Positions 1 through 52,309 of a stretch of DNA of 52,309 nucleotides are shown here, in pieces; positions within the stretch are counted from its first letter, which is position 1, and the number at the start of each line of letters is the position of its first letter. The notes below the pieces were generated by a model, which ran no database searches, was not told where the DNA came from, and saw nothing but the letters and a program-made list of their open reading frames with translations. This DNA is from a virus: IMG/VR virus record IMGVR_UViG_3300027759_000121, positions 1-52,309 of that record, one strand, 5' to 3'. A program made the translations under genes and the position numbers.

Positions 1-1
1 T

Positions 2-274
2 GTGTTTGGTCAGTGGAATTACTTTGCAGATACTAAATCACTCACCAAGGCGACATTCTCGATGGACATACCGACGAAAGCAATCAAAATATTGTCCTAC
101 AAAAACGATATAATTTTGGACCCATTTGCTGGTTCAGGAACAACATTGGTTGCAGCACAGATATTGGAACGTAGATGGTTAGGGATTGAGTTAAGTGAAA
201 ATTATAAACAAATCGCCGAGACAAGAATTAATTACTTCAAGGCATTAGAACAAATAAAAGAACTCCCACTATAA
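2..274 (+). CDS. DNA methyltransferase, C-terminal fragment
   Basis: The gene runs in from the left edge, so its true start lies outside; the GTG at position 2 is probably an internal codon. The fragment carries the SAM-binding motif DPFAGSGTT (fragment residues 40-48) followed by a GIEL strand with an acidic residue (61-64). This is the usual C-terminal end of N4-cytosine/N6-adenine methyltransferases in which the catalytic DPPY-type motif comes first. In phages such enzymes usually modify DNA to evade restriction. The specificity is not visible. The stop codon lies inside a strong terminator hairpin. Confidence 0.85.
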   Translation: MFGQWNYFADTKSLTKATFSMDIPTKAIKILSYKNDIILDPFAGSGTTLVAAQILERRWLGIELSENYKQIAETRINYFKALEQIKELPL

Positions 275-297
275 TCAGTGGGAGTTTTCCTTTTTTC
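262..297 (+). terminator. Intrinsic terminator after the methyltransferase
   Basis: The inverted repeat AACTCCCACT / AGTGGGAGTT has a 6-nt loop and is followed by a T-rich tail. It overlaps the stop codon of the methyltransferase. Confidence 0.85.
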
Positions 298-362
298 TTA
301 GTATTTATTACGATGGAAGACGAATACGACAATATGTTTGGTGATCACAACATCTGTGAGTT

Positions 363-914
363 TTAGTTAATTGTAGCCCACTTATTTTTAAAGTTATAAT
401 TACTCGCACAATATCTTGCGTAATCATTAACCAATGGTCTTCCTGTGTTGTAACATCCACAAACAACTGCCCAATCTTTATACCTTGAATATAATCTATT
501 AAGTAATTTCATACTTGTTTCGACATTCAATCTAATATCATTAGTTAATCTTTTTTTCCCGTAATTAACTTTATTAATATAATCAGATGTTGAGGGCATA
601 ATTTGCATTGGACCAACCGCACCTGCAAAAGATTCTTGATAAGGGTTATAGTCCCAATGGAAAGGTCCTAAATATCTTGTTTCCATGTATGCCACGTTAT
701 AGGCAACGTATCTCGGTATTTTATACTTGGTACTATATTTTTCAATCAGTTCGTACATTCTCATTGATGTGGGAGATTGAATAGTTGAGTGATCATTTAA
801 GTCTGTAAAAATAGAATCATCTGAAGTTTTAACATGGGACAAGGATCCAAAAAAAATGAATACCCCAACACATAAACCAAGATAAGTTATTTTTGTTAAT
901 TTAAGGATATTCAT
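363..914 (-). CDS. Lytic transglycosylase (SLT domain), exported
   Basis: Soluble lytic transglycosylase fold, which cleaves peptidoglycan glycan strands. A hydrophobic N-terminal segment (about residues 9-24) looks like a signal peptide or anchor. The SLT motifs follow: the likely catalytic Glu78 in YMETR, GAVGPMQIMPST (98-109) and CYNTGRP (154-160), equivalent to the family AYNxG motif. At 183 residues it is a single-domain enzyme. It lies just downstream of a small membrane protein on the same strand (6-nt gap), which suggests a lysis or envelope-degradation pair. The exact catalytic residue is inferred from the family. Confidence 0.85.
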   Translation of the reverse strand: MNILKLTKITYLGLCVGVFIFFGSLSHVKTSDDSIFTDLNDHSTIQSPTSMRMYELIEKYSTKYKIPRYVAYNVAYMETRYLGPFHWDYNPYQESFAGAVGPMQIMPSTSDYINKVNYGKKRLTNDIRLNVETSMKLLNRLYSRYKDWAVVCGCYNTGRPLVNDYARYCASNYNFKNKWATIN

Positions 915-920
915 AGTTTC

Positions 921-1238
921 TTATTTTGTTTGGTCAATATAAATGTTCTTAGCGTAAAGTTTAAAGATTGACATACCAATAGAATCTTGGTAAACAGTGT
1001 AGTCACCTGTTGTTTTGTCAATTACGATTAGATGGTTATGTTCATCTATTGCTAAATTAACTTGGGACCTATTAACTCTAACCATTTCAATTGTTGGTTT
1101 CTTTGGACCATATTGTTGATTATATAGATAACCCATCGAGAACCCTCCCAATAACGATGCCACTACAAAAATTACAACACCCATAGACTTAAATGTTGAT
1201 TTTCTTTTTTCTAAAAAATTTGTGATTTTTTCCCTCAT
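921..1238 (-). CDS. Small single-pass membrane protein
   Basis: The start at 1238 (MREKITNF) is preferred over the in-frame ATG at 1292, because the 18 extra residues look like untranslated AT-rich leader. A basic N-terminus is followed by one hydrophobic segment and a soluble domain of about 70 residues. No family is recognised. It sits immediately upstream of the lytic transglycosylase and is probably co-transcribed with it. Confidence 0.65.
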   Translation of the reverse strand: MREKITNFLEKRKSTFKSMGVVIFVVASLLGGFSMGYLYNQQYGPKKPTIEMVRVNRSQVNLAIDEHNHLIVIDKTTGDYTVYQDSIGMSIFKLYAKNIYIDQTK

Positions 1239-1311
1239 AATATAAATTTTAATTGATTTAAGTAAATTTACATAAAAACATCGTAATCTCAAACTTTTTT
1301 TTGTTGAAAAC

Positions 1312-1318
1312 TATTTAT
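1312..1318 (+). promoter_or_regulatory. Late-type box TATTTAT
   Basis: TATTTAT lies 4 nt before the ATG of the DHH protein, the same placement as the ATATTTAT boxes before other genes with capsid-targeting-like leaders. Confidence 0.5.
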
Positions 1319-1322
1319 AACT

Positions 1323-3083
1323 ATGAAGAAAAAGTTAATAACGGAATCGGGAATAAGAAACATCAGGGAATTATCTAGAAGATACCCTGAGGCTAAAATA
1401 TATTTTCACAAAGATTTAGATGGTGTAACCACTGCGTTAGGTATGAAAAATTACTTAGAACAACACGGTATTAAAGTAGTCGATTCTGAAATTATTCAAT
1501 ACGGAGATAAAGAATGGGCTATACAAAAAGCAATTACTGAAGAATTAAGTGAAAAGATAGATTTTGTTTTAAATAAAATTAGAAAAATTCTTTTAGATGC
1601 TGGTTATAATATTAATGGTACGGATGAGTTTGATTTATCAGAATTATTAAAAAATCATATAAATCAAACCCAAATTGGGGATTCTATTGGTGAGGTTATT
1701 AGAAAAAGTGAATCATTACTTAATGAATTAAAGTTTTTATTAGATGATAGGGTTATGCCGGTGTTAGTTGACTTTGCTCATGGTAAACCAATGTTTATCA
1801 TACATACGGATCACCACGACACACAAGCTGGTGTTGAACAAGGTACCTCAACTAATTTTAAATCATCAAGATCTAACGTTGAAACAATATCTCAAACTGT
1901 ATCTCCAAGAGACATTTTCCCTTCTGATGATATTACTTTGATATCTACGGTTGACTCGGCAAATTATGCACAATACGATATTAGTCCTGAACAAGTAATG
2001 AACTATTTGTTTAAGGTAGATAAAGATCAGTCATTACAAAGAAACAAAATGGCAATGGGTATGGTTGCAAATAAATTGTTATTGGCATTTAAAAACAAAC
2101 CAGGGTTCTTAGAAAATATTGTGATGAATGCAAATCCATCTTTATTAAGTATATTATTAAACATCAGATCTCAGATCAAAGAAAAAAATTATACCGATGT
2201 AGAATCTTTGGAAAAAAACAAAGAGAATTATGTCCAAACAATGAAAACTCACAAAAATGTTAAAGTTGATAATAAAATTATAGTTCAGTATGGTGGTGGT
2301 AGTATGATGAAACCAGGATCATATGATAGATACACACCATTCAGAAATAATCCTGATGCTGACTTTATAGTAATTGCTTGGCCATTAGGGTTAGTACAAG
2401 CGTCTTGTAATCCATTTAAGAAAGAAAGAGCACTTAAAGGTGTAAACTTGGGTGACATCAAAGATGAGGTCTTAAACAAGTGGAAAGGACAACTACAAGA
2501 TAAGGATATTCCTTTATCCACAATAAAATGGATATCTGAATCAGGAAAAGGTTTTGGTGAACAATCTGTTGGTTTTACATTCAGAGATTTTAACGCACTA
2601 TATGGTAAAGAATTTAAACAAATGGCTGATGGGGAAGATATTCTTAAGGATGTTGATACTGCAATGAGAAAACCTTTCAGTAGTTTAACGGATAAAAAAA
2701 TGAGAATGTTAGATTCAATTAGTGTAAATGCTTGGGATTTAATTCAAGCCAATAGTGGAGGACATAAATGTATTACTAATATTTCTGGTTTAAGTTATTT
2801 AGGTAGATCTAAGAGACCACCTGAAGGTAAGTACAAATATAATGAAGAGTCAGATGATTCACCTTATGTTAAATTTACTAAGATGGTACAGAATGAATTT
2901 GTTAGAGTTTTAAAAGCAAAAATTGATGAAGATGGTGGTGATAGATATGAACCAAATTTTGAGGTTGAAATGACGGAACACGCAAGATCATTAGGAAATG
3001 CTAGAAAACAAGGACAAGGATTAAGATTCTCAAAATCGGCAGTAAAATCAAATCAAATGAGATTTAGACCAAATAATAGATAG
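1323..3083 (+). CDS. DHH-family phosphoesterase-like protein
   Basis: 586 residues. HKDLDG (29-34) and HTDHHD (about 161-166) match motifs I and III of DHH phosphoesterases (RecJ/NrnA type), which use two metals to hydrolyse phosphodiester bonds in nucleic acids or nucleotides. The N-terminus MKKKLITESG resembles the capsid-targeting-like leaders found elsewhere in the window, with I-T-E as a possible cleavage site. The basic last ~34 residues (NARKQGQGLRF ... MRFRPNNR) are closely similar to the tail of the otherwise unrelated protein at 37733-38929. The middle ~400 residues are not recognised. The substrate is unknown. Confidence 0.75.
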   Translation: MKKKLITESGIRNIRELSRRYPEAKIYFHKDLDGVTTALGMKNYLEQHGIKVVDSEIIQYGDKEWAIQKAITEELSEKIDFVLNKIRKILLDAGYNINGTDEFDLSELLKNHINQTQIGDSIGEVIRKSESLLNELKFLLDDRVMPVLVDFAHGKPMFIIHTDHHDTQAGVEQGTSTNFKSSRSNVETISQTVSPRDIFPSDDITLISTVDSANYAQYDISPEQVMNYLFKVDKDQSLQRNKMAMGMVANKLLLAFKNKPGFLENIVMNANPSLLSILLNIRSQIKEKNYTDVESLEKNKENYVQTMKTHKNVKVDNKIIVQYGGGSMMKPGSYDRYTPFRNNPDADFIVIAWPLGLVQASCNPFKKERALKGVNLGDIKDEVLNKWKGQLQDKDIPLSTIKWISESGKGFGEQSVGFTFRDFNALYGKEFKQMADGEDILKDVDTAMRKPFSSLTDKKMRMLDSISVNAWDLIQANSGGHKCITNISGLSYLGRSKRPPEGKYKYNEESDDSPYVKFTKMVQNEFVRVLKAKIDEDGGDRYEPNFEVEMTEHARSLGNARKQGQGLRFSKSAVKSNQMRFRPNNR

Positions 3084-3085
3084 TA

Positions 3086-3433
3086 TTAATCTTGTAACAT
3101 TATACTATCACCTTCGGCAATATCGTATTTTATACAAGTACCACCTTTGAGTTCTAATATCATATCACCATTGCCGACATAACGATCACACTCAGAAGTC
3201 TTACATGGTTTACAATTATTATGTATTTTGGTGATTTTATTATTTTTAATAAAAATTATATCTAAAGAGATGATACAGTTTTTCATCCAAAATGAATGAT
3301 GTTCACCTTTCATTATGAATAACATACCGTCAAAACTTTTGTCAAATTTTTTACCCATCATACCTTTTTGTATGTCTTTACTGGTCATTACACATTTGAC
3401 ATTGAATAAATTGTTGTTTACTATTAACTCCAT
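3086..3433 (-). CDS. DUF192 family protein
   Basis: 115 residues matching the DUF192 pattern: KGMMGKKF, then GMLFIM, FWMKNCIISLDIIFI and a late ILELKGG with GDSI. The family is a small beta fold of unknown function. The bacterial version is normally exported, but no signal peptide is visible here. The gene ends 3 nt after the convergent DHH gene. It is preceded on its own strand by TATATTTAT, 6 nt from the ATG. Confidence 0.85.
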   Translation of the reverse strand: MELIVNNNLFNVKCVMTSKDIQKGMMGKKFDKSFDGMLFIMKGEHHSFWMKNCIISLDIIFIKNNKITKIHNNCKPCKTSECDRYVGNGDMILELKGGTCIKYDIAEGDSIMLQD

Positions 3434-3439
3434 ATACTA

Positions 3440-3448
3440 ATAAATATA
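3440..3448 (-). promoter_or_regulatory. Late-type box TATATTTAT (reverse strand)
   Basis: Reverse-strand TATATTTAT followed by 6 nt and the ATG of the DUF192 gene. It is one of the recurring boxes on either strand. The position is good to within 1-2 nt. Confidence 0.5.
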
Positions 3449-3456
3449 TTCTTATA

Positions 3457-3867
3457 ATGAAATCAGATAGAAGTTCGGGTATAATATTAAAATGTGGGGA
3501 TAAAGTTCTGTTATGTAAACGAGCTGATCACGAAACATATTCGGGTAAGTGGTTTATCCCAACAGGTCATTTAGAGGCAAATGAAACACCTAAAGATTGT
3601 GCTTATCGTGAGTTTTATGAAGAGACAAATATTAAGATAGATGAGGAAATAAGTTTAATTGGATTCATCACTAAGAAAGATGACAAAGGAGAACCAAAAG
3701 GTCTAATTTATGTTTATTTATATGAATCCGATAAAGAAATGATACCAAATTTAGATAAAGCAGAAGATGGTCACGAACATTCAGATTGTGGGTTTTTTAC
3801 AATAAATGAACTACCTGTTGATAAAAATGACGAATTATTTAAAATTTTAACAAAAATATTATCTTAA
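3457..3867 (+). CDS. Nudix hydrolase
   Basis: 136 residues with a Nudix box starting at GHLEANETPKDCAYREFYEE, which fits Gx5Ex7REUxEExGU. It hydrolyses a nucleoside diphosphate linked to another group; the substrate cannot be read from the sequence. In phages Nudix enzymes clean nucleotide pools, remove RNA caps or degrade NAD-related signals. A sigma70-like promoter and small-RNA candidate follow. Confidence 0.9.
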   Translation: MKSDRSSGIILKCGDKVLLCKRADHETYSGKWFIPTGHLEANETPKDCAYREFYEETNIKIDEEISLIGFITKKDDKGEPKGLIYVYLYESDKEMIPNLDKAEDGHEHSDCGFFTINELPVDKNDELFKILTKILS

Positions 3868-3880
3868 ATACAAAAATTTT

Positions 3881-3913
3881 TTGACTTTTCGTTAATTAAA
3901 ATGTATTTATAAT
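3881..3913 (+). promoter_or_regulatory. Sigma70-like promoter for a small RNA
   Basis: TTGACT (3881-3886), then 17 nt, then TATTTATAAT (3904-3913). A terminator lies about 90 nt downstream with no open reading frame between, so the transcript would be non-coding. Confidence 0.45.
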
Positions 3914-3915
3914 AC

Positions 3916-4006
3916 ACAAAAACAACCAATACCCTTCCTTTCTACGAATTAATTGGTTTATTAATACTAATCCCATAGTTTTTGAGAAAAAAGTATGGGA
4001 TTTTTT
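3916..4006 (+). ncRNA. Candidate small RNA with two hairpins
   Basis: Between the promoter-like element and the terminator lie two hairpins: AACCAAT (3924-3930) pairs with ATTGGTT (3952-3958), leaving a pyrimidine-rich loop CCCTTCCTTTCT, and the terminator stem follows. The loop is complementary to purine-rich, Shine-Dalgarno-like sequence. No homologue is recognised. Confidence 0.4.
3969..4006 (+). terminator. Intrinsic terminator
   Basis: AATCCCATA / TATGGGATT inverted repeat with an A-rich loop and a run of T. Confidence 0.8.
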
Positions 4007-4027
4007 ATGCCGTGTCATTTTTATTTG

Positions 4028-4035
4028 TATATTTG
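4028..4035 (+). promoter_or_regulatory. Bacteroidota -7 box TATATTTG
   Basis: TATATTTG 16 nt before the ATG at 4052. It decides the start of that gene, because the longer in-frame ORF would begin inside the upstream terminator. Confidence 0.65.
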
Positions 4036-4051
4036 TAGAAATAAGAAATAT

Positions 4052-4243
4052 ATGAGATCAATTCCTTTATACATTGTAGTAAATAGCCACCTAAGTGATT
4101 CACTTATTGAAATTGGTTTTAACCCTGAATTAGCGAGACAAAGAATTCGTTTTGTGAAGGTGTTAACAAATATGTTTTCTGATCTTAGTCAGAGAATTGA
4201 GGAAGATGAATTAAATCGTATTTGGAAAGAAAAAATTATTTAA
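4052..4243 (+). CDS. Small protein of unknown function
   Basis: 63 residues from MRSIPLYIV. The start is placed after the TATATTTG promoter, not at the in-frame ATG at 3999 or 4007, which lies in the terminator region. No signal peptide or recognised motif is visible; the C-terminal half is predicted helical and charged. It ends 2 nt before the next gene. Confidence 0.6.
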   Translation: MRSIPLYIVVNSHLSDSLIEIGFNPELARQRIRFVKVLTNMFSDLSQRIEEDELNRIWKEKII

Positions 4244-4245
4244 CT

Positions 4246-4578
4246 ATGGGAACTTATATATACACATTCAAGAAATCTTTAAACAAGAAAGCAACAATTG
4301 ATGGTAATCCTGTTATTGTTGGTCGGGCAACATTTTTATGTCGTCAAGATTGGTCAGGTAATTATTCACCATCTGAGAGGAGAGAAATGACAAGAGCGTA
4401 TGCTTTGACCGAAAATGATCAACCTGAATATATCACATTTGATGGTGAGATGGTTTATAAAAATAATAAACGTGGTGTTTGGACTGATGGAAGTGGTTAT
4501 TGGTCTGGTATTGAATACGAAAAAAATTTTGTTGGTACACTAAAAAAAGTGGGTGGAAAATTTGTTATTGTTAAATAA
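4246..4578 (+). CDS. Unknown protein, 110 residues
   Basis: Starts at MGTYIYTF, 2 nt after the previous stop. The residues suggest a small beta-rich fold (many Gly, Trp and Tyr, e.g. RGVWTDGSGYWSGIEYE). It forms a unit with the gene upstream. Not assigned to a family. Confidence 0.7.
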   Translation: MGTYIYTFKKSLNKKATIDGNPVIVGRATFLCRQDWSGNYSPSERREMTRAYALTENDQPEYITFDGEMVYKNNKRGVWTDGSGYWSGIEYEKNFVGTLKKVGGKFVIVK

Positions 4579-4583
4579 TTTAG

Positions 4584-4591
4584 TATCTTTG
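4584..4591 (+). promoter_or_regulatory. -7 box TATCTTTG, 4 nt before ATG
   Basis: TATCTTTG followed by exactly 4 nt and the ATG at 4596. It belongs to the TAnnTTTG-N4-ATG group that predicts leaderless transcripts. Confidence 0.65.
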
Positions 4592-4595
4592 TTAT

Positions 4596-4871
4596 ATGAA
4601 TAAGATGGGTTTCAACATAAAAGTAGTTAGTGATAAGTTCGGGGATTTAATCAACGAGACATTCATGGATCAGACACAATTCAAAATATTTTTGAAGATG
4701 GTACACGGAGCATTGGTATTAGATGAAGACTTAAGTTTCTTCAACGGAGATACATTCTTGGTACATATTCCAAGTAAGATTTTGAAAGACTCTGTTATCT
4801 TTACAAACGTTAAAGAAGTTTCGTTAACTGAACAAGTTAAAAGTAAGATCGAAGCGTTGGTAACAAAATAA
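4596..4871 (+). CDS. Unknown protein, 91 residues
   Basis: Start set by the TATCTTTG-N4-ATG promoter. It is a mixed alpha/beta soluble protein without recognised motifs (MGFNIKVVSDKFGDL ... EQVKSKIEALVTK). It is followed by a structured region and a terminator, so it is probably a single-gene unit. Confidence 0.75.
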   Translation: MNKMGFNIKVVSDKFGDLINETFMDQTQFKIFLKMVHGALVLDEDLSFFNGDTFLVHIPSKILKDSVIFTNVKEVSLTEQVKSKIEALVTK

Positions 4872-4875
4872 TTGT

Positions 4876-4957
4876 TTCCTTGTTTAAAAAAACAAGGTGG
4901 TGGAGTCAGATATATTCAATGTCGGACCTAAAATGGGAACTTCGGTTCCCTTTTTTT
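4876..4957 (+). ncRNA. Structured 3' region or small RNA
   Basis: Three consecutive hairpins follow the gene: CCTTGTTT/AAACAAGG, a weaker GTC...GAC arm, and the terminator GGGAAC/GTTCCC. It could be a 3' UTR-derived RNA or only the end of the mRNA. No promoter of its own is evident. Confidence 0.3.
4935..4957 (+). terminator. Intrinsic terminator, TTCG tetraloop
   Basis: GGGAAC-TTCG-GTTCCC followed by seven T. The stable UUCG tetraloop makes this the strongest terminator in the window. Confidence 0.92.
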
Positions 4958-4978
4958 ATTTATTTTTTATTATATGGT

Positions 4979-4987
4979 TATATTTAT
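4979..4987 (+). promoter_or_regulatory. Late-type box TATATTTAT
   Basis: TATATTTAT upstream of the 5018 gene. A second ATATTTAT (5012-5019) overlaps that gene's ATG. Confidence 0.45.
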
Positions 4988-5017
4988 ATAATAAAATAAA
5001 TTTAATAAACAATATTT

Positions 5018-5236
5018 ATGTTACCTAAATTAAAATTAACGGAAAGTGAGATCAGAGATATTTTGAGTCAACATGGCGTAAAGACCAATATGATAGTTGA
5101 AGAAACTCAAAATTACTCAGTTGTGGATATTCAGAATTGGTTAAATGACAATAAAAGTGCTGGTTTGGAACCTGATAATAAAATGGGAATTTTAACGGTT
5201 AAAGCCATAAAAAATGCGTTAATGGGTAAGATATGA
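5018..5236 (+). CDS. Small virion-type protein with peptidoglycan-binding-like segment
   Basis: 72 residues. The N-terminus LKLTESEIRDILSQHG resembles the leader of other putative packaged proteins. The C-terminal half (DIQNWLNDN ... DNKMGILTVKAIKNAL) follows the shape of a PG_binding_1 repeat, incomplete here. It overlaps the next gene by ATGA, so the two are translationally coupled. It may be an accessory of the large downstream protein. Confidence 0.65.
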   Translation: MLPKLKLTESEIRDILSQHGVKTNMIVEETQNYSVVDIQNWLNDNKSAGLEPDNKMGILTVKAIKNALMGKI

Positions 5237-7419
5237 AAAGAATTACAAATAGTTTTATAAAAAATATTGTTAGACAAAGTCTAAATGAAAGTTATGGTTT
5301 GTTAAATGAGGACTTACAAGAAGTTGAACCATATAGTATAAAAACTAGTGTTAAACACGGTACTGTTCCCAAAGGAACTTCCGTGTATAATATGACATAC
5401 GAAAAATGTCCCGAAGGTGGAATTTGTTTTGAATTTTTATCTCAGGCAAAAGAGGATGCAAAGAATTTATCAGGAAAAGACCTGATTAATAGGTGGTGCT
5501 CACAAACTTATATGGCAAACGCTATGGGTAAACCAACGAAAAGTGGAACTGTTCTAACTAATGTCACTACACCACTTTTTGCACAATTAACAGAATTTGG
5601 GATGAACTATGGAACTATTACCACAAAACTTAAAGATTTAGGTGATTTTCCTACTTTTTGTGTGGCAAATAAAAAATTTAAAACATATGGTGGTGGAGAT
5701 TATAGTTTGGGTATAGCTGGGACTAGTGAGACTACGGGTTCTGATTATGGTATTGAAAATGATCATGAAGGAGAAAGAGCTGAATATTATGCAATAACTG
5801 ATGGTTTATTTGAAAATTCAATTGCGGTGAGTGATGAGTTTTATGAGACATGGAAAAAACAACTTGAGGAAAAATATAAAGCAACTTTGGATGCTGCGGA
5901 TAAAATAAAAAAAGACGAAGAAAATAAAAAAAATATACAGGCAAAAATTATAGGTGGTGGAGGTGAATATATAAAATGGGTGCAAGAACACCCAGCATTA
6001 ATTAATAAAAGTGAAATAATAACCACCGACAGAGGTGATGCTAATCTTTATAGTTTAAACACAGGTGACCCCATTATTGATCAATATCAATATGGTGTAC
6101 TTTTAATAGTTGACCCAAAAAATCCATCTATGGACGGAACTTATGAAGATATTAGAGTTAAAAAGGGAACCAATATTGCACTTTCTATTGATCCAACTAC
6201 TGATAAGTTTTGGCAATTTGCAATATCCCAAAATGATGTTTGGAGATATGATGATGTTGCGTGGAGTGGAGCGTTTTCATCAATTCAGGGAAAACTTGCT
6301 TTAACTACTAATCCTGATCTTGAGGACGATGGTACAATAAATCAGAGTATTCAAACAGAGAGAACAAAAGGTTTCAGACACAATTTATTAACTGAGATTG
6401 AATTAAAACTTTGGGATAGAGGTCCTGAGGTTGGTAAAATACAAAGTAAATTAAAGTTAAAACCAGATAAAGGAACCCCAATATATGGTCCTGACACTAA
6501 GGCGGCGGTTGAAAAATTCCAAACAGAAAATGGAATAACACCTGTAACAGGAAATATTGATGCTAACACTTATGATAAAATTCTTGAAAAATTTCCAGAT
6601 CCAAAACCAGCATCCGCAACAGAATATACAAGAGATTTAAATATTGGTTCTACAGGTCCTGATGTTGAGGCAATACAAAAAAAATTAAAGTTAAAACCAG
6701 GTAAATATGGTACCGACACTCAAACTGCGGTCATGAATTACCAAAAAAAATATACAGATTTAAATGACCAAGCTACTGGTATTGTTGATAAAGAAACATT
6801 TGACCACATTATGGCCAATACAAAACTTGATACACCTATATCATATTCAGGTAGAAAACATAATTACAAAAAAGGTGATTGGATTGCAGTAAAACCTAAT
6901 TCAGGAAACCAAGCAAGTCAACTATATGAAAATAATGGATATTTTAAAATATTAGAAGCACCAGATAGTTATACAATTATTATAGATGCTGTTTGGCCTT
7001 GGGACACAAAGGGTTATTCTATTGTTGGAGGAACTACCGCTAAAATAATATTTGGACCTGATTCTATGGGAGGGGCAAAAACAATACCTACTGTAAGTGA
7101 TAATTCTTCAAATACAAAAGAAAAAGGCACAAAAAACAATACCAGTAATTCAGGTAATAATTCGGGCACAAATACTATAGATTCTGAAAAACAAAGACAA
7201 AGAGATATACGTAACAAAGAATTTTGTGATACACTAAGAGAGATAAAAAAATATTTAAATAACACTAAAAGTGCTAATTTACCTGTTAATTGTCAAAGAA
7301 CCCCAGAAACAAAAAATCAAATTATGTTGGCACTTACAGGAGGAACTCCAGCTCCGGCACCAACTCAAGATACGGGAGTTAACGTACAATCTGTTCCTGT
7401 AACGGATACATTATTCTAA
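5233..7419 (+). CDS. Large putative virion protein with two peptidoglycan-binding domains
   Basis: 728 residues. The leader is MKRITNSFIKNIVRQSLNES, with an L-N-E site like those cut by T4-type prohead protease. Two PG_binding_1 domains are visible at about residues 390-450 (WDRGPEVGKIQSKL ... GPDTKAAVEKFQ) and 467-530 (GSTGPDVEAIQKKL ... TQTAVMNYQKKY). They are followed by a Ser/Asn/Thr-rich linker and a short C-terminal segment. The first ~350 residues are unknown. It may bind cell wall after release from the virion. No catalytic muralytic motif is seen. It is followed by a terminator. Confidence 0.75.
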   Translation: MKRITNSFIKNIVRQSLNESYGLLNEDLQEVEPYSIKTSVKHGTVPKGTSVYNMTYEKCPEGGICFEFLSQAKEDAKNLSGKDLINRWCSQTYMANAMGKPTKSGTVLTNVTTPLFAQLTEFGMNYGTITTKLKDLGDFPTFCVANKKFKTYGGGDYSLGIAGTSETTGSDYGIENDHEGERAEYYAITDGLFENSIAVSDEFYETWKKQLEEKYKATLDAADKIKKDEENKKNIQAKIIGGGGEYIKWVQEHPALINKSEIITTDRGDANLYSLNTGDPIIDQYQYGVLLIVDPKNPSMDGTYEDIRVKKGTNIALSIDPTTDKFWQFAISQNDVWRYDDVAWSGAFSSIQGKLALTTNPDLEDDGTINQSIQTERTKGFRHNLLTEIELKLWDRGPEVGKIQSKLKLKPDKGTPIYGPDTKAAVEKFQTENGITPVTGNIDANTYDKILEKFPDPKPASATEYTRDLNIGSTGPDVEAIQKKLKLKPGKYGTDTQTAVMNYQKKYTDLNDQATGIVDKETFDHIMANTKLDTPISYSGRKHNYKKGDWIAVKPNSGNQASQLYENNGYFKILEAPDSYTIIIDAVWPWDTKGYSIVGGTTAKIIFGPDSMGGAKTIPTVSDNSSNTKEKGTKNNTSNSGNNSGTNTIDSEKQRQRDIRNKEFCDTLREIKKYLNNTKSANLPVNCQRTPETKNQIMLALTGGTPAPAPTQDTGVNVQSVPVTDTLF

Positions 7420-7439
7420 TAAAACAATAAATTTAATGA

Positions 7440-7462
7440 GGGAGAGTGATCTCCCTTTTTTT
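7440..7462 (+). terminator. Intrinsic terminator
   Basis: GGGAGA-GTGA-TCTCCC followed by seven T. Confidence 0.9.
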
Positions 7463-7478
7463 ATGCAATTTTTTTTAT

Positions 7479-7486
7479 TATATTTG
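7479..7486 (+). promoter_or_regulatory. -7 box TATATTTG, 4 nt before ATG
   Basis: TATATTTG-N4-ATG (7491). It shows that the longer in-frame ORF from 7446 starts too early. Confidence 0.7.
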
Positions 7487-7490
7487 TGAT

Positions 7491-7880
7491 ATGGAAAAAA
7501 TGATATATCTAGTTAGAGGAATACCAGGAAGTGGTAAGACAACTTTTGCAAAACAATTAACACAAAATGTGTTTGAGGCAGACCATTATTTTTATGATAA
7601 TGACGGTAACTACAATTTTATTGCATCTGAAATAAAAGAAGCTCATAAAGAGTGTCAACAATATGTTGGATATGCAATGGAGTCAAACACACCAAAAATT
7701 GCAGTATCAAACACATTCACACAAGAGTGGGAACTTCAACCATATTATGAATTAGCAATTAAGTATGGTTATTATGTGACCTCTATTATTGTTGAAAACA
7801 GACATGGTGGTAAAAACGCGCATGAAGTTCCAGAAGATAAAATACAAATGATGAAAGATAGGTTCGAGGTTAACCTTTAA
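7491..7880 (+). CDS. P-loop kinase-like ATPase (N4BP2L1-type)
   Basis: 129 residues from MEKMIYLVRG. Walker A GIPGSGKTT is near the N-terminus. The C-terminus NRHGGKNAHEVPEDKIQMMKDRFE matches the N-x-H-x-VP ... M..R.E ending of small AAA/polynucleotide-kinase-like proteins. In RNA-repair settings such enzymes phosphorylate 5' ends, but the substrate here is inferred, not seen. It overlaps the convergent nuclease gene by 11 nt. Confidence 0.8.
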   Translation: MEKMIYLVRGIPGSGKTTFAKQLTQNVFEADHYFYDNDGNYNFIASEIKEAHKECQQYVGYAMESNTPKIAVSNTFTQEWELQPYYELAIKYGYYVTSIIVENRHGGKNAHEVPEDKIQMMKDRFEVNL

Positions 7881-8463
7881 CTAAAAACTTTTTAAAATCA
7901 GTTGTTGATGGTTTTTTATTTTTAAAATAATATATTTCGGTTTTACCTTCATATGTGATTTTTTTATAATACGCATCTGGAACGGTAGCGCCTGAGGCCA
8001 AAACTTTAGACGTCTTACTGAACTCACATATTATCTCAACTAAAACTATTTTATATTTTAAAGCCAGACTTCGTTCGTACTCCTCCAATAATCTCCAAGT
8101 GGTTCGATTAAGATCTTGATGTTGTAGTGAACAATTTAAATAGGTAAACGTTTTTTTCAATAGCTCTCTAGTACAATTAAAATCAGCAGCAGGAGCCATG
8201 TGACCCTTGTCCCAGATATTATCATCGTAGTCTTTATTGTCTGAAGTAATGATTGAATCACAAATATAAAAATCGAGACCCTTTCTCGATGCTGTACCTG
8301 ATGGACATTGAACGGAATACTTTACAGATATTGGTTGTTGTAATTTTTCCGAATAGATAATTTTAAATATGTCATTTTTAATGACAACACTATCTCTTAA
8401 AACTTTTTGAGATAGTAATAAAAGGGGAAAAATAAAAAATAAGGATAATAAATACTTTTTCAT
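7870..8463 (-). CDS. Secreted DNA/RNA non-specific endonuclease (NUC1 family)
   Basis: 197 residues starting at MKKYLLSLFF, a clear signal peptide; the in-frame start at 8511 would bury it. The NUC family signature is present: WDKGHMAPAADF, with the catalytic His of the DRGH-type motif, then the metal-ligand segment LNCSLQHQDLNRTTWRLLE. The enzyme cuts DNA and RNA without sequence preference. Export suggests action in the periplasm, on competing DNA or on host nucleic acid after lysis. A TATATTTAT box lies 4 nt before the start. Confidence 0.85.
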   Translation of the reverse strand: MKKYLLSLFFIFPLLLLSQKVLRDSVVIKNDIFKIIYSEKLQQPISVKYSVQCPSGTASRKGLDFYICDSIITSDNKDYDDNIWDKGHMAPAADFNCTRELLKKTFTYLNCSLQHQDLNRTTWRLLEEYERSLALKYKIVLVEIICEFSKTSKVLASGATVPDAYYKKITYEGKTEIYYFKNKKPSTTDFKKFLVKG

Positions 8464-8467
8464 TCTA

Positions 8468-8476
8468 ATAAATATA
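8468..8476 (-). promoter_or_regulatory. Late-type box TATATTTAT (reverse strand)
   Basis: Reverse-strand TATATTTAT, then TAGA, then the ATG of the NUC1 nuclease. Confidence 0.55.
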
Positions 8477-8478
8477 AC

Positions 8479-8486
8479 TACATTTG
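8479..8486 (+). promoter_or_regulatory. -7 box TACATTTG, 4 nt before ATG
   Basis: TACATTTG-N4-ATG (8491). It lies 2 nt from the opposing late-type box, so two promoter classes share one short divergent intergenic region. Confidence 0.65.
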
Positions 8487-8490
8487 TATT

Positions 8491-9144
8491 ATGAGTTTTA
8501 AAAAAATACAAACAACAGGTAGAGTCTGGTTTACTTCAGATACCCATTTTTCGCACAAAAATATTTGTCGTGGTGTAACGGATTGGCGAACCAAAGATGG
8601 TGATGTACCGATCGATGCGACTAGAGATTTTTTGACGGTTGAAAAAATGAATGCAAGATTGGTGGATAACATTAACCATTTTGTTAATCAAAACGATACT
8701 CTAATTATGTTGGGTGACGTTTCATTTGGGGGGTTTGAAAACATTGAGATATTTTTGGATAGACTAACATGTAAAAATATTCACCTAATACTGGGAAATC
8801 ATGATCACCACATTGAAAACAATAGAGAGAATATACGAAGTAAATTTTTGAGTGTGTCTCACTATTTGGAGGTAAGTCTAAACGACCGTAAATTTGTTTT
8901 GTGTCACTACCCACTCCAAAGTTGGCATGGGATGTCCAAAGGGGTTATCCACCTTCATGGGCACATTCATTCAGGATGTAAAAATAAATTTGGTAATGGT
9001 AAAAAAATGGATGTCGGTGTAGATGGAAACGGGTTGGATCCGTATAGTATTGATGAGATAATTAAAATTATGTCTAAACGTTCGATCGGTTCCGAGATAT
9101 CAGATGATCACCATTTAGATGGGATGGTTGGGGTTGTTGGATAA
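8491..9144 (+). CDS. Calcineurin-like metallophosphoesterase
   Basis: 217 residues with the full metallophosphoesterase motif set: SDTHFSH (D-x-H), GDVSFGG (GD), GNHDHH (GNHD), CHYPL and GHIHSG. It is a two-metal phosphomonoesterase or diesterase. The substrate is unknown; in phages these often act in nucleic-acid end processing or dephosphorylation. Its 3' end overlaps the convergent GIY-YIG gene by 30 nt. Confidence 0.9.
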   Translation: MSFKKIQTTGRVWFTSDTHFSHKNICRGVTDWRTKDGDVPIDATRDFLTVEKMNARLVDNINHFVNQNDTLIMLGDVSFGGFENIEIFLDRLTCKNIHLILGNHDHHIENNRENIRSKFLSVSHYLEVSLNDRKFVLCHYPLQSWHGMSKGVIHLHGHIHSGCKNKFGNGKKMDVGVDGNGLDPYSIDEIIKIMSKRSIGSEISDDHHLDGMVGVVG

Positions 9145-9717
9145 TTTAATTACCTTACGTCTACCCAGATTTAGTATTTTACAAGCTTGTAGTATTGAAC
9201 CATACTTCACACCATCAATCGTTATTTGTATTGAAAGAGGGTGGTCTTTACCCTCTTTGAATGAACCTTTATGTTTAACCCCATACCACATATGGTCTTT
9301 ACCTGTTTTATACTCTCTTTGTCCTATTTTTTTCCTTGTTTCTAAATCGTGTTTTTTACCGTAAAATGGGTTTTTTTCACCTGAAAAGTCGGCGTGGTTT
9401 TTATTAGAACCACCAGTCTCACCCCCTTCTGTTGAGTTATAACCTAATTTATATGAATCGTATTGATTAATAAAAAAAACTTCTTTCATTAATGCTTCAT
9501 TTTTATCTGAACATTCATAAAGTAAATCGATTGTGAAATTACCCAAACCATATTTAATTATAGCTCTTGCGAATTTATTATTAACCATTGAGTTTTTTTT
9601 AGAGTTCCTAAAATGGGTTGATAATCTATGTTTTAAGGAATGTTTTGTGTACCCAATATAGATTTTATCATTAACCGATGACTTTATTATATAAACTTTA
9701 TATTTTTGTTCCATCAT
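9115..9717 (-). CDS. GIY-YIG homing endonuclease with NUMOD3/IENR1-like modules
   Basis: 200 residues. The N-terminal GIY-YIG nuclease reads YIIKSSVNDKIYIGYTKHSL, with Arg in HRLSTH. A NUMOD3-like repeat follows (GEKNPFYGKKHDLETRKKIG), and the IENR1-like DNA-binding end reads GVKYGSILQACKILNLGRR. A free-standing mobile endonuclease, it overlaps the end of the phosphoesterase gene and, at its start, the end of a ribbon-helix-helix gene. Start at 9717 or 9714 (two adjacent ATGs). Confidence 0.9.
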   Translation of the reverse strand: MMEQKYKVYIIKSSVNDKIYIGYTKHSLKHRLSTHFRNSKKNSMVNNKFARAIIKYGLGNFTIDLLYECSDKNEALMKEVFFINQYDSYKLGYNSTEGGETGGSNKNHADFSGEKNPFYGKKHDLETRKKIGQREYKTGKDHMWYGVKHKGSFKEGKDHPLSIQITIDGVKYGSILQACKILNLGRRKVIKLSNNPNHPI

Positions 9718-9850
9718 AGTAATTAATTAATAGTTTTTCAATTAATTTTGACTTGTTTATTAGACTATCTTCCATTTTTTTATTAATATTTGGGGATAGT
9801 GTGATTGAAATTTTAACTCGTTTGTCTTCTTTATTTAATTTTTTTCTCAT
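9698..9850 (-). CDS. Ribbon-helix-helix protein, 50 residues
   Basis: Reads MRKKLNKEDKRVKISITLSP and continues with a helix-rich half containing KSKLIEKLLINYY. A basic start, a single beta strand (VKISITL) and two helices are the CopG/Arc-type DNA-binding fold. The 3' end overlaps the start of the GIY-YIG endonuclease by 20 nt, suggesting translational coupling and perhaps control of the endonuclease. It is preceded by ATATTTAT-TAAT-ATG. It could also belong to a toxin-antitoxin-like pair, but no toxin is seen. Confidence 0.75.
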   Translation of the reverse strand: MRKKLNKEDKRVKISITLSPNINKKMEDSLINKSKLIEKLLINYYDGTKI

Positions 9851-9906
9851 ATTAATAAATATCTTATAAATAGAAAAAATACTACCTTTTTAAAAAAATA
9901 TTACGA

Positions 9907-9915
9907 TATATTTAT
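9907..9915 (+). promoter_or_regulatory. Late-type box TATATTTAT
   Basis: TATATTTAT, then AACT, then the ATG at 9920. Confidence 0.6.
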
Positions 9916-9919
9916 AACT

Positions 9920-11149
9920 ATGAAGATTATATTAACAGAGACTCAATATAAGGTACTTAACGAAGCGTTAGGAGTACCTGAAGGTATTTTAGATGCCGCA
10001 TCCGATTTATATGAAATAGTTGGGAATTTTATAAAGGGGATTTACGATAAAAGAGAGGAGTATGTTTTTAATCGAAGTGTTGATTTGAATATTTCCGATT
10101 ACCATGTTAATTCACTTGATCTTCATGTTAATGTTGAACACATTCCTGAATATGAGGGGAAACCTGAAATTGCATCAATGGGAATGGGGCAAAATTTTAA
10201 ATACAATAGAAAAATTCAATTAAAAGTCCAATTTTTAGATAAAGAAATAGAATTACATATTACTTTTATTGTTGCCGATGAATGGGAAACTGATGATTTA
10301 TATGAAAGATTTGTACGAGATCGTGTTGAGACTGAATCGACTTTGGCTCATGAACTAAAACATAAATACGACAATCAAAAAAAACAGTTTGAGTTAATTG
10401 GGGATGATGCCGAATACCAAGCCTATTCTAAAGGAAGTCTAAGATTTGGAATACCTGAGATTGATTTAAACTTTATGAGGTACAATTATTATATGCAGGC
10501 GGCAGAGAGTTTGGTTAGACCAACTGAACTTGCTTCTAGAATGAGACAAAAAAAGATTACAAAATCTCAGTTTTTGACTTTCCTTAAAGAAGACCATGCG
10601 TTTAAGGAAATGATAAGAATAAGGGATTATAGTTTTGAAAAATTAATTGATGGTTTAAAAAAAAATATGGATAGGTTAGATGGATTACTTAAACATATTG
10701 GACATTATAATGACGATATGTCTGACGACGAAAAGATTAAATCGGTATTAAATGTAGTTTATATGAATTTAATTAACACTAAAGTTGAGATATTTGATAA
10801 AATGACATCAACACCTTTAGATGATCTTAAAAAGTTATTTGACAGTTTATCTAATGGAGGAAGGACTCCAAAAGACGATGAATTTGAAAATTTACAAAAA
10901 GTAAGACAAAAATTCATCAACTACTTGATTAAGTATGAAAGAAAACCTATTATGTTCTTTAAGGATAGATGTGAACAGTTATCCTACGACGCAGACAAAA
11001 TTATTAAAAAAATAGGTAAACTTTACGCAATGGCAGAAGACGATCAACCAATGAATGAATCCATAATCAATTGGGAACTACATCAGCAACTGATGGAAAA
11101 AAAATACGGTAGAAGAAAAATAGAAACCGAATTTAAATTCAAAAAATAA
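9920..11149 (+). CDS. Putative packaged zinc metallopeptidase-like protein
   Basis: 409 residues. The leader MKIILTETQYKVLNEALG has both L-T-E and L-N-E sites, as expected of a T4-like capsid-targeting sequence. Within STLAHELKHKYD (about residues 141-152) HELKH is an HExxH zinc-protease motif; a downstream Glu ligand cannot be fixed by eye. The rest is helical and charged. If packaged, it could act inside the virion or be injected. Protease activity is an inference from one motif. Confidence 0.7.
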   Translation: MKIILTETQYKVLNEALGVPEGILDAASDLYEIVGNFIKGIYDKREEYVFNRSVDLNISDYHVNSLDLHVNVEHIPEYEGKPEIASMGMGQNFKYNRKIQLKVQFLDKEIELHITFIVADEWETDDLYERFVRDRVETESTLAHELKHKYDNQKKQFELIGDDAEYQAYSKGSLRFGIPEIDLNFMRYNYYMQAAESLVRPTELASRMRQKKITKSQFLTFLKEDHAFKEMIRIRDYSFEKLIDGLKKNMDRLDGLLKHIGHYNDDMSDDEKIKSVLNVVYMNLINTKVEIFDKMTSTPLDDLKKLFDSLSNGGRTPKDDEFENLQKVRQKFINYLIKYERKPIMFFKDRCEQLSYDADKIIKKIGKLYAMAEDDQPMNESIINWELHQQLMEKKYGRRKIETEFKFKK

Positions 11150-11173
11150 TTTGTCAAATCCAAAATAATTTAT

Positions 11174-11181
11174 TACATTTG
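11174..11181 (+). promoter_or_regulatory. -7 box TACATTTG, 4 nt before a GTG start
   Basis: TACATTTG followed by 4 nt and GTG at 11186. The fixed spacing supports the GTG as the real start. Confidence 0.65.
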
Positions 11182-11185
11182 TAAG

Positions 11186-11377
11186 GTGAAAAAACCTTGT
11201 AAAGAATGTCCGCATATCATAAAAAACAGTCATAACGATATGATTGTTGATTTCGGTCGCAGAACGGGGAAACAACATAATTGCCATATGACCGAAGGGG
11301 TAAAAGATTTGTGGAACGTTAAAGATAAAAAATTAGAATGTTATGGATCAAAGAGAGATAATTTACGGAGTATGTGA
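11186..11377 (+). CDS. Small Cys/His-rich protein
   Basis: 63 residues beginning at GTG. CKECPH near the N-terminus and HNCHMTEG further on could bind one zinc ion, a pattern seen in small phage proteins of the DUF6283 type. It overlaps the next gene by 35 nt. Function unknown. Confidence 0.7.
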   Translation: MKKPCKECPHIIKNSHNDMIVDFGRRTGKQHNCHMTEGVKDLWNVKDKKLECYGSKRDNLRSM

Positions 11378-11564
11378 TAAAACAGGTGGGTGTGATTCCT
11401 ACTTTGGATTTTTCAAGAATGAGAAAGATGCTGAACATGAAGTTGAAGTTCAAGCCAGCAGACTTAAAGAAGATTTGGGTATGATGGATATTGAAATCCA
11501 ATCAGATCGTGCAACGATAAATGGTAAATTGGTAGTAGTAATTCACAGATACGTATTAAGATGA
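11343..11564 (+). CDS. Unknown protein, 73 residues
   Basis: Overlaps the previous gene by 35 nt and the next by ATGA, so it sits in a tightly coupled operon. It is a charged alpha/beta protein (NEKDAEHEVEVQASRLKEDL). No family is recognised. Confidence 0.65.
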   Translation: MDQREIIYGVCDKTGGCDSYFGFFKNEKDAEHEVEVQASRLKEDLGMMDIEIQSDRATINGKLVVVIHRYVLR

Positions 11565-11893
11565 AAACAAGAGAAACTAAATTTGGAACTTATATAGAAA
11601 TGGAAACAGAAACAAGTACAAAACTAACTGGCGATAAAATCACAAGGTTTGTTGAAAGATTGAAAAAAATTGGAATTGAAGTTAAACTTTCGGGTAATTA
11701 CCCTTGGGTTTATATTGATGAAATATGTGGTATCAGAGTAAAGGAAAGGTTTTTGGGTAATCATGGGTTTACTTTAATCTTTCTTCCAGGAAGAAATGAT
11801 AGTCCACCATCTGAATTTACAGATATTGGAGAAATATTCAAACTAATACGGAAGTACACTGAACAAAAAAATGAAACTTTTAAATCAGAATAA
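11561..11893 (+). CDS. Unknown protein, 110 residues
   Basis: Starts in an ATGA overlap. Basic N-terminus, mixed fold. Its end encodes TFKSE inside the first of five copies of a repeated stop/start junction element (11876-12932). Confidence 0.7.
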   Translation: MKTRETKFGTYIEMETETSTKLTGDKITRFVERLKKIGIEVKLSGNYPWVYIDEICGIRVKERFLGNHGFTLIFLPGRNDSPPSEFTDIGEIFKLIRKYTEQKNETFKSE

Positions 11894-11894
11894 A

Positions 11895-12128
11895 ATGAAA
11901 CAGACAGCAGTAGAATGGTTAGTTGAGCAATTAGGTGAAAACCAACTTAATGGATTATATGTAATTGATACATTGGAAGATGTAAAAAATGTGTTTGAAA
12001 AAGCCAAAGAAATGGAGAAGAAGCAGATTATTGATGCTCATATTGATGGATTTTATAGTCCACCATTTGTTAAGAGTAGAAATGGAGAGGCAACAGATTA
12101 CTACAACAAAACCTTTAAATCAGAATAA
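11895..12128 (+). CDS. Unknown small phage protein (TAVEWL type)
   Basis: 77 residues from MKQTAVEWLVEQL; the upstream in-frame ATG at 11871 lies within the previous gene's tail. The pattern TAVEWL ... AKEMEKKQIIDA ... YYNKTFKSE recurs in phages of this host group, as far as I recall, with no known function. It lies between junction repeats 1 and 2. Confidence 0.7.
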   Translation: MKQTAVEWLVEQLGENQLNGLYVIDTLEDVKNVFEKAKEMEKKQIIDAHIDGFYSPPFVKSRNGEATDYYNKTFKSE

Positions 12129-12129
12129 G

Positions 12130-12399
12130 ATGAATAAAGAAAGAAATAATCAGATTATTGATGAGGCATATGAATATTATTTAAATAGTTGGTCTGTTGA
12201 GATTGACCCAAATGATGGTAGTGTTTATAGTATAGAACCTATTAAAATAAAACCTCACACTAAAGAGCAATTTAAATACCGACTTAAAACCGACACTTAC
12301 TTCTCAAACAAGTGGGGTAGTAAAAAAACAATACCAATTGGACCTTTTAGTCCTAGAATAGCAAAATTATTTCAAGATGGATTAAATAAATCAGAATAA
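12130..12399 (+). CDS. Unknown protein, 89 residues
   Basis: Starts at MNKERNNQIID, inside junction repeat 2, and ends with NKSE in junction repeat 3. Soluble and charged; no motif recognised. The longer ORF from 11989 is a frame overlap with the previous gene. Confidence 0.7.
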   Translation: MNKERNNQIIDEAYEYYLNSWSVEIDPNDGSVYSIEPIKIKPHTKEQFKYRLKTDTYFSNKWGSKKTIPIGPFSPRIAKLFQDGLNKSE

Positions 12400-12400
12400 G

Positions 12401-12586
12401 ATGAAACAGTATATACCATACATAGTAATACTACTATTAACATATTTAGTAGCAGGATTTATTCATATGCAGTTTAATCCGCAATATTGGACAAAGGATA
12501 TAAGAGTGGGTATGGTAGGTACTGCTGTCTGTATAATGTTAATATACCCTATAGCAAAGTACATGATAAATGATATGAAGAAATGA
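12401..12586 (+). CDS. Small membrane protein, 61 residues
   Basis: Two hydrophobic segments (IPYIVILLLTYLVAGFI and VGMVGTAVCIMLIYPIA). Start in junction repeat 3; the end overlaps the next ATG. Confidence 0.7.
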   Translation: MKQYIPYIVILLLTYLVAGFIHMQFNPQYWTKDIRVGMVGTAVCIMLIYPIAKYMINDMKK

Positions 12587-12744
12587 AAAAATTAATAGGT
12601 AAAATCCAATGTAAGTTAGGATGGCATAATTGGTCTGCTAAAATACAAGACTATCTAGATGAATTTGGATGTGTTCCAAAAGGATGGGCAGTACCAAAAG
12701 TTGCTAAGTGTAATAGATGTGGTAAAACCTTTAAACCAGAATAA
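12583..12744 (+). CDS. Small zinc-ribbon-like protein, 53 residues
   Basis: Reads MKKLIGKIQCKLGWHNWSAK and ends with CNRCGKTFKPE. The layout, a Cys near the start, W-H-N-W, then a C-x-x-C knuckle at the end, resembles small phage DUF1660-like proteins. It overlaps the previous stop by ATGA. The last residues lie in junction repeat 4. Confidence 0.65.
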   Translation: MKKLIGKIQCKLGWHNWSAKIQDYLDEFGCVPKGWAVPKVAKCNRCGKTFKPE

Positions 12745-12745
12745 G

Positions 12746-12916
12746 ATGAAAAAACACTTTCACAAATTACCATTTAAGTTTAAACTATGGTGGGCAAAAC
12801 AATTTCTTTATATGTTTAAAGGATTTGGATCAACATTTAATGATGACATTATTTTATATAATGAGTTAAAACTTTGGGTTGAAACAAAAGGAAAACCAAC
12901 AAGTAAAAACCTTTAA
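12746..12916 (+). CDS. Unknown small protein, 56 residues
   Basis: Starts at MKKHFHKLPF in junction repeat 4. Basic and aromatic-rich. It ends inside the fifth repeat copy but in a different frame from the others, so it lacks the TFKSE tail. Confidence 0.6.
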   Translation: MKKHFHKLPFKFKLWWAKQFLYMFKGFGSTFNDDIILYNELKLWVETKGKPTSKNL

Positions 12917-12928
12917 ATCAAAATAAGG

Positions 12929-12970
12929 TGGAAGAGGATCAAAAAAATGGATTGTATGGTATTGATTAAT
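12929..12970 (+). pseudogene. Possible remnant of a TAVEWL-type gene
   Basis: After junction repeat 5 a 13-codon frame from GTG reads EEDQKNGLYGID, similar to GENQLNGLYVID of the 11895 gene, then stops. It looks like the decayed head of another copy of that cassette. The short match makes this tentative. Confidence 0.35.
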
Positions 12971-12980
12971 AAATAATGTG

Positions 12981-12988
12981 TATATTTG
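12981..12988 (+). promoter_or_regulatory. -7 box TATATTTG, 4 nt before ATG
   Basis: TATATTTG-N4-ATG (12993). It would drive the small membrane protein and the RNA ligase. Confidence 0.7.
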
Positions 12989-12992
12989 TGGT

Positions 12993-13139
12993 ATGAAATA
13001 TTTAGGAATTGGATTAATTTATATTGGTTTCTTTGGATTGATAGGAACCGCAATTTACTTTACCAAAAACGCAAATTGTTTATGGGCGTTATTATTAACG
13101 CCAAATTTAAAAATAAAAAAAAATGGAAAACCAAAATAG
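12993..13139 (+). CDS. Small membrane protein, 48 residues
   Basis: Reads MKYLGIGLIYIGFFGLIGTA and on to a basic tail. One transmembrane segment with a C-terminal charged end. The start is fixed by the promoter box. It overlaps the RNA ligase gene by 17 nt. Confidence 0.7.
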   Translation: MKYLGIGLIYIGFFGLIGTAIYFTKNANCLWALLLTPNLKIKKNGKPK

Positions 13140-14256
13140 TGTATGTTATGTTGGTGTAATCGGAGAGGTTAAACCAATAGAAGGGGCGGACAACATAGAA
13201 TTGGTGACTGTTGGTGGGTGGAATGCCATAACCAAAAAGGGTGAATACCAGATTGGTGATAAAATGGTTGTTGCAACCACAGATGCGGTAATACCACAAC
13301 CATTATCTGACTTGATGGAAGTTACCAACTACCTTCGTAAAGGTCAAAGAGTTCGTACAGTAAAACTTCGTGGAGTTTACTCTGAGTGTTTGTTAATACC
13401 ATTCAAATACTTGGTACCAAAATCATTGGAGAACAACGTTAATGAAGGTAATGATATGATGACAATACTTGGGATAACTAAGTATGAACCACCTGTTAAA
13501 ACCGTTCAGTTGAGTGTTGGGGGACGTAAAGTAAAATACCACCAAAACCCTAACTTCAAAGTGTATTACAAGTTCCCTAACCAAAAGAACGTACCTGATA
13601 TGTTTAGTGAGGAAGATGAGGTTGTTATAACTCGTAAGTTACACGGAACTAATGCTCGTTACGGAATAGTTAGAAAGAAAAAACTTTCTTTGTGGGATCG
13701 TGTTAAAATGTTATTTGGCAATCAATGGGCGGCGTTTGAATATGTATATGGTTCTCACAATGTTGAAAAAGGATCTGACTCTCAAGGATTCTATAACACT
13801 GATGTGTGGAAGACTGTTGCAAACACCTATAACATAAGAGGTAAATTGTGGGATCACGTAAAAGATACTTACGAACCATCTGTATTAACTGAAGGTGTTG
13901 TAATCTATGGTGAGATATATGGTGCGGGTATACAAAAAAATTACGAATACGGTTTGACTGATGTTAAATTCGCGGGGTTTGATGTTGAAGTTGATGGTGA
14001 GTACCAACCTTATATAAACGAAACTGTACACTTTGATTGTCTACAATTACCACAGGTTGAAGTATTGTGTCGTGGTAAATGGGATAAGGGAATACAAGAT
14101 AATTTTGTGTTTGATAATTTCATAGAGGGAACTAAAGTACCACACGAAGGTATAGTTGTAAAATCTGTAACAGGTGTTCGCAATAAAGTGAGTAAGGTGA
14201 TAAACCCTGGATATTTAATTTATGGTGAAAAACATAATGTTGGTGACTCCCATTAA
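13123..14256 (+). CDS. RNA ligase, Rnl5/DraRnl-like
   Basis: 377 residues. An N-terminal OB-like module (VGVIGEVKPIEGADNIELVTVGGW) precedes the nucleotidyltransferase domain. Motif I is KLHGTN with the adenylated Lys at about residue 172. Later motifs include VIYGEIYG and the EGIVVK lysine motif. The OB domain lying first is the order of the Deinococcus Rnl family, which seals 3'-OH/5'-PO4 RNA ends. It probably repairs tRNA or other RNA cut by host defences. Followed by a terminator. Confidence 0.85.
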   Translation: MENQNSVCYVGVIGEVKPIEGADNIELVTVGGWNAITKKGEYQIGDKMVVATTDAVIPQPLSDLMEVTNYLRKGQRVRTVKLRGVYSECLLIPFKYLVPKSLENNVNEGNDMMTILGITKYEPPVKTVQLSVGGRKVKYHQNPNFKVYYKFPNQKNVPDMFSEEDEVVITRKLHGTNARYGIVRKKKLSLWDRVKMLFGNQWAAFEYVYGSHNVEKGSDSQGFYNTDVWKTVANTYNIRGKLWDHVKDTYEPSVLTEGVVIYGEIYGAGIQKNYEYGLTDVKFAGFDVEVDGEYQPYINETVHFDCLQLPQVEVLCRGKWDKGIQDNFVFDNFIEGTKVPHEGIVVKSVTGVRNKVSKVINPGYLIYGEKHNVGDSH

Positions 14257-14278
14257 CTTGATGGGATCACTTTTTTTA
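14243..14278 (+). terminator. Intrinsic terminator after RNA ligase
   Basis: GTGACTCCCAT / ATGGGATCAC hairpin and seven T. It encloses the stop codon of the ligase gene. Confidence 0.85.
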
Positions 14279-14294
14279 CTTATTATTAAATAAA

Positions 14295-14504
14295 ATGAAT
14301 CAGGAATTAAACACATTTGCATTCTTTTCAAAGAACCTTTTATTTTACGCCATCATGATATGCGTAGAGAATGATTTTAATCCACTTAATTGGTGGTTAT
14401 TCAGTGGGTTCTTTCAAATAGCAATAACGATACTCTTTGAATTATACATACTTGGAACATCATTAGAAGAAAAAAATATAGAAAATGGGAATAAAGAAAA
14501 TTAA
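14295..14504 (+). CDS. Small membrane protein, 69 residues
   Basis: Two hydrophobic stretches (FFSKNLLFYAIMICV and WWLFSGFFQIAITILFELYIL) and a polar tail. It overlaps the next gene by 20 nt. Confidence 0.65.
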   Translation: MNQELNTFAFFSKNLLFYAIMICVENDFNPLNWWLFSGFFQIAITILFELYILGTSLEEKNIENGNKEN

Positions 14505-15444
14505 AAAAGAAAACGATCCGATTAACGTTAGTTTAATTGATTTAATGGGTAATTTGGACACTAGCGGCACTAAAAAGTACACTCAATTTTTGGTTAAAAC
14601 ACTTAGAAAAAATTACGATGCTGATATTAAATACGTGGTAAAAGACAATTCAAGCGGAGTAAGAAAAATTGATGAGATTTTAGGTGACGATAGTTTTAAT
14701 AGTTGGTTGACAAAAAGATTGATTAGTCAGTTATATGGGTGGGATGAAATGCATTTATTTGTTGATTTTTGTGACTTTATGGAAAGAGGTTTAGTTAATG
14801 AAAAAGACATTAGTAAATACGATAGTTGGGATATGGTCGCAAGTGAGGTTTATATGGCTAAGAATCGTGATTTATTTAAAAAGGGAAAAAAAGAAGTTAA
14901 AGTTGTTTATGAGGATGATCAATATTTATGTATCAAACCATTAACATATTCGGCTTCTGTATCGTATGGTTATCAAACAAGATGGTGTACCGCTTCTGTT
15001 TCAGATAAGAGTTATTTCTACAATCACTCAAGAGATGGTATACTTATATATGTAATTGATAAAATCAATAATAATAAATTTGGATTTTATCATAATCAAC
15101 ACCAAATTCAAATATATAACCAAAAAGATGATAGAGTGGATTCAATTGAAACAGGATTACCATTCGAATTATTAAATAGGTTGATTGGTGAAATGAAATC
15201 TGAGGCTAAAGATGAAAAATTTAACTATAAATTATTTAGTGAAAGTGAATTGAAAGAAATGGGAATATATCGACACCAAGAACCGATTCCAGTACGAATG
15301 GAAGAAATGATGATGGAGGAACCAATGACTGAAAATGAAATGACAGAGGAAATACAAACACGTATAGTTGATATAGGTCATCATCTGGATAGTATTAGAG
15401 GTGGATTGAGACCAATAAACCCACTTGGTGATGATTTACCATAA
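14485..15444 (+). CDS. Unknown phage protein with TRWCTA motif
   Basis: 319 residues. The central part YGYQTRWCTASVSDKSYFYNH ... DGILIYVID matches a recurrent T4-like phage pattern (T/S-R/K-W-C ... YF ... G-x-L-Y-V) whose function I do not know. A Met/Glu-rich low-complexity stretch (about 267-290) lies near the C-terminus. Promoter not obvious; probably co-expressed with the small membrane protein. Confidence 0.7.
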   Translation: MGIKKIKKENDPINVSLIDLMGNLDTSGTKKYTQFLVKTLRKNYDADIKYVVKDNSSGVRKIDEILGDDSFNSWLTKRLISQLYGWDEMHLFVDFCDFMERGLVNEKDISKYDSWDMVASEVYMAKNRDLFKKGKKEVKVVYEDDQYLCIKPLTYSASVSYGYQTRWCTASVSDKSYFYNHSRDGILIYVIDKINNNKFGFYHNQHQIQIYNQKDDRVDSIETGLPFELLNRLIGEMKSEAKDEKFNYKLFSESELKEMGIYRHQEPIPVRMEEMMMEEPMTENEMTEEIQTRIVDIGHHLDSIRGGLRPINPLGDDLP

Positions 15445-15470
15445 TAAAATATATATGTTGTAAAATACAC

Positions 15471-15499
15471 TTGACATAACTAAAAAAAACGTTTATACT
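15471..15499 (+). promoter_or_regulatory. Sigma70-like promoter TTGACA-17-TATACT
   Basis: A perfect -35 TTGACA (15471-15476), a 17-nt spacer and TATACT (15494-15499), 22 nt before the ATG. This differs from the Bacteroidota boxes seen elsewhere. Confidence 0.5.
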
Positions 15500-15521
15500 T
15501 TAATACGAAAAGAAAATTATT

Positions 15522-15956
15522 ATGAATATTAGACAAGCACTTAAGGAAAAAAATAAAATCGTAAAAGAGATTTCCGATAACACAAGAAAACTTCAAGAAT
15601 ATAATTCTGTTGAAGTTGGGAATAAAAGACCATATTCACCAATACTTTTATGTGGTGATATTGAAAGGTTAACCAAAAGTTTGATTGAATTAAAATGTAG
15701 AATACATAGAGCAAATTTACCTGTATTTGAGTTAATTTTTGAAATGTCGGAACTAAAATCAAATGCTAAGGCGTTGGCAAAAATGGATTGTTCGGAAGGT
15801 AAATCAAACAAAGATCGTTACCGTATGGATAGCGAATCTGTAAAGGAAAGTGAAATCTCAATTAGAGAAAGAGACGAAATGATTAAAGATCTTGAAGATA
15901 GAATTGAGGAGATCCAAGATGCGTTGGATATGCATAACACAATGACCGTAATTTGA
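15522..15956 (+). CDS. Coiled-coil protein, DIP1984-like
   Basis: 144 residues, almost all helical: an N-terminal ALKEKNKIVKEISDNTRKLQEY, a central ERLTKSLIELKCRIHRANL, and a Glu/Arg-rich C-terminal coil. The layout resembles the bacterial DIP1984/septicolysin-like family, unknown in function. Driven by the sigma70-like promoter. No start ambiguity. Confidence 0.65.
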   Translation: MNIRQALKEKNKIVKEISDNTRKLQEYNSVEVGNKRPYSPILLCGDIERLTKSLIELKCRIHRANLPVFELIFEMSELKSNAKALAKMDCSEGKSNKDRYRMDSESVKESEISIRERDEMIKDLEDRIEEIQDALDMHNTMTVI

Positions 15957-16136
15957 TTTGAGGATAAGTTTGATTGAGAATCTATTTACTTCTAGAAAGC
16001 CGACTGGCTCGATACTTGATATTGATAATGAAAGTCCCAAACTCAAAATATTCAACTGTAGAACAATCATAACTTTTTAAACTTTAAAAATCTGTTAAAC
16101 TTTAGATACTGAATCTACTTTGAATCAAATCATATA
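15957..16136 (+). other. Gene-free stretch, possible structured RNA
   Basis: No frame is convincing. TGATTTG near 15954 could pair with CAAATCA near 16125, closing a domain of about 170 nt directly before the terminator. It may only be a long 3' UTR. Confidence 0.25.
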
Positions 16137-16166
16137 AAACCCTCACTTTGGTGGGGGTTTTTTATT
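16137..16166 (+). terminator. Intrinsic terminator
   Basis: AAAACCCTCAC-TTTG-GTGGGGGTTTT with a T-rich tail. Confidence 0.85.
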
Positions 16167-16180
16167 TAAAATTAATTTAC

Positions 16181-16188
16181 TATATTTG
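16181..16188 (+). promoter_or_regulatory. -7 box TATATTTG, 4 nt before ATG
   Basis: TATATTTG-N4-ATG (16193). It is the promoter for the 37-residue membrane protein and probably the genes after it. Confidence 0.7.
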
Positions 16189-16192
16189 CAAT

Positions 16193-16306
16193 ATGGTAGG
16201 ACTTATACTTTTTTTGTTAATCATAACGATCTCTATTTTTATAGGGAAAATCAATAAAGATAAGGACCACCCATTCAATAAATTCTTAAATGATAGGGAA
16301 AAATAA
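16193..16306 (+). CDS. Tiny membrane protein, 37 residues
   Basis: Reads MVGLILFLLIITISIFIGKI followed by a charged tail. A single transmembrane helix with the start fixed by the promoter box. It overlaps the next gene by 17 nt. Confidence 0.65.
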   Translation: MVGLILFLLIITISIFIGKINKDKDHPFNKFLNDREK

Positions 16307-16565
16307 AATATATGTTATTTTAAATTTTTTGGACACACATTATGGTGACTTAGTGTGTAGCCCAAAAAATCTTTGTTATCATAAAGAAGGTGAGGTTTAT
16401 TTTAGATTTAACTTAAAAGATAAAATTATTTTTTTAGAGTATAAAAATTTTATCCAACCAATATGTAAAGCGTTGAATATAAAAGAAGATATGTTAAATG
16501 ATCTTTATGAAGTAATTAAAGAATGGATTGAATATGTTTTTAAAATTGAAGGAGAAATAATGTAA
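16290..16565 (+). CDS. Unknown protein, 91 residues
   Basis: Overlaps the tiny membrane gene by 17 nt and ends 2 nt before the HAD phosphatase. Mixed alpha/beta, rich in aromatic and Lys residues. No family recognised. Confidence 0.65.
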   Translation: MIGKNKIYVILNFLDTHYGDLVCSPKNLCYHKEGEVYFRFNLKDKIIFLEYKNFIQPICKALNIKEDMLNDLYEVIKEWIEYVFKIEGEIM

Positions 16566-16567
16566 TT

Positions 16568-17152
16568 ATGAAAGTATTGATGTTAGATAACGATGGTGTA
16601 ATTTGTCTCTCCAACAATTGGGGTGGGCGAAAAAAGAAATGGTCAAAGTATCGTTCAGCAAATCCAGACTCAAGTAAGGAACTTAAAGATGCTCCTGTTG
16701 AATATCGTTTTGACGACTTCGATAAAAAGGCAATCAAAATCCTTAATGAAATACTTGAAGAAACAGGTGCTGAAATTGTTGTGTCATCAGATTGGAAATT
16801 ACACGCAACTCTTGAAGAACTTGGTGACTACTACGAAAGTCAGGGGATTATCAAACGACCAATTGCATTGACACCAAACATACAACATTGTACCGTTCAC
16901 GGTAACGGTTTTATATGGTCACCACAATGGGATTTAGAACAAACACGAACTATTGAAATAAAACAATACCTACACGATCATCCTGAGGTTACACATTGGG
17001 TTTCGGTTGATGATTTGAATATGGGAAAAAATGGGGAGCCTTGGAAAGATTGTTGGGCAATAGATAATTTTGTATTAACACCAAAATCAAGTGAAGGTAT
17101 TAAACAATCTGGGATCAAAGAAAAAATATTAAAATTTTTAAAAAATGACTAA
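16568..17152 (+). CDS. HAD phosphatase of the RNA-repair (HAD_SAK) type
   Basis: 194 residues. Motif I MLDNDGVI near the N-terminus has the nucleophile and acid aspartates (D-x-D). Motif II is the EIVVSSDWK strand, and a late VSVDDLN ... WAIDNFVL supplies the acidic metal ligands. This compact HAD subtype is known from Swiss-army-knife RNA-repair proteins, where it removes terminal phosphates. With the RNA ligase and kinase-like proteins it suggests RNA end healing. A second HAD gene lies at 49512-50000. Confidence 0.8.
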   Translation: MKVLMLDNDGVICLSNNWGGRKKKWSKYRSANPDSSKELKDAPVEYRFDDFDKKAIKILNEILEETGAEIVVSSDWKLHATLEELGDYYESQGIIKRPIALTPNIQHCTVHGNGFIWSPQWDLEQTRTIEIKQYLHDHPEVTHWVSVDDLNMGKNGEPWKDCWAIDNFVLTPKSSEGIKQSGIKEKILKFLKND

Positions 17153-17531
17153 AGAGGAAATGAATACATACCTTGAGTCCATAGGTGGACTTGAGAATGG
17201 GTTTTTCACAGATAGACCCCCAATTACCAACTGCGGGTTCTTTGATGTTGATAGTGGTTGGTATCCACTAATTAAAGATCTAATTGACGATCTAATAAAA
17301 CTTGGGTGGGATAAACAGGTGTGTCAGGTTAAAGAAAAGTTTGGTGGATTAAGATTTTACATCAATTCAGGACCCAATGAAATTTTTGCAAGAATAACAT
17401 TGGCTGAAAATAAAAGTCATGAGATTTGTGAAACCTGTGGTGAAAAGGGGGAAATGAGAACAGATCTTGGTTGGTATAGAACATTATGTAATAAACACTA
17501 TGAAGAGCGTAAGTCAAATATTCCGGGGTAA
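17145..17531 (+). CDS. Conserved phage/bacterial protein with CxxC knuckle
   Basis: 128 residues, overlapping the HAD gene by 8 nt. The pattern GWYPLIKDL ... QVKEKFGGLRFYI ... CETCGEKG ... GWYRTLCNKH is a recurring family with a C-terminal zinc knuckle (CxxC ... CxxH). Function unknown. Confidence 0.75.
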   Translation: MTKEEMNTYLESIGGLENGFFTDRPPITNCGFFDVDSGWYPLIKDLIDDLIKLGWDKQVCQVKEKFGGLRFYINSGPNEIFARITLAENKSHEICETCGEKGEMRTDLGWYRTLCNKHYEERKSNIPG

Positions 17532-17541
17532 TGAACATTTA

Positions 17542-17814
17542 ATGGATTTAAGTCCGGTTGAAGAGTTAATTGATTACACAAGAGAACTTGAGGAAATTGT
17601 ACTTGAAAGAAAAATTGAGGATTCATATGATAAAGAACATATGTTAAGATCCATGTTATTGGATATATTAACAAGTTGTCGTGATATGGAAGAAACAAAC
17701 CAATTATCAGAAAGATATCCTGATATGTATGAAAAATGTGATGCCGAATCTTTAGTTAAAAATTTAAAGATTTATATTATGGATATGAATCGTAAAAATG
17801 ATTTAAGGTTATGA
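17542..17814 (+). CDS. Unknown helical protein, 90 residues
   Basis: The start MDLSPVEELID is chosen because it follows the previous stop; in-frame starts at 17467 and 17500 would overlap it heavily. Mostly helical and acidic. It overlaps the next gene by ATGA. Confidence 0.6.
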   Translation: MDLSPVEELIDYTRELEEIVLERKIEDSYDKEHMLRSMLLDILTSCRDMEETNQLSERYPDMYEKCDAESLVKNLKIYIMDMNRKNDLRL

Positions 17815-18122
17815 ATAAGATTAGTTTAAGTGAAAATTGTTTTGGTGTAGATGTTGAGATAAATGATGAATCATTATTTACTCATGAATATGATAATAGG
17901 AGTCCTGAGATGATTAATGATTTGCAGGATAAATTGATTGATAACCTAAGGTCAATAAAAAATAAATTAAGTATGGATGATTGGACAGAAATTGTTCAGT
18001 TGATTATTAGCCACGGAGATGAGTTTGAATACGATGTTGAAAATTCAACGGAGGATAAACCTTGTGAACAGTGTGGTAATTGGAATCATAATCATATATA
18101 TAACAAAAAAAAAAATGACTAA
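17811..18122 (+). CDS. Unknown protein with C-terminal CxxC/HxH
   Basis: 103 residues. Acidic body, ending PCEQCGNWNHNHIYNKKK, a possible metal knuckle. It overlaps both neighbours. Confidence 0.65.
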   Translation: MNKISLSENCFGVDVEINDESLFTHEYDNRSPEMINDLQDKLIDNLRSIKNKLSMDDWTEIVQLIISHGDEFEYDVENSTEDKPCEQCGNWNHNHIYNKKKND

Positions 18123-18417
18123 AGTAAAATTATTTGTAATTGATGAGAAACCTTATCTTGGATCAACAGAAGAGATTTTTGTTGGTGATGATGCAATTGT
18201 AACAGTAAACGGGCAATACCCAATGATCGTTAAATGTGAAAACGAAATCGTATTAAATTTGATTAAGGATCCTAAATTAAGTTTAACTCGAAGTTTTAAG
18301 ATTCATGCAAGACCCGAAAAATTAAATTTAACTCCTGAAGACATTGATAGAATATTATCTAATGATGAAGGACTATGTGAGGTTGAAAATTTTGAAGGTA
18401 GTATTAGGTTTATTTAA
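18115..18417 (+). CDS. Unknown protein, 100 residues
   Basis: Starts at MTKVKLFVIDEKP with an 8-nt overlap. Beta-rich N-terminal half, then LNLTPEDIDRILSNDEG. Not recognised. Confidence 0.65.
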   Translation: MTKVKLFVIDEKPYLGSTEEIFVGDDAIVTVNGQYPMIVKCENEIVLNLIKDPKLSLTRSFKIHARPEKLNLTPEDIDRILSNDEGLCEVENFEGSIRFI

Positions 18418-18427
18418 AAAAAAATCA

Positions 18428-18435
18428 TATCTTTG
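18428..18435 (+). promoter_or_regulatory. -7 box TATCTTTG
   Basis: TATCTTTG 13 nt before the ATG at 18449. Confidence 0.5.
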
Positions 18436-18448
18436 ATAAAAATAGGGT

Positions 18449-18682
18449 ATGATAAAAAAAGCTGAAATATTGAGTCAAGAGTTTAAGGTTACATTTGCAC
18501 AAGATGCTGACTGTGTTACCTCAGAAGATCAATTCTTAACAATCAAGACTGATAATGGTGGTGGTGGTGACTTTTTTGTTATTGAAACAGAAAGGTGGGC
18601 ATTTGATTCTGTTGATGAGTTGGTTGAGATATTCAATACATTCAAGGAGAAACACGAAAAAATCAAAGAAGAAAAGTTATGA
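18449..18682 (+). CDS. Unknown protein, 77 residues
   Basis: Reads as a beta-rich core (TIKTDNGGGGDFFVIETERW) and a helical end (DELVEIFNTFKEKHEKIKEEKL). The stop overlaps a downstream ATG. The alternative frame ORF at 18555 is mainly a shadow but contains the next broken gene. Confidence 0.65.
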   Translation: MIKKAEILSQEFKVTFAQDADCVTSEDQFLTIKTDNGGGGDFFVIETERWAFDSVDELVEIFNTFKEKHEKIKEEKL

Positions 18683-18785
18683 AAAAATAAAACTATTACT
18701 TAACTTCACTGAGGTTGGAGATTTCTATATGTTGTATGTATTCAAAAAAAGAACCCAACTTTATTGTATTACCCAAACAGTTTAG
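18679..18785 (+). pseudogene. Frameshifted small gene at a poly-A run
   Basis: The ATG in the ATGA overlap is followed by six A and an immediate TAA. With one extra A the frame would read MKKIKLLLNFTEVGDFYMLY and continue to TAG at 18785, giving about 35 residues. This may be an assembly homopolymer error, transcriptional slippage or true decay. Confidence 0.4.
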
Positions 18786-18788
18786 ACA

Positions 18789-19652
18789 ATGAATAATAAA
18801 GAACTAAAGAAAAAAGAATGTTTGTTTGAGATCGCCGATGATTACACCAATGGTATGGACATATATAATCATAATGGATCTTTTTGGTTGATTAACACCA
18901 AAGAATTAAAATGGATGATTGAATTTACTAAAGATAAAACATTGTGGTATAATTACAATGTTTTTAAATCTTTATTTAAAGCAATGTCTTTGGATGTTAT
19001 GAAAAATCAAGAATATATTACCGAATGGTTTGAGTCAAGATTTCTTAAACCTGAGGTGGTTGAAGATACCATTCAAAATGGGGCGAAGTATACCCGATGT
19101 AGCCAACATTCTTATTGTTTATTGGTTGAAGATACCATTCAAAATGGGGCGAAGTATACCCAACCAAATATCCACTCTACCCTCAGTATTGTTGAGAATA
19201 CCATTCAAAATGGGGTGAAACACACCGATCACTCGTGCGATAACATCACCAGAGGTGTTGAAGATACCATTCAAAATGGGGTTAAGCGCACCGTACCTGA
19301 ATCAATTGCCGATTCATTCGCTATTGAAGACACCATTCAAAATGGGGTGAAACACACCATTCAAGGAACAAATTGTGTAAACACAGATGTTGAAGATACC
19401 ATTCAAAATGGAGTGAAACACATCTTTAATAGAACCCGACCAGACAATTTTGACGTTGAAGACACCATTCAAAATGGGGTAAAAGAAACTGAATTGCACA
19501 AAGGAGTTAGACCGTTGGCCGTTAATGACACCATACAAAATGGGGTGAAACACACCCAACGTCGTCTTTTTTCTTTTTGTTGTAGTGTTGAAGACACCAT
19601 TCAAAATGGTAGAAAACAAGATGTGTGGAATGAACACTTAAATAAAAAATAG
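18789..19652 (+). CDS. Repeat-array protein with hypervariable units
   Basis: 287 residues. Residues 1-90 form a unique N-terminal domain (GSFWLINTKELKWMIEF ... YITEWFESRFLKPEV). Residues 91-278 are nine 12-residue repeats of type VEDTIQNGVKHT alternating with eight 10-residue segments that share nothing with each other. The protein ends NGRKQDVWNEHLNKK, which resembles HGRKQAAWAEYLRKK in the 22647 gene, suggesting the array grew inside an ordinary coding sequence. Repeat differences are often synonymous (GAT/GAC, AAA/AAG, GGG/GGA), so the protein reading seems to be under selection. Function unknown. Confidence 0.75.
   Translation: MNNKELKKKECLFEIADDYTNGMDIYNHNGSFWLINTKELKWMIEFTKDKTLWYNYNVFKSLFKAMSLDVMKNQEYITEWFESRFLKPEVVEDTIQNGAKYTRCSQHSYCLLVEDTIQNGAKYTQPNIHSTLSIVENTIQNGVKHTDHSCDNITRGVEDTIQNGVKRTVPESIADSFAIEDTIQNGVKHTIQGTNCVNTDVEDTIQNGVKHIFNRTRPDNFDVEDTIQNGVKETELHKGVRPLAVNDTIQNGVKHTQRRLFSFCCSVEDTIQNGRKQDVWNEHLNKK
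19059..19622 (+). repeat. CRISPR-like 36/30 array inside a reading frame
   Basis: Repeats start at 19059, 19125, 19191, 19257, 19323, 19389, 19455, 19521 and 19587, a strict 66-bp period. Each is 36 bp (starts GTTGAAGATACCATTCAAAA, then GGGGTGAAACACACC) and the last diverges after about 23 bp. The eight spacers are all exactly 30 bp and unrelated. By hand count their G+C is about 30-50% (mean near 40%), above the AT-rich surroundings. The dimensions are those of a CRISPR array, but repeats are degenerate, no cas gene is nearby and the frame is open throughout. Confidence 0.85.
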
Positions 19653-19660
19653 TATATTTG
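19653..19660 (+). promoter_or_regulatory. -7 box TATATTTG, 4 nt before ATG
   Basis: TATATTTG-N4-ATG (19665). It overlaps the stop codon region of the repeat-array gene. Confidence 0.7.
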
Positions 19661-19664
19661 TAAT

Positions 19665-20075
19665 ATGGAAAAAGTTAAAATTTATCTAGATGATGTAAGA
19701 ACACCAGTTGATCCAAGTTGGATCGTTGTTCGTTCTTACGACGAGTTCGTCCAAAAGATAAACTCAATTGGGTTGGAGAATATTGAATTGATATCGTTGG
19801 ATCACGATTTGGGTGACAGTGCAATGAATGAATGGTTGTATGGTGTTGTAAAAAACTACGTAATAAATTACGATAACATCACAGAGAAAACAGGTATGGA
19901 TTGTACCAAATGGTTGGTTAATCAATGGTTAGATGGTAAACCTGTGGTGGAAGTTGTGGTTCACTCAGCAAATGCCGTAGGTAGTGGTAATATGATGGGA
20001 TACATCAACAATTACAGACACTTAGGTAGATTACCTCAGAATTGTATAAGAGTGCAAATAGAACACACGGTATAG
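19665..20075 (+). CDS. cREC domain protein (cyclic-phosphate-processing receiver)
   Basis: 136 residues: YLDDVRTPVDPSWIVVRSY, then ISLDHDLGD, TGMDCTKWLV and VVVHSANAVGSGNM. This matches the receiver-like cREC family associated with RNA-repair and cyclic-phosphate processing systems. Conserved acidic residues DD and DHD would form the active pocket. It is placed directly after the repeat-array gene with its own promoter. Confidence 0.8.
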   Translation: MEKVKIYLDDVRTPVDPSWIVVRSYDEFVQKINSIGLENIELISLDHDLGDSAMNEWLYGVVKNYVINYDNITEKTGMDCTKWLVNQWLDGKPVVEVVVHSANAVGSGNMMGYINNYRHLGRLPQNCIRVQIEHTV

Positions 20076-20077
20076 AT

Positions 20078-20143
20078 ATGTGTAGGATTAAAATAGAAGA
20101 AGGTAACAAAGTAAAATCAATAACATTTAAAACAATCGAATGA
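20078..20143 (+). CDS. Possible 21-residue peptide
   Basis: Reads MCRIKIEEGNKVKSITFKTI and ends in a stop that overlaps the next ATG. It is kept only because of the tight coupling. It may be chance. Confidence 0.3.
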   Translation: MCRIKIEEGNKVKSITFKTIE

Positions 20144-20358
20144 GATTTATACTACTACTTATACTACTTTTTTCGTGTTCAATTAATTATAATGTCCATG
20201 AACGGAATCTCCAACTACAACATAATGGGATGATCAAACAGGATATAATCATGAAAAATAAAATGACTAAACTTCGAAAGCAAGGTGTCAGGTCATATAA
20301 GAAAAATAAGATTAGTAAAATACGCATAATCCCAAATGGAAAATTTGTAATAAAGTAA
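20140..20358 (+). CDS. Small lipoprotein, 72 residues
   Basis: Signal peptide MRFILLLILLFSC with a lipobox-like LFSC, followed by a very basic mature part (KLRKQGVRSYKKNKISK). Probably anchored in the envelope. Function unknown. Confidence 0.65.
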   Translation: MRFILLLILLFSCSINYNVHERNLQLQHNGMIKQDIIMKNKMTKLRKQGVRSYKKNKISKIRIIPNGKFVIK

Positions 20359-20362
20359 AGTC

Positions 20363-20557
20363 ATGGAAAGCCCAAAAATTAACACACCTAATGGTATTGG
20401 TGAATTAAACAATGTATATGTTTCCGAATTAGGATTCTTAATGGTTAAAATCTATTTTAAAAATGGGACATATATAACTTACAATTTAGGCAAACACGAT
20501 GAAAACAATAATGTATTCACCGATAAAATAAACAATTTCAATATAGTTGATTTATGA
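20363..20557 (+). CDS. Unknown protein, 64 residues
   Basis: Small beta-rich protein (TPNGIGELNNVYVSELGFLM). It overlaps the next tiny ORF by ATGA. Confidence 0.6.
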   Translation: MESPKINTPNGIGELNNVYVSELGFLMVKIYFKNGTYITYNLGKHDENNNVFTDKINNFNIVDL

Positions 20558-20640
20558 GAAAAATTTATATATTTTTTTGGTGGTTATGGAATTATCCTGA
20601 AATTGTATGGATGAAATTTAAATCATATTTTAAAAAATGA
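20554..20640 (+). CDS. Tiny Trp-rich protein, 28 residues
   Basis: Reads MRKIYIFFWWLWNYPEIVWM with a basic tail. It is short but coupled to the upstream stop. Amphipathic or membrane-associated. Confidence 0.45.
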   Translation: MRKIYIFFWWLWNYPEIVWMKFKSYFKK

Positions 20641-20652
20641 CAATCCAACAGA

Positions 20653-20889
20653 ATGAAAAAATTAATTAGTATATTTGGGGTATTAATTTTGTTATCATGT
20701 AAGTCTAAGACTTATAAATACCAGATTAATGGTGAGGTATACATACCATCGGCAGAATCAAATCGAAGGTATCCGGCAACATGGTATACCGATACGATAT
20801 CCTTCGATAGTGAAACTGCTTATTATTTTAATAGTGACGGTAGTGAGGTTAGAATTGAACCACCTTATATTTTAAAATATAATAAATAA
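20653..20889 (+). CDS. Small lipoprotein, 78 residues
   Basis: MKKLISIFGVLILLSC is a lipoprotein signal with Cys at about residue 16. The mature part is polar and Tyr-rich. Second of three lipoproteins in the window (also 20140 and 37187). Confidence 0.7.
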   Translation: MKKLISIFGVLILLSCKSKTYKYQINGEVYIPSAESNRRYPATWYTDTISFDSETAYYFNSDGSEVRIEPPYILKYNK

Positions 20890-20900
20890 AAATAAGTGAT

Positions 20901-21158
20901 ATGACGGAAAGAGAATTAATACTTTTAGGGTTTAAAAGTGAAGAAATGAGAGAGCACGAAGGTGATGAAACGTATTACTACGTTTTAGATATTGTCGATG
21001 GTATTACCTTTATCACACGAACCAATGATGAGATTAAAGATGATGAATGGTATGTTGAATTTTTTAATACAGACCCCTCAGTTAGGTTCCACGATTTTAA
21101 GGAAGTACAATTATTAATCAATCAATTAAGAAACGCCATTGTCAAAAATGAAATTTAA
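20901..21158 (+). CDS. Unknown protein, 85 residues
   Basis: Acidic, starting MTERELILLGFKSEEM, a form common in small phage proteins of this host group. It overlaps the next gene. Confidence 0.7.
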   Translation: MTERELILLGFKSEEMREHEGDETYYYVLDIVDGITFITRTNDEIKDDEWYVEFFNTDPSVRFHDFKEVQLLINQLRNAIVKNEI

Positions 21159-21528
21159 GATACCAACACATGATCCATACACCGGTGAATTAAATCCCCA
21201 TTACGAGGAACTCACCGGAGAAAAACATCCACATTTAATTGAATATAATGAGGATGAAACCAGTCATTGTTTTAATCTACAATCACTTATCGGTAAAGAA
21301 TTTAGATACGATGGTAAGTATGGGATTTCTAATTGGACGGACAAGGTTAAAAATATCGAACCAAATTCAAACATCTATCCCAATCCGTTAGAATCGATAA
21401 GGGCAACCAAAAGTGGAAACGTAACCAAACCATATAAAATGGTTGGATACACCTATGATTTACATGTTAGATCAACAAGGGGTGAACAACTTTACGAGTT
21501 TGAGAAGTGTATATTTTTAGATAATTAA
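21148..21528 (+). CDS. Unknown protein, 126 residues
   Basis: ATG at 21148 (MKFKIPTHDPYTGEL) is preferred to the in-frame TTG at 21139. The sequence is polar and Pro/His-rich near the start. Not recognised. Confidence 0.65.
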   Translation: MKFKIPTHDPYTGELNPHYEELTGEKHPHLIEYNEDETSHCFNLQSLIGKEFRYDGKYGISNWTDKVKNIEPNSNIYPNPLESIRATKSGNVTKPYKMVGYTYDLHVRSTRGEQLYEFEKCIFLDN

Positions 21529-21544
21529 AAAACATATTAGACTA

Positions 21545-22159
21545 ATGGATATTTTTAACACAAAAATAGATTTGACCAAAATAACGTGCCATTCTGGAGG
21601 GGCGGTGGGATCAGATACCGTTTGGGACGAGATTGGTGAAGAGTTTGGTGTCAAAACCAATGCTTATTCCTATAGAACAAAGTCGCACGTATCTCAGAAT
21701 AAGGTGGAGATTTCCGACCAAGATTATGAAGAAGGTGTTATTCAAATAACCAAAGCAAACGAAATTTTGGGTAGGTTTGGTATTCATAAATATATGAATC
21801 TATTGGCTAGAAACTGGTCGCAGGTTAAATATTCAAAACAAGTTTTTGCGATTGGTACTATAATCGAAGCTGGCGGGAAATCCGTTAAGGGATATAAAAA
21901 CAAGTCTAAAAATGACGTAGTTGATGGTGGTACAGGATATGCCGTTATGATGGCAATCAATCAAGAGAACGATGTTTATGTTTTCGACCAAATTAAAGAT
22001 AAGTGGTTTAAATGGGATTATGGCTCTCTTAGTTTTGCGGAGTTAAAAGATGTTCCTTCGATTACAGAACAGGATTTTGCAGGTATAGGAACAAGAGAGA
22101 TTCGACCGAACGGAATACAAGCAATTAGAGATGTATATGCAAAAACATTTATTAAATAA
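21545..22159 (+). CDS. SLOG-fold (LOG/DprA-like) protein
   Basis: 204 residues. CHSGGAVGSDTVWDEIG is the characteristic nucleotide-binding turn of SLOG proteins (SGGAxGSD/A). A second glycine-rich segment DVVDGGTGYAVMMAI and a C-terminal Q-D-F-x-G-I-G-T-R complete the fold. Such proteins sense or process nucleotides, including NAD-derived signals. The ligand is not known here. Followed by a terminator. Confidence 0.8.
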   Translation: MDIFNTKIDLTKITCHSGGAVGSDTVWDEIGEEFGVKTNAYSYRTKSHVSQNKVEISDQDYEEGVIQITKANEILGRFGIHKYMNLLARNWSQVKYSKQVFAIGTIIEAGGKSVKGYKNKSKNDVVDGGTGYAVMMAINQENDVYVFDQIKDKWFKWDYGSLSFAELKDVPSITEQDFAGIGTREIRPNGIQAIRDVYAKTFIK

Positions 22160-22173
22160 AAAAAACAACAATT

Positions 22174-22208
22174 AAATCCTCATCTGACAAGTTGGGGATT
22201 GTTTTTTT
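22174..22208 (+). terminator. Intrinsic terminator
   Basis: AATCCTCA / TGGGGATT hairpin with a seven-T tail. Confidence 0.8.
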
Positions 22209-22221
22209 AAAATAAAATTTC

Positions 22222-22229
22222 TATATTTA
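22222..22229 (+). promoter_or_regulatory. -7 box variant TATATTTA, 4 nt before ATG
   Basis: TATATTTA-N4-ATG (22234), the same spacing as the TATATTTG group. Confidence 0.55.
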
Positions 22230-22233
22230 CAAT

Positions 22234-22512
22234 ATGGAAAAGCGAAGTGAACACTACGGAGACGTGGTAAAGTGGATAGAAAAGGTAATAGACTCTTGCG
22301 AGACATATCGGCAATCAATGGCAGGGCTTAAATTAATCAGAAATTTTCGTCAACAATTAATAAATAAATCTCCAGAGACGTATTGGGGAAGTTACCATTA
22401 CGACATTATTAGTCCACTCGAAAGTAGATTAAGGAGTCGACAATATACTATCACATCGACACTAAATGATGGGGAGGATGTCGATAAATTAAAAAAAAAC
22501 TCGAGGATCTAA
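22234..22512 (+). CDS. Unknown protein interrupted at a nine-A run
   Basis: 92 residues as written. After DKLKK the frame runs into a short random tail, while the neighbouring frame continues coherently from 22500 to 22637 (LEDLTDKYSRVVTIQSD ... KEIKLVKRKINNK). One additional A in the run at 22491-22499 joins them into a protein of about 135 residues with a C-terminal coil. Treat the stop at 22512 as doubtful. Confidence 0.6.
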   Translation: MEKRSEHYGDVVKWIEKVIDSCETYRQSMAGLKLIRNFRQQLINKSPETYWGSYHYDIISPLESRLRSRQYTITSTLNDGEDVDKLKKNSRI

Positions 22513-22637
22513 CAGATAAGTACTCAAGGGTTGTAACCATCCAATCTGATCCAAAATATCTTGGAACGTTTGAGGATGACAGGAACCAAATTGCGAAGGA
22601 AATTAAACTGGTAAAACGTAAAATTAACAATAAATAA
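22500..22637 (+). other. Frame-shifted continuation of the 22234 gene
   Basis: An open, protein-like frame of 45 codons without its own start, directly after the A-run. Coil-forming residues match the helical end expected of the upstream half. Confidence 0.6.
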
Positions 22638-22646
22638 ATAATCGGT

Positions 22647-22913
22647 ATGTTGAAAAATTTTGTAAAATGGTTTGAAATAAACTGTGGATGGTTTTTTACA
22701 CATGGTAGAAAACAAGCTGCGTGGGCGGAATACTTAAGAAAAAAATATGGTAAAGAGGAAACTAAAAAACCAACTCGTATCACGTTTAGTCCAACACCTA
22801 AATGTTTAATTTGTGAAACTGACATGGAAACAATAAAATTAAACCAACCATTTTGTGGTGGATGTCTATCTGTTTTGACGGGATTAGTTAAAAATAAGAA
22901 AGATGAAATTTAA
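22647..22913 (+). CDS. Small zinc-ribbon protein
   Basis: 88 residues. The N-terminal part contains HGRKQAAWAEYLRKK, related to the last residues of the repeat-array protein. The C-terminal part has CLICETDM and CGGC, a likely four-Cys zinc site. It precedes the thymidylate synthase gene by 9 nt. Confidence 0.7.
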   Translation: MLKNFVKWFEINCGWFFTHGRKQAAWAEYLRKKYGKEETKKPTRITFSPTPKCLICETDMETIKLNQPFCGGCLSVLTGLVKNKKDEI

Positions 22914-22922
22914 ATATAAGTT

Positions 22923-23579
22923 ATGAATACATTAGATAAAAAATACACAGATTTACTCCAAGATATATTAGATAATGGAGTCCGCAAGGAGGATCGTACT
23001 GGGACAGGCACACTTTCAGTATTCGGAAGACAGATTCGTCATAATATGAAAGATGGGTTTCCACTCATTACAACCAAAAAGATGGCTTGGAAAACTATGG
23101 TAACCGAATTACTATGGTTTTTAAGAGGTGAAACAAACATTAAATTCTTATTGGATAATGGATGTCATATATGGACGGGTGATGCCTATAAAGTTTATGA
23201 TGAAGACTTTGACCGTGAACACCCAGCATTCAGTGCACCATACCCGAAAAGACTTACTCAAAAAGAATTTGAAGAGAAGATTATGACTGATGACGAATTC
23301 AATAAATGGTATGGAGACCTAGGTCCAATTTATGGACATCAATGGAGAGAATGGAAACACATTAAAGAAGGTGGTTATTTACTTAAAAATGGAAATGAAG
23401 GTAAAGGGACAACCACTAGACATATAGACCAAATCTCAAATCTAATCAACGACCTTAAAACAAACCCAGATTCAAGACGTTTGATGGTTAATGCTTGGAA
23501 TGTAGCTGATTTACCAGTTACTGATTATAGGACTGATGATGAACTTTATCAAGATTATTTAAAGAATGGGATTATGTAG
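22923..23579 (+). CDS. thyA: Thymidylate synthase, N-terminal half (split)
   Basis: 218 residues. It contains the ThyA phosphate-binding DRTGTGT (24-30), the ELLWFLRGETN helix, GDLGPIYGHQWR and the SRRLMVNAWNVADLP strand, then stops just before the catalytic PPCHYGFQ motif, which is encoded 0.8 kb downstream in another gene. ThyA makes dTMP from dUMP with methylene-tetrahydrofolate. All N-half residues are intact, so it probably assembles with the second half. The last 17 residues (TDYRTDDELYQDYL ...) are not typical ThyA. Confidence 0.9.
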   Translation: MNTLDKKYTDLLQDILDNGVRKEDRTGTGTLSVFGRQIRHNMKDGFPLITTKKMAWKTMVTELLWFLRGETNIKFLLDNGCHIWTGDAYKVYDEDFDREHPAFSAPYPKRLTQKEFEEKIMTDDEFNKWYGDLGPIYGHQWREWKHIKEGGYLLKNGNEGKGTTTRHIDQISNLINDLKTNPDSRRLMVNAWNVADLPVTDYRTDDELYQDYLKNGIM

Positions 23580-23580
23580 A

Positions 23581-23985
23581 ATGAAAATAAAAATACCTTT
23601 ATATGATATTAAAATTAAAATTTATTTTGATTATGATTTGAACAAACCTATTAATAAAATAAAGAAAAATCATAATAAGAAAAAACTTTATAGAATAAAT
23701 GAAATTGATTTTGATGGTGTTGTTATTGGGGAGTTTATCCCAAAAAATAAAATAATTTATGTATTAATCAAGAAAACTAAAAAAGGTATTAATGTGGATA
23801 CATTAACTCACGAAATATATCATTTAACAACCAAAATAATGAAATACAATAACTTTAAATTTAATAAAACAGATGAACCTTTTGCGATATTAAACGGGAA
23901 GTTAAATTCAATGATTATAGGTAAATTAATTAAAAATGGTGATAAATTATATTACCCAACAAGTAAAAAAATAAAAATAAAATAA
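23581..23985 (+). CDS. HExxH protein inserted between the ThyA halves
   Basis: 134 residues from MKIKIPLYDIKIK (ATG 1 nt after the thyA stop). Very Lys/Ile-rich, with TLTHEIYHLTTKIM, where HEIYH is a zinc-metallopeptidase-like motif. No leader like those of packaged proteins. First of three genes separating the ThyA halves. Confidence 0.65.
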   Translation: MKIKIPLYDIKIKIYFDYDLNKPINKIKKNHNKKKLYRINEIDFDGVVIGEFIPKNKIIYVLIKKTKKGINVDTLTHEIYHLTTKIMKYNNFKFNKTDEPFAILNGKLNSMIIGKLIKNGDKLYYPTSKKIKIK

Positions 23986-23989
23986 ATTT

Positions 23990-24190
23990 ATGAAAAAATC
24001 AGAACAAATTGAAGAAATTGGAACTGCAATTAGTGAGTGTTTGAATAAGTTGTATGAAACTAAAGAACCGTTATCATTTAACCCATTTCCTAAGATGTAT
24101 CATCCAACAGATGATTCTATAAATATACCATTGATTGTTGACGGTAAAAAAATAATTATTGAAATAAAATCATCAAATTATGATTATTGA
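23990..24190 (+). CDS. Unknown protein, 66 residues
   Basis: Second gene between the ThyA halves. Acidic/Lys mix with a central SFNPFPKMYHPTDDSINIP. It overlaps the next gene by 11 nt. Confidence 0.6.
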   Translation: MKKSEQIEEIGTAISECLNKLYETKEPLSFNPFPKMYHPTDDSINIPLIVDGKKIIIEIKSSNYDY

Positions 24191-24395
24191 TGTTAACACT
24201 TTTATCCCATCATTTGGTGATTTTATAGTTTATTCTAAGGAAAGTGATATTGAAGAAAATTTATTCAAAGAGATATTTTTTGAATTTTTAAACAATCCAA
24301 AAAAATACAATAATCCAGAAATAATAAAAACGTATTTGAATGAGAAATTACCAATAAATTCTTATATTCAAATAATAAATAGACTTAAATTATGA
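24180..24395 (+). CDS. Unknown protein, 71 residues
   Basis: Third inserted gene. Soluble helical protein (EENLFKEIFFEFLNN). Its stop overlaps the start of the second ThyA half. Confidence 0.6.
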   Translation: MIIDVNTFIPSFGDFIVYSKESDIEENLFKEIFFEFLNNPKKYNNPEIIKTYLNEKLPINSYIQIINRLKL

Positions 24396-25141
24396 GTAAA
24401 AAATTAACAAAAGAAGAGTTTTTAGAAAAACTAAAAACAGATAGAGATTTTAATAATAGATATGGAAGAAAACATATCACGGAAGGAAAAATGGTACTTC
24501 CACCTTGTCATTATGGATTTCAAATATATACAAGAGAGTTGAGTGAGTTAGAAAGACATGATATTAAAGAACAATATGGGTTTGATTGTAGAAAATTAGC
24601 AAAATCTTCTATTAAACAATTAGATGATGCAAACATACCAACACGAGCAATCTCATTAATGTGGTCGCAAAGATCGTGTGATATTTTTTTGGGAATCCCA
24701 TTCAACATCGCTTCTTATGGGTTGTTATTAGAAATCATTGCTAAAACAGTTAATATGGTTCCAGATGAATTGATTGGAAACTTGGGTGATACCCATTTAT
24801 ATTCAAATCACATTGAACAAGCAAAGGAACAAATAGGTAGAGAATTAACATATAAAGAACGTTATGATATTTGGTTTGAGAATAATTACCAAACTGGTAT
24901 GGAATATAATTTAGATGTCGAACAAGACTTTAATAATAATGTTGGTGAAGATTACATGACTGTACCACCTTATAGGACGAGAGAACCTTTTCCATTACCA
25001 ACATTAAAAATAAATTCAGGAAATGATAATTGGCATTTACTAGGTATCAACGAAATCATTAATAGTTTAGATCCAGATATTACTTTTAAAATAGAGAACT
25101 ATCAATCACATCCGACAATTAAAGCACCACTTTCTAATTAA
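24392..25141 (+). CDS. thyA: Thymidylate synthase, C-terminal half (split)
   Basis: 249 residues. The catalytic Cys39 lies in LPPCHYGFQ. QRSCD (93-97), PFNIASY (103-109) and DTHLYSNH (133-140) are all conserved, and the normal ThyA C-terminus FKIENYQSHP is present. The first ~25 residues (KLTKEEFLEKLKTDRDFNNRYG) are a diverged copy of a segment of the N-half (RLTQKEFEEKIMTDDEFNKWYG), so the split probably involved a partial duplication and deletion. Confidence 0.9.
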   Translation: MSKKLTKEEFLEKLKTDRDFNNRYGRKHITEGKMVLPPCHYGFQIYTRELSELERHDIKEQYGFDCRKLAKSSIKQLDDANIPTRAISLMWSQRSCDIFLGIPFNIASYGLLLEIIAKTVNMVPDELIGNLGDTHLYSNHIEQAKEQIGRELTYKERYDIWFENNYQTGMEYNLDVEQDFNNNVGEDYMTVPPYRTREPFPLPTLKINSGNDNWHLLGINEIINSLDPDITFKIENYQSHPTIKAPLSN

Positions 25142-25144
25142 ATT

Positions 25145-25978
25145 ATGACATACATATATAACATATTTAAGCAATACAAATACTCGTTACTGTTAATATA
25201 TTTGTATATGTTCATAGCTCAGATGTTATTTTTAATAGAACCATATGTGTTAGGTAAGATGATCGATGGTTTATTACATAAAGAATATTTTTGGATATTT
25301 TGTTTTATAGGTATCGCTATCGTTGAAAATCTATTCATTTACAAGAGAATGGTATTTGACACTAAGGTTTATACTAAAATTTATAATAATATAGTATTCA
25401 AATATCTTAAGAAAGAAAATTATGTTAATTCATCCTCAACAATGGCTAGAGTTGAAATGTCAAATGATATAATCAATTTTTTAGAAAATGATATGCATTA
25501 TTATATTTATGCAATAATTTCAATAATTGGTACATTGTTTTTTATATTTTTAGAGAATCCAATGACTGGATTCACTGTCCTGTCATGTGTTGCCCCAATT
25601 TGTTTTATTGTCTATTCCTTATATAGAAAAATAGGTCAGAGTACAAGACTTAAACATACCCATCTTGAACAAAAAATTGACATATTGAGTGGTGGTAACG
25701 TATCAAAAATTGACACATTTTTTAAAAGAAGAAGAAAAATTCTAATATACTCATCAACACTACAAGGTAAAAATTGGACAGCTCTTAATATAACTAAAAC
25801 CACATTTTTAATACTTGCTCTTATTGTATTTACCGGTACGGGTACTAATTTGACTCAAGGGGAAACCGTTGCAATGTTTGCATATATTAACCAATTCGTT
25901 ATATCATTAATGTCAATCCCAATGGGGGTTGAGATATTCACACGTATGAGAGATATTATTAATAGGATTAAAGAATGA
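25145..25978 (+). CDS. ABC transporter transmembrane domain without ATPase
   Basis: 277 residues with about five to six hydrophobic helices and the type-I exporter feel of LIEPYVLGKMIDGLL near the start and QGETVAMFAYINQFVISLMSIPMG at the end. No Walker A, signature or Walker B follows; the gene simply stops where the nucleotide-binding domain would begin. Such lone membrane domains are known in some phages. It may act with a host ATPase or as a non-transporting membrane protein. Confidence 0.75.
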   Translation: MTYIYNIFKQYKYSLLLIYLYMFIAQMLFLIEPYVLGKMIDGLLHKEYFWIFCFIGIAIVENLFIYKRMVFDTKVYTKIYNNIVFKYLKKENYVNSSSTMARVEMSNDIINFLENDMHYYIYAIISIIGTLFFIFLENPMTGFTVLSCVAPICFIVYSLYRKIGQSTRLKHTHLEQKIDILSGGNVSKIDTFFKRRRKILIYSSTLQGKNWTALNITKTTFLILALIVFTGTGTNLTQGETVAMFAYINQFVISLMSIPMGVEIFTRMRDIINRIKE

Positions 25979-25994
25979 TAATTTATAAAAAAAA

Positions 25995-26237
25995 ATGATT
26001 ATGAAAACAGGAACCATTAGACATAAAGACAATATCGGGGTTTATATTGAATATGAACCAAGAAAAGTTTACGGATATTATAAGAACGAAGAGATCTGTA
26101 AAATATATTATAGTGAAATAATATTGAACCCAGACATATTTGCACCTGAGGTTAGTGTTGGAGATAAGGTGTCGTTTATTATTAAAACATATGGAACTGG
26201 TGATGGTTCATTTTATGTTGCAGAAATAGTTGATTGA
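25995..26237 (+). CDS. Small beta-rich protein (OB-like), 80 residues
   Basis: Start 25995 or 26001. KTGTIRHKDNIGVYIEYEP and VGDKVSFIIKTYGTGDGSFYVAEIVD suggest a small beta barrel of S1/cold-shock type that could bind RNA. Tentative. Confidence 0.6.
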   Translation: MIMKTGTIRHKDNIGVYIEYEPRKVYGYYKNEEICKIYYSEIILNPDIFAPEVSVGDKVSFIIKTYGTGDGSFYVAEIVD

Positions 26238-26252
26238 CATTAATCGGATAAC

Positions 26253-26260
26253 TATATTTG
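26253..26260 (+). promoter_or_regulatory. -7 box TATATTTG
   Basis: TATATTTG 23 nt before the ATG at 26284. Confidence 0.5.
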
Positions 26261-26283
26261 TATAGGTAAACAAAATTGAAATT

Positions 26284-26490
26284 ATGGAGAAAGAAAATAA
26301 TAAATGGACAAGAGAGCAAGGAGAATTGGATAAGCAAAGACTCCTCGAAGCATTAAAGGAAATATCCGTCTCAGAAGAGGATTTGGAATGGGTTAGCAAT
26401 AAATTAGATGGGATAATCGACGATAAAGAAAAAAATGAAACAAAAGGTAATATTAGTGATAATAACTTTAATAATCGTTTACACTTATAG
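26284..26490 (+). CDS. Unknown acidic helical protein, 68 residues
   Basis: Highly charged (ALKEISVSEEDLEWVSNKL). It is followed directly by a fragment of a response-regulator gene. Confidence 0.6.
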   Translation: MEKENNKWTREQGELDKQRLLEALKEISVSEEDLEWVSNKLDGIIDDKEKNETKGNISDNNFNNRLHL

Positions 26491-26496
26491 TTGTAC

Positions 26497-26550
26497 CCAA
26501 TCAAACTAGATGAACTAACAGATATCGTTAACGGTTTAATTAATTAAAAT
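26497..26550 (+). pseudogene. Remnant of a response-regulator 3' end
   Basis: 54 bp match 46193-46246 with a single difference (G at 26533, A at 46229). It encodes the end PIKLDELTDIVNGLIN of a receiver domain and its stop. No receiver domain precedes it here, so it is the leftover of a duplicated or displaced copy. Confidence 0.8.
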
Positions 26551-26872
26551 GACAAAAGAGCAAATTTTAAAATACGGAGAAATACAATACCTAAAAGGTA
26601 GATTGGATGAACTAGATAAGGCGTTCCCAGAATTGATGGATGTGTATGGTAGCAGAAAACTTGATCAACGAATCGAGAAGTACATCCAAAAACTAAAAAA
26701 CGTGGACGAGATTTCGTATTACCTATATGAGGTTGAATTAAAAACAACAAGAAAGTCTAAGGAACGAAGTAAAAGGGACATCAAGGATCTTTTGGTGCAA
26801 ATCATAATTAATGAGAATATCGCCAATGAGGATATCCTTGAGAGAATTAAAAAACAAATCGATACTTACTAG
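26549..26872 (+). CDS. Unknown helical protein, 107 residues
   Basis: Coil-rich (EIQYLKGRLDELDKAFPEL ... KLKNVDEISYYLYEVEL). Starts immediately after the response-regulator remnant. Function unknown. Confidence 0.65.
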   Translation: MTKEQILKYGEIQYLKGRLDELDKAFPELMDVYGSRKLDQRIEKYIQKLKNVDEISYYLYEVELKTTRKSKERSKRDIKDLLVQIIINENIANEDILERIKKQIDTY

Positions 26873-26914
26873 AAAAGTTAAAGAACTTATTGGTGATAAT
26901 TCAAAATAATTTAG

Positions 26915-26922
26915 TATATTTG
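26915..26922 (+). promoter_or_regulatory. -7 box TATATTTG
   Basis: TATATTTG 62 nt upstream of the HNH endonuclease gene, the only such box with a long leader. Confidence 0.45.
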
Positions 26923-26984
26923 TATTATTCTTAATACGATAAAGTTTTTTTACATGCTCGTGATACTTATGGTAAAGTGTTATA

Positions 26985-27626
26985 ATGGATTATAAAAAAA
27001 TACACGATAATATTATTCTTAAGGCAAATAGTAGAGTTTTAATTGGTTATGGGGAGAATCACCACGTAGTTCCAAAGTGTTTAGGTGGTGATAATAAAAA
27101 AGAAAACTTAGTCAGGTTAACGGCAAAAGAACATTGGGTAATCCATCTACTTTTAGTAGAAATTTATCCAAATCATCCTAAATTAAAATTGGCGGTTAGG
27201 ATGATGTCCGTAAGAAGTGATAACCAAGAAAGGAAAGTAATAAGATCTGGTAAACAGTTTGAAAGAGTTAAGATAGAAGCCTCTCAAGTTCATAGTGATT
27301 TGACTCGTGGAGTTAAAAAACCTCCATTTACTCAAGATCATAGGGACAATATTAGTAAATCAAAAATAGGAAAACCAAGTCCTAATAAAGGAAAAGTTTT
27401 TACCGAAGAACATAAAAGAAAAATTGGATTATCAAGTAAAGGAAGAATATCTGGAGATAAAAACCCTATGAAAATAAAAGAAGTTTTAGATAAACATCCT
27501 GCACTTTTTAGTGATATGAATAATCCTAGTAAGATAAAAACAAAATGTCCATACTGTGAGGTTATTTCTGGAAAGGGTAACTACAGTAAATGGCATGGGG
27601 ATAAATGTAAATATAAAAAAATATGA
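26985..27626 (+). CDS. HNH homing endonuclease
   Basis: 213 residues. The HNH core is ENHHVVPKCLGGDNKKENLV with the following LTAKEHWVIHLLL. NUMOD3-like DNA-binding repeats follow (DHRDNISKSKIGKPSPNKG, EEHKRKIGLSSKG), then a Cys/His finger (CPYCEVISGKGNYSKWHGDKC). A mobile free-standing endonuclease. It overlaps the next gene by ATGA. Confidence 0.9.
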   Translation: MDYKKIHDNIILKANSRVLIGYGENHHVVPKCLGGDNKKENLVRLTAKEHWVIHLLLVEIYPNHPKLKLAVRMMSVRSDNQERKVIRSGKQFERVKIEASQVHSDLTRGVKKPPFTQDHRDNISKSKIGKPSPNKGKVFTEEHKRKIGLSSKGRISGDKNPMKIKEVLDKHPALFSDMNNPSKIKTKCPYCEVISGKGNYSKWHGDKCKYKKI

Positions 27627-28315
27627 AACTGACATTATTTAGCGATACTCACGGCAAACACAAACATATTCATCACGATTTACCTGGTGGTGATATTTTG
27701 ATTTGCTCAGGTGACATCAGTTCTATGGGTTACGAACACGAGATTACTCAGTTTGCGGGTTGGTATGACAAAATTGCAACTTACGATCACAAAGTATTTA
27801 TTGCAGGTAATCACGATTGGGGATTCCAAAATAATGCTGAAAAAGTTAAAGGTAACTTAACAGGATACAAAACTATTGACTACATCCAAGATGAGTTAAT
27901 GATTGTCCAAGACGGTGATGGACCTGAGATTAAAATTTGGGGTTCTCCTTGGCAACCTGAGTTCTACAATTGGGCGTTTAACTTACCTAAAAACGGTGAA
28001 GAGTTGAAAGCAAAATGGGATATGATACCTGAAGGGATTGATATCTTAATTACTCACGGACCGGCTTGGGGGATATTGGATGATGTTGAAGGTAACCGCA
28101 ATGTTCACTTGGGTTGTGAATTACTTGCAGAGAAAATTAAACAAATCAAACCTAAGATCCACATCTGTGGTCATATCCACAGTGGACACGGACACTACTT
28201 TGACGGACATACCCACTACTTCAATGCGTCTGTATTGAACGAGCAATATCTTTATTCTCATACGCCATGGAATATTGATTGGGATCCAATAACTAATGAA
28301 ATTAACTTTTTATAA
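27623..28315 (+). CDS. Calcineurin-like metallophosphoesterase
   Basis: 230 residues with SDTHGKH, SGDISSMG, GNHDWG, THGPAWG and GHIHSGHG, the full motif set. Closely packed with the HNH and RmlC genes (1-nt overlap with the latter). Substrate unknown. Confidence 0.9.
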   Translation: MKLTLFSDTHGKHKHIHHDLPGGDILICSGDISSMGYEHEITQFAGWYDKIATYDHKVFIAGNHDWGFQNNAEKVKGNLTGYKTIDYIQDELMIVQDGDGPEIKIWGSPWQPEFYNWAFNLPKNGEELKAKWDMIPEGIDILITHGPAWGILDDVEGNRNVHLGCELLAEKIKQIKPKIHICGHIHSGHGHYFDGHTHYFNASVLNEQYLYSHTPWNIDWDPITNEINFL

Positions 28316-28815
28316 TGGAACAACCAAGAATAATCAACAACAGAATATTCTACGATGAGAGAGGATCATTTAGTCCTCTTTCGTTGTTTGAATTAGATAA
28401 GGAATGGAAACAAAGTAACATTAGTGTGAACCCAAAAAAGTTTACATTAAGGGGATTACATTACCAAACAGGAGAAACCTCTCAGGGTAAATTGGTAAAA
28501 GTTATTAATGGTAAAATTTTAGATTTCGTAGTAGATTTACAAGTACCACTTAGAACATACAATAATTGTCAATTTTTTGAAATGAAAGGTGGGGATGAAT
28601 TAATTGTACCAAAAGGGTTTGCTCACGGGTTTATAACCTTAGAAGATAATACCGTAGTTCAATATTTGGTTGACAATGATTATAGACCAAATACAGAAGG
28701 ATCATTATTATGGTCTTCGTTTCCTGAGATTAAAAATGAGATATTAAGGTTAGATAGTACGTTTGATGAATCCAATGTTATTATATCAGTAAAGGATTTG
28801 TTTGAAAAATCATAA
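28315..28815 (+). CDS. rmlC: dTDP-4-dehydrorhamnose 3,5-epimerase-like (RmlC)
   Basis: 166 residues of the RmlC cupin: DERGSF, TLRGLHYQ with the catalytic His, KLVKVINGKILDFVVDL and PKGFAHGF. It epimerises dTDP-4-keto-6-deoxyglucose in rhamnose synthesis. No other rhamnose gene is near, so it may modify host-derived sugar nucleotides, for example for virion or surface glycans. Confidence 0.88.
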   Translation: MEQPRIINNRIFYDERGSFSPLSLFELDKEWKQSNISVNPKKFTLRGLHYQTGETSQGKLVKVINGKILDFVVDLQVPLRTYNNCQFFEMKGGDELIVPKGFAHGFITLEDNTVVQYLVDNDYRPNTEGSLLWSSFPEIKNEILRLDSTFDESNVIISVKDLFEKS

Positions 28816-28822
28816 ACTTTAG

Positions 28823-28831
28823 TATATTTAT
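28823..28831 (+). promoter_or_regulatory. Late-type box TATATTTAT
   Basis: TATATTTAT 12 nt before the ATG at 28844. Confidence 0.45.
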
Positions 28832-28843
28832 TAATAAAGTACT

Positions 28844-29332
28844 ATGGAAAAAGATTTAACACACAAATTGTTTGAAGAATTAAAAAAACAAGGGATGTAC
28901 GAACAGGAAGATACAATTGAAGACGAAGATGACAATAATGAAAATGATTCAGAGTCCGAAGGAAGTAATGATCAGTTTTGTGAAATAGTTTGTAAGTTAT
29001 TACATTCACAAACACAAGTACATATCCTTCATTTACAAACAACTTCATATTCAGAACATAAAGCACTACAAGGATATTATGAAGGTATAGATGGATTAGT
29101 TGACGGGTTAGTTGAATCATATCAGGGTAAACACGGATTAGTTAAAAATTACAAAACTTTTGATATGGTCGATTATAAGTCAAATGATCAATTAATTAAG
29201 TACTTTAAAGAGTTATTGGATGTTATTTCTGATAATCGTGATTCAGTTAAAGAAAGTTATTTGCAGAACCAAATTGATACTGTAGAAGAACTAATAAATT
29301 CTACTCTTTACAAATTAAAATTTCTTAAATAA
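28844..29332 (+). CDS. DUF5856-like helical protein
   Basis: 162 residues. An acidic low-complexity N-terminus (EDTIEDEDDNNENDSESEG) is followed by CKLLHSQTQVHILHLQTTSY and EGIDGLVDGLVESYQGKHG, a ferritin-like helical pattern that I recall from the phage family DUF5856. Function unknown. Confidence 0.7.
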   Translation: MEKDLTHKLFEELKKQGMYEQEDTIEDEDDNNENDSESEGSNDQFCEIVCKLLHSQTQVHILHLQTTSYSEHKALQGYYEGIDGLVDGLVESYQGKHGLVKNYKTFDMVDYKSNDQLIKYFKELLDVISDNRDSVKESYLQNQIDTVEELINSTLYKLKFLK

Positions 29333-29689
29333 ATGATTAAATTAACTTTGAATGAGAATGAACAAATATCTTCACAACATGAGGGTATTGATAGCAAATT
29401 GTTTTATTTCTTAATGAGAAGACTTAAGGTTAGCGAACGAGAGTTAGGTGGTAATTGGGGCGATATAGAACCATTAAAAGTTAAGGAATACAGATTTGAA
29501 GGATTTCCTGGTTTTGGGTTTACAGGTTATATGTCAAAAAAAGATATGGAAAAAAGTATTATAACTATGTTATATGAAAACGATATAACTGATTATGTTT
29601 ACGATATGGACGAACAAAATCCTGAAAGAGTAAAAATTGTAAAAACAATTAGAAAATTTTTAAATTTTATGTTGTCAGATCAAAAATAA
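29333..29689 (+). CDS. Unknown protein, 118 residues
   Basis: Begins MIKLTLNENEQISSQHEG, a possible leader with an L-N-E site, right after the previous stop. Soluble. Contains GGNWGDIEPLKVKEY and GFPGFGFTGY. Confidence 0.65.
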   Translation: MIKLTLNENEQISSQHEGIDSKLFYFLMRRLKVSERELGGNWGDIEPLKVKEYRFEGFPGFGFTGYMSKKDMEKSIITMLYENDITDYVYDMDEQNPERVKIVKTIRKFLNFMLSDQK

Positions 29690-29694
29690 ATTCG

Positions 29695-29702
29695 TAGATT
29701 TG
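29695..29702 (+). promoter_or_regulatory. -7 box TAGATTTG
   Basis: TAGATTTG 32 nt before the ATG at 29735. Confidence 0.45.
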
Positions 29703-29734
29703 TAGAAGTATTAATCAAAACAAAAAACAAAAAA

Positions 29735-29965
29735 ATGGGAAAGGGTATAACAAAAGGTCGTTACATTTGTAAAGTTGGTTATTTAGATGTTTATGCGATA
29801 GACGCTATGAGAAAACAACCAGGAAGAGGAGATAACAAAGAAGTTGCTTCCACAACTTATCAAATCATACACGGTAAGAATATTAAAGAACGTGGATTTA
29901 AAACCAAAGACATAGCGGTGGCTAAGGCGACCGAAATGATGGAATACCACATGGTAGGGAAATAA
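29735..29965 (+). CDS. Small basic protein, 76 residues
   Basis: Basic (MGKGITKGRYICKVGYLDVY). It is the only gene between a promoter box and a terminator. Function unknown. Confidence 0.7.
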   Translation: MGKGITKGRYICKVGYLDVYAIDAMRKQPGRGDNKEVASTTYQIIHGKNIKERGFKTKDIAVAKATEMMEYHMVGK

Positions 29966-29968
29966 AAA

Positions 29969-29998
29969 AAGGAAGTCGGATCTAAGTCCGACTTTTTT
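29969..29998 (+). terminator. Bidirectional terminator
   Basis: AAGTCGGA / TCCGACTT hairpin flanked by A and T runs, so it serves both convergent genes. Confidence 0.85.
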
Positions 29999-30968
29999 AT
30001 TTATTATAAGTTATATTAACGATTATATTTTGTGATACATCTCTACCTAACATTTCAGTAAAGGATCTTTCAAAATAAGAGTTAACTGATGATTTTAGAT
30101 ATTCTTTGGAGACACCAGACATATTATCTGTGAAGAAATCACCGGCTTCTCTATCTATTTTATTATTATCAATCTTATCGACTTTAACAATGTTTATATC
30201 TACCTCAGGCATTTTCTCATTGAACCTAACTCCTGTATAGTAGAATGATAATCTTACTCTTGGGAACCAACCAACTCTAATTGTTTGTGAGGTACGTGAG
30301 TCAATTAATTTATCAATTGATTCAGTAAATTTGTTATTTTTATCTACAACTAATTGTTCTGGTTTAATTGATCCTCGTCTGATCTGTTCCATTTCATTAC
30401 GATCACAAATTAACATTTCTTTACCTATATCACTATTCCATCTTGTTGGTCTTGTGTTCCTCATTTGTTTGGATGTGGAAGACGAATACGTGTTAGATGT
30501 CTCAAACCATTTTTTATATTTGTAAATGTATATTGGATACCAATTATATGAAAGAACAATATATCCCCAATCACCTTTATTATCTTGTTCCCATTTACCT
30601 TCTAAGTTAGATCCTTTAAATGGTAATAACTCAGTTACTCTTTCAGATGCATTTGTGTTAGTTACCTTTTTTGTTTTTAAGTTATGGTATTGTTTAAGGT
30701 CACTTGTTTTAGTATCTTCATAGTTACCATCTTCCCTATAGTTCTGAGTATACTTATTATATATTTCAAAAAAGTCGCCAAGTTTAAAACCAAAAGATGA
30801 TGCATTACTTTGAATAAACTTATTTATTTGTGCGGATGTAGGGTTTGCAGATTCTTTATATTCATTTATAAATTTAAAAAATATCACTTCTCTCTTTGTA
30901 AACGCCTTATCTTCGACTTCCTCTAACAATACTCGTTTTATTATATTTTGTAATTTCATATCTTTCAT
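29997..30968 (-). CDS. Putative packaged protein, 323 residues
   Basis: The leader MKDMKLQNIIKRVLLEEVED has an L-L-E site. ATG at 30968 or 30959. A box ATATTTAT lies 7 nt before the start. The body contains WNSDIGKEMLICDRNEMEQI and a C-terminal WFPRVRLSFYYTGVRF region. No family is recognised. It is one of two leftward late-type genes. Confidence 0.7.
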   Translation of the reverse strand: MKDMKLQNIIKRVLLEEVEDKAFTKREVIFFKFINEYKESANPTSAQINKFIQSNASSFGFKLGDFFEIYNKYTQNYREDGNYEDTKTSDLKQYHNLKTKKVTNTNASERVTELLPFKGSNLEGKWEQDNKGDWGYIVLSYNWYPIYIYKYKKWFETSNTYSSSTSKQMRNTRPTRWNSDIGKEMLICDRNEMEQIRRGSIKPEQLVVDKNNKFTESIDKLIDSRTSQTIRVGWFPRVRLSFYYTGVRFNEKMPEVDINIVKVDKIDNNKIDREAGDFFTDNMSGVSKEYLKSSVNSYFERSFTEMLGRDVSQNIIVNITYNK

Positions 30969-30975
30969 ACTCTAT

Positions 30976-30983
30976 ATAAATAT
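30976..30983 (-). promoter_or_regulatory. Late-type box ATATTTAT (reverse strand)
   Basis: Reverse-strand ATATTTAT about 7 nt before the ATG at 30968. Confidence 0.5.
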
Positions 30984-31016
30984 CATAATGTATAGAGTTT
31001 TTTACTTTTGTGTAAT

Positions 31017-31217
31017 CTATTTTTTGTTATAGATATCCCAAAATTTCTTTAGTTCTACTTTATTGTATTTTTTGGATTCGATATCCCAACCACATTCGTG
31101 ACATAAATAAGAGTGTTTATCGTTCTTTTCTTTTTTCCATGAATGGTCACATTTTGGACAATGGAGATCATTCCCAAATAATATGTCTGCTTGTGTCTCT
31201 GTGATTATAATTTTCAT
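31017..31217 (-). CDS. Small zinc-ribbon protein with late leader
   Basis: 66 residues. MKIIITETQADILFG resembles the leader of the 9920 protein. CPKCDHS and CHECGWD form a four-Cys zinc ribbon. ATATTTAT lies 5 nt before the start. It could be a packaged nucleic-acid binder. Confidence 0.75.
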   Translation of the reverse strand: MKIIITETQADILFGNDLHCPKCDHSWKKEKNDKHSYLCHECGWDIESKKYNKVELKKFWDIYNKK

Positions 31218-31222
31218 ATATA

Positions 31223-31230
31223 ATAAATAT
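31223..31230 (-). promoter_or_regulatory. Late-type box ATATTTAT (reverse strand)
   Basis: ATATTTAT-N5-ATG on the reverse strand before the zinc-ribbon gene. Confidence 0.5.
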
Positions 31231-31280
31231 TGCTACAATTCTATAATAAAATCTACTATTATTTAATAAAATTATTTATT

Positions 31281-31634
31281 ATGGCGCACCCATTAATACA
31301 TGCAAAAAGTTCTGTTAAGAAATACGGAGGTAAGGAAGAAGATTATATCCATTTACATAATTGGTTGGATGAAACTAAGGGGTGGGTTGGAAATTCATTA
31401 CACAGGATGTTTAGACACCACTCAGAGGGTATATTTGAGATGGAAAAGATATTCGGATCATCATTCATCAATAGTGATGATAAAGTTGTTTATACGAGAT
31501 ATGTGGGTGAAGACCATGTAAGAGAAGACTGTTACAATTATATCCCAAGTGCTCACGATTGGATAAAAGCTATTGAGGCTAATGAAAGACCAATGTGGAT
31601 GATACGAACAATGACCATGAAATTTGACGATTAA
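31281..31634 (+). CDS. DUF6915-like protein
   Basis: 117 residues from MAHPLIHAKSSVKKYGG; the longer in-frame start at 31230 is upstream leader. HNWLDETKGW, HRMFRHHSEGIFEME and GEDHVREDC are the conserved blocks of this family as I know it. Unknown function, His-rich. Confidence 0.75.
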   Translation: MAHPLIHAKSSVKKYGGKEEDYIHLHNWLDETKGWVGNSLHRMFRHHSEGIFEMEKIFGSSFINSDDKVVYTRYVGEDHVREDCYNYIPSAHDWIKAIEANERPMWMIRTMTMKFDD

Positions 31635-31636
31635 CT

Positions 31637-31645
31637 TATATTTAT
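31637..31645 (+). promoter_or_regulatory. Late-type box TATATTTAT
   Basis: TATATTTAT 14 nt before the ATG at 31660. Confidence 0.45.
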
Positions 31646-31659
31646 TATAAAATAGTATT

Positions 31660-32331
31660 ATGAAAAGATTATTAGAATCCTTTTTCCTTTTTTTGGATCA
31701 ATTCGATACACCTGAAGCATCAGTTACTTTTGATATGGATAGACGCTACATTGATTCGTGGGGTGAAAGAGTGTGGATAAACACACTACGTACAGATGTT
31801 AATATCCCATCTAATTTTTTACCACTTTTTGATATGATTATAAATAAATATGGTGACGAAATATGGGAAGGATCTCAAAGTGAAGACGAATATGATGAGT
31901 ATTATTATAGATTAACTATATCATTTAAAGTTGACCCAAGAGTTATGATTATGACTAGTATGATAACGGAAAATGGTGAGGAACCTGCTGGCGATTCTTA
32001 TGAATTAAATGATAATGAGGAAGTAAATACGTTTTTAGATGAACACAATCTTGATTATATTGTGATTAAATATGATGGTGGTGGAGATAGTGGAGAAATT
32101 AAAAATGTTGGAGAAGGTAATGATAATGATGTATATGATTTGAGTGCGGGAATGGAAGACGTTATTTATACTTATTTAGAGAGATCATTCGGTGGTTGGG
32201 AAAATAACGAAGGTGCTAGTGGAGAAATTAAAGTAACTAAAGAGGAAATTGAAATAAACCATATTTGGAATACTAGAGATCAAGTTAAAAGTGATTTACG
32301 ACTTATGGTAGAACTTAAAAATGTAAAATGA
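31660..32331 (+). CDS. Unknown acidic protein, paralogue of the next gene
   Basis: 223 residues. A central IVIKYDGGGDSGEI and a C-terminal GGWENNEGASGEIKVTKEEI recall DUF6878-type proteins. The next protein repeats the same order (WGGGDD ... EGWYRDPGSEGEF), so the pair arose by tandem duplication. It overlaps the next gene by ATGA. Confidence 0.7.
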   Translation: MKRLLESFFLFLDQFDTPEASVTFDMDRRYIDSWGERVWINTLRTDVNIPSNFLPLFDMIINKYGDEIWEGSQSEDEYDEYYYRLTISFKVDPRVMIMTSMITENGEEPAGDSYELNDNEEVNTFLDEHNLDYIVIKYDGGGDSGEIKNVGEGNDNDVYDLSAGMEDVIYTYLERSFGGWENNEGASGEIKVTKEEIEINHIWNTRDQVKSDLRLMVELKNVK

Positions 32332-33005
32332 GTGATAAAATAAATAAAATAAATAAAATAATTCAAGCAATATTCATTTACCTTGAAGATATTGGTCCCT
32401 GTGAGGTATCGGTTCATTGTTATGATGAAGCGATTGAAAATGTAAGTGCATTCCAACCGGTAGTTTTATTTGATGGTCAAACCCATAATAGAAATAAAAA
32501 AGTACCTATGGTTGGTACTTTTCGTAATTTCTTTATTCAATACACTGAAGACCATATGAGGGAATTAACTAATCAACTTGATTATGATATAAATGATTAT
32601 CATGAATTAGTTTTTAGAATATATCCTGAAGAAAAGAAGATACATATTAAGAGTTATTGTTATTATCGTCAATATACACAACATGAATATGAAGGGGAAA
32701 CTCCCGAACATATTGTTGAAATGATGGATGAAGACCAAGTTAGTTGGTTTAGCGTTGAGTTTTGGGGTGGTGGTGATGACTTTGCTTTTCGTTATAATAA
32801 TATGGATGGTGATGCTGACCCAGGTTTTGTTAAACAATTTGAAGACTATTTTGTTAAATTTTTAGATATTAAAAATGAAGGGTGGTATAGAGACCCAGGG
32901 TCTGAAGGAGAATTTCATGTTAATAGAAATACAATTGATCTTGAATTAAATGTAAAAGATGAGGAGTTTAGATCTAACGGGTTCTACAAAGAAATTAAAT
33001 TGTGA
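32328..33005 (+). CDS. Unknown acidic protein, paralogue of the previous gene
   Basis: 225 residues. Shares the Gly-rich block (EFWGGGDDFAFRY) and the ending GSEGEFHVNRNTIDLELN with the 31660 protein. Function unknown. Confidence 0.7.
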   Translation: MSDKINKINKIIQAIFIYLEDIGPCEVSVHCYDEAIENVSAFQPVVLFDGQTHNRNKKVPMVGTFRNFFIQYTEDHMRELTNQLDYDINDYHELVFRIYPEEKKIHIKSYCYYRQYTQHEYEGETPEHIVEMMDEDQVSWFSVEFWGGGDDFAFRYNNMDGDADPGFVKQFEDYFVKFLDIKNEGWYRDPGSEGEFHVNRNTIDLELNVKDEEFRSNGFYKEIKL

Positions 33006-33012
33006 TATTTAT
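33005..33012 (+). promoter_or_regulatory. Late-type box ATATTTAT
   Basis: ATATTTAT-N5-ATG (33018). Confidence 0.55.
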
Positions 33013-33017
33013 AAATT

Positions 33018-34166
33018 ATGAGTAAAAATATAATTATTGAGGAATTAGATAGGATAAAAACTTTAATGGGAATCATTACAGAAAATGAAGAAGACAAAAG
33101 TGAACCCCTAAAAATTAACTATAGTCTTACAGAAAAAGCGGTAAAGTTTAAAAGCTCACTTATTTATGTTAAAGGGATATCATATAACGATAAAATATTA
33201 ATACAAAATAACCCAAAAAAAATTATCATTCTTGTTAAAGATGGTAAAGAAGTGAATATTGGTGAAAACCCATTTGTTATTAAAAATATTAATTGGGATC
33301 CATACATAATGAATAATGATGGTAGATTTAATGTTCTTATTGGTAATGACAGAACATTATCTTATCTATTAAAATATGATAAAAATGAAAATAGTTACCA
33401 AAAAACACTTAGAAATGTACTTAAAACAATCTATTCATCTAAAACAGATAGTAATGGTGAACCGATGTATGGTCAATCAGTAAAGGATGAAAATTGTAAA
33501 ACAAATACGGGGGTAATACATTATAGAGGAGTTAAATATGGTGTAAATTTTTCTTTGGTATCTGATTGGTCGATATTAAATTATTTTGATACAAACTCAG
33601 AAATTATATCAAAGTTGCTTGAAATATATTCTAATAAAACAAAAACAGGTTTAGAAGGTAAAAAAGATAATTTTGAAGATTTTAAAGTTAAGTTTTTAAA
33701 TTGGTTAGTTGAAAACGGTGAAGAAATTTTAGGACCTAATTCTATATATTTAGATACTTTGGAAGAATTAAATTGGAGTACGTTAGAAAGAGGTATAATT
33801 AATGAACAAAATGCTATTAATGTCCTAAAAAATATACACAATATTACAGGGCAAGGTGGGATAACAGAGTATTGTCCTGGATCAATACAAGACACTAGAT
33901 ATGGTAGAGATTTAAAAATTAATAGTGAAAATTTATATTACCAAATAAAACCATTAAAAGGTAGTGTTAAAGGTAGTACAATTGACGATTTTAAACATGC
34001 AGTACCAACAAGCTCCATGAAAAAATATAACCCAAGTTATGTTGATAGAATAATGTTTATTAATGAAGACGGATCTAAATATGTTATATTTGAAAATAAA
34101 GATTACGAAGTTGTGAGTAAAGGTGGGTTAACATTGTTTAAAAATGATCCATTATATAATGTTTAA
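33018..34166 (+). CDS. Putative packaged protein with possible nuclease core
   Basis: 382 residues. The leader MSKNIIIEELDRIKTLMGI reads on to ITENEED (I-T-E). Near the C-terminus YGRDLKINSENLYYQIKPLKG resembles the D ... (Q/E)xK core of restriction-like nucleases, which is suggestive only. It ends 2 nt before the muralytic SGNH gene. Confidence 0.65.
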   Translation: MSKNIIIEELDRIKTLMGIITENEEDKSEPLKINYSLTEKAVKFKSSLIYVKGISYNDKILIQNNPKKIIILVKDGKEVNIGENPFVIKNINWDPYIMNNDGRFNVLIGNDRTLSYLLKYDKNENSYQKTLRNVLKTIYSSKTDSNGEPMYGQSVKDENCKTNTGVIHYRGVKYGVNFSLVSDWSILNYFDTNSEIISKLLEIYSNKTKTGLEGKKDNFEDFKVKFLNWLVENGEEILGPNSIYLDTLEELNWSTLERGIINEQNAINVLKNIHNITGQGGITEYCPGSIQDTRYGRDLKINSENLYYQIKPLKGSVKGSTIDDFKHAVPTSSMKKYNPSYVDRIMFINEDGSKYVIFENKDYEVVSKGGLTLFKNDPLYNV

Positions 34167-34168
34167 TT

Positions 34169-35638
34169 ATGAAGATATTAATAAGTGAAAAACAATTACA
34201 TGGATTGGTAAACCTCATCAAAGAAGATGGTGATGGTCAAATTAATGTTATGTTTGTTGGGGACAGTTTAAGTTCAGGTGTTGGTTATACTTGGAATTAT
34301 CTTTTAGAAAAAGATCATCCTGAATGGGATGTGACCCATGTTGCAAAAGTAGGGATGAAAACTTCTTGGATGTTGGACAATATGTTACCAAAGTTAAGTG
34401 AAAAAAAATATGATAAAGTATTCATATGGGGTGGAGGAAACGATGCGTTTTCTCAGGACTCATTAGATAATACGGTATCAAATATACAAAATATGGTTGA
34501 TGCGGTTGTTAAACAAGGAGGTCAAGCGTATGTGTTTATTGGGTATGACGCAAAATCGGTAATGTCCGACGATAAATTAAAACCAACAATATATTGTGAT
34601 AAACCATGTATGTTAAAAAGTCGAGATAGAACTATTGAATTACAGGAAAAAATTACAAATAATATTAAAAGTGCCACTATAATACCTGCCGTTGTCGGGG
34701 ATCCTAGTTGGACATCAGATGGTATACATCCAAATGGATCCGCTCATAAGTTATTCAGAGATCAAGTTGAAAAATATATTGTAACACCAACTAATGATAG
34801 TAACGATAATAATGATAACATGGAAACCCAAAGTATGACCCAAAGATTATTTAGTTCTATTAAAAGTATATTATCTAAAAAAGATAACATGGAAAGTAGT
34901 GCAACATCTGAGGACATTAAAACAATCCAACTTTCTTTGAATGTGATTAATAAAAGTAATTTACAAATGACTGGTCAAGTAGACGGTGAAACCTCTCAGG
35001 CAATTGAAGATTATCAAGAGACAAATGATTTAGAACAAACTGGTGAATTAAGTCCTGATACAACAGGAGGTATCATAAGTGATTTTTTATTTAAAATAAC
35101 GGGTAATAGATATACTTTTGGTAAAAGTAATAAAAACTTTAACCCAATGGTAATTGAAAATCCAGGGGTTAAAGTAAATCCATACCCATCGGATATTGAA
35201 TCTAAATTCAAAAACGCCGCTGGTAGTGATTATGATAGTTTTATATCTAATGTTGAATCGATTGGTTTAGATCCAAAAATAGCGATGAGACAATTATATA
35301 CTGAATCCGCATTTAAGCCTGATGTTATGTCCTGTAAGAAAAACTCAACTGCGGGAGCCAAAGGTATTGCTCAGTTTATGCCGGGGACTTGGCCCACTTA
35401 TGGTGGTGGTGGAGATCCTTGTAATATTAGTGATTCATTAAAGGCTTATGTTAAATTTATGAAAGTATTAATAAATAGATTTCCGGGTAGAATAGATCTT
35501 GCAATTGCAGGATACAATAGCGGTCCTAATAAAACGGCATATGCTGACGCATTAAAAAACAAAACACCATTTACCGAACTTAAAGGTGTAATACCTAATG
35601 AGGCTTATAACTACGCATCTTCAATACTTCAACCGTAA
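34169..35638 (+). CDS. Three-domain virion enzyme: SGNH hydrolase, PG-binding, lytic transglycosylase
   Basis: 489 residues. The leader MKILISEKQLHGLVNLIKED has an I-K-E site. The SGNH hydrolase follows (GDSLSSG at 31-37, GGGNDAF near 90, DGIHPNG near 185). A PG_binding_1-like region at about 250-310 contains GQVDGETSQAIEDYQ. The C-terminal SLT transglycosylase has the Glu in YTESAFKP, GAKGIAQFMPGTW and AIAGYNSG. A cell-wall-active protein combining an esterase or lipase-like domain with glycan cleavage fits a packaged or tail-tip role during entry. Confidence 0.85.
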   Translation: MKILISEKQLHGLVNLIKEDGDGQINVMFVGDSLSSGVGYTWNYLLEKDHPEWDVTHVAKVGMKTSWMLDNMLPKLSEKKYDKVFIWGGGNDAFSQDSLDNTVSNIQNMVDAVVKQGGQAYVFIGYDAKSVMSDDKLKPTIYCDKPCMLKSRDRTIELQEKITNNIKSATIIPAVVGDPSWTSDGIHPNGSAHKLFRDQVEKYIVTPTNDSNDNNDNMETQSMTQRLFSSIKSILSKKDNMESSATSEDIKTIQLSLNVINKSNLQMTGQVDGETSQAIEDYQETNDLEQTGELSPDTTGGIISDFLFKITGNRYTFGKSNKNFNPMVIENPGVKVNPYPSDIESKFKNAAGSDYDSFISNVESIGLDPKIAMRQLYTESAFKPDVMSCKKNSTAGAKGIAQFMPGTWPTYGGGGDPCNISDSLKAYVKFMKVLINRFPGRIDLAIAGYNSGPNKTAYADALKNKTPFTELKGVIPNEAYNYASSILQP

Positions 35639-36216
35639 TGATAATTAGCGAATCAAATATTGATGATATGAAATATGAGGTTGAACAATCCATTGAGGAG
35701 TTCGGTCTGATTGAAACATTAAATAGATATAAATTTCCGATTAAGTTGGCAAACATAATGTTCCAACTTACAAGACCATTTACTAATGAAGAGTGTAATG
35801 AGATATTAAGTTATTATATTTTTGAAAAGAAAGTATTACCAAAAACTTATGAAGATAATAATGTTATTGTTGAGGTTTATAGGGATAATATGGCTGGATC
35901 TTGGCGTTTTTTTATAGAATTTAAAAAAACCAAAGAGTCCATGGCTGGTTATGGAACTATGTTTTGGGATGGTGGTGATACATTACCTATAAATGTGGAC
36001 ATATATGGTAATGAGATTCGTAACTATGATACGGATGTGGAATTATTTTATGACGTTGATATTAAGTTTCCATTTCGTAAGATATCTGAATTGTTCGAAT
36101 GGTTTAATTCATATTATTATGATACGATTATAGATACCTGTACTGATTGGTTAGAAGAATGTAGACTGGAAATGTTTGAATGGTTATCCGAAAATGATCC
36201 TGACTATATTGACTAA
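35638..36216 (+). CDS. Unknown protein, 192 residues
   Basis: 1-nt stop/start overlap with the muralytic gene. The N-terminus MIISESNIDDMKYEVEQSI has an I-S-E site like the leaders. Acidic and aromatic-rich. Not recognised. Confidence 0.65.
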   Translation: MIISESNIDDMKYEVEQSIEEFGLIETLNRYKFPIKLANIMFQLTRPFTNEECNEILSYYIFEKKVLPKTYEDNNVIVEVYRDNMAGSWRFFIEFKKTKESMAGYGTMFWDGGDTLPINVDIYGNEIRNYDTDVELFYDVDIKFPFRKISELFEWFNSYYYDTIIDTCTDWLEECRLEMFEWLSENDPDYID

Positions 36217-36243
36217 TTAAATCAAATCCCATATAATTTAAAT

Positions 36244-36453
36244 ATGGGAAATAACAACAATAATGCTGGTGGTGGAATGGGTTTAGGAACCATTCTATTT
36301 TTAATATTTTTAGTCCTAAAACTTACAAATTATATTGATTGGTCTTGGTGGTGGGTAAGTGCCCCTTTATGGATTACCGCAATTTTATATGTTGTTATTG
36401 TGACAGTACTTGTTGGATTTATTCAAAAAAATAGAGGGAGACGAAAAAAATGA
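36244..36453 (+). CDS. Small two-helix membrane protein
   Basis: 69 residues. Asn/Gly-rich start (MGNNNNNAGGGMG), then two hydrophobic helices with WSWWWVSAPLW between, and a basic end. This shape is common among phage membrane proteins. Confidence 0.7.
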   Translation: MGNNNNNAGGGMGLGTILFLIFLVLKLTNYIDWSWWWVSAPLWITAILYVVIVTVLVGFIQKNRGRRKK

Positions 36454-36947
36454 AATTGAGAGGATATCTTAAAGAATTACCTGATGGTAAATTTGTTGTT
36501 AGACACGCAGATCTAAACAAGGTTAAACCTATATTTATTGACGTACCACTTCATCCATCAATGATGAATAATACTGATTTGGAACATGGTAAAGAAATTG
36601 AATTCATTGTAAAACAAATCGCAATAGGTGAGGATGAGTTTAGTGTTGTGGATTGTGATGTGGCATTACTTGTGTATGATGAGATACCACAAGATACCTC
36701 AATACTTGATCAGATAGTTGAGAATTACCCTGACGATGAAATACTAAAGGCAGATGGTCTTGATGGTGGAATCATAGGGATTGAGGAGAATAGTATGAAA
36801 TTAGTTTATTCCAAATCAAAAGTGATTGAAATACTAATGAGTGAAGATATGACTGAGGAGGATGCTCTTGAACATTATTATTATAATATTGTTGGGGCTT
36901 ATGTGGGTGAGAAAACGCCAATTTTTGTTGAAGATACTTATATTTAA
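36450..36947 (+). CDS. Unknown protein, 165 residues
   Basis: ATGA overlap with the membrane protein. The N-terminal half looks like a small beta domain (GYLKELPDGKFVVRHADL); the second half is acidic. Function unknown. Confidence 0.65.
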   Translation: MKLRGYLKELPDGKFVVRHADLNKVKPIFIDVPLHPSMMNNTDLEHGKEIEFIVKQIAIGEDEFSVVDCDVALLVYDEIPQDTSILDQIVENYPDDEILKADGLDGGIIGIEENSMKLVYSKSKVIEILMSEDMTEEDALEHYYYNIVGAYVGEKTPIFVEDTYI

Positions 36948-36951
36948 TATT

Positions 36952-37179
36952 ATGGACAAAACACCAGTAGATAGCCTTATTAAATTCATTCAGGGGGAAA
37001 ACCCAACTAATGAACAAATTATTGAGAAATTAAATAATTTAAGATCCATTGAAGGACATATGGTCAATAGGGAGTATATGACAGGATTTTATGATAAAGA
37101 AAGTAGTAGAAGGCAAAATAATAATTACTATAAAGATAAATATAGACCAAATTGGTTTACAACCATATCAAAAATATAA
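36952..37179 (+). CDS. Unknown protein, 75 residues
   Basis: Start MDKTPVDSLIKFI, chosen over the in-frame start at 36862 inside the previous gene. Asn/Tyr-rich C-terminus. Confidence 0.6.
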   Translation: MDKTPVDSLIKFIQGENPTNEQIIEKLNNLRSIEGHMVNREYMTGFYDKESSRRQNNNYYKDKYRPNWFTTISKI

Positions 37180-37186
37180 AACACAA

Positions 37187-37315
37187 ATGAAAAAAATTTT
37201 AATTATCTCCATTGCGTTGTTAACAATAGTATGTTCTTGTAAAACATCTAAAAATGCCGATTGCGATGCCTATAGTCAAAACGTATTGAAAGATTCGACT
37301 ATTACATATTTTTAA
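37187..37315 (+). CDS. Tiny lipoprotein, 42 residues
   Basis: MKKILIISIALLTIVCSCK is a lipoprotein signal, followed by a short polar peptide. It overlaps the convergent membrane gene by 14 nt. Confidence 0.6.
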   Translation: MKKILIISIALLTIVCSCKTSKNADCDAYSQNVLKDSTITYF

Positions 37316-37673
37316 GTACGGATTCAATAATACCGATACTGGTTTTATCCTGTACGGTTTTATTAACTTTGGATTTCAAATAACGAAGACTATCCTCAAG
37401 CTCTTGACGTTTACTTTTAGGTTCAACAACTTCAAATTCAACATCAATAGTTGATCCGTTATCAACTGTAGGATTAACAATTGATTTACCTTCCGACTTA
37501 GCATCAGAGAAGATAAATTTAACTGCAGACTTTGACTTTTCAACACTGATAGACTGAATAAGAGTAATCAAAAATACGATCACCTTACCTAACATAGTCA
37601 ATACCCCAACGACGATGTTGTACAACACGTCAATAACTTTCATCACAATATCTTTAATTTTCATATTTTTCAT
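37302..37673 (-). CDS. Membrane protein with C-terminal helical domain
   Basis: 123 residues (start 37673 or 37664). One long hydrophobic stretch (VLYNIVVGVLTMLGKVIVFL), then a polar segment and a charged helix (RQELEDSLRYLKSKVNK). Function unknown. Confidence 0.65.
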   Translation of the reverse strand: MKNMKIKDIVMKVIDVLYNIVVGVLTMLGKVIVFLITLIQSISVEKSKSAVKFIFSDAKSEGKSIVNPTVDNGSTIDVEFEVVEPKSKRQELEDSLRYLKSKVNKTVQDKTSIGIIESVLKNM

Positions 37674-37732
37674 ACTTCAAAGATAATGAAAACATTTGAC
37701 TTTGCAAAATAAAAGAACTATCAATAGGCAAA

Positions 37733-38929
37733 ATGTTTTTTGATTTAACTGGTATTTATCATTATATGTCGGAGGAACACAAATTATCGCCATTTTTTAA
37801 AAGAAGGATTGATCATCATAAATTTGAAAAAATGATGAGGCAAGGAATTTCTTATATGTATTTTGAATCAACAAATGTTGAACAATTTAAATATAAGTTA
37901 GTTAAGGCAACATTAGAGAATTATATACATTACAAATACAATATTGATATAGAAGAATTACCACAGGATGATGTGGATAATTTTATTAATTATATGATTG
38001 AGACTTATGAACCTGTACTTAAGATGTATTATTATAATGAAAGAAAAAGTAGAGGTGGGATTAACGAAAATTATAGTCCTGCGGGTAAAGAAATAACACC
38101 AAACAAAATTGTTATACATAAATCTAATCCTAAAGTCAGGGATAAGATTATGGAACAAGGGTTGAAGGTAAGGGCTGGAGAATGTTATAAAACTTATGTT
38201 GGTTATGGTGAGAAGTGTATACCCGCAATCTTTGCCACTAACTCAACAAATAAAAGGGCATCGTTTGATTCTACATACGATGACGATGTATGGGAAATTG
38301 ACACTGAAATGATACCTGATGTTAAGTGGTACAAAGATAAACACTACGAATCAAGATCAAAACATATGGTAACATTTGAAAACATACCTGCAAATGCAAT
38401 AACATTAAAACATGAAGGTACAGGTAAGGATTGGGGATTAATGGAGTCAGATAAAGATAAACTAAGTAAAGAAACAATGACGGAGACGTTTCAAGACATC
38501 GTTGAGGAAACGTTAGAAGAAATTAAACATGGTTGTGAAGAAATAGATGCGGATACTTTCCCCCTTTGGTTGTCGTTTGATGCTTGTGATGTTGTTGATA
38601 GTATAGATAAAATAAGTATTGTAAATATTGAAAGAAAAAAAGGTATGAGTAGAATTCCTATGTTTGAAGTTGATGTTAATTTAACTTTTAATAGTATATC
38701 AGCTTGGATTGATTATGATGATTTTATGTATTTTATTGCCGATAGAATAATTGGTAAATGGAAGATACGTCTTATTTTTAATATTAAAGAACAGGAGAAT
38801 AGTAATAAACGAGAAATGTGGGAATACGCAAGGACATTAAAGAATGCAAGAACACAGGGATCCAAATTAAGATTTCCTAAATCTGCAGTTAAAGCAAATC
38901 CAATGAGGTTTAGACCGTACAACAGATGA
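37733..38929 (+). CDS. Unknown protein with tail shared with the DHH protein
   Basis: 398 residues. The N-terminal part has FFKRRIDHHKFEKMMRQGI. The middle contains IVIHKSNPKVRDKIMEQGL and CIPAIFATNS, loosely like ADP-ribosyltransferase/KptA-fold proteins. The last 34 residues (NARTQGSKLRF ... MRFRPYNR) match the end of the 1323-3083 protein at most positions. The shared basic tail suggests a common targeting or binding signal. Confidence 0.65.
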   Translation: MFFDLTGIYHYMSEEHKLSPFFKRRIDHHKFEKMMRQGISYMYFESTNVEQFKYKLVKATLENYIHYKYNIDIEELPQDDVDNFINYMIETYEPVLKMYYYNERKSRGGINENYSPAGKEITPNKIVIHKSNPKVRDKIMEQGLKVRAGECYKTYVGYGEKCIPAIFATNSTNKRASFDSTYDDDVWEIDTEMIPDVKWYKDKHYESRSKHMVTFENIPANAITLKHEGTGKDWGLMESDKDKLSKETMTETFQDIVEETLEEIKHGCEEIDADTFPLWLSFDACDVVDSIDKISIVNIERKKGMSRIPMFEVDVNLTFNSISAWIDYDDFMYFIADRIIGKWKIRLIFNIKEQENSNKREMWEYARTLKNARTQGSKLRFPKSAVKANPMRFRPYNR

Positions 38930-39516
38930 AAGAGTTAATTAGAAAAATATTAAAAGAAGATAGAGTGAACCCAATAAAAAAGTTCTTCTTTGACCATTGG
39001 GATGAAATGAAATCCGAAGGGGAATACCCAACAATGGATTATAGTTTAATTAGTAAACTTGGATTTAGAAAAAAATCAATAGAGATACACGATTACTATC
39101 TTGAATATATAGGTGGTGAAAGTGTTGGGGAAGAAAAATTATTAGATTTTTTGTCAAATCAAACATTTGATTCTAGTGAACTAAATTTCAGAAGAGGCTA
39201 CGATGATGAAGAATTAAAATTTACATTTAAGTTAAGTAATGTTCGTATTACTATTGATAGAGATGAGGACAAAAACATTGAGGCGGATGCGGATATACTT
39301 GAGGGTTATATTGATATGACAGAGTATAATGATATAGAAGATGAGTACTACCAAAAAAGGTATGACATTTCAAGGGGCAATAACGAAATAGATGATATGT
39401 CCTCTTATTTTGACGTTCAGGATGAACTTAGAACAATAATTCAATCATTTATTATTGATTTTACAATAAAATATGGTACAGAAATTACCGAAGCTGAGGT
39501 TGCGTTATTAAAATAA
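38926..39516 (+). CDS. Putative packaged protein, paralogue of the 39742 gene
   Basis: 196 residues. Leader MKELIRKILKED (L-K-E site), then VNPIKKFFFDHWDEMKSEGE, shared with the next packaged gene. Acidic. It overlaps the upstream gene by ATGA. Confidence 0.75.
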   Translation: MKELIRKILKEDRVNPIKKFFFDHWDEMKSEGEYPTMDYSLISKLGFRKKSIEIHDYYLEYIGGESVGEEKLLDFLSNQTFDSSELNFRRGYDDEELKFTFKLSNVRITIDRDEDKNIEADADILEGYIDMTEYNDIEDEYYQKRYDISRGNNEIDDMSSYFDVQDELRTIIQSFIIDFTIKYGTEITEAEVALLK

Positions 39517-39520
39517 TTTG

Positions 39521-39528
39521 TATATTTG
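39521..39528 (+). promoter_or_regulatory. -7 box TATATTTG
   Basis: TATATTTG upstream of a very short frame at 39540 and of the basic 36-residue gene at 39571. Confidence 0.45.
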
Positions 39529-39570
39529 TATTATTAATTATGAATACTAATATACAAACATACGGAAAAG

Positions 39571-39681
39571 ATGAAAACTATTGAGATTACAATTCAAGAG
39601 ATATGGGCAGCAACAAGACATACTGTTCAGAAGAGTAAGAAATCTTACACTCGTAAGAGAAAACATAAGAATGTGGATTAA
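39571..39681 (+). CDS. Tiny basic protein, 36 residues
   Basis: Starts MKTIEITIQEIWAATRHTVQ and ends in a Lys/Arg-rich tail (KSYTRKRKHKN). It lies between a promoter box and a terminator, and probably binds nucleic acid. Confidence 0.55.
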   Translation: MKTIEITIQEIWAATRHTVQKSKKSYTRKRKHKNVD

Positions 39682-39687
39682 TTCCAT

Positions 39688-39721
39688 TGACCTGAGAAAC
39701 TACGTCTCAGGTTTTGTTTTT
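39688..39721 (+). terminator. Intrinsic terminator
   Basis: ACCTGAGA / TCTCAGGT hairpin with a T-rich tail. Confidence 0.85.
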
Positions 39722-39726
39722 ATGTG

Positions 39727-39734
39727 ATATTTAT
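39727..39734 (+). promoter_or_regulatory. Late-type box ATATTTAT
   Basis: ATATTTAT-N7-ATG (39742). Confidence 0.55.
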
Positions 39735-39741
39735 ATTTTAT

Positions 39742-40299
39742 ATGAGATATCTAATCAGAAGAATATTAATGGAGGAAGAAAAGGTTAATCCTGTAAAGAA
39801 ATATTTCTTTGATCTTTGGGATGAACAGAAATCTTTAGGGGAGATACCAAGATATGATCATAAGATGGTAAAGAGACTTGGTTTTCGTGGTAAAGCAAAT
39901 GATATAATGGGTTACTATAGAGAATATGTGGGTAATGTTTATGACCTGAGAAAAGAGTTTGAAAGGTATCTAACCAGTAGAAAAGAATTTACCACAGATG
40001 ATATGGAAGATTTAGGTATTCATACAGGTGGGTATGATTTTTCATTTAAACTTCCATATGTTTTTGTAAGGGAAGAAGATGAAAAAGTTGAAATATTTGT
40101 TGATTTTAATATTACTCACGGTAATGTTACTTTAATGACAAATGGTGAGGAATATGATTTAACTGATCACGACTCAATAGATGAGGATCTTTGGTGGGAA
40201 CTTGATATGGAGATAAGAGATATGGTTGGGGATTTTGTTATAGTTACCGCACATTCATTTGGAATAGAGTTTGATGACATACATCTTCAATGGGGTTAA
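39742..40299 (+). CDS. Putative packaged protein, paralogue of the 38926 gene
   Basis: 185 residues starting MRYLIRRILMEEEKVNPVKK (L-M-E site); the in-frame start at 39724 lies inside the promoter. KYFFDLWDEQKSLGEIPRYD mirrors the 38926 protein, then the sequences diverge. Confidence 0.75.
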   Translation: MRYLIRRILMEEEKVNPVKKYFFDLWDEQKSLGEIPRYDHKMVKRLGFRGKANDIMGYYREYVGNVYDLRKEFERYLTSRKEFTTDDMEDLGIHTGGYDFSFKLPYVFVREEDEKVEIFVDFNITHGNVTLMTNGEEYDLTDHDSIDEDLWWELDMEIRDMVGDFVIVTAHSFGIEFDDIHLQWG

Positions 40300-40646
40300 G
40301 CGTACCAATTAGTGGAGGTTAGATCGTTAGTTAATGGATTAATAACAATCATACAATTTGCCGGTAGTAAAGAACTAAATGTCCCACGAAACATATATGT
40401 TAATTCATCACACCATATCTTATCCATATGGCATCTAGCAATAAGATCAATTGTTAATATATAATCTGTTACATGAACTGACATATGAAAATTAGAAAAT
40501 TCATCTGACCTACTACATCTACCTTCATATCTTACCGTTGGTTTATTAAGTTTTTCAAGATTAATTGACCTAACATGGGATATTGATCCATTACTCATTT
40601 CGTATAAGAAATCTTGGAATAAATTAAATCGTTTTTCAAGGTTCAT
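40296..40646 (-). CDS. Unknown protein, 116 residues
   Basis: The start MNLEKRFNLFQDF (40646) lies 5 nt after a reverse-strand TATATTTG; the in-frame ATG at 40682 would lie upstream of the promoter. Contains SRSDEFSNFHMSVHV. Its last bases overlap the convergent packaged-protein gene. Confidence 0.7.
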   Translation of the reverse strand: MNLEKRFNLFQDFLYEMSNGSISHVRSINLEKLNKPTVRYEGRCSRSDEFSNFHMSVHVTDYILTIDLIARCHMDKIWCDELTYMFRGTFSSLLPANCMIVINPLTNDLTSTNWYA

Positions 40647-40651
40647 AAATA

Positions 40652-40659
40652 CAAATATA
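40652..40659 (-). promoter_or_regulatory. -7 box TATATTTG (reverse strand), 5 nt before ATG
   Basis: Reverse-strand TATATTTG followed by 5 nt and the ATG at 40646. Confidence 0.6.
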
Positions 40660-40710
40660 GTAACCACGTATAACTTAATCAAACACTATTCTGTTAAAAC
40701 AATTTTTATA

Positions 40711-40719
40711 TATATTTAT
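40711..40719 (+). promoter_or_regulatory. Late-type box TATATTTAT
   Basis: TATATTTAT-N5-ATG (40725). Confidence 0.55.
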
Positions 40720-40724
40720 ACTAT

Positions 40725-41405
40725 ATGAAAGACCGTTTTAATCCATTTATAGTTAGAAGACTGAAACAAATTGATGACCTTATTGATGAGGTTTACAATG
40801 AAGTGACACCTTGTGATTATGATGAAGATAAGTTTTATATATACTTCAGGGAGATTACTAATTGGGCGATAGAAAACTTTGTTAATAGTAACGATATTGA
40901 GGATGATAATATTGCAATTGATTTACATCATTTCATAAGAGAAAGATACTTTGATGAGTTTTTAGATTACTTTGATAATGCACAATTAAGTTGTAATGAA
41001 TCTTTAAATGAATCTGAGGATTTAGGTGATTTTAATTATAATAATAACGAAGAAAACAAATTGAATACAGATGTTAAACCATCAGATTTAAAAAAGATTG
41101 AATTTATTGCCGATTATATTGAGGGGGTAAGTGGTGAGCATTTAAATACATCAAATTATAAACCTTGTTTTGTTTCCGTTCAAGCGGGTAAAAATAAATT
41201 TTATATAGTTATAATTGTCACTGATAAAAAATATACTATGGATAAATACGAATCATTTCTTGAGAAAAAATTATGGAAGACATTTAAAGGGATGGATATT
41301 TTTGTTTTTACGATTGATGACAATGATGATAGTGTTCGTAAAAGTTGTGAGGATCATTATAACCATATAAGTAAACTTCCTAATACAATTACTATTGAAT
41401 TTTAA
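40725..41405 (+). CDS. Unknown acidic protein, 226 residues
   Basis: N-terminal helical domain (FNPFIVRRLKQIDDLIDEV), an Asn/Glu-rich linker containing SLNESEDLGDF, and a C-terminal alpha/beta domain (KFYIVIIVTDKKYTMD). Late-type promoter. No family recognised. Confidence 0.7.
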   Translation: MKDRFNPFIVRRLKQIDDLIDEVYNEVTPCDYDEDKFYIYFREITNWAIENFVNSNDIEDDNIAIDLHHFIRERYFDEFLDYFDNAQLSCNESLNESEDLGDFNYNNNEENKLNTDVKPSDLKKIEFIADYIEGVSGEHLNTSNYKPCFVSVQAGKNKFYIVIIVTDKKYTMDKYESFLEKKLWKTFKGMDIFVFTIDDNDDSVRKSCEDHYNHISKLPNTITIEF

Positions 41406-41408
41406 AAA

Positions 41409-42011
41409 ATGAGAGATCTAATTAAAAAAATATTAAAAGAAGAAGACAAAAGACGAAGATACATCAAATCTACGGATAGTCTTAGAAAAGTTATTACATT
41501 ATTTCTTGATGATTTGATTGACGATGGTAATAGAAAAATAGGTAAAAAATCTCGTAACTATGGTAATCTTCGTGAGGATTGGTGTGTTAATGGTAAAGAA
41601 CTTATTACTGCAATATATTATTTTGAAGAAGATAAATTTGAAGGAGGTACTTTATTAGTGTCAAAAAATTTAGTGGAAAAGATAATGAAGACCTTCAACA
41701 CAAGAAAAAACTTTGTGATGAGTATAATTGAGGAATGGTATGAGGATTTAATGGTACCAAAATTTGAACAGATAGTTGGTGAAACAGGTTTTTATTTTGA
41801 TGATGTCGATACTTTTGATAAAGACCACGATTGTATTCCTGAATCTGTTAAACCTGAAAATATTAGTGATGAGGAAATGATTGAGTTTATTGTTATTAAT
41901 ACTCTTTATCGTAGAGATGAGGTCATTAATAAAATTGAAACGGGAGAAAGAGATCTTGAAGATTTTTATTTGGATATTGTTGATACTGCCAAAAGAAGTG
42001 AAAGATACTAG
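41409..42011 (+). CDS. Putative packaged protein, 200 residues
   Basis: Leader MRDLIKKILKEEDKRRR (L-K-E site). The body is acidic and helical. Follows the previous gene by 3 nt. Function unknown. Confidence 0.72.
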   Translation: MRDLIKKILKEEDKRRRYIKSTDSLRKVITLFLDDLIDDGNRKIGKKSRNYGNLREDWCVNGKELITAIYYFEEDKFEGGTLLVSKNLVEKIMKTFNTRKNFVMSIIEEWYEDLMVPKFEQIVGETGFYFDDVDTFDKDHDCIPESVKPENISDEEMIEFIVINTLYRRDEVINKIETGERDLEDFYLDIVDTAKRSERY

Positions 42012-42054
42012 TAAAGTTGATTATTAAATTGTTAAGTGATATGTAACGTTTTAA

Positions 42055-42062
42055 TATAAATA
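42055..42062 (+). promoter_or_regulatory. TATAAATA element
   Basis: TATAAATA 20 nt before the ATG at 42083 equals the T4 late-promoter core. It may be chance in AT-rich DNA. Confidence 0.25.
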
Positions 42063-42082
42063 ATAAATAAAAACATAAGACA

Positions 42083-42592
42083 ATGAATCGGTGGGTTATA
42101 AGATTTTATAAGAAATATTTGGATCACTGTATTAAAATACTATTGATACTTATCTCTGTGATATACCCATTTATATTATTATCCGTCGAGGGAGAATTAA
42201 AATCATTATCACAATACTGGAACACCCCACTACAACCATTATTTATAGTTGCCAACGTAATGACAGCATATATCTTTTTATCTATAGAGAATTGGAAAAT
42301 ACCATCCTTTTTATTAGTATTAGTAACCGCATTCTCCACCAAATTATATCCCAACACACATAACGTATTAGCGGTTTTATTTTTTGTGTCCTGTCTATAC
42401 CCTTTATTCAAGAGTAAACGACTTAAATTCTATGGGTATTTATACCTGGCATCACCCATCATAGGGTTATTGTTCGGGTTGTTATATCTCGAAATCTATA
42501 ATATAATCATATTATGTTCTTATCACTTACATATGTTAATACATATACTGCACACGCACTACCAAAAGGATAAGATAGAGAATAATTTATAA
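42083..42592 (+). CDS. Polytopic membrane protein
   Basis: 169 residues with five or six hydrophobic helices (ILLILISVIYPFILL, PSFLLVLVTAF, LAVLFFVSCLYPLF, LASPIIGLLFGLLYL). It lies upstream of a glycosyltransferase and an LpxH-like phosphoesterase, so it may belong to a lipid or glycolipid modification module. Function unknown. Confidence 0.75.
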   Translation: MNRWVIRFYKKYLDHCIKILLILISVIYPFILLSVEGELKSLSQYWNTPLQPLFIVANVMTAYIFLSIENWKIPSFLLVLVTAFSTKLYPNTHNVLAVLFFVSCLYPLFKSKRLKFYGYLYLASPIIGLLFGLLYLEIYNIIILCSYHLHMLIHILHTHYQKDKIENNL

Positions 42593-42667
42593 ATCCACCA
42601 TCATTTGTTCACATAGATTTAACGTTTTGGTAATGCCATTTTGAGTACCAATAAGATAGTTATATGT

Positions 42668-43372
42668 ATGGAACTATCAAAACTTTTAACCATAGTAATT
42701 CCGTGTAAAAATGAATTAAAGACAATAGATATTGCTTTAACTTTATTAAACTTCCAAGACAACATAGACAATGTGGAAGTGATCATCGCTGACTCATCAG
42801 ATGACGGAACAACATATCAATTGGAGAATAGAAATCAGGATAAATTTAATTTAAAAGTAATAGAGGGGGGATTACCAGCCAAAGCGAGAAACAACGGAGC
42901 ATGGATGGTAAAAACCCCTTTTATATTATTTATGGATTCGGATATGTTTATATTGGATTCGAGCTTACTAAAAGAAGCAACAAACGAGATGATATCACAT
43001 CAGATGGATCTGATAACCACAAAGATACGAACCACAAGTGGGAAATACAATTATGTGTTTAAAACGTTCGATGTAATACAAAGAGCATCAAAATTATTCT
43101 CACCATTCTGTTTAGGGGGATTCATGTTGTTTAGAAGAGATACATTCGATAAACTGGGGGGATTTGACGAACATGTCCAAGTATCTGAGGACTATCTATT
43201 ATCGAAACAAGTAAAATCCAAAAAATTTAAGATATTAAATAAAACAATATTCACACTACCAAGAAGATTCGACAACAAGGGGTTAGTATATATGATTAGA
43301 CTAATGATTAGATCATATTTCAACAGGAACAATAAAGAGTTCTTCTCAAACGATAATACCTATTGGAAATGA
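42668..43372 (+). CDS. Family 2 glycosyltransferase
   Basis: 234 residues from MELSKLLTIVIPCKNEL. GT-A fold: IVIPCKNE start, VIIADSSDDGT, KARNNGAW, FMDSDMFI (DxD-like metal site), GGFMLFRRDTFDKLGGFDE and an E-D acid pair in VSEDYLL. It transfers a sugar from a nucleotide donor; the acceptor is unknown. It overlaps the next gene by ATGA. Confidence 0.88.
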   Translation: MELSKLLTIVIPCKNELKTIDIALTLLNFQDNIDNVEVIIADSSDDGTTYQLENRNQDKFNLKVIEGGLPAKARNNGAWMVKTPFILFMDSDMFILDSSLLKEATNEMISHQMDLITTKIRTTSGKYNYVFKTFDVIQRASKLFSPFCLGGFMLFRRDTFDKLGGFDEHVQVSEDYLLSKQVKSKKFKILNKTIFTLPRRFDNKGLVYMIRLMIRSYFNRNNKEFFSNDNTYWK

Positions 43373-44085
43373 AAAGGTGGAGAACAATTATAATGAGTGA
43401 TTTACATTTGGGATCAAGACAATCACAAACCAAGAAGATACTAAAATTTTTAGAAGAGAATGAATCGGATATATTAATCCTTAATGGGGATATTATTGAT
43501 GGATGGGCAATGAAATCAAAGGGCAAGTGGAATAAGGAATGTTCCAAAGTGTTCAGACGGTTTATGAAAAGAAGTGAACAGGGAACAAAGGTTATATACA
43601 TAAGGGGAAACCACGACGATTTTTTAAAACCATTCGTTCCCTTTAAGATGAATAACATGGAGATGGTTAGAAAGTATGTTCATCAAGGATTGGATGGAAG
43701 AAAGTATTTTTGTTTTCACGGGGATGTATTAGATTTTATTATAATGAAGGTAAGATGGTTGGCGGTAATTGGTGGATGGAGTTATGATTTTGTTATAAGA
43801 TTAAATACGATGTATAATTACATTAGACAAAAGTTTAATCTACCCTATCATTCACTGGCGAATGTAATTAAACAATCTGTAAAGGGGGCGATTAATTTTG
43901 TATCTGATTTCGAGGATAACGCAAAGAAACTAACAATACAAAAAGGATATGATGTTGCGGTGTGCGGACATATACACCAACCTAAGTTAGATAATGACTA
44001 TATGAACTCAGGTGACTTCTGTGAGAACTCTACGTGTCTTGTGGAGGATTATGATGGAAAGTGGCATATAATTAATGTGGGGTGA
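43369..44085 (+). CDS. LpxH-like metallophosphoesterase
   Basis: 238 residues; ATG at 43369 is preferred to the in-frame TTG at 43363. SDLHLGSRQS, NGDIIDGW, RGNHDDF, CFHGDVLD and CGHIHQPK are the metal-binding motifs of UDP-2,3-diacylglucosamine hydrolase-like enzymes. The pairing with a glycosyltransferase and a membrane protein suggests action on lipid A or a related envelope lipid. Confidence 0.85.
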   Translation: MKRWRTIIMSDLHLGSRQSQTKKILKFLEENESDILILNGDIIDGWAMKSKGKWNKECSKVFRRFMKRSEQGTKVIYIRGNHDDFLKPFVPFKMNNMEMVRKYVHQGLDGRKYFCFHGDVLDFIIMKVRWLAVIGGWSYDFVIRLNTMYNYIRQKFNLPYHSLANVIKQSVKGAINFVSDFEDNAKKLTIQKGYDVAVCGHIHQPKLDNDYMNSGDFCENSTCLVEDYDGKWHIINVG

Positions 44086-44091
44086 TATAAC

Positions 44092-44099
44092 TATATTTG
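44092..44099 (+). promoter_or_regulatory. -7 box TATATTTG upstream of a late-type box
   Basis: TATATTTG lies 19 nt before the late-type box of the 44131 gene, so both classes are stacked. Confidence 0.35.
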
Positions 44100-44117
44100 A
44101 TTGATTCCAATTATCAA

Positions 44118-44126
44118 TATATTTAT
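44118..44126 (+). promoter_or_regulatory. Late-type box TATATTTAT
   Basis: TATATTTAT-N4-ATG (44131). Confidence 0.6.
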
Positions 44127-44130
44127 TAAT

Positions 44131-44814
44131 ATGAACCTACAAGAATCCATAAGAAGAATATTAAGGGAACCGGTTAATGAATCAACATTCTTTCGTAGAA
44201 GAGTTGATATGAATTCAATAGATAAAAAATTCTTTGAAAATTTAAATAAAGTTACCGATACATATTTAAGAAAACATAATAATGGAGGATATTGTAGTTT
44301 TAATGTGTTTAGAACTACTGTTATATCATATCTTATTGATGATTATCGTGATAATTTATCTGATGAAGATTATGATAATTTTCCATATGATGAGGTTTAT
44401 GATTTTCTTTTAAAACATTTTTATGACAAGATTAAAAATAGATATGTTGAGGCGTTTGGTGGAGACATTAATGAATCTATAAGAAAAATATTAAGGGAAG
44501 AGAATAGTCTTATACCAATGATTCGACGCAGAGTCCCGCACGATGATTTAGAGAGAGAATTTAAAGAATCTTTAGATATGTCATCAAATATGTTACTTAA
44601 TTTAAATAGAAATGATGGGGGTATCATGGACTTAAAAAGATTTATAGATGTGACAACTTCAGTGTTAATGGATGGGATCCATTATGAAATATATAGCACC
44701 ATGCCACTTGAATCTCAATGGTATGATGAGGTTATAGAAAGTTTAAAAAAACACTATAAACACAGAATTGAGGTGAGATATGATCAATTAACAAGTGGCG
44801 AAAGATGGATGTGA
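44131..44814 (+). CDS. Tandem-duplicated packaged protein with two leaders
   Basis: 227 residues. Residues 1-13 (MNLQESIRRILRE) form a leader, and about residues 113-124 read INESIRKILREE, a second leader in the middle. Each is followed by a related body (FFRRRVDMNSIDKKFFENL; MIRRRVPHDDLEREFKESL). The protein is therefore a fusion of two copies of a leader-plus-body unit, and prohead-type cleavage after both L-R-E sites would free two products. Confidence 0.8.
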   Translation: MNLQESIRRILREPVNESTFFRRRVDMNSIDKKFFENLNKVTDTYLRKHNNGGYCSFNVFRTTVISYLIDDYRDNLSDEDYDNFPYDEVYDFLLKHFYDKIKNRYVEAFGGDINESIRKILREENSLIPMIRRRVPHDDLEREFKESLDMSSNMLLNLNRNDGGIMDLKRFIDVTTSVLMDGIHYEIYSTMPLESQWYDEVIESLKKHYKHRIEVRYDQLTSGERWM

Positions 44815-44853
44815 TAAATAAAGAGTATATATCTTAGATATAGAATAATTAGG

Positions 44854-44883
44854 ATCCTCCATTGATTAAGTGGGGGATTTTTA
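44854..44883 (+). terminator. Intrinsic terminator
   Basis: ATCCTCCA / TGGGGGAT hairpin with T tail. The stem is the same as in the terminators at 47781 and 49403. Confidence 0.85.
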
Positions 44884-44884
44884 T

Positions 44885-44892
44885 TATATTTG
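44885..44892 (+). promoter_or_regulatory. -7 box TATATTTG, 4 nt before ATG
   Basis: TATATTTG-N4-ATG (44897), starting immediately after the terminator. Confidence 0.7.
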
Positions 44893-44896
44893 TGCT

Positions 44897-45172
44897 ATGG
44901 ATAAGAAATTAAAATTATCATATGAAGAAAGAATCCAATGGTTCATAAATAAATATTATGAGTCAGGTATGGAGTACGAAGGATTATTGGTATCAATGAA
45001 AGATACGGACTTAGATTCCTTTCAATGGTATGATGAAACAATATCTATTCCAAAATACAGTGATGTTACGTTATATTCAGAAATTGAGTATCTAATCATA
45101 ATGTGGCGTAATGATGGAACAAAAACTGCGGGACATCTAACAAGAGAGATTATGAAACTAATAAATGAGTAA
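44897..45172 (+). CDS. Unknown protein, 91 residues
   Basis: Start set by the promoter box. Acidic, with MKDTDLDSFQWYDETISIP. First gene of an operon of tiny genes leading to the response regulator. Confidence 0.7.
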   Translation: MDKKLKLSYEERIQWFINKYYESGMEYEGLLVSMKDTDLDSFQWYDETISIPKYSDVTLYSEIEYLIIMWRNDGTKTAGHLTREIMKLINE

Positions 45173-45173
45173 A

Positions 45174-45311
45174 ATGAAAAAAGAAAGTCATAATGATTTA
45201 ATAAATAAATTATTAGAGAAAGAAAATAATATTGGTAAGGTTGTCAATAGGTTTTTAAAAATGAGACTTAAACGAAGGATCAAGAAATTCACGGGAATTA
45301 AAATAAAATAA
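45174..45311 (+). CDS. Tiny basic protein, 45 residues
   Basis: Reads MKKESHNDLINKLLEKENNI and ends with a basic helix (RLKRRIKKFTGIKIK). Follows the previous stop by 1 nt. Confidence 0.55.
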   Translation: MKKESHNDLINKLLEKENNIGKVVNRFLKMRLKRRIKKFTGIKIK

Positions 45312-45322
45312 AAATAAAAGTT

Positions 45323-45436
45323 ATGGAAGAGATATTAAAAGAATTTGGAGAAGTAGGGGCACCTAGTATGTATGAGATTACTACATTAGTGTATGAGTCA
45401 AAATACGGATCAGATGAAACTGATTCTGAAAAATAA
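45323..45436 (+). CDS. Tiny acidic protein, 37 residues
   Basis: Reads MEEILKEFGEVGAPSMYEIT and on to an acidic end. Packed between other tiny genes. Function unknown. Confidence 0.5.
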   Translation: MEEILKEFGEVGAPSMYEITTLVYESKYGSDETDSEK

Positions 45437-45444
45437 GTGTGGGA

Positions 45445-45534
45445 ATGACATCGGTTTCTATAGCAATTGGGATTGTATCCGTTATATTTGTTTTAATGGT
45501 CATACTGTTAATAATTGGTGATAACCACAAATAG
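45445..45534 (+). CDS. Tiny membrane protein, 29 residues
   Basis: MTSVSIAIGIVSVIFVLMVI and a short end form a single transmembrane helix. A decayed copy of this gene and the start of the next lies at 47640-47740. Confidence 0.55.
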   Translation: MTSVSIAIGIVSVIFVLMVILLIIGDNHK

Positions 45535-45535
45535 T

Positions 45536-45718
45536 ATGAAGATTTTAAAAATAGAGGATTATAATTATTCAATAGTTTATGTTGAAGACAAAAAAAAATT
45601 TGTTGTTTATAAAAGATTCGTTGATGGTAATTGGATGCGATTAAATAGAAATACGTGGACGGTTGTCGCAAACATAGATCAATTAGAAAAATTATTTAAA
45701 GAAAAAAAATATGACTAA
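45536..45718 (+). CDS. Unknown protein, 60 residues
   Basis: Reads MKILKIEDYNYSIVYVEDKK with a central NWMRLNRNTWTVV. It overlaps the next gene. Small beta-rich fold. Confidence 0.6.
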   Translation: MKILKIEDYNYSIVYVEDKKKFVVYKRFVDGNWMRLNRNTWTVVANIDQLEKLFKEKKYD

Positions 45719-45887
45719 CGAAGAACTAGAAAACGTGCCACAGATGATATCTGCGAAAATGGCAGCTCAACAAGAACTAATCAATGTCCTCATGAATCAG
45801 GTAATGGACCTATCGATGATGTCTAAAATAGAATTAGGTGACGATGTAATTGCTGAAATTAAACGATTGAATTTGTTATTGCAATGA
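45711..45887 (+). CDS. Small helical protein, 58 residues
   Basis: Met/Gln/Leu-rich helices (QMISAKMAAQQELINVLMNQ). It overlaps the response regulator by ATGA. Confidence 0.65.
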   Translation: MTNEELENVPQMISAKMAAQQELINVLMNQVMDLSMMSKIELGDDVIAEIKRLNLLLQ

Positions 45888-46243
45888 AGAAAAAAATGCT
45901 TATAGTGGATGACGAAGAAGACATCTTAATATTCTTATCATATCACTTTAATAAAAACGGATTCACTGTAACCACAGCACCTGATGGGATCATAGGATTA
46001 TCGAAATTTGAAAAAGATTCCTTTGATATTGTTATAACAGATATCCGTATGCCAAATATGGATGGTATAGAAATGTGTGGTGAGATAAAAAAACAAGATA
46101 CCACAACACCAATCATATTCTTAACGGCAGTTACGGATGATTATAAAATATTGCATGCAATGAGAACAGGGGCGTCCCAGTTTGTTGATAAACCAATCAA
46201 ACTAGATGAACTAACAGATATCGTTAACAGTTTAATTAATTAA
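45884..46243 (+). CDS. Stand-alone response-regulator receiver domain
   Basis: 119 residues of CheY-like receiver: acidic pair DDEED after LIV, phospho-acceptor Asp in ITDIRMPNMDG, FLTA threonine and VDKPIK lysine. No output domain. A phage-encoded receiver could titrate host phosphorelay partners. The 3' end recurs as a remnant at 26497-26550. Confidence 0.9.
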   Translation: MKKKMLIVDDEEDILIFLSYHFNKNGFTVTTAPDGIIGLSKFEKDSFDIVITDIRMPNMDGIEMCGEIKKQDTTTPIIFLTAVTDDYKILHAMRTGASQFVDKPIKLDELTDIVNSLIN

Positions 46244-46273
46244 AATTTGGTTTAATAAGAACTATTAAGTAAT

Positions 46274-46501
46274 ATGGTAAATTTTGACAATTTGAATGTT
46301 GGTGATCCTGTAAGTTTTACATCCAAGAAGTTTAATTATAAAGATAGTGATAAGATATGGTTTGTTCTCGAAAAAACCATTAACTATATAAGGTTGGAAG
46401 CGGATGATAGTTCCCTGATTGAACTTTCACCACTAAGAGGAAAACATAATGTGATGATACCATCTAAACATTGGGGTGACGTTAAAATAGATTATTTGTA
46501 A
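46274..46501 (+). CDS. Unknown protein, 75 residues
   Basis: Small beta-rich domain (LNVGDPVSFTSKKFNY ... VLEKTINYIRLEADDSSLIEL), perhaps an SH3- or OB-like barrel. No family call. Confidence 0.65.
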   Translation: MVNFDNLNVGDPVSFTSKKFNYKDSDKIWFVLEKTINYIRLEADDSSLIELSPLRGKHNVMIPSKHWGDVKIDYL

Positions 46502-46531
46502 TTAAAATTTGGATTAATAAGAACTAAGTAG

Positions 46532-46539
46532 TATCTTTG
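46532..46539 (+). promoter_or_regulatory. -7 box TATCTTTG, 4 nt before ATG
   Basis: TATCTTTG-N4-ATG (46544). Confidence 0.65.
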
Positions 46540-46543
46540 TAAT

Positions 46544-46813
46544 ATGGAAAATTTAGAATATTGGTTTTGTAAAATAGGTCCTATTGACAGAAGTAAAGTG
46601 CCTTTTGGTGGTGACGGTCCATTGAGAGATGCCGTTGAAAATAAGTTTATTGATATGTTTGGAGAACAAGCGAAAACCTGTGGTAGTGGTTGGGGTTTAA
46701 AACCAGAAATGAAATCAAGGTTAGACATTATTTCTTTACTACATATTACAGATCCAAGTGGGGAAATATTAAAACAAATTGATGAAATCTTGAGTAAACG
46801 ACCAAAGAATTAA
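46544..46813 (+). CDS. Unknown protein, 89 residues
   Basis: Start set by the promoter box. Contains KIGPIDRSKVPFGGDGPLRD and CGSGWGLKPEMKSRLDII; a recurrent small phage/bacterial protein, function unknown. Followed by tRNA-like sequences. Confidence 0.7.
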   Translation: MENLEYWFCKIGPIDRSKVPFGGDGPLRDAVENKFIDMFGEQAKTCGSGWGLKPEMKSRLDIISLLHITDPSGEILKQIDEILSKRPKN

Positions 46814-46866
46814 AATATGGTCAGGTGGCGTATCACTGATGAAAATCATAAGTACACACCAATGGT

Positions 46867-46987
46867 TGGTCAGGTGGCGAAAACTGTTGGTGCCAGAGTA
46901 TAAAACAAAGGGCAGAGCACAAAACACTGAACATGGGAGAGGCTGAGGAACTTCCATTACTTACAGGTTCGATTCCTGTCCTGACTA
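46867..46987 (+). tRNA. tRNA-like sequence, aberrant
   Basis: A 5' arm GGTCAGG and a D-arm GGCG ... TGCC of leucine-tRNA style are followed about 80 nt later by a good T-arm (CAGG-TTCGATT-CCTG) and the acceptor strand CCTGACT. The stretch between is too long and lacks a clear anticodon stem, so it is either a degenerate tRNA or one interrupted by an insertion. A second copy of the 5' arm lies at 46818-46829. Confidence 0.4.
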
Positions 46988-47089
46988 CAAAACACATAAA
47001 CTCAAGTACCCATACCGCTGACGGTGGGCTAAGTAAGATACAATTTCGTACTGCGGGAAGTAGAATGCTTGAGAGTGTGTTTTAAATAT

Positions 47090-47166
47090 AGTCAGGTAAG
47101 TGTAATTGGTTAACACGTGGCGGTCTTTTATTCGTCATTATGCAGGTTCGAATCCTGTCCTGACTA
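47090..47166 (+). tRNA. tRNA with expanded anticodon loop, possibly Lys(UUU)
   Basis: Acceptor AGTCAGG/CCTGACT (7 bp), D-arm GTGT ... ACAC with GG in the loop, T-arm GCAGG-TTCGAAT-CCTGT. The anticodon stem TGGCG/CGTCA leaves a 10-nt loop, or an 8-nt loop TCTTTTAT if a sixth G-T pair forms, instead of 7. If CTTTTAT is the loop core, the anticodon is TTT (Lys). A discriminator A follows. Confidence 0.6.
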
Positions 47167-47185
47167 CTAACTTAAAATAAAAATT

Positions 47186-47320
47186 ATGACTAGATTTAGA
47201 GTACATTTTATTAGCGATTCCGGAATAAAACAAATAATTGTTTCATGTAGATGTGAATCAGATGCTAGAGAAATCGTTAGAAGAAGGGGGAATGTTGTGG
47301 TTCAAGTGGAACACCTTTAA
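47186..47320 (+). CDS. Tiny protein, 44 residues
   Basis: Reads MTRFRVHFISDSGIKQIIVS, then CRCESDAREIVRRRGNVVVQ. Compact alpha/beta composition typical of small phage genes. Placed 20 nt after the tRNA. Confidence 0.55.
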   Translation: MTRFRVHFISDSGIKQIIVSCRCESDAREIVRRRGNVVVQVEHL

Positions 47321-47391
47321 TAGAACACCTAAATAAATATGAAAGGGAAATTAGTTAAACAAGAAAATAATATAAACTAAACGTATTCACT

Positions 47392-47628
47392 ATGAAATTA
47401 AAAATAGACGAAAAGGATTATAATGAGATAATTGAGATTATTAATACTATCAAAAAGAGTAGAAAGGATCTTAATGATTTACGGGAGTATGCTTTAAAAC
47501 GATGGGGCATACGATTTTGGATCAATGAAGATTTCCAAAGTAGTGAACATGCTTATTTTATGGAAACCATTAGTGCATCCATACATTATGACACATATAC
47601 ATACGGGTCATTAATTCATTTAAATTAA
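47392..47628 (+). CDS. Unknown protein, 78 residues
   Basis: N-terminal charged helix (KDYNEIIEIINTIKKSRKDL), then a mixed half with WGIRFWINEDF. No recognised family. Confidence 0.65.
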   Translation: MKLKIDEKDYNEIIEIINTIKKSRKDLNDLREYALKRWGIRFWINEDFQSSEHAYFMETISASIHYDTYTYGSLIHLN

Positions 47629-47636
47629 ATACACTA

Positions 47637-47740
47637 TGAACAGGATTGTCGGTAATATTTGTGGTAATGGTAAATTTATTAATAATTGGAGACGACTTTA
47701 GATAATATGAAGATTTTAAAACTGGAAGTATAAAGATGTC
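47637..47740 (+). pseudogene. Decayed copy of the 45445-45560 region
   Basis: One frame reads LSVIFVVMVNLLIIGDDFR, clearly the 29-residue membrane protein (VSVIFVLMVILLIIGDNHK) without an in-frame ATG. It is followed, as in the original, by an ATG that reads MKILKLEV and stops. This is a duplicated gene pair in decay. Confidence 0.65.
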
Positions 47741-47780
47741 CTAAGAGAATTCCTATCCACCATAACTAAATTCTAACTAG

Positions 47781-47812
47781 ATCCTCCACTAACAATGGGG
47801 GATTTTTTATTT
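47781..47812 (+). terminator. Intrinsic terminator, repeated copy 1
   Basis: ATCCTCCA-CTAACAA-TGGGGGAT with T tail. Its 32 bp are identical to 49403-49434, so the three-gene leader block between them is flanked by direct repeats. Confidence 0.85.
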
Positions 47813-47817
47813 TTACA

Positions 47818-47826
47818 TATATTTAT
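47818..47826 (+). promoter_or_regulatory. Late-type box TATATTTAT
   Basis: TATATTTAT-N5-ATG (47832). Confidence 0.6.
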
Positions 47827-47831
47827 TACAT

Positions 47832-48263
47832 ATGAACCTACAAGAAAACATACAAAGAATACAATCAATGATGGGGAATAAAAAAGATTCTCCCGTTAAG
47901 GTTTTTAATTATAAAAACTACACGCTTATTCTGTCTAAAAATCCCTGTGATATATTTACACATTTTAATGTAGAAGATTTACACGGACTAAACTATAAAA
48001 AATGTTTAAGATATAAAAATACAAAAGAAAGTGCGTATATTGCGGGACTAACAAATAAAACACCAAAAACAGAAAAAGATTTTTTATATTTAAACTTAAA
48101 TAGATTAGGTAAAGATAAAGAAAAGATGGGACTAATTATGCATGAGACAATGCATTTATCATTAGAGTTACACAAACACGATATTATTAAAAAAGAAGAA
48201 GAAATAATAACTTGGGCAGAAAAAGAGGCTTATAAAATTTATGATATAATAAAAAAATTATGA
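47832..48263 (+). CDS. Putative packaged metallopeptidase-like protein
   Basis: 143 residues. The leader MNLQENIQRIQSMMG is encoded by 45 bp identical to the start of the 49012 gene. IMHETMHLSLELHKHD has HETMH (HExxH) with further His/Glu downstream. No obvious (I/L)xE follows the leader, unlike its neighbours. It overlaps the next gene by ATGA. Confidence 0.7.
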   Translation: MNLQENIQRIQSMMGNKKDSPVKVFNYKNYTLILSKNPCDIFTHFNVEDLHGLNYKKCLRYKNTKESAYIAGLTNKTPKTEKDFLYLNLNRLGKDKEKMGLIMHETMHLSLELHKHDIIKKEEEIITWAEKEAYKIYDIIKKL

Positions 48264-49015
48264 ACCTACAGGAATCCATACAGAGAATTAAATCAATGAT
48301 GGGTCTTCTTAATGAAAATAAGAAAACATCGGATTATAAAGGAACAAATAGAATTGTTTTAATTGGACCACCAACTGTTGGTAAATCTACCGTATCAGAA
48401 GAACTTGCAAATCAACTAGGGATTGAATATGTGAAATTAGATAAAATGCAAGAAAAGTTTGGGTATGCTAAAGAAAAAGAATTTGAATTGGTTAAACACG
48501 TATTATCCCCTGATTTTAAAAAATATAATACGTCATCAATAATGGATTTTGGTGGAGGTCACGCACACAACCAAGGGGTAAAAGAACTATTAAATAACTA
48601 CCCAAATGTGTTTTTATTAATGCCATCACAAGATTCTGATAAATCAGAAGAACTGTTAATAAAAACTAATGTAGAAAGATGGGGAGGATTTATGGACCAA
48701 ATGGTTCAAGGGCTTAAAAGTGGAAAACACAAACATTCAAAAGAAAAAGAAAAAGAACTTATTGATAAATTAGAGAGAATGAAAAAAGGTGAGGGTGGAA
48801 AATTTGATAAAAAAGATTTACCTGATGTAGAAGAAATGAAAGGGTGGGGCGGATTAAATATGGCTAAAGATTGGAATAAAATTGCCCCATTATCTAAAGA
48901 AGAAGATGTTAATAACAGAGATATATCGAAACATATTATAAATGTTTACGATAAAAATGGTGAAAGAAGAAATAAAACTGACATTGCGAAAGACATAATT
49001 AATTTATTAGTATGA
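48260..49015 (+). CDS. Leader-bearing P-loop kinase-like protein
   Basis: 251 residues. The leader MNLQESIQRIKSMMGLLNEN has an L-N-E site (16-19), then Walker A GPPTVGKST (36-44) as in small-molecule or nucleotide kinases of the shikimate-kinase fold, a KLDKMQ segment and a long Lys-rich helical region. A nucleotide-binding enzyme behind a capsid-type leader suggests delivery to the host with DNA. Substrate unknown. Confidence 0.75.
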   Translation: MNLQESIQRIKSMMGLLNENKKTSDYKGTNRIVLIGPPTVGKSTVSEELANQLGIEYVKLDKMQEKFGYAKEKEFELVKHVLSPDFKKYNTSSIMDFGGGHAHNQGVKELLNNYPNVFLLMPSQDSDKSEELLIKTNVERWGGFMDQMVQGLKSGKHKHSKEKEKELIDKLERMKKGEGGKFDKKDLPDVEEMKGWGGLNMAKDWNKIAPLSKEEDVNNRDISKHIINVYDKNGERRNKTDIAKDIINLLV

Positions 49016-49398
49016 ACCTACAAGAAAACATACAAAGAATACAATCAATGATGGGGGTAATTAATGAATCATCGGAAACAACTGATGATGTTGTAGGAAA
49101 GGAATTTTGGTTTGAGTATCATTGTTTTGAGAGTCCTAAATCTTGTGATGCGGAATTATGGTATAGGACACACAATAAAGTTTTAGTTTTGAGTATTGTA
49201 GAACATGGTTGTTTGGATACAAAATTAGAAAGACTTTTAGAAGGATGTCCAAGAGTATATAGAGTGGTTTTTGAAGATGGGTTTGAGTATGTTGTTTTTG
49301 AAGACGAGTTAATGGAATCAAAAAAAGAGTTTGAAAGACCTGACGCACCAAAAAGAAATCAACAAGAACAAATATCAAGAATACAAGATAAAGATTAA
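49012..49398 (+). CDS. Leader-bearing unknown protein, 128 residues
   Basis: The leader MNLQENIQRIQSMMGVINES has an I-N-E site. The body (FWFEYHCFESPKSCDAELWY ... LVLSIVEHGC) is a small mixed domain with several Cys. ATGA overlap with the kinase-like gene. Confidence 0.72.
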   Translation: MNLQENIQRIQSMMGVINESSETTDDVVGKEFWFEYHCFESPKSCDAELWYRTHNKVLVLSIVEHGCLDTKLERLLEGCPRVYRVVFEDGFEYVVFEDELMESKKEFERPDAPKRNQQEQISRIQDKD

Positions 49399-49402
49399 AT
49401 CA

Positions 49403-49434
49403 ATCCTCCACTAACAATGGGGGATTTTTTATTT
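49403..49434 (+). terminator. Intrinsic terminator, repeated copy 2
   Basis: Identical over 32 bp to 47781-47812. Confidence 0.85.
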
Positions 49435-49511
49435 AAAGGATAATAGTGTTATATGTAAAAACATACAATTACATTTTGTGGTATGATGAACCCTAAAATT
49501 TGGGGTCTATC

Positions 49512-50000
49512 TTACATAGAAATGGGATAATCGGAGATAAGTCTTTCATAGTTCCTACTAACGCCAACCAGATCATAGTCATCTAAACATCTCCAAGAGT
49601 TAGAAGATAATATTCGATTAAATCCAATCTCAGACTCTCTTTTATAATATTCGAGGGATTCGTCATCAATGATAAGAAACTTCGTGTAACCCTCTGATTT
49701 ACGTTTAATAACATATCCCGCACGATCATCAGGATCACCAAAAGATAGATCATTAACGATTATACCTCTACTAACCAAGAAGTCCTTAAATTCATTACCA
49801 TCCTTAGATCCGTTCCAGTAAGATCGACCCCAAGTAGAAACAATACATATATCAGAATTAAACATGGTAATAATACTATTAAGTACTTCAACAGACTTAG
49901 GTATAAAAGAATGTTTACCATCAGGATCCCTGTCCTTTAGTTTAAGGTAACTAACAAGTACACCATCAATATCAAGATATATAACAAAAGGTTTATCCAT
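49512..50000 (-). CDS. HAD phosphatase (HAD_SAK type)
   Basis: 162 residues from MDKPFVIYLDIDGVL; the in-frame ATG at 50060 adds a Tyr-rich stretch that looks like leader. Motif I YLDIDGVL, motif II CIVSTWGRSYW and the late LIIDDES acidic motif are present. Same class as the 16568 protein: a likely phosphatase of nucleic-acid ends. A leftward gene at the start of the composition-shifted end. Confidence 0.8.
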   Translation of the reverse strand: MDKPFVIYLDIDGVLVSYLKLKDRDPDGKHSFIPKSVEVLNSIITMFNSDICIVSTWGRSYWNGSKDGNEFKDFLVSRGIIVNDLSFGDPDDRAGYVIKRKSEGYTKFLIIDDESLEYYKRESEIGFNRILSSNSWRCLDDYDLVGVSRNYERLISDYPISM

Positions 50001-50060
50001 AAGGTAAAGATAGTAATAATAAATGATATATGTATTAGAGTATAGGATTAAATCATTCAT

Positions 50061-50823
50061 TCCATCCTCCCGTTCGTAAACTCACTACGGATCTTCATTC
50101 ATAATTTTATCCAATACTCTTATGTAATATTTTAATAGGATAATCGGAATATATCCGTTTATCTATAATGTTGTTTACGGTAAACTACTTAGTGTAAACT
50201 AATATAATCCCCCACTTACAATGGGAACCCCATTTATAAGTAGACAATAAGTAAACAGATTAGTAATTAGTTATGGTGTTCATTTTAAATGAATGTTCAG
50301 TTACACTGAACAAGGAGAAATAATGAACAGATGAGGTAATTGTTTAGTATGTAGATGAAAGGGACAATGAGTCTTATAAGGGAAATAACCCTACGGGTTT
50401 GTGTAGTATAAGAAACATTATGTCCCATTAATTACCACCCATTTACTTCCTATATAAGTTGTCTATTATTACGGGGTCAAAGGTTGAAAAGGTACCTAAA
50501 GGTTCGTTGAAGTTATCTACTTAGTTATCTATTAGTGATCTACTAACGTCCTAAAGGACTGTACCCGCACTATGGGACATTACTATATAGTTTTCGCTGG
50601 AGAATGTGTATACCTAAAAAAGTGGTCTTGTAGGGGTCAAGAAAGGGGATTTATTCACTCTCACTATATCAACAGGACTATTATCGGTGGGAAGAAGTGG
50701 TAACTTAATACTATGGTAATGGTGGGAGAAAGTGGTAAAAGCACTGTGTAGTAACGCGAACGTGACTGACATTTTGACAAAAACAAGTTTTTTAACATAT
50801 TTATTTATTAACAATTCCCCCCT
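50061..50823. other. Gene-free region with hairpins and short repeats
   Basis: About 760 bp without a convincing gene. It holds four GTAAAC copies (50076, 50180, 50194, 50251), a GTTTAC-G-GTAAAC palindrome, an AATGGG-AAC-CCCATT hairpin (50220-50234), the perfect dyad TGTTCAGT-TAC-ACTGAACA (50294-50312), a 66-nt multi-stem element (50361-50426) and GTCC-TAAA-GGAC near 50548. It could be a replication or regulatory region, or a non-coding RNA. Confidence 0.45.
50361..50426 (+). ncRNA. Candidate structured RNA element
   Basis: Nested pairing: GGGACA/TGTCCC outer, CTTATA/TATAAG inner, ACCC-TAC-GGGT apex. Three co-linear stems in 66 nt are unlikely by chance. Confidence 0.4.
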
Positions 50824-51123
50824 ATGATAGAGATATTAGAAGTTTTCAACAGAGTTATTAACAAAAGTGGTAGTACCATAACCCTGACATATTGTCACCA
50901 TAACTTTTCTGGCACGTGTACATACCAAGAAGTTACCACTAAAGGATTAAATAAACCTATCAAACAGAGTTTCTTGGTACTGACTTCAACGGACATGGGA
51001 GATGTGATAGAGTACATACACAAAAAATCCCCACTATCAAGTGAGGATCTTTCATCTATAAATAAACTAATCAGGGATCATTCATTATCTGTTGTTGATA
51101 ACTATTTAAATGATCCACGTTAG
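50824..51123 (+). CDS. Unknown protein, 99 residues
   Basis: Starts MIEILEVFNRVINKSGSTIT. A TTGACA (about 50774) and TATTTAT lie upstream. Mixed composition, no motif. Codon use resembles the C-richer end of the window. Confidence 0.6.
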   Translation: MIEILEVFNRVINKSGSTITLTYCHHNFSGTCTYQEVTTKGLNKPIKQSFLVLTSTDMGDVIEYIHKKSPLSSEDLSSINKLIRDHSLSVVDNYLNDPR

Positions 51124-51201
51124 ATTGGGGGTTAAAGGTCTCTATCTGTAATGACATGATTACGGATCCAAGTTGCCAACTTAGAGTCGGGGAACTTAGA
51201 T

Positions 51202-51597
51202 ATGATAAAGACACATACTATGAGTGAGGTTACAATTGTTACAGATGTAACAAAAAACCATAGGAAGATATTAATTAACGTCTCCATCACCAATTACAAT
51301 TTCAGTTTCATCTCTATGAATAAACGAGGGGGTAAAACTATGTGCCCAACTAACAATAGACATTCCAAATATGAATGTCCCCAATACAACCAATACTTCT
51401 ATACTACTTTTCATATTACAAATGTAAACAAATTAAACATGGGGGACAAGTGTGATCGTCAAATAATTATGAATCCCTTATTTTTTTTATATAGCGTGTT
51501 GGAGTCTACGCTCCAAGGGGATTATACTTTCCCCCAACCCGTTTCGGACTTAACCACCAACATAACAAAGGTATGGATAATTTTCGACATAACCTAA
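51202..51597 (+). CDS. Unknown protein, 131 residues
   Basis: Thr/Asn-rich with several Cys (TMCPTNNRHSKYECPQYNQY). No promoter box or family recognised. Moderate support from length and position. Confidence 0.5.
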   Translation: MIKTHTMSEVTIVTDVTKNHRKILINVSITNYNFSFISMNKRGGKTMCPTNNRHSKYECPQYNQYFYTTFHITNVNKLNMGDKCDRQIIMNPLFFLYSVLESTLQGDYTFPQPVSDLTTNITKVWIIFDIT

Positions 51598-51604
51598 TAT
51601 TTAT
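51597..51604 (+). promoter_or_regulatory. Late-type box ATATTTAT
   Basis: ATATTTAT ends directly before ATG 51605 and 6 nt before ATG 51611. The usual 4-7 nt spacing favours the second. Confidence 0.5.
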
Positions 51605-51610
51605 ATGAGT

Positions 51611-52108
51611 ATGTTAACAAGAAAACAAGAACAGGGAATAAGAATATTGGAGAGTATAGTCCAATCAGAATATCCATTCGTGGTGTCACTTAAAGTATCT
51701 GATACACCCTTAGATATATACCCCTCAATGTTGTCGGTTGAATTAGAGATAGATCCGATCACACTAAGTAATCTATATGATCTCCCCTTTGATGATAGGT
51801 TTAAAAGTGATATCACATGGGAGTGGTATGCAGGCAAAGGAAGTGATCTATCTTACCTTGTTCACCTGTTCCCTGAAGAGTACCATGAAGAGTTCGGTTG
51901 GAAATACAACAATAAGATGGAAGACTTCATGTCACAAGCCTACACACAACTACCATCTACCATGAGAGTGAATTCATATAACACAACACCTGAAGATCAG
52001 ATCCCTGATTGGGCGTTGAGATATAAGTCAGGTCACCCACGTAAGATTAATATAGATAAATTCCGTATAGTAGGTGATAGTAAGAGACCCACAAGATTTA
52101 AGGACTGA
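51611..52108 (+). CDS. Unknown protein, 165 residues
   Basis: Start MLTRKQEQGIRILESIVQSE chosen by spacing to the late box; the alternative is 51605. Contains DITWEWYAGKGSDLSYLVHL and a basic end. No leader cleavage site and no family recognised. Confidence 0.65.
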   Translation: MLTRKQEQGIRILESIVQSEYPFVVSLKVSDTPLDIYPSMLSVELEIDPITLSNLYDLPFDDRFKSDITWEWYAGKGSDLSYLVHLFPEEYHEEFGWKYNNKMEDFMSQAYTQLPSTMRVNSYNTTPEDQIPDWALRYKSGHPRKINIDKFRIVGDSKRPTRFKD

Positions 52109-52309
52109 AGTGTAACACAGGTCTATGACATGGTGTCATGTTAATAACTTCCCATAACTAAAGTTATCCACCCCCCATTGTTAATAACTTTATATATGAC
52201 AAGGGGATCCTGGCATACCCCCTCCCACCTGGGGGTATTGCCATATGTACCCCTCCCCCCCTCCGTATCCCCCCCATATATGACATTTTGACAGGTAGAA
52301 AGGGGGTTC
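52109..52309. other. C-rich terminal stretch with dyads
   Basis: No gene. Holds the dyad ATGACA-TGG-TGTCAT (52125-52139), two TTAATAACTT copies 40 bp apart (52141, 52181), a hairpin GGCATACCCCC / GGGGGTATTGCC (52212-52242) and TGACATTTTGACA, also present at 50767-50779. C-runs are unlike the rest of the window. Confidence 0.45.

What the first reader, a model, noticed from the sequence alone, without database searches (positions are those of the whole stretch)
19059..19622. CRISPR-dimension array (36-bp repeats, exactly 30-bp spacers) built into a protein-coding gene
Nine repeats and eight unrelated spacers keep a strict 66-bp period. 36/30 is a typical CRISPR geometry, yet 66 is divisible by 3 and the frame stays open across all spacers, giving conserved 12-residue units (VEDTIQNGVKHT) and hypervariable 10-residue units. 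Repeat differences are largely synonymous, arguing for protein-level selection, while spacers look like captured sequence with somewhat higher G+C than the genome. No cas gene is nearby. Possibilities: a phage-borne diversity-generating protein array; a crRNA mimic or RNA anti-CRISPR decoy that is also translated; or an array acquired by host Cas1-Cas2. The protein end (NGRKQDVW) relates to an array-free protein at 22647, suggesting the array expanded inside an ancestral gene.
Basis: partly seen in the sequence, partly recalled or inferred. Interest (0 to 1): 0.95.

Follow-up and report, generated by a model that had tools for sequence, protein, structure and literature searches.

The report
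Shuffled peptide-cassette array in huge phages
A family of little-known large phages carries a gene that spells a small folded domain followed by a string of near-identical 12-residue repeats separated by unrelated 10-residue peptides, and whole repeat-plus-peptide units are swapped between phages, so that it looks like a CRISPR array in the DNA but is inherited as a protein.

Summary
The array is real: ORF 18789-19652 (287 aa) holds nine 36-bp repeats and eight unrelated 30-bp segments in one open frame. It is a protein, not a CRISPR array. All 487 copies of a 20-nt repeat core in 2.9 million viral contigs lie in the expected open frame, in this gene family. Homologous spacers always keep one frame (688 of 688 same-strand matches) and are constrained as protein (pN/pS 0.39, CI 0.33-0.47). 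No Cas1 or reverse transcriptase was found in 39 array-bearing records, and the repeat pattern is absent from GTDB genomes.

The gene belongs to an unannotated superfamily: a folded domain of about 87 residues plus up to about 26 units of 12 conserved and 10 variable residues. In a second branch the repeat has other sequences, mostly copies of each protein's own domain end, so '36/30' is a 22-residue protein period.

Adjacent repeats at least 94% identical flank spacers as different as random ones, so duplication plus drift fails. Near-identical phages differ by whole units, and identical spacers recur in phages with 35-60% identical domains: the units are recombining cassettes. How new spacers arise, and what the protein binds, remain unknown.

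The parts
18789..19652 (+). array gene, 287 aa: N-terminal domain plus nine repeats and eight variable segments
   Evidence: single open frame; 101 relatives in viral contigs in one scan, of which 80 were returned
18789..19049 (+). N-terminal domain (residues 1-87), alpha-beta-beta-beta-beta-alpha-alpha
   Evidence: AlphaFold2 from 43 relatives, pLDDT about 75-95 per 10-residue block, last helix 74-86; no PDB match, only uncharacterized viral matches
19059..19622 (+). repeat array: nine 36-bp repeats (VEDTIQNGVKHT type), period 66 bp, eight 30-bp variable segments
   Evidence: unit parsing of 98 non-redundant arrays
19095..19124 (+). variable segment 1, RCSQHSYCLL
19161..19190 (+). variable segment 2, QPNIHSTLSI
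19227..19256 (+). variable segment 3, DHSCDNITRG
19293..19322 (+). variable segment 4, VPESIADSFA; same 30 nt in L002, L005 and in L305 (N-domain 56% identical)
19359..19388 (+). variable segment 5, IQGTNCVNTD; same 30 nt in L261, whose N-domain is 45% identical
19425..19454 (+). variable segment 6, FNRTRPDNFD
19491..19520 (+). variable segment 7, ELHKGVRPLA; the L002 copy differs only at synonymous sites
19557..19586 (+). variable segment 8, QRRLFSFCCS
19608..19652 (+). unusual C-terminus GRKQDVWNEHLNKK, apparently fused from the tail of a gene like 22647-22913
   Evidence: 36 of 45 nt identical to the matching stretch from 22704; other arrays end differently
22647..22913 (+). small protein whose tail matches the array's C-terminus; relatives read KWFEIKFGWFFINGRKQEVWAEYLRKKY

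Best explanation
The locus encodes a phage protein made of a folded N-terminal domain and a modular tail of 22-residue units (12 conserved + 10 variable). The units are cassettes: the 36-bp repeats are conserved enough as DNA to serve as homology arms, so whole units are gained, lost and swapped between co-circulating large phages by homologous recombination, which keeps the frame because one unit is 66 bp (unit-level turnover and cross-phage identity are shown; the recombination pathway is inferred). Each variable segment, once present, is maintained as a peptide (shown by pN/pS and frame conservation). The likeliest function is a multivalent display of short binding peptides aimed at variable targets, such as host or competitor proteins, anchored by the N-domain, with cassette exchange renewing the repertoire (inferred; I give this function about 0.35). 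How brand-new variable segments first arise is not resolved.
For: Coding: 487 of 487 exact repeat cores in viral contigs lie in the expected open frame; 81 of 86 distinct ORFs have the N-domain, four of the others are cut by the contig end and one (L290) has its N-domain separated by a stop codon. Frame: 688 same-frame and 0 off-frame spacer matches, 1 reverse. Protein constraint: spacer pN/pS 0.394, 95% CI 0.326-0.471, clusters made on DNA identity. Not duplication plus drift: 66 adjacent pairs with repeats at least 94% identical have spacer identity 0.273 against 0.281 for random pairs, one pair at or above 0.6. Cassette exchange: 112 modules shared by phages with N-domains below 60% identical, about two dozen at 100% spacer DNA identity; N-domain-identical phages differ by single whole units (L147/L148, L151/L149). 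Repeat DNA conserved beyond protein need (GTT, ACC, ATT, CAA, AAT in about 80-100% and GGG in 64-77% of matching residues in the two main clades). Family rule: a second branch has different 12-residue repeats that mostly match each protein's own N-domain end, with 90 of 94 spacers exactly 10 residues; profiles of the two branches match at 99.4% probability, E 1.3e-21. Weak RecA-like ORFs of 332-343 aa in 8 of 13 large records.
Against: No function is shown for the domain or any cassette; no database names them. The structure of the tail is unresolved: pLDDT below 40 in the window branch, low-confidence beta strands in the best of five models of the other branch. One 25-repeat array is identical, but for one residue, in 19 contigs from different metagenomes, so turnover is not always fast. 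The RecA-like matches are below the family cut-off. Recombination alone does not explain where more than 400 unrelated segments came from.
Confidence: 0.62

Rival explanations
1. CRISPR-like capture: new units are born next to the N-domain by insertion of about 30 bp of foreign or random DNA together with duplication of the adjoining 36-bp repeat, by an unknown enzyme; older units drift towards the 3' end. This is compatible with later shuffling.
For: Repeats decay with distance from the N-domain (within-array correlation -0.574, null sd 0.038; second branch -0.627, null sd 0.137), modules shared with distant phages lie distally (+0.26), and exact 10-residue length is commonest near the N-domain. 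Repeats 1-3 of L316 are 97-100% DNA-identical to the N-domain end with unrelated spacers. Young spacers have C = G and little codon-position bias, old ones look coding-like.
Against: No protospacer: none in held phage DNA or in 50,697 phage genomes with 72 spacers; two palindromic spacers matched only contigs already known to carry arrays. Polarity is weak between close relatives (mean correlation 0.148; 10 of 14 groups positive). The repeat gradient could come from gene conversion with the N-domain end. No integrase-like partner identified.
Confidence: 0.2
2. Ordinary tandem-repeat protein: units arose by tandem duplication and the 10-residue segments diverged by drift or positive selection.
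For: Shared spacers in relatives change slowly and mostly synonymously; a few within-array duplicates exist (for example DYFEYTNNTL twice in L147).
Against: Spacers flanked by repeats at least 94% identical are as different as random pairs (66 pairs); spacer pN/pS is below 1 in canonical-repeat units too (0.32, CI 0.16-0.58).
Confidence: 0.1
3. Multicore precursor: the 12-residue repeats are processing sites and the 10-residue segments are released or modified peptides, as in multicore RiPP precursors.
For: Leader-like domain, conserved recognition-like repeats and hypervariable fixed-length cores.
Against: No YcaO in 33 array-bearing records; no modification or protease partner among the ten Pfam-scanned window ORFs; older segments range from 7 to 87 residues; no secretion signal was sought.
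Confidence: 0.06
4. True or recently CRISPR-derived array, or crRNA mimic, that is open by chance or secondarily translated.
For: 36/30 geometry and polarity; mistranslated CRISPR arrays are known in databases (PMC7673337).
Against: Zero matches of the degenerate repeat in GTDB genomes; no Cas1 in 39 records; repeat not better folded than shuffles; an iid expectation of about 705 stop codons in 9,290 spacer codons against none (ORF-selected set), with 487 of 487 unselected repeat hits in frame; repeat sequence changes with the protein subfamily.
Confidence: 0.02

Closest known systems
CRISPR arrays of 36/30 geometry
   Same: fixed-length unrelated spacers between near-identical 36-bp repeats; degenerate distal end
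   Different: translated in one frame; spacers under protein constraint; no cas1, no protospacers, no repeat fold; the repeat has different sequences in different protein subfamilies, where it mostly resembles the protein's own domain end
Non-CRISPR regularly interspersed arrays with hypervariable spacers (PMC10910872)
   Same: interspaced repeats with hypervariable spacers and no cas genes
   Different: the two described in the text are expressed as small RNAs; this one is the protein-coding sequence itself, and in phages
Amino-acid tandem repeats of Borg elements (PMC9879509, abstract read)
   Same: rapidly evolving in-frame repeats in giant elements, often disordered
   Different: Borg repeats are perfect tandem repeats; here each repeat is followed by an unrelated 10-residue segment
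Diversity-generating retroelements (from general knowledge)
   Same: targeted variability inside a protein
   Different: no reverse transcriptase in 39 records; changes are whole units, not scattered substitutions
Multicore RiPP precursors (cyanobactins, microviridins; abstracts and general knowledge)
   Same: conserved recognition sequences alternating with variable cores
   Different: no modifying enzyme found; units exchanged between phages; older segments of widely different length

Membership tests
CRISPR array | repeats shared with a CRISPR locus of a prokaryote | tested here: not met
   0 stretches in 257 billion bases of GTDB genomes, degenerate exact pattern
CRISPR array | adaptation genes (cas1) nearby or in the same replicon | tested here: not met
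   0 of 39 records with PF01867; records may be incomplete
CRISPR array | spacers match mobile elements (protospacers) | tested here: not met
   no hit above shuffles in held DNA; one 27-nt chance-level hit in 50,697 phages
CRISPR array | non-coding, spacers free to hold stops | tested here: not met
   487 of 487 repeat hits in open frame; no off-frame spacer homology
CRISPR array | transcribed and processed into small RNAs | not testable with these tools
   no expression data
Diversity-generating retroelement | reverse transcriptase | tested here: not met
   0 of 39 records with PF00078; three control genomes positive
Diversity-generating retroelement | template repeat with adenine-specific substitutions | not tested
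   changes seen are whole units; no template-repeat search was run
Ordinary tandem-repeat protein | whole units homologous to their neighbours | tested here: not met
   spacer identity random at repeats at least 94% identical
Multicore RiPP precursor | modifying enzyme such as YcaO in the genome | tested here: not met
   0 of 33 records; other enzyme classes not searched
Multicore RiPP precursor | cores released as peptides | not testable with these tools
   no proteomics
Known protein family (Pfam, PHROGs, NCBIfam, PADLOC) | match above or near curated cut-off | tested here: not met
   Pfam best E 0.022, below cut-off; PHROG best 0.003 for the window protein; NCBIfam and PADLOC none

The most novel reading that the evidence does not exclude
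A protein-coding counterpart of CRISPR adaptation: large phages add 30-bp pieces of outside DNA, each with a fresh copy of the domain-end repeat, beside the N-domain, so that new peptides enter a heritable repertoire and older ones are kept, shared between phages and selected.
Probability: 0.18. Interest if true: 0.97.

Novelty: categorically new. Interest (0 to 1): 0.82.

Why it matters
It shows that the array format thought typical of CRISPR can arise inside a protein gene, with units that move between distantly related phages. It offers a natural library of hundreds of short phage-selected peptides, which could point to the targets that large phages must keep re-recognising, and it makes a clear question testable: how are new, fixed-length, in-frame peptide cassettes made without a detectable reverse transcriptase or Cas1? 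It also warns that 36/30 geometry alone does not identify a CRISPR array.

Tried and rejected
RNA structure of the repeat: no better than shuffles. Protospacers: held loci, 50,697 phages with 72 young spacers joined by N runs, and two palindromic, terminator-like spacers scanned in all viral contigs, which matched only contigs already fetched through the repeat core. A 46-nt match to Marine virus AG-341-P01 proved to be next to photosystem genes and unrelated. The Bacillus phage Ray17 tape-measure match (23% identity) was judged compositional. Reverse transcriptase, Cas1 and YcaO searches were negative. Frameshifted or inverted reuse of spacers as a source of novelty was not seen. Literature searches found no description of this family; the library lacks most subscription papers.

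Full report
What is there. Window ORF 18789-19652 encodes 287 residues: about 87 residues of N-terminal domain, then nine copies of a 12-residue repeat (VEDTIQNGVKHT type) separated by eight 10-residue segments that share nothing with each other. The period is 66 bp (36 + 30), so the frame is kept. The array has higher G+C (about 40%) than the domain part (27%) and the window (31%).

Family. A protein search in IMG/VR found five close relatives with similar arrays; a profile of the N-domain matched 101 loci in one scan, of which 80 were returned, on contigs up to 309 kb, and none in GTDB genomes. Two later scans, with a second N-domain profile and with a 20-nt repeat core, added more. I parsed 98 non-redundant arrays with 1,057 repeats. 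Variable segments number 724 distinct sequences, 505 of them exactly 30 nt; short segments form 436 groups, 286 seen in one array only, and a Chao1 estimate of the pool is at least about 1,000. The parser used a repeat profile with a score cut-off, so strongly degenerate repeats are merged into long 'spacers'. No family in Pfam, NCBIfam or PADLOC and no convincing PHROG match was found, and tblastn against 50,697 phage genomes gave nothing credible. Fold comparison gave no PDB match and a few uncharacterized proteins of uncultured phages.

It is a protein. The repeat core ACCATTCAAAATGGGGTGAA was sought in all viral contigs without any condition on reading frame: 487 exact copies, all in the expected frame of an open reading frame of at least 60 codons; 81 of 86 distinct ORFs hold the N-domain, four are cut by the contig end, and in one (L290) a stop codon separates the N-domain from the array. 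Among homologous spacers, 688 matches were in the same frame, none off-frame and one reversed. Spacer groups made on DNA identity give pN/pS 0.394 (CI 0.326-0.471). A CRISPR origin is further contradicted by zero repeat matches in GTDB genomes, no Cas1 in 39 array-bearing records and no excess of RNA structure in the repeat. Those records are often incomplete, so absence there is not proof.

A second branch explains the geometry. One 309-kb record carries paralogues whose N-domain ends in ...EWVESVLNGGVTTT or a close variant and whose repeats are VESALNCGVTTT or VESVLNGGVTTT; phages found through them have VEEVLNHKVSTT, VEEVLKRGVSST, VEEVLNCKVETT and so on. In proteins where I could define the domain end automatically, 90 of 94 segments are exactly 10 residues. 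In the window branch the domain end itself is often diverged from the repeat, so the rule 'repeat equals domain end' is clear in the second branch and only visible in some members of the first (for example L144 and L218). Profile comparison joins the two branches. Hence 36/30 is a 22-residue protein period.

How arrays change. Near-identical phages differ by whole units, for example one swapped first unit between L147 and L148, or one inserted unit between L151 and L149, with the N-domain DNA identical. Across phages whose N-domains are only 35-60% identical, 112 modules recur, about two dozen with identical DNA, including two from the window. Repeat codons are conserved across two divergent clades well beyond what the protein needs, which fits recombination through repeats. 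Yet one 25-repeat array is the same, but for one residue, in 19 contigs of different metagenomes, so change can be slow.

How new segments arise is open. Adjacent repeats at least 94% identical flank segments as different as random pairs, which rules out simple duplication and drift. Repeats lose identity with distance from the N-domain, exact length is commonest near the N-domain, and the segments I called young have near-random, largely strand-symmetric composition while old ones look coding-like. 'Young' was defined by a canonical repeat and presence in at most two arrays, so this is an ordering by repeat state, not a dated series. These patterns resemble growth at one end, as in CRISPR. 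Against this, turnover between close relatives is only weakly polar, gene conversion could produce the repeat gradient, and no source DNA was found. Two palindromic segments looked like terminators, but matched only contigs already held through the repeat core; I did not check each of those matches by eye for lying inside an array.

Structure. The N-domain is predicted with confidence in the window branch; the array is not (pLDDT below 40). In the other branch the best of five models shows beta strands at low confidence. Whether the tail is disordered or a solenoid is therefore undecided, and with it whether the fixed length comes from structure or from the way units are made.

The C-terminus. 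The last 45 nt of the gene match the tail of a small-protein gene like ORF 22647-22913 in 36 positions, and other arrays end differently, so the window's array probably lost its own end by fusion.

Function. No experiment or homologue tells it. I favour multivalent display of short binding peptides because segments are hydrophilic-leaning, maintained as peptides, diverse, and exchanged; this is inference. Neighbours named by Pfam are a HAD phosphatase of RNA-repair type, a cyclic-phosphate receiver domain and a thymidylate synthase, which gives no clear context. The DHH-type protein at 1323 has its only INPHARED relatives in two metagenomic phages of 635 and 642 kb. The host is not known.

Noticed in passing
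window 22923-23579: Thymidylate synthase ORF matches only positions 1-139 of 266 of the Pfam model and is then followed by an unrelated ORF at 23566, as if truncated or interrupted.
   Followed up: no
window 5018, 9920, 33018, 34169, 38926, 39724, 41409, 44101, 47832, 48260, 49012: Many ORFs share a short amphipathic start (such as MNLQENIQRIQSMMG, MRDLIKKILKEE, MKIILTETQ), which recalls capsid-targeting leaders of internal head proteins in T4-like phages; from memory, not tested.
   Followed up: no
window 1323-3083: DHH-domain protein whose only INPHARED relatives (39-44% identical) are two metagenomic phages of 634,780 and 642,428 bp.
   Followed up: partly
L311:18355-19678, L312:3690-4046: One 309-kb phage holds several N-domain paralogues, some with short arrays of a different repeat, besides its main array gene.
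   Followed up: partly
L110:5399, L142:1180: Array-less N-domain paralogues end in ...PGEYDWxKDFEVDxVIExGK, which resembles the long module YSDKIPHEYDWSDEFTEE found inside arrays, so some modules may come from paralogue tails.
   Followed up: partly
L230 unit 4, L292 unit 8: Two variable segments are near-perfect palindromes (GAAGTCGAAAATTTCGACTTC; AAAGTGGTTGAATTTGACCACTTT), and hairpins with stem score 6-7 are about twice as common in spacers as in shuffles.
   Followed up: partly
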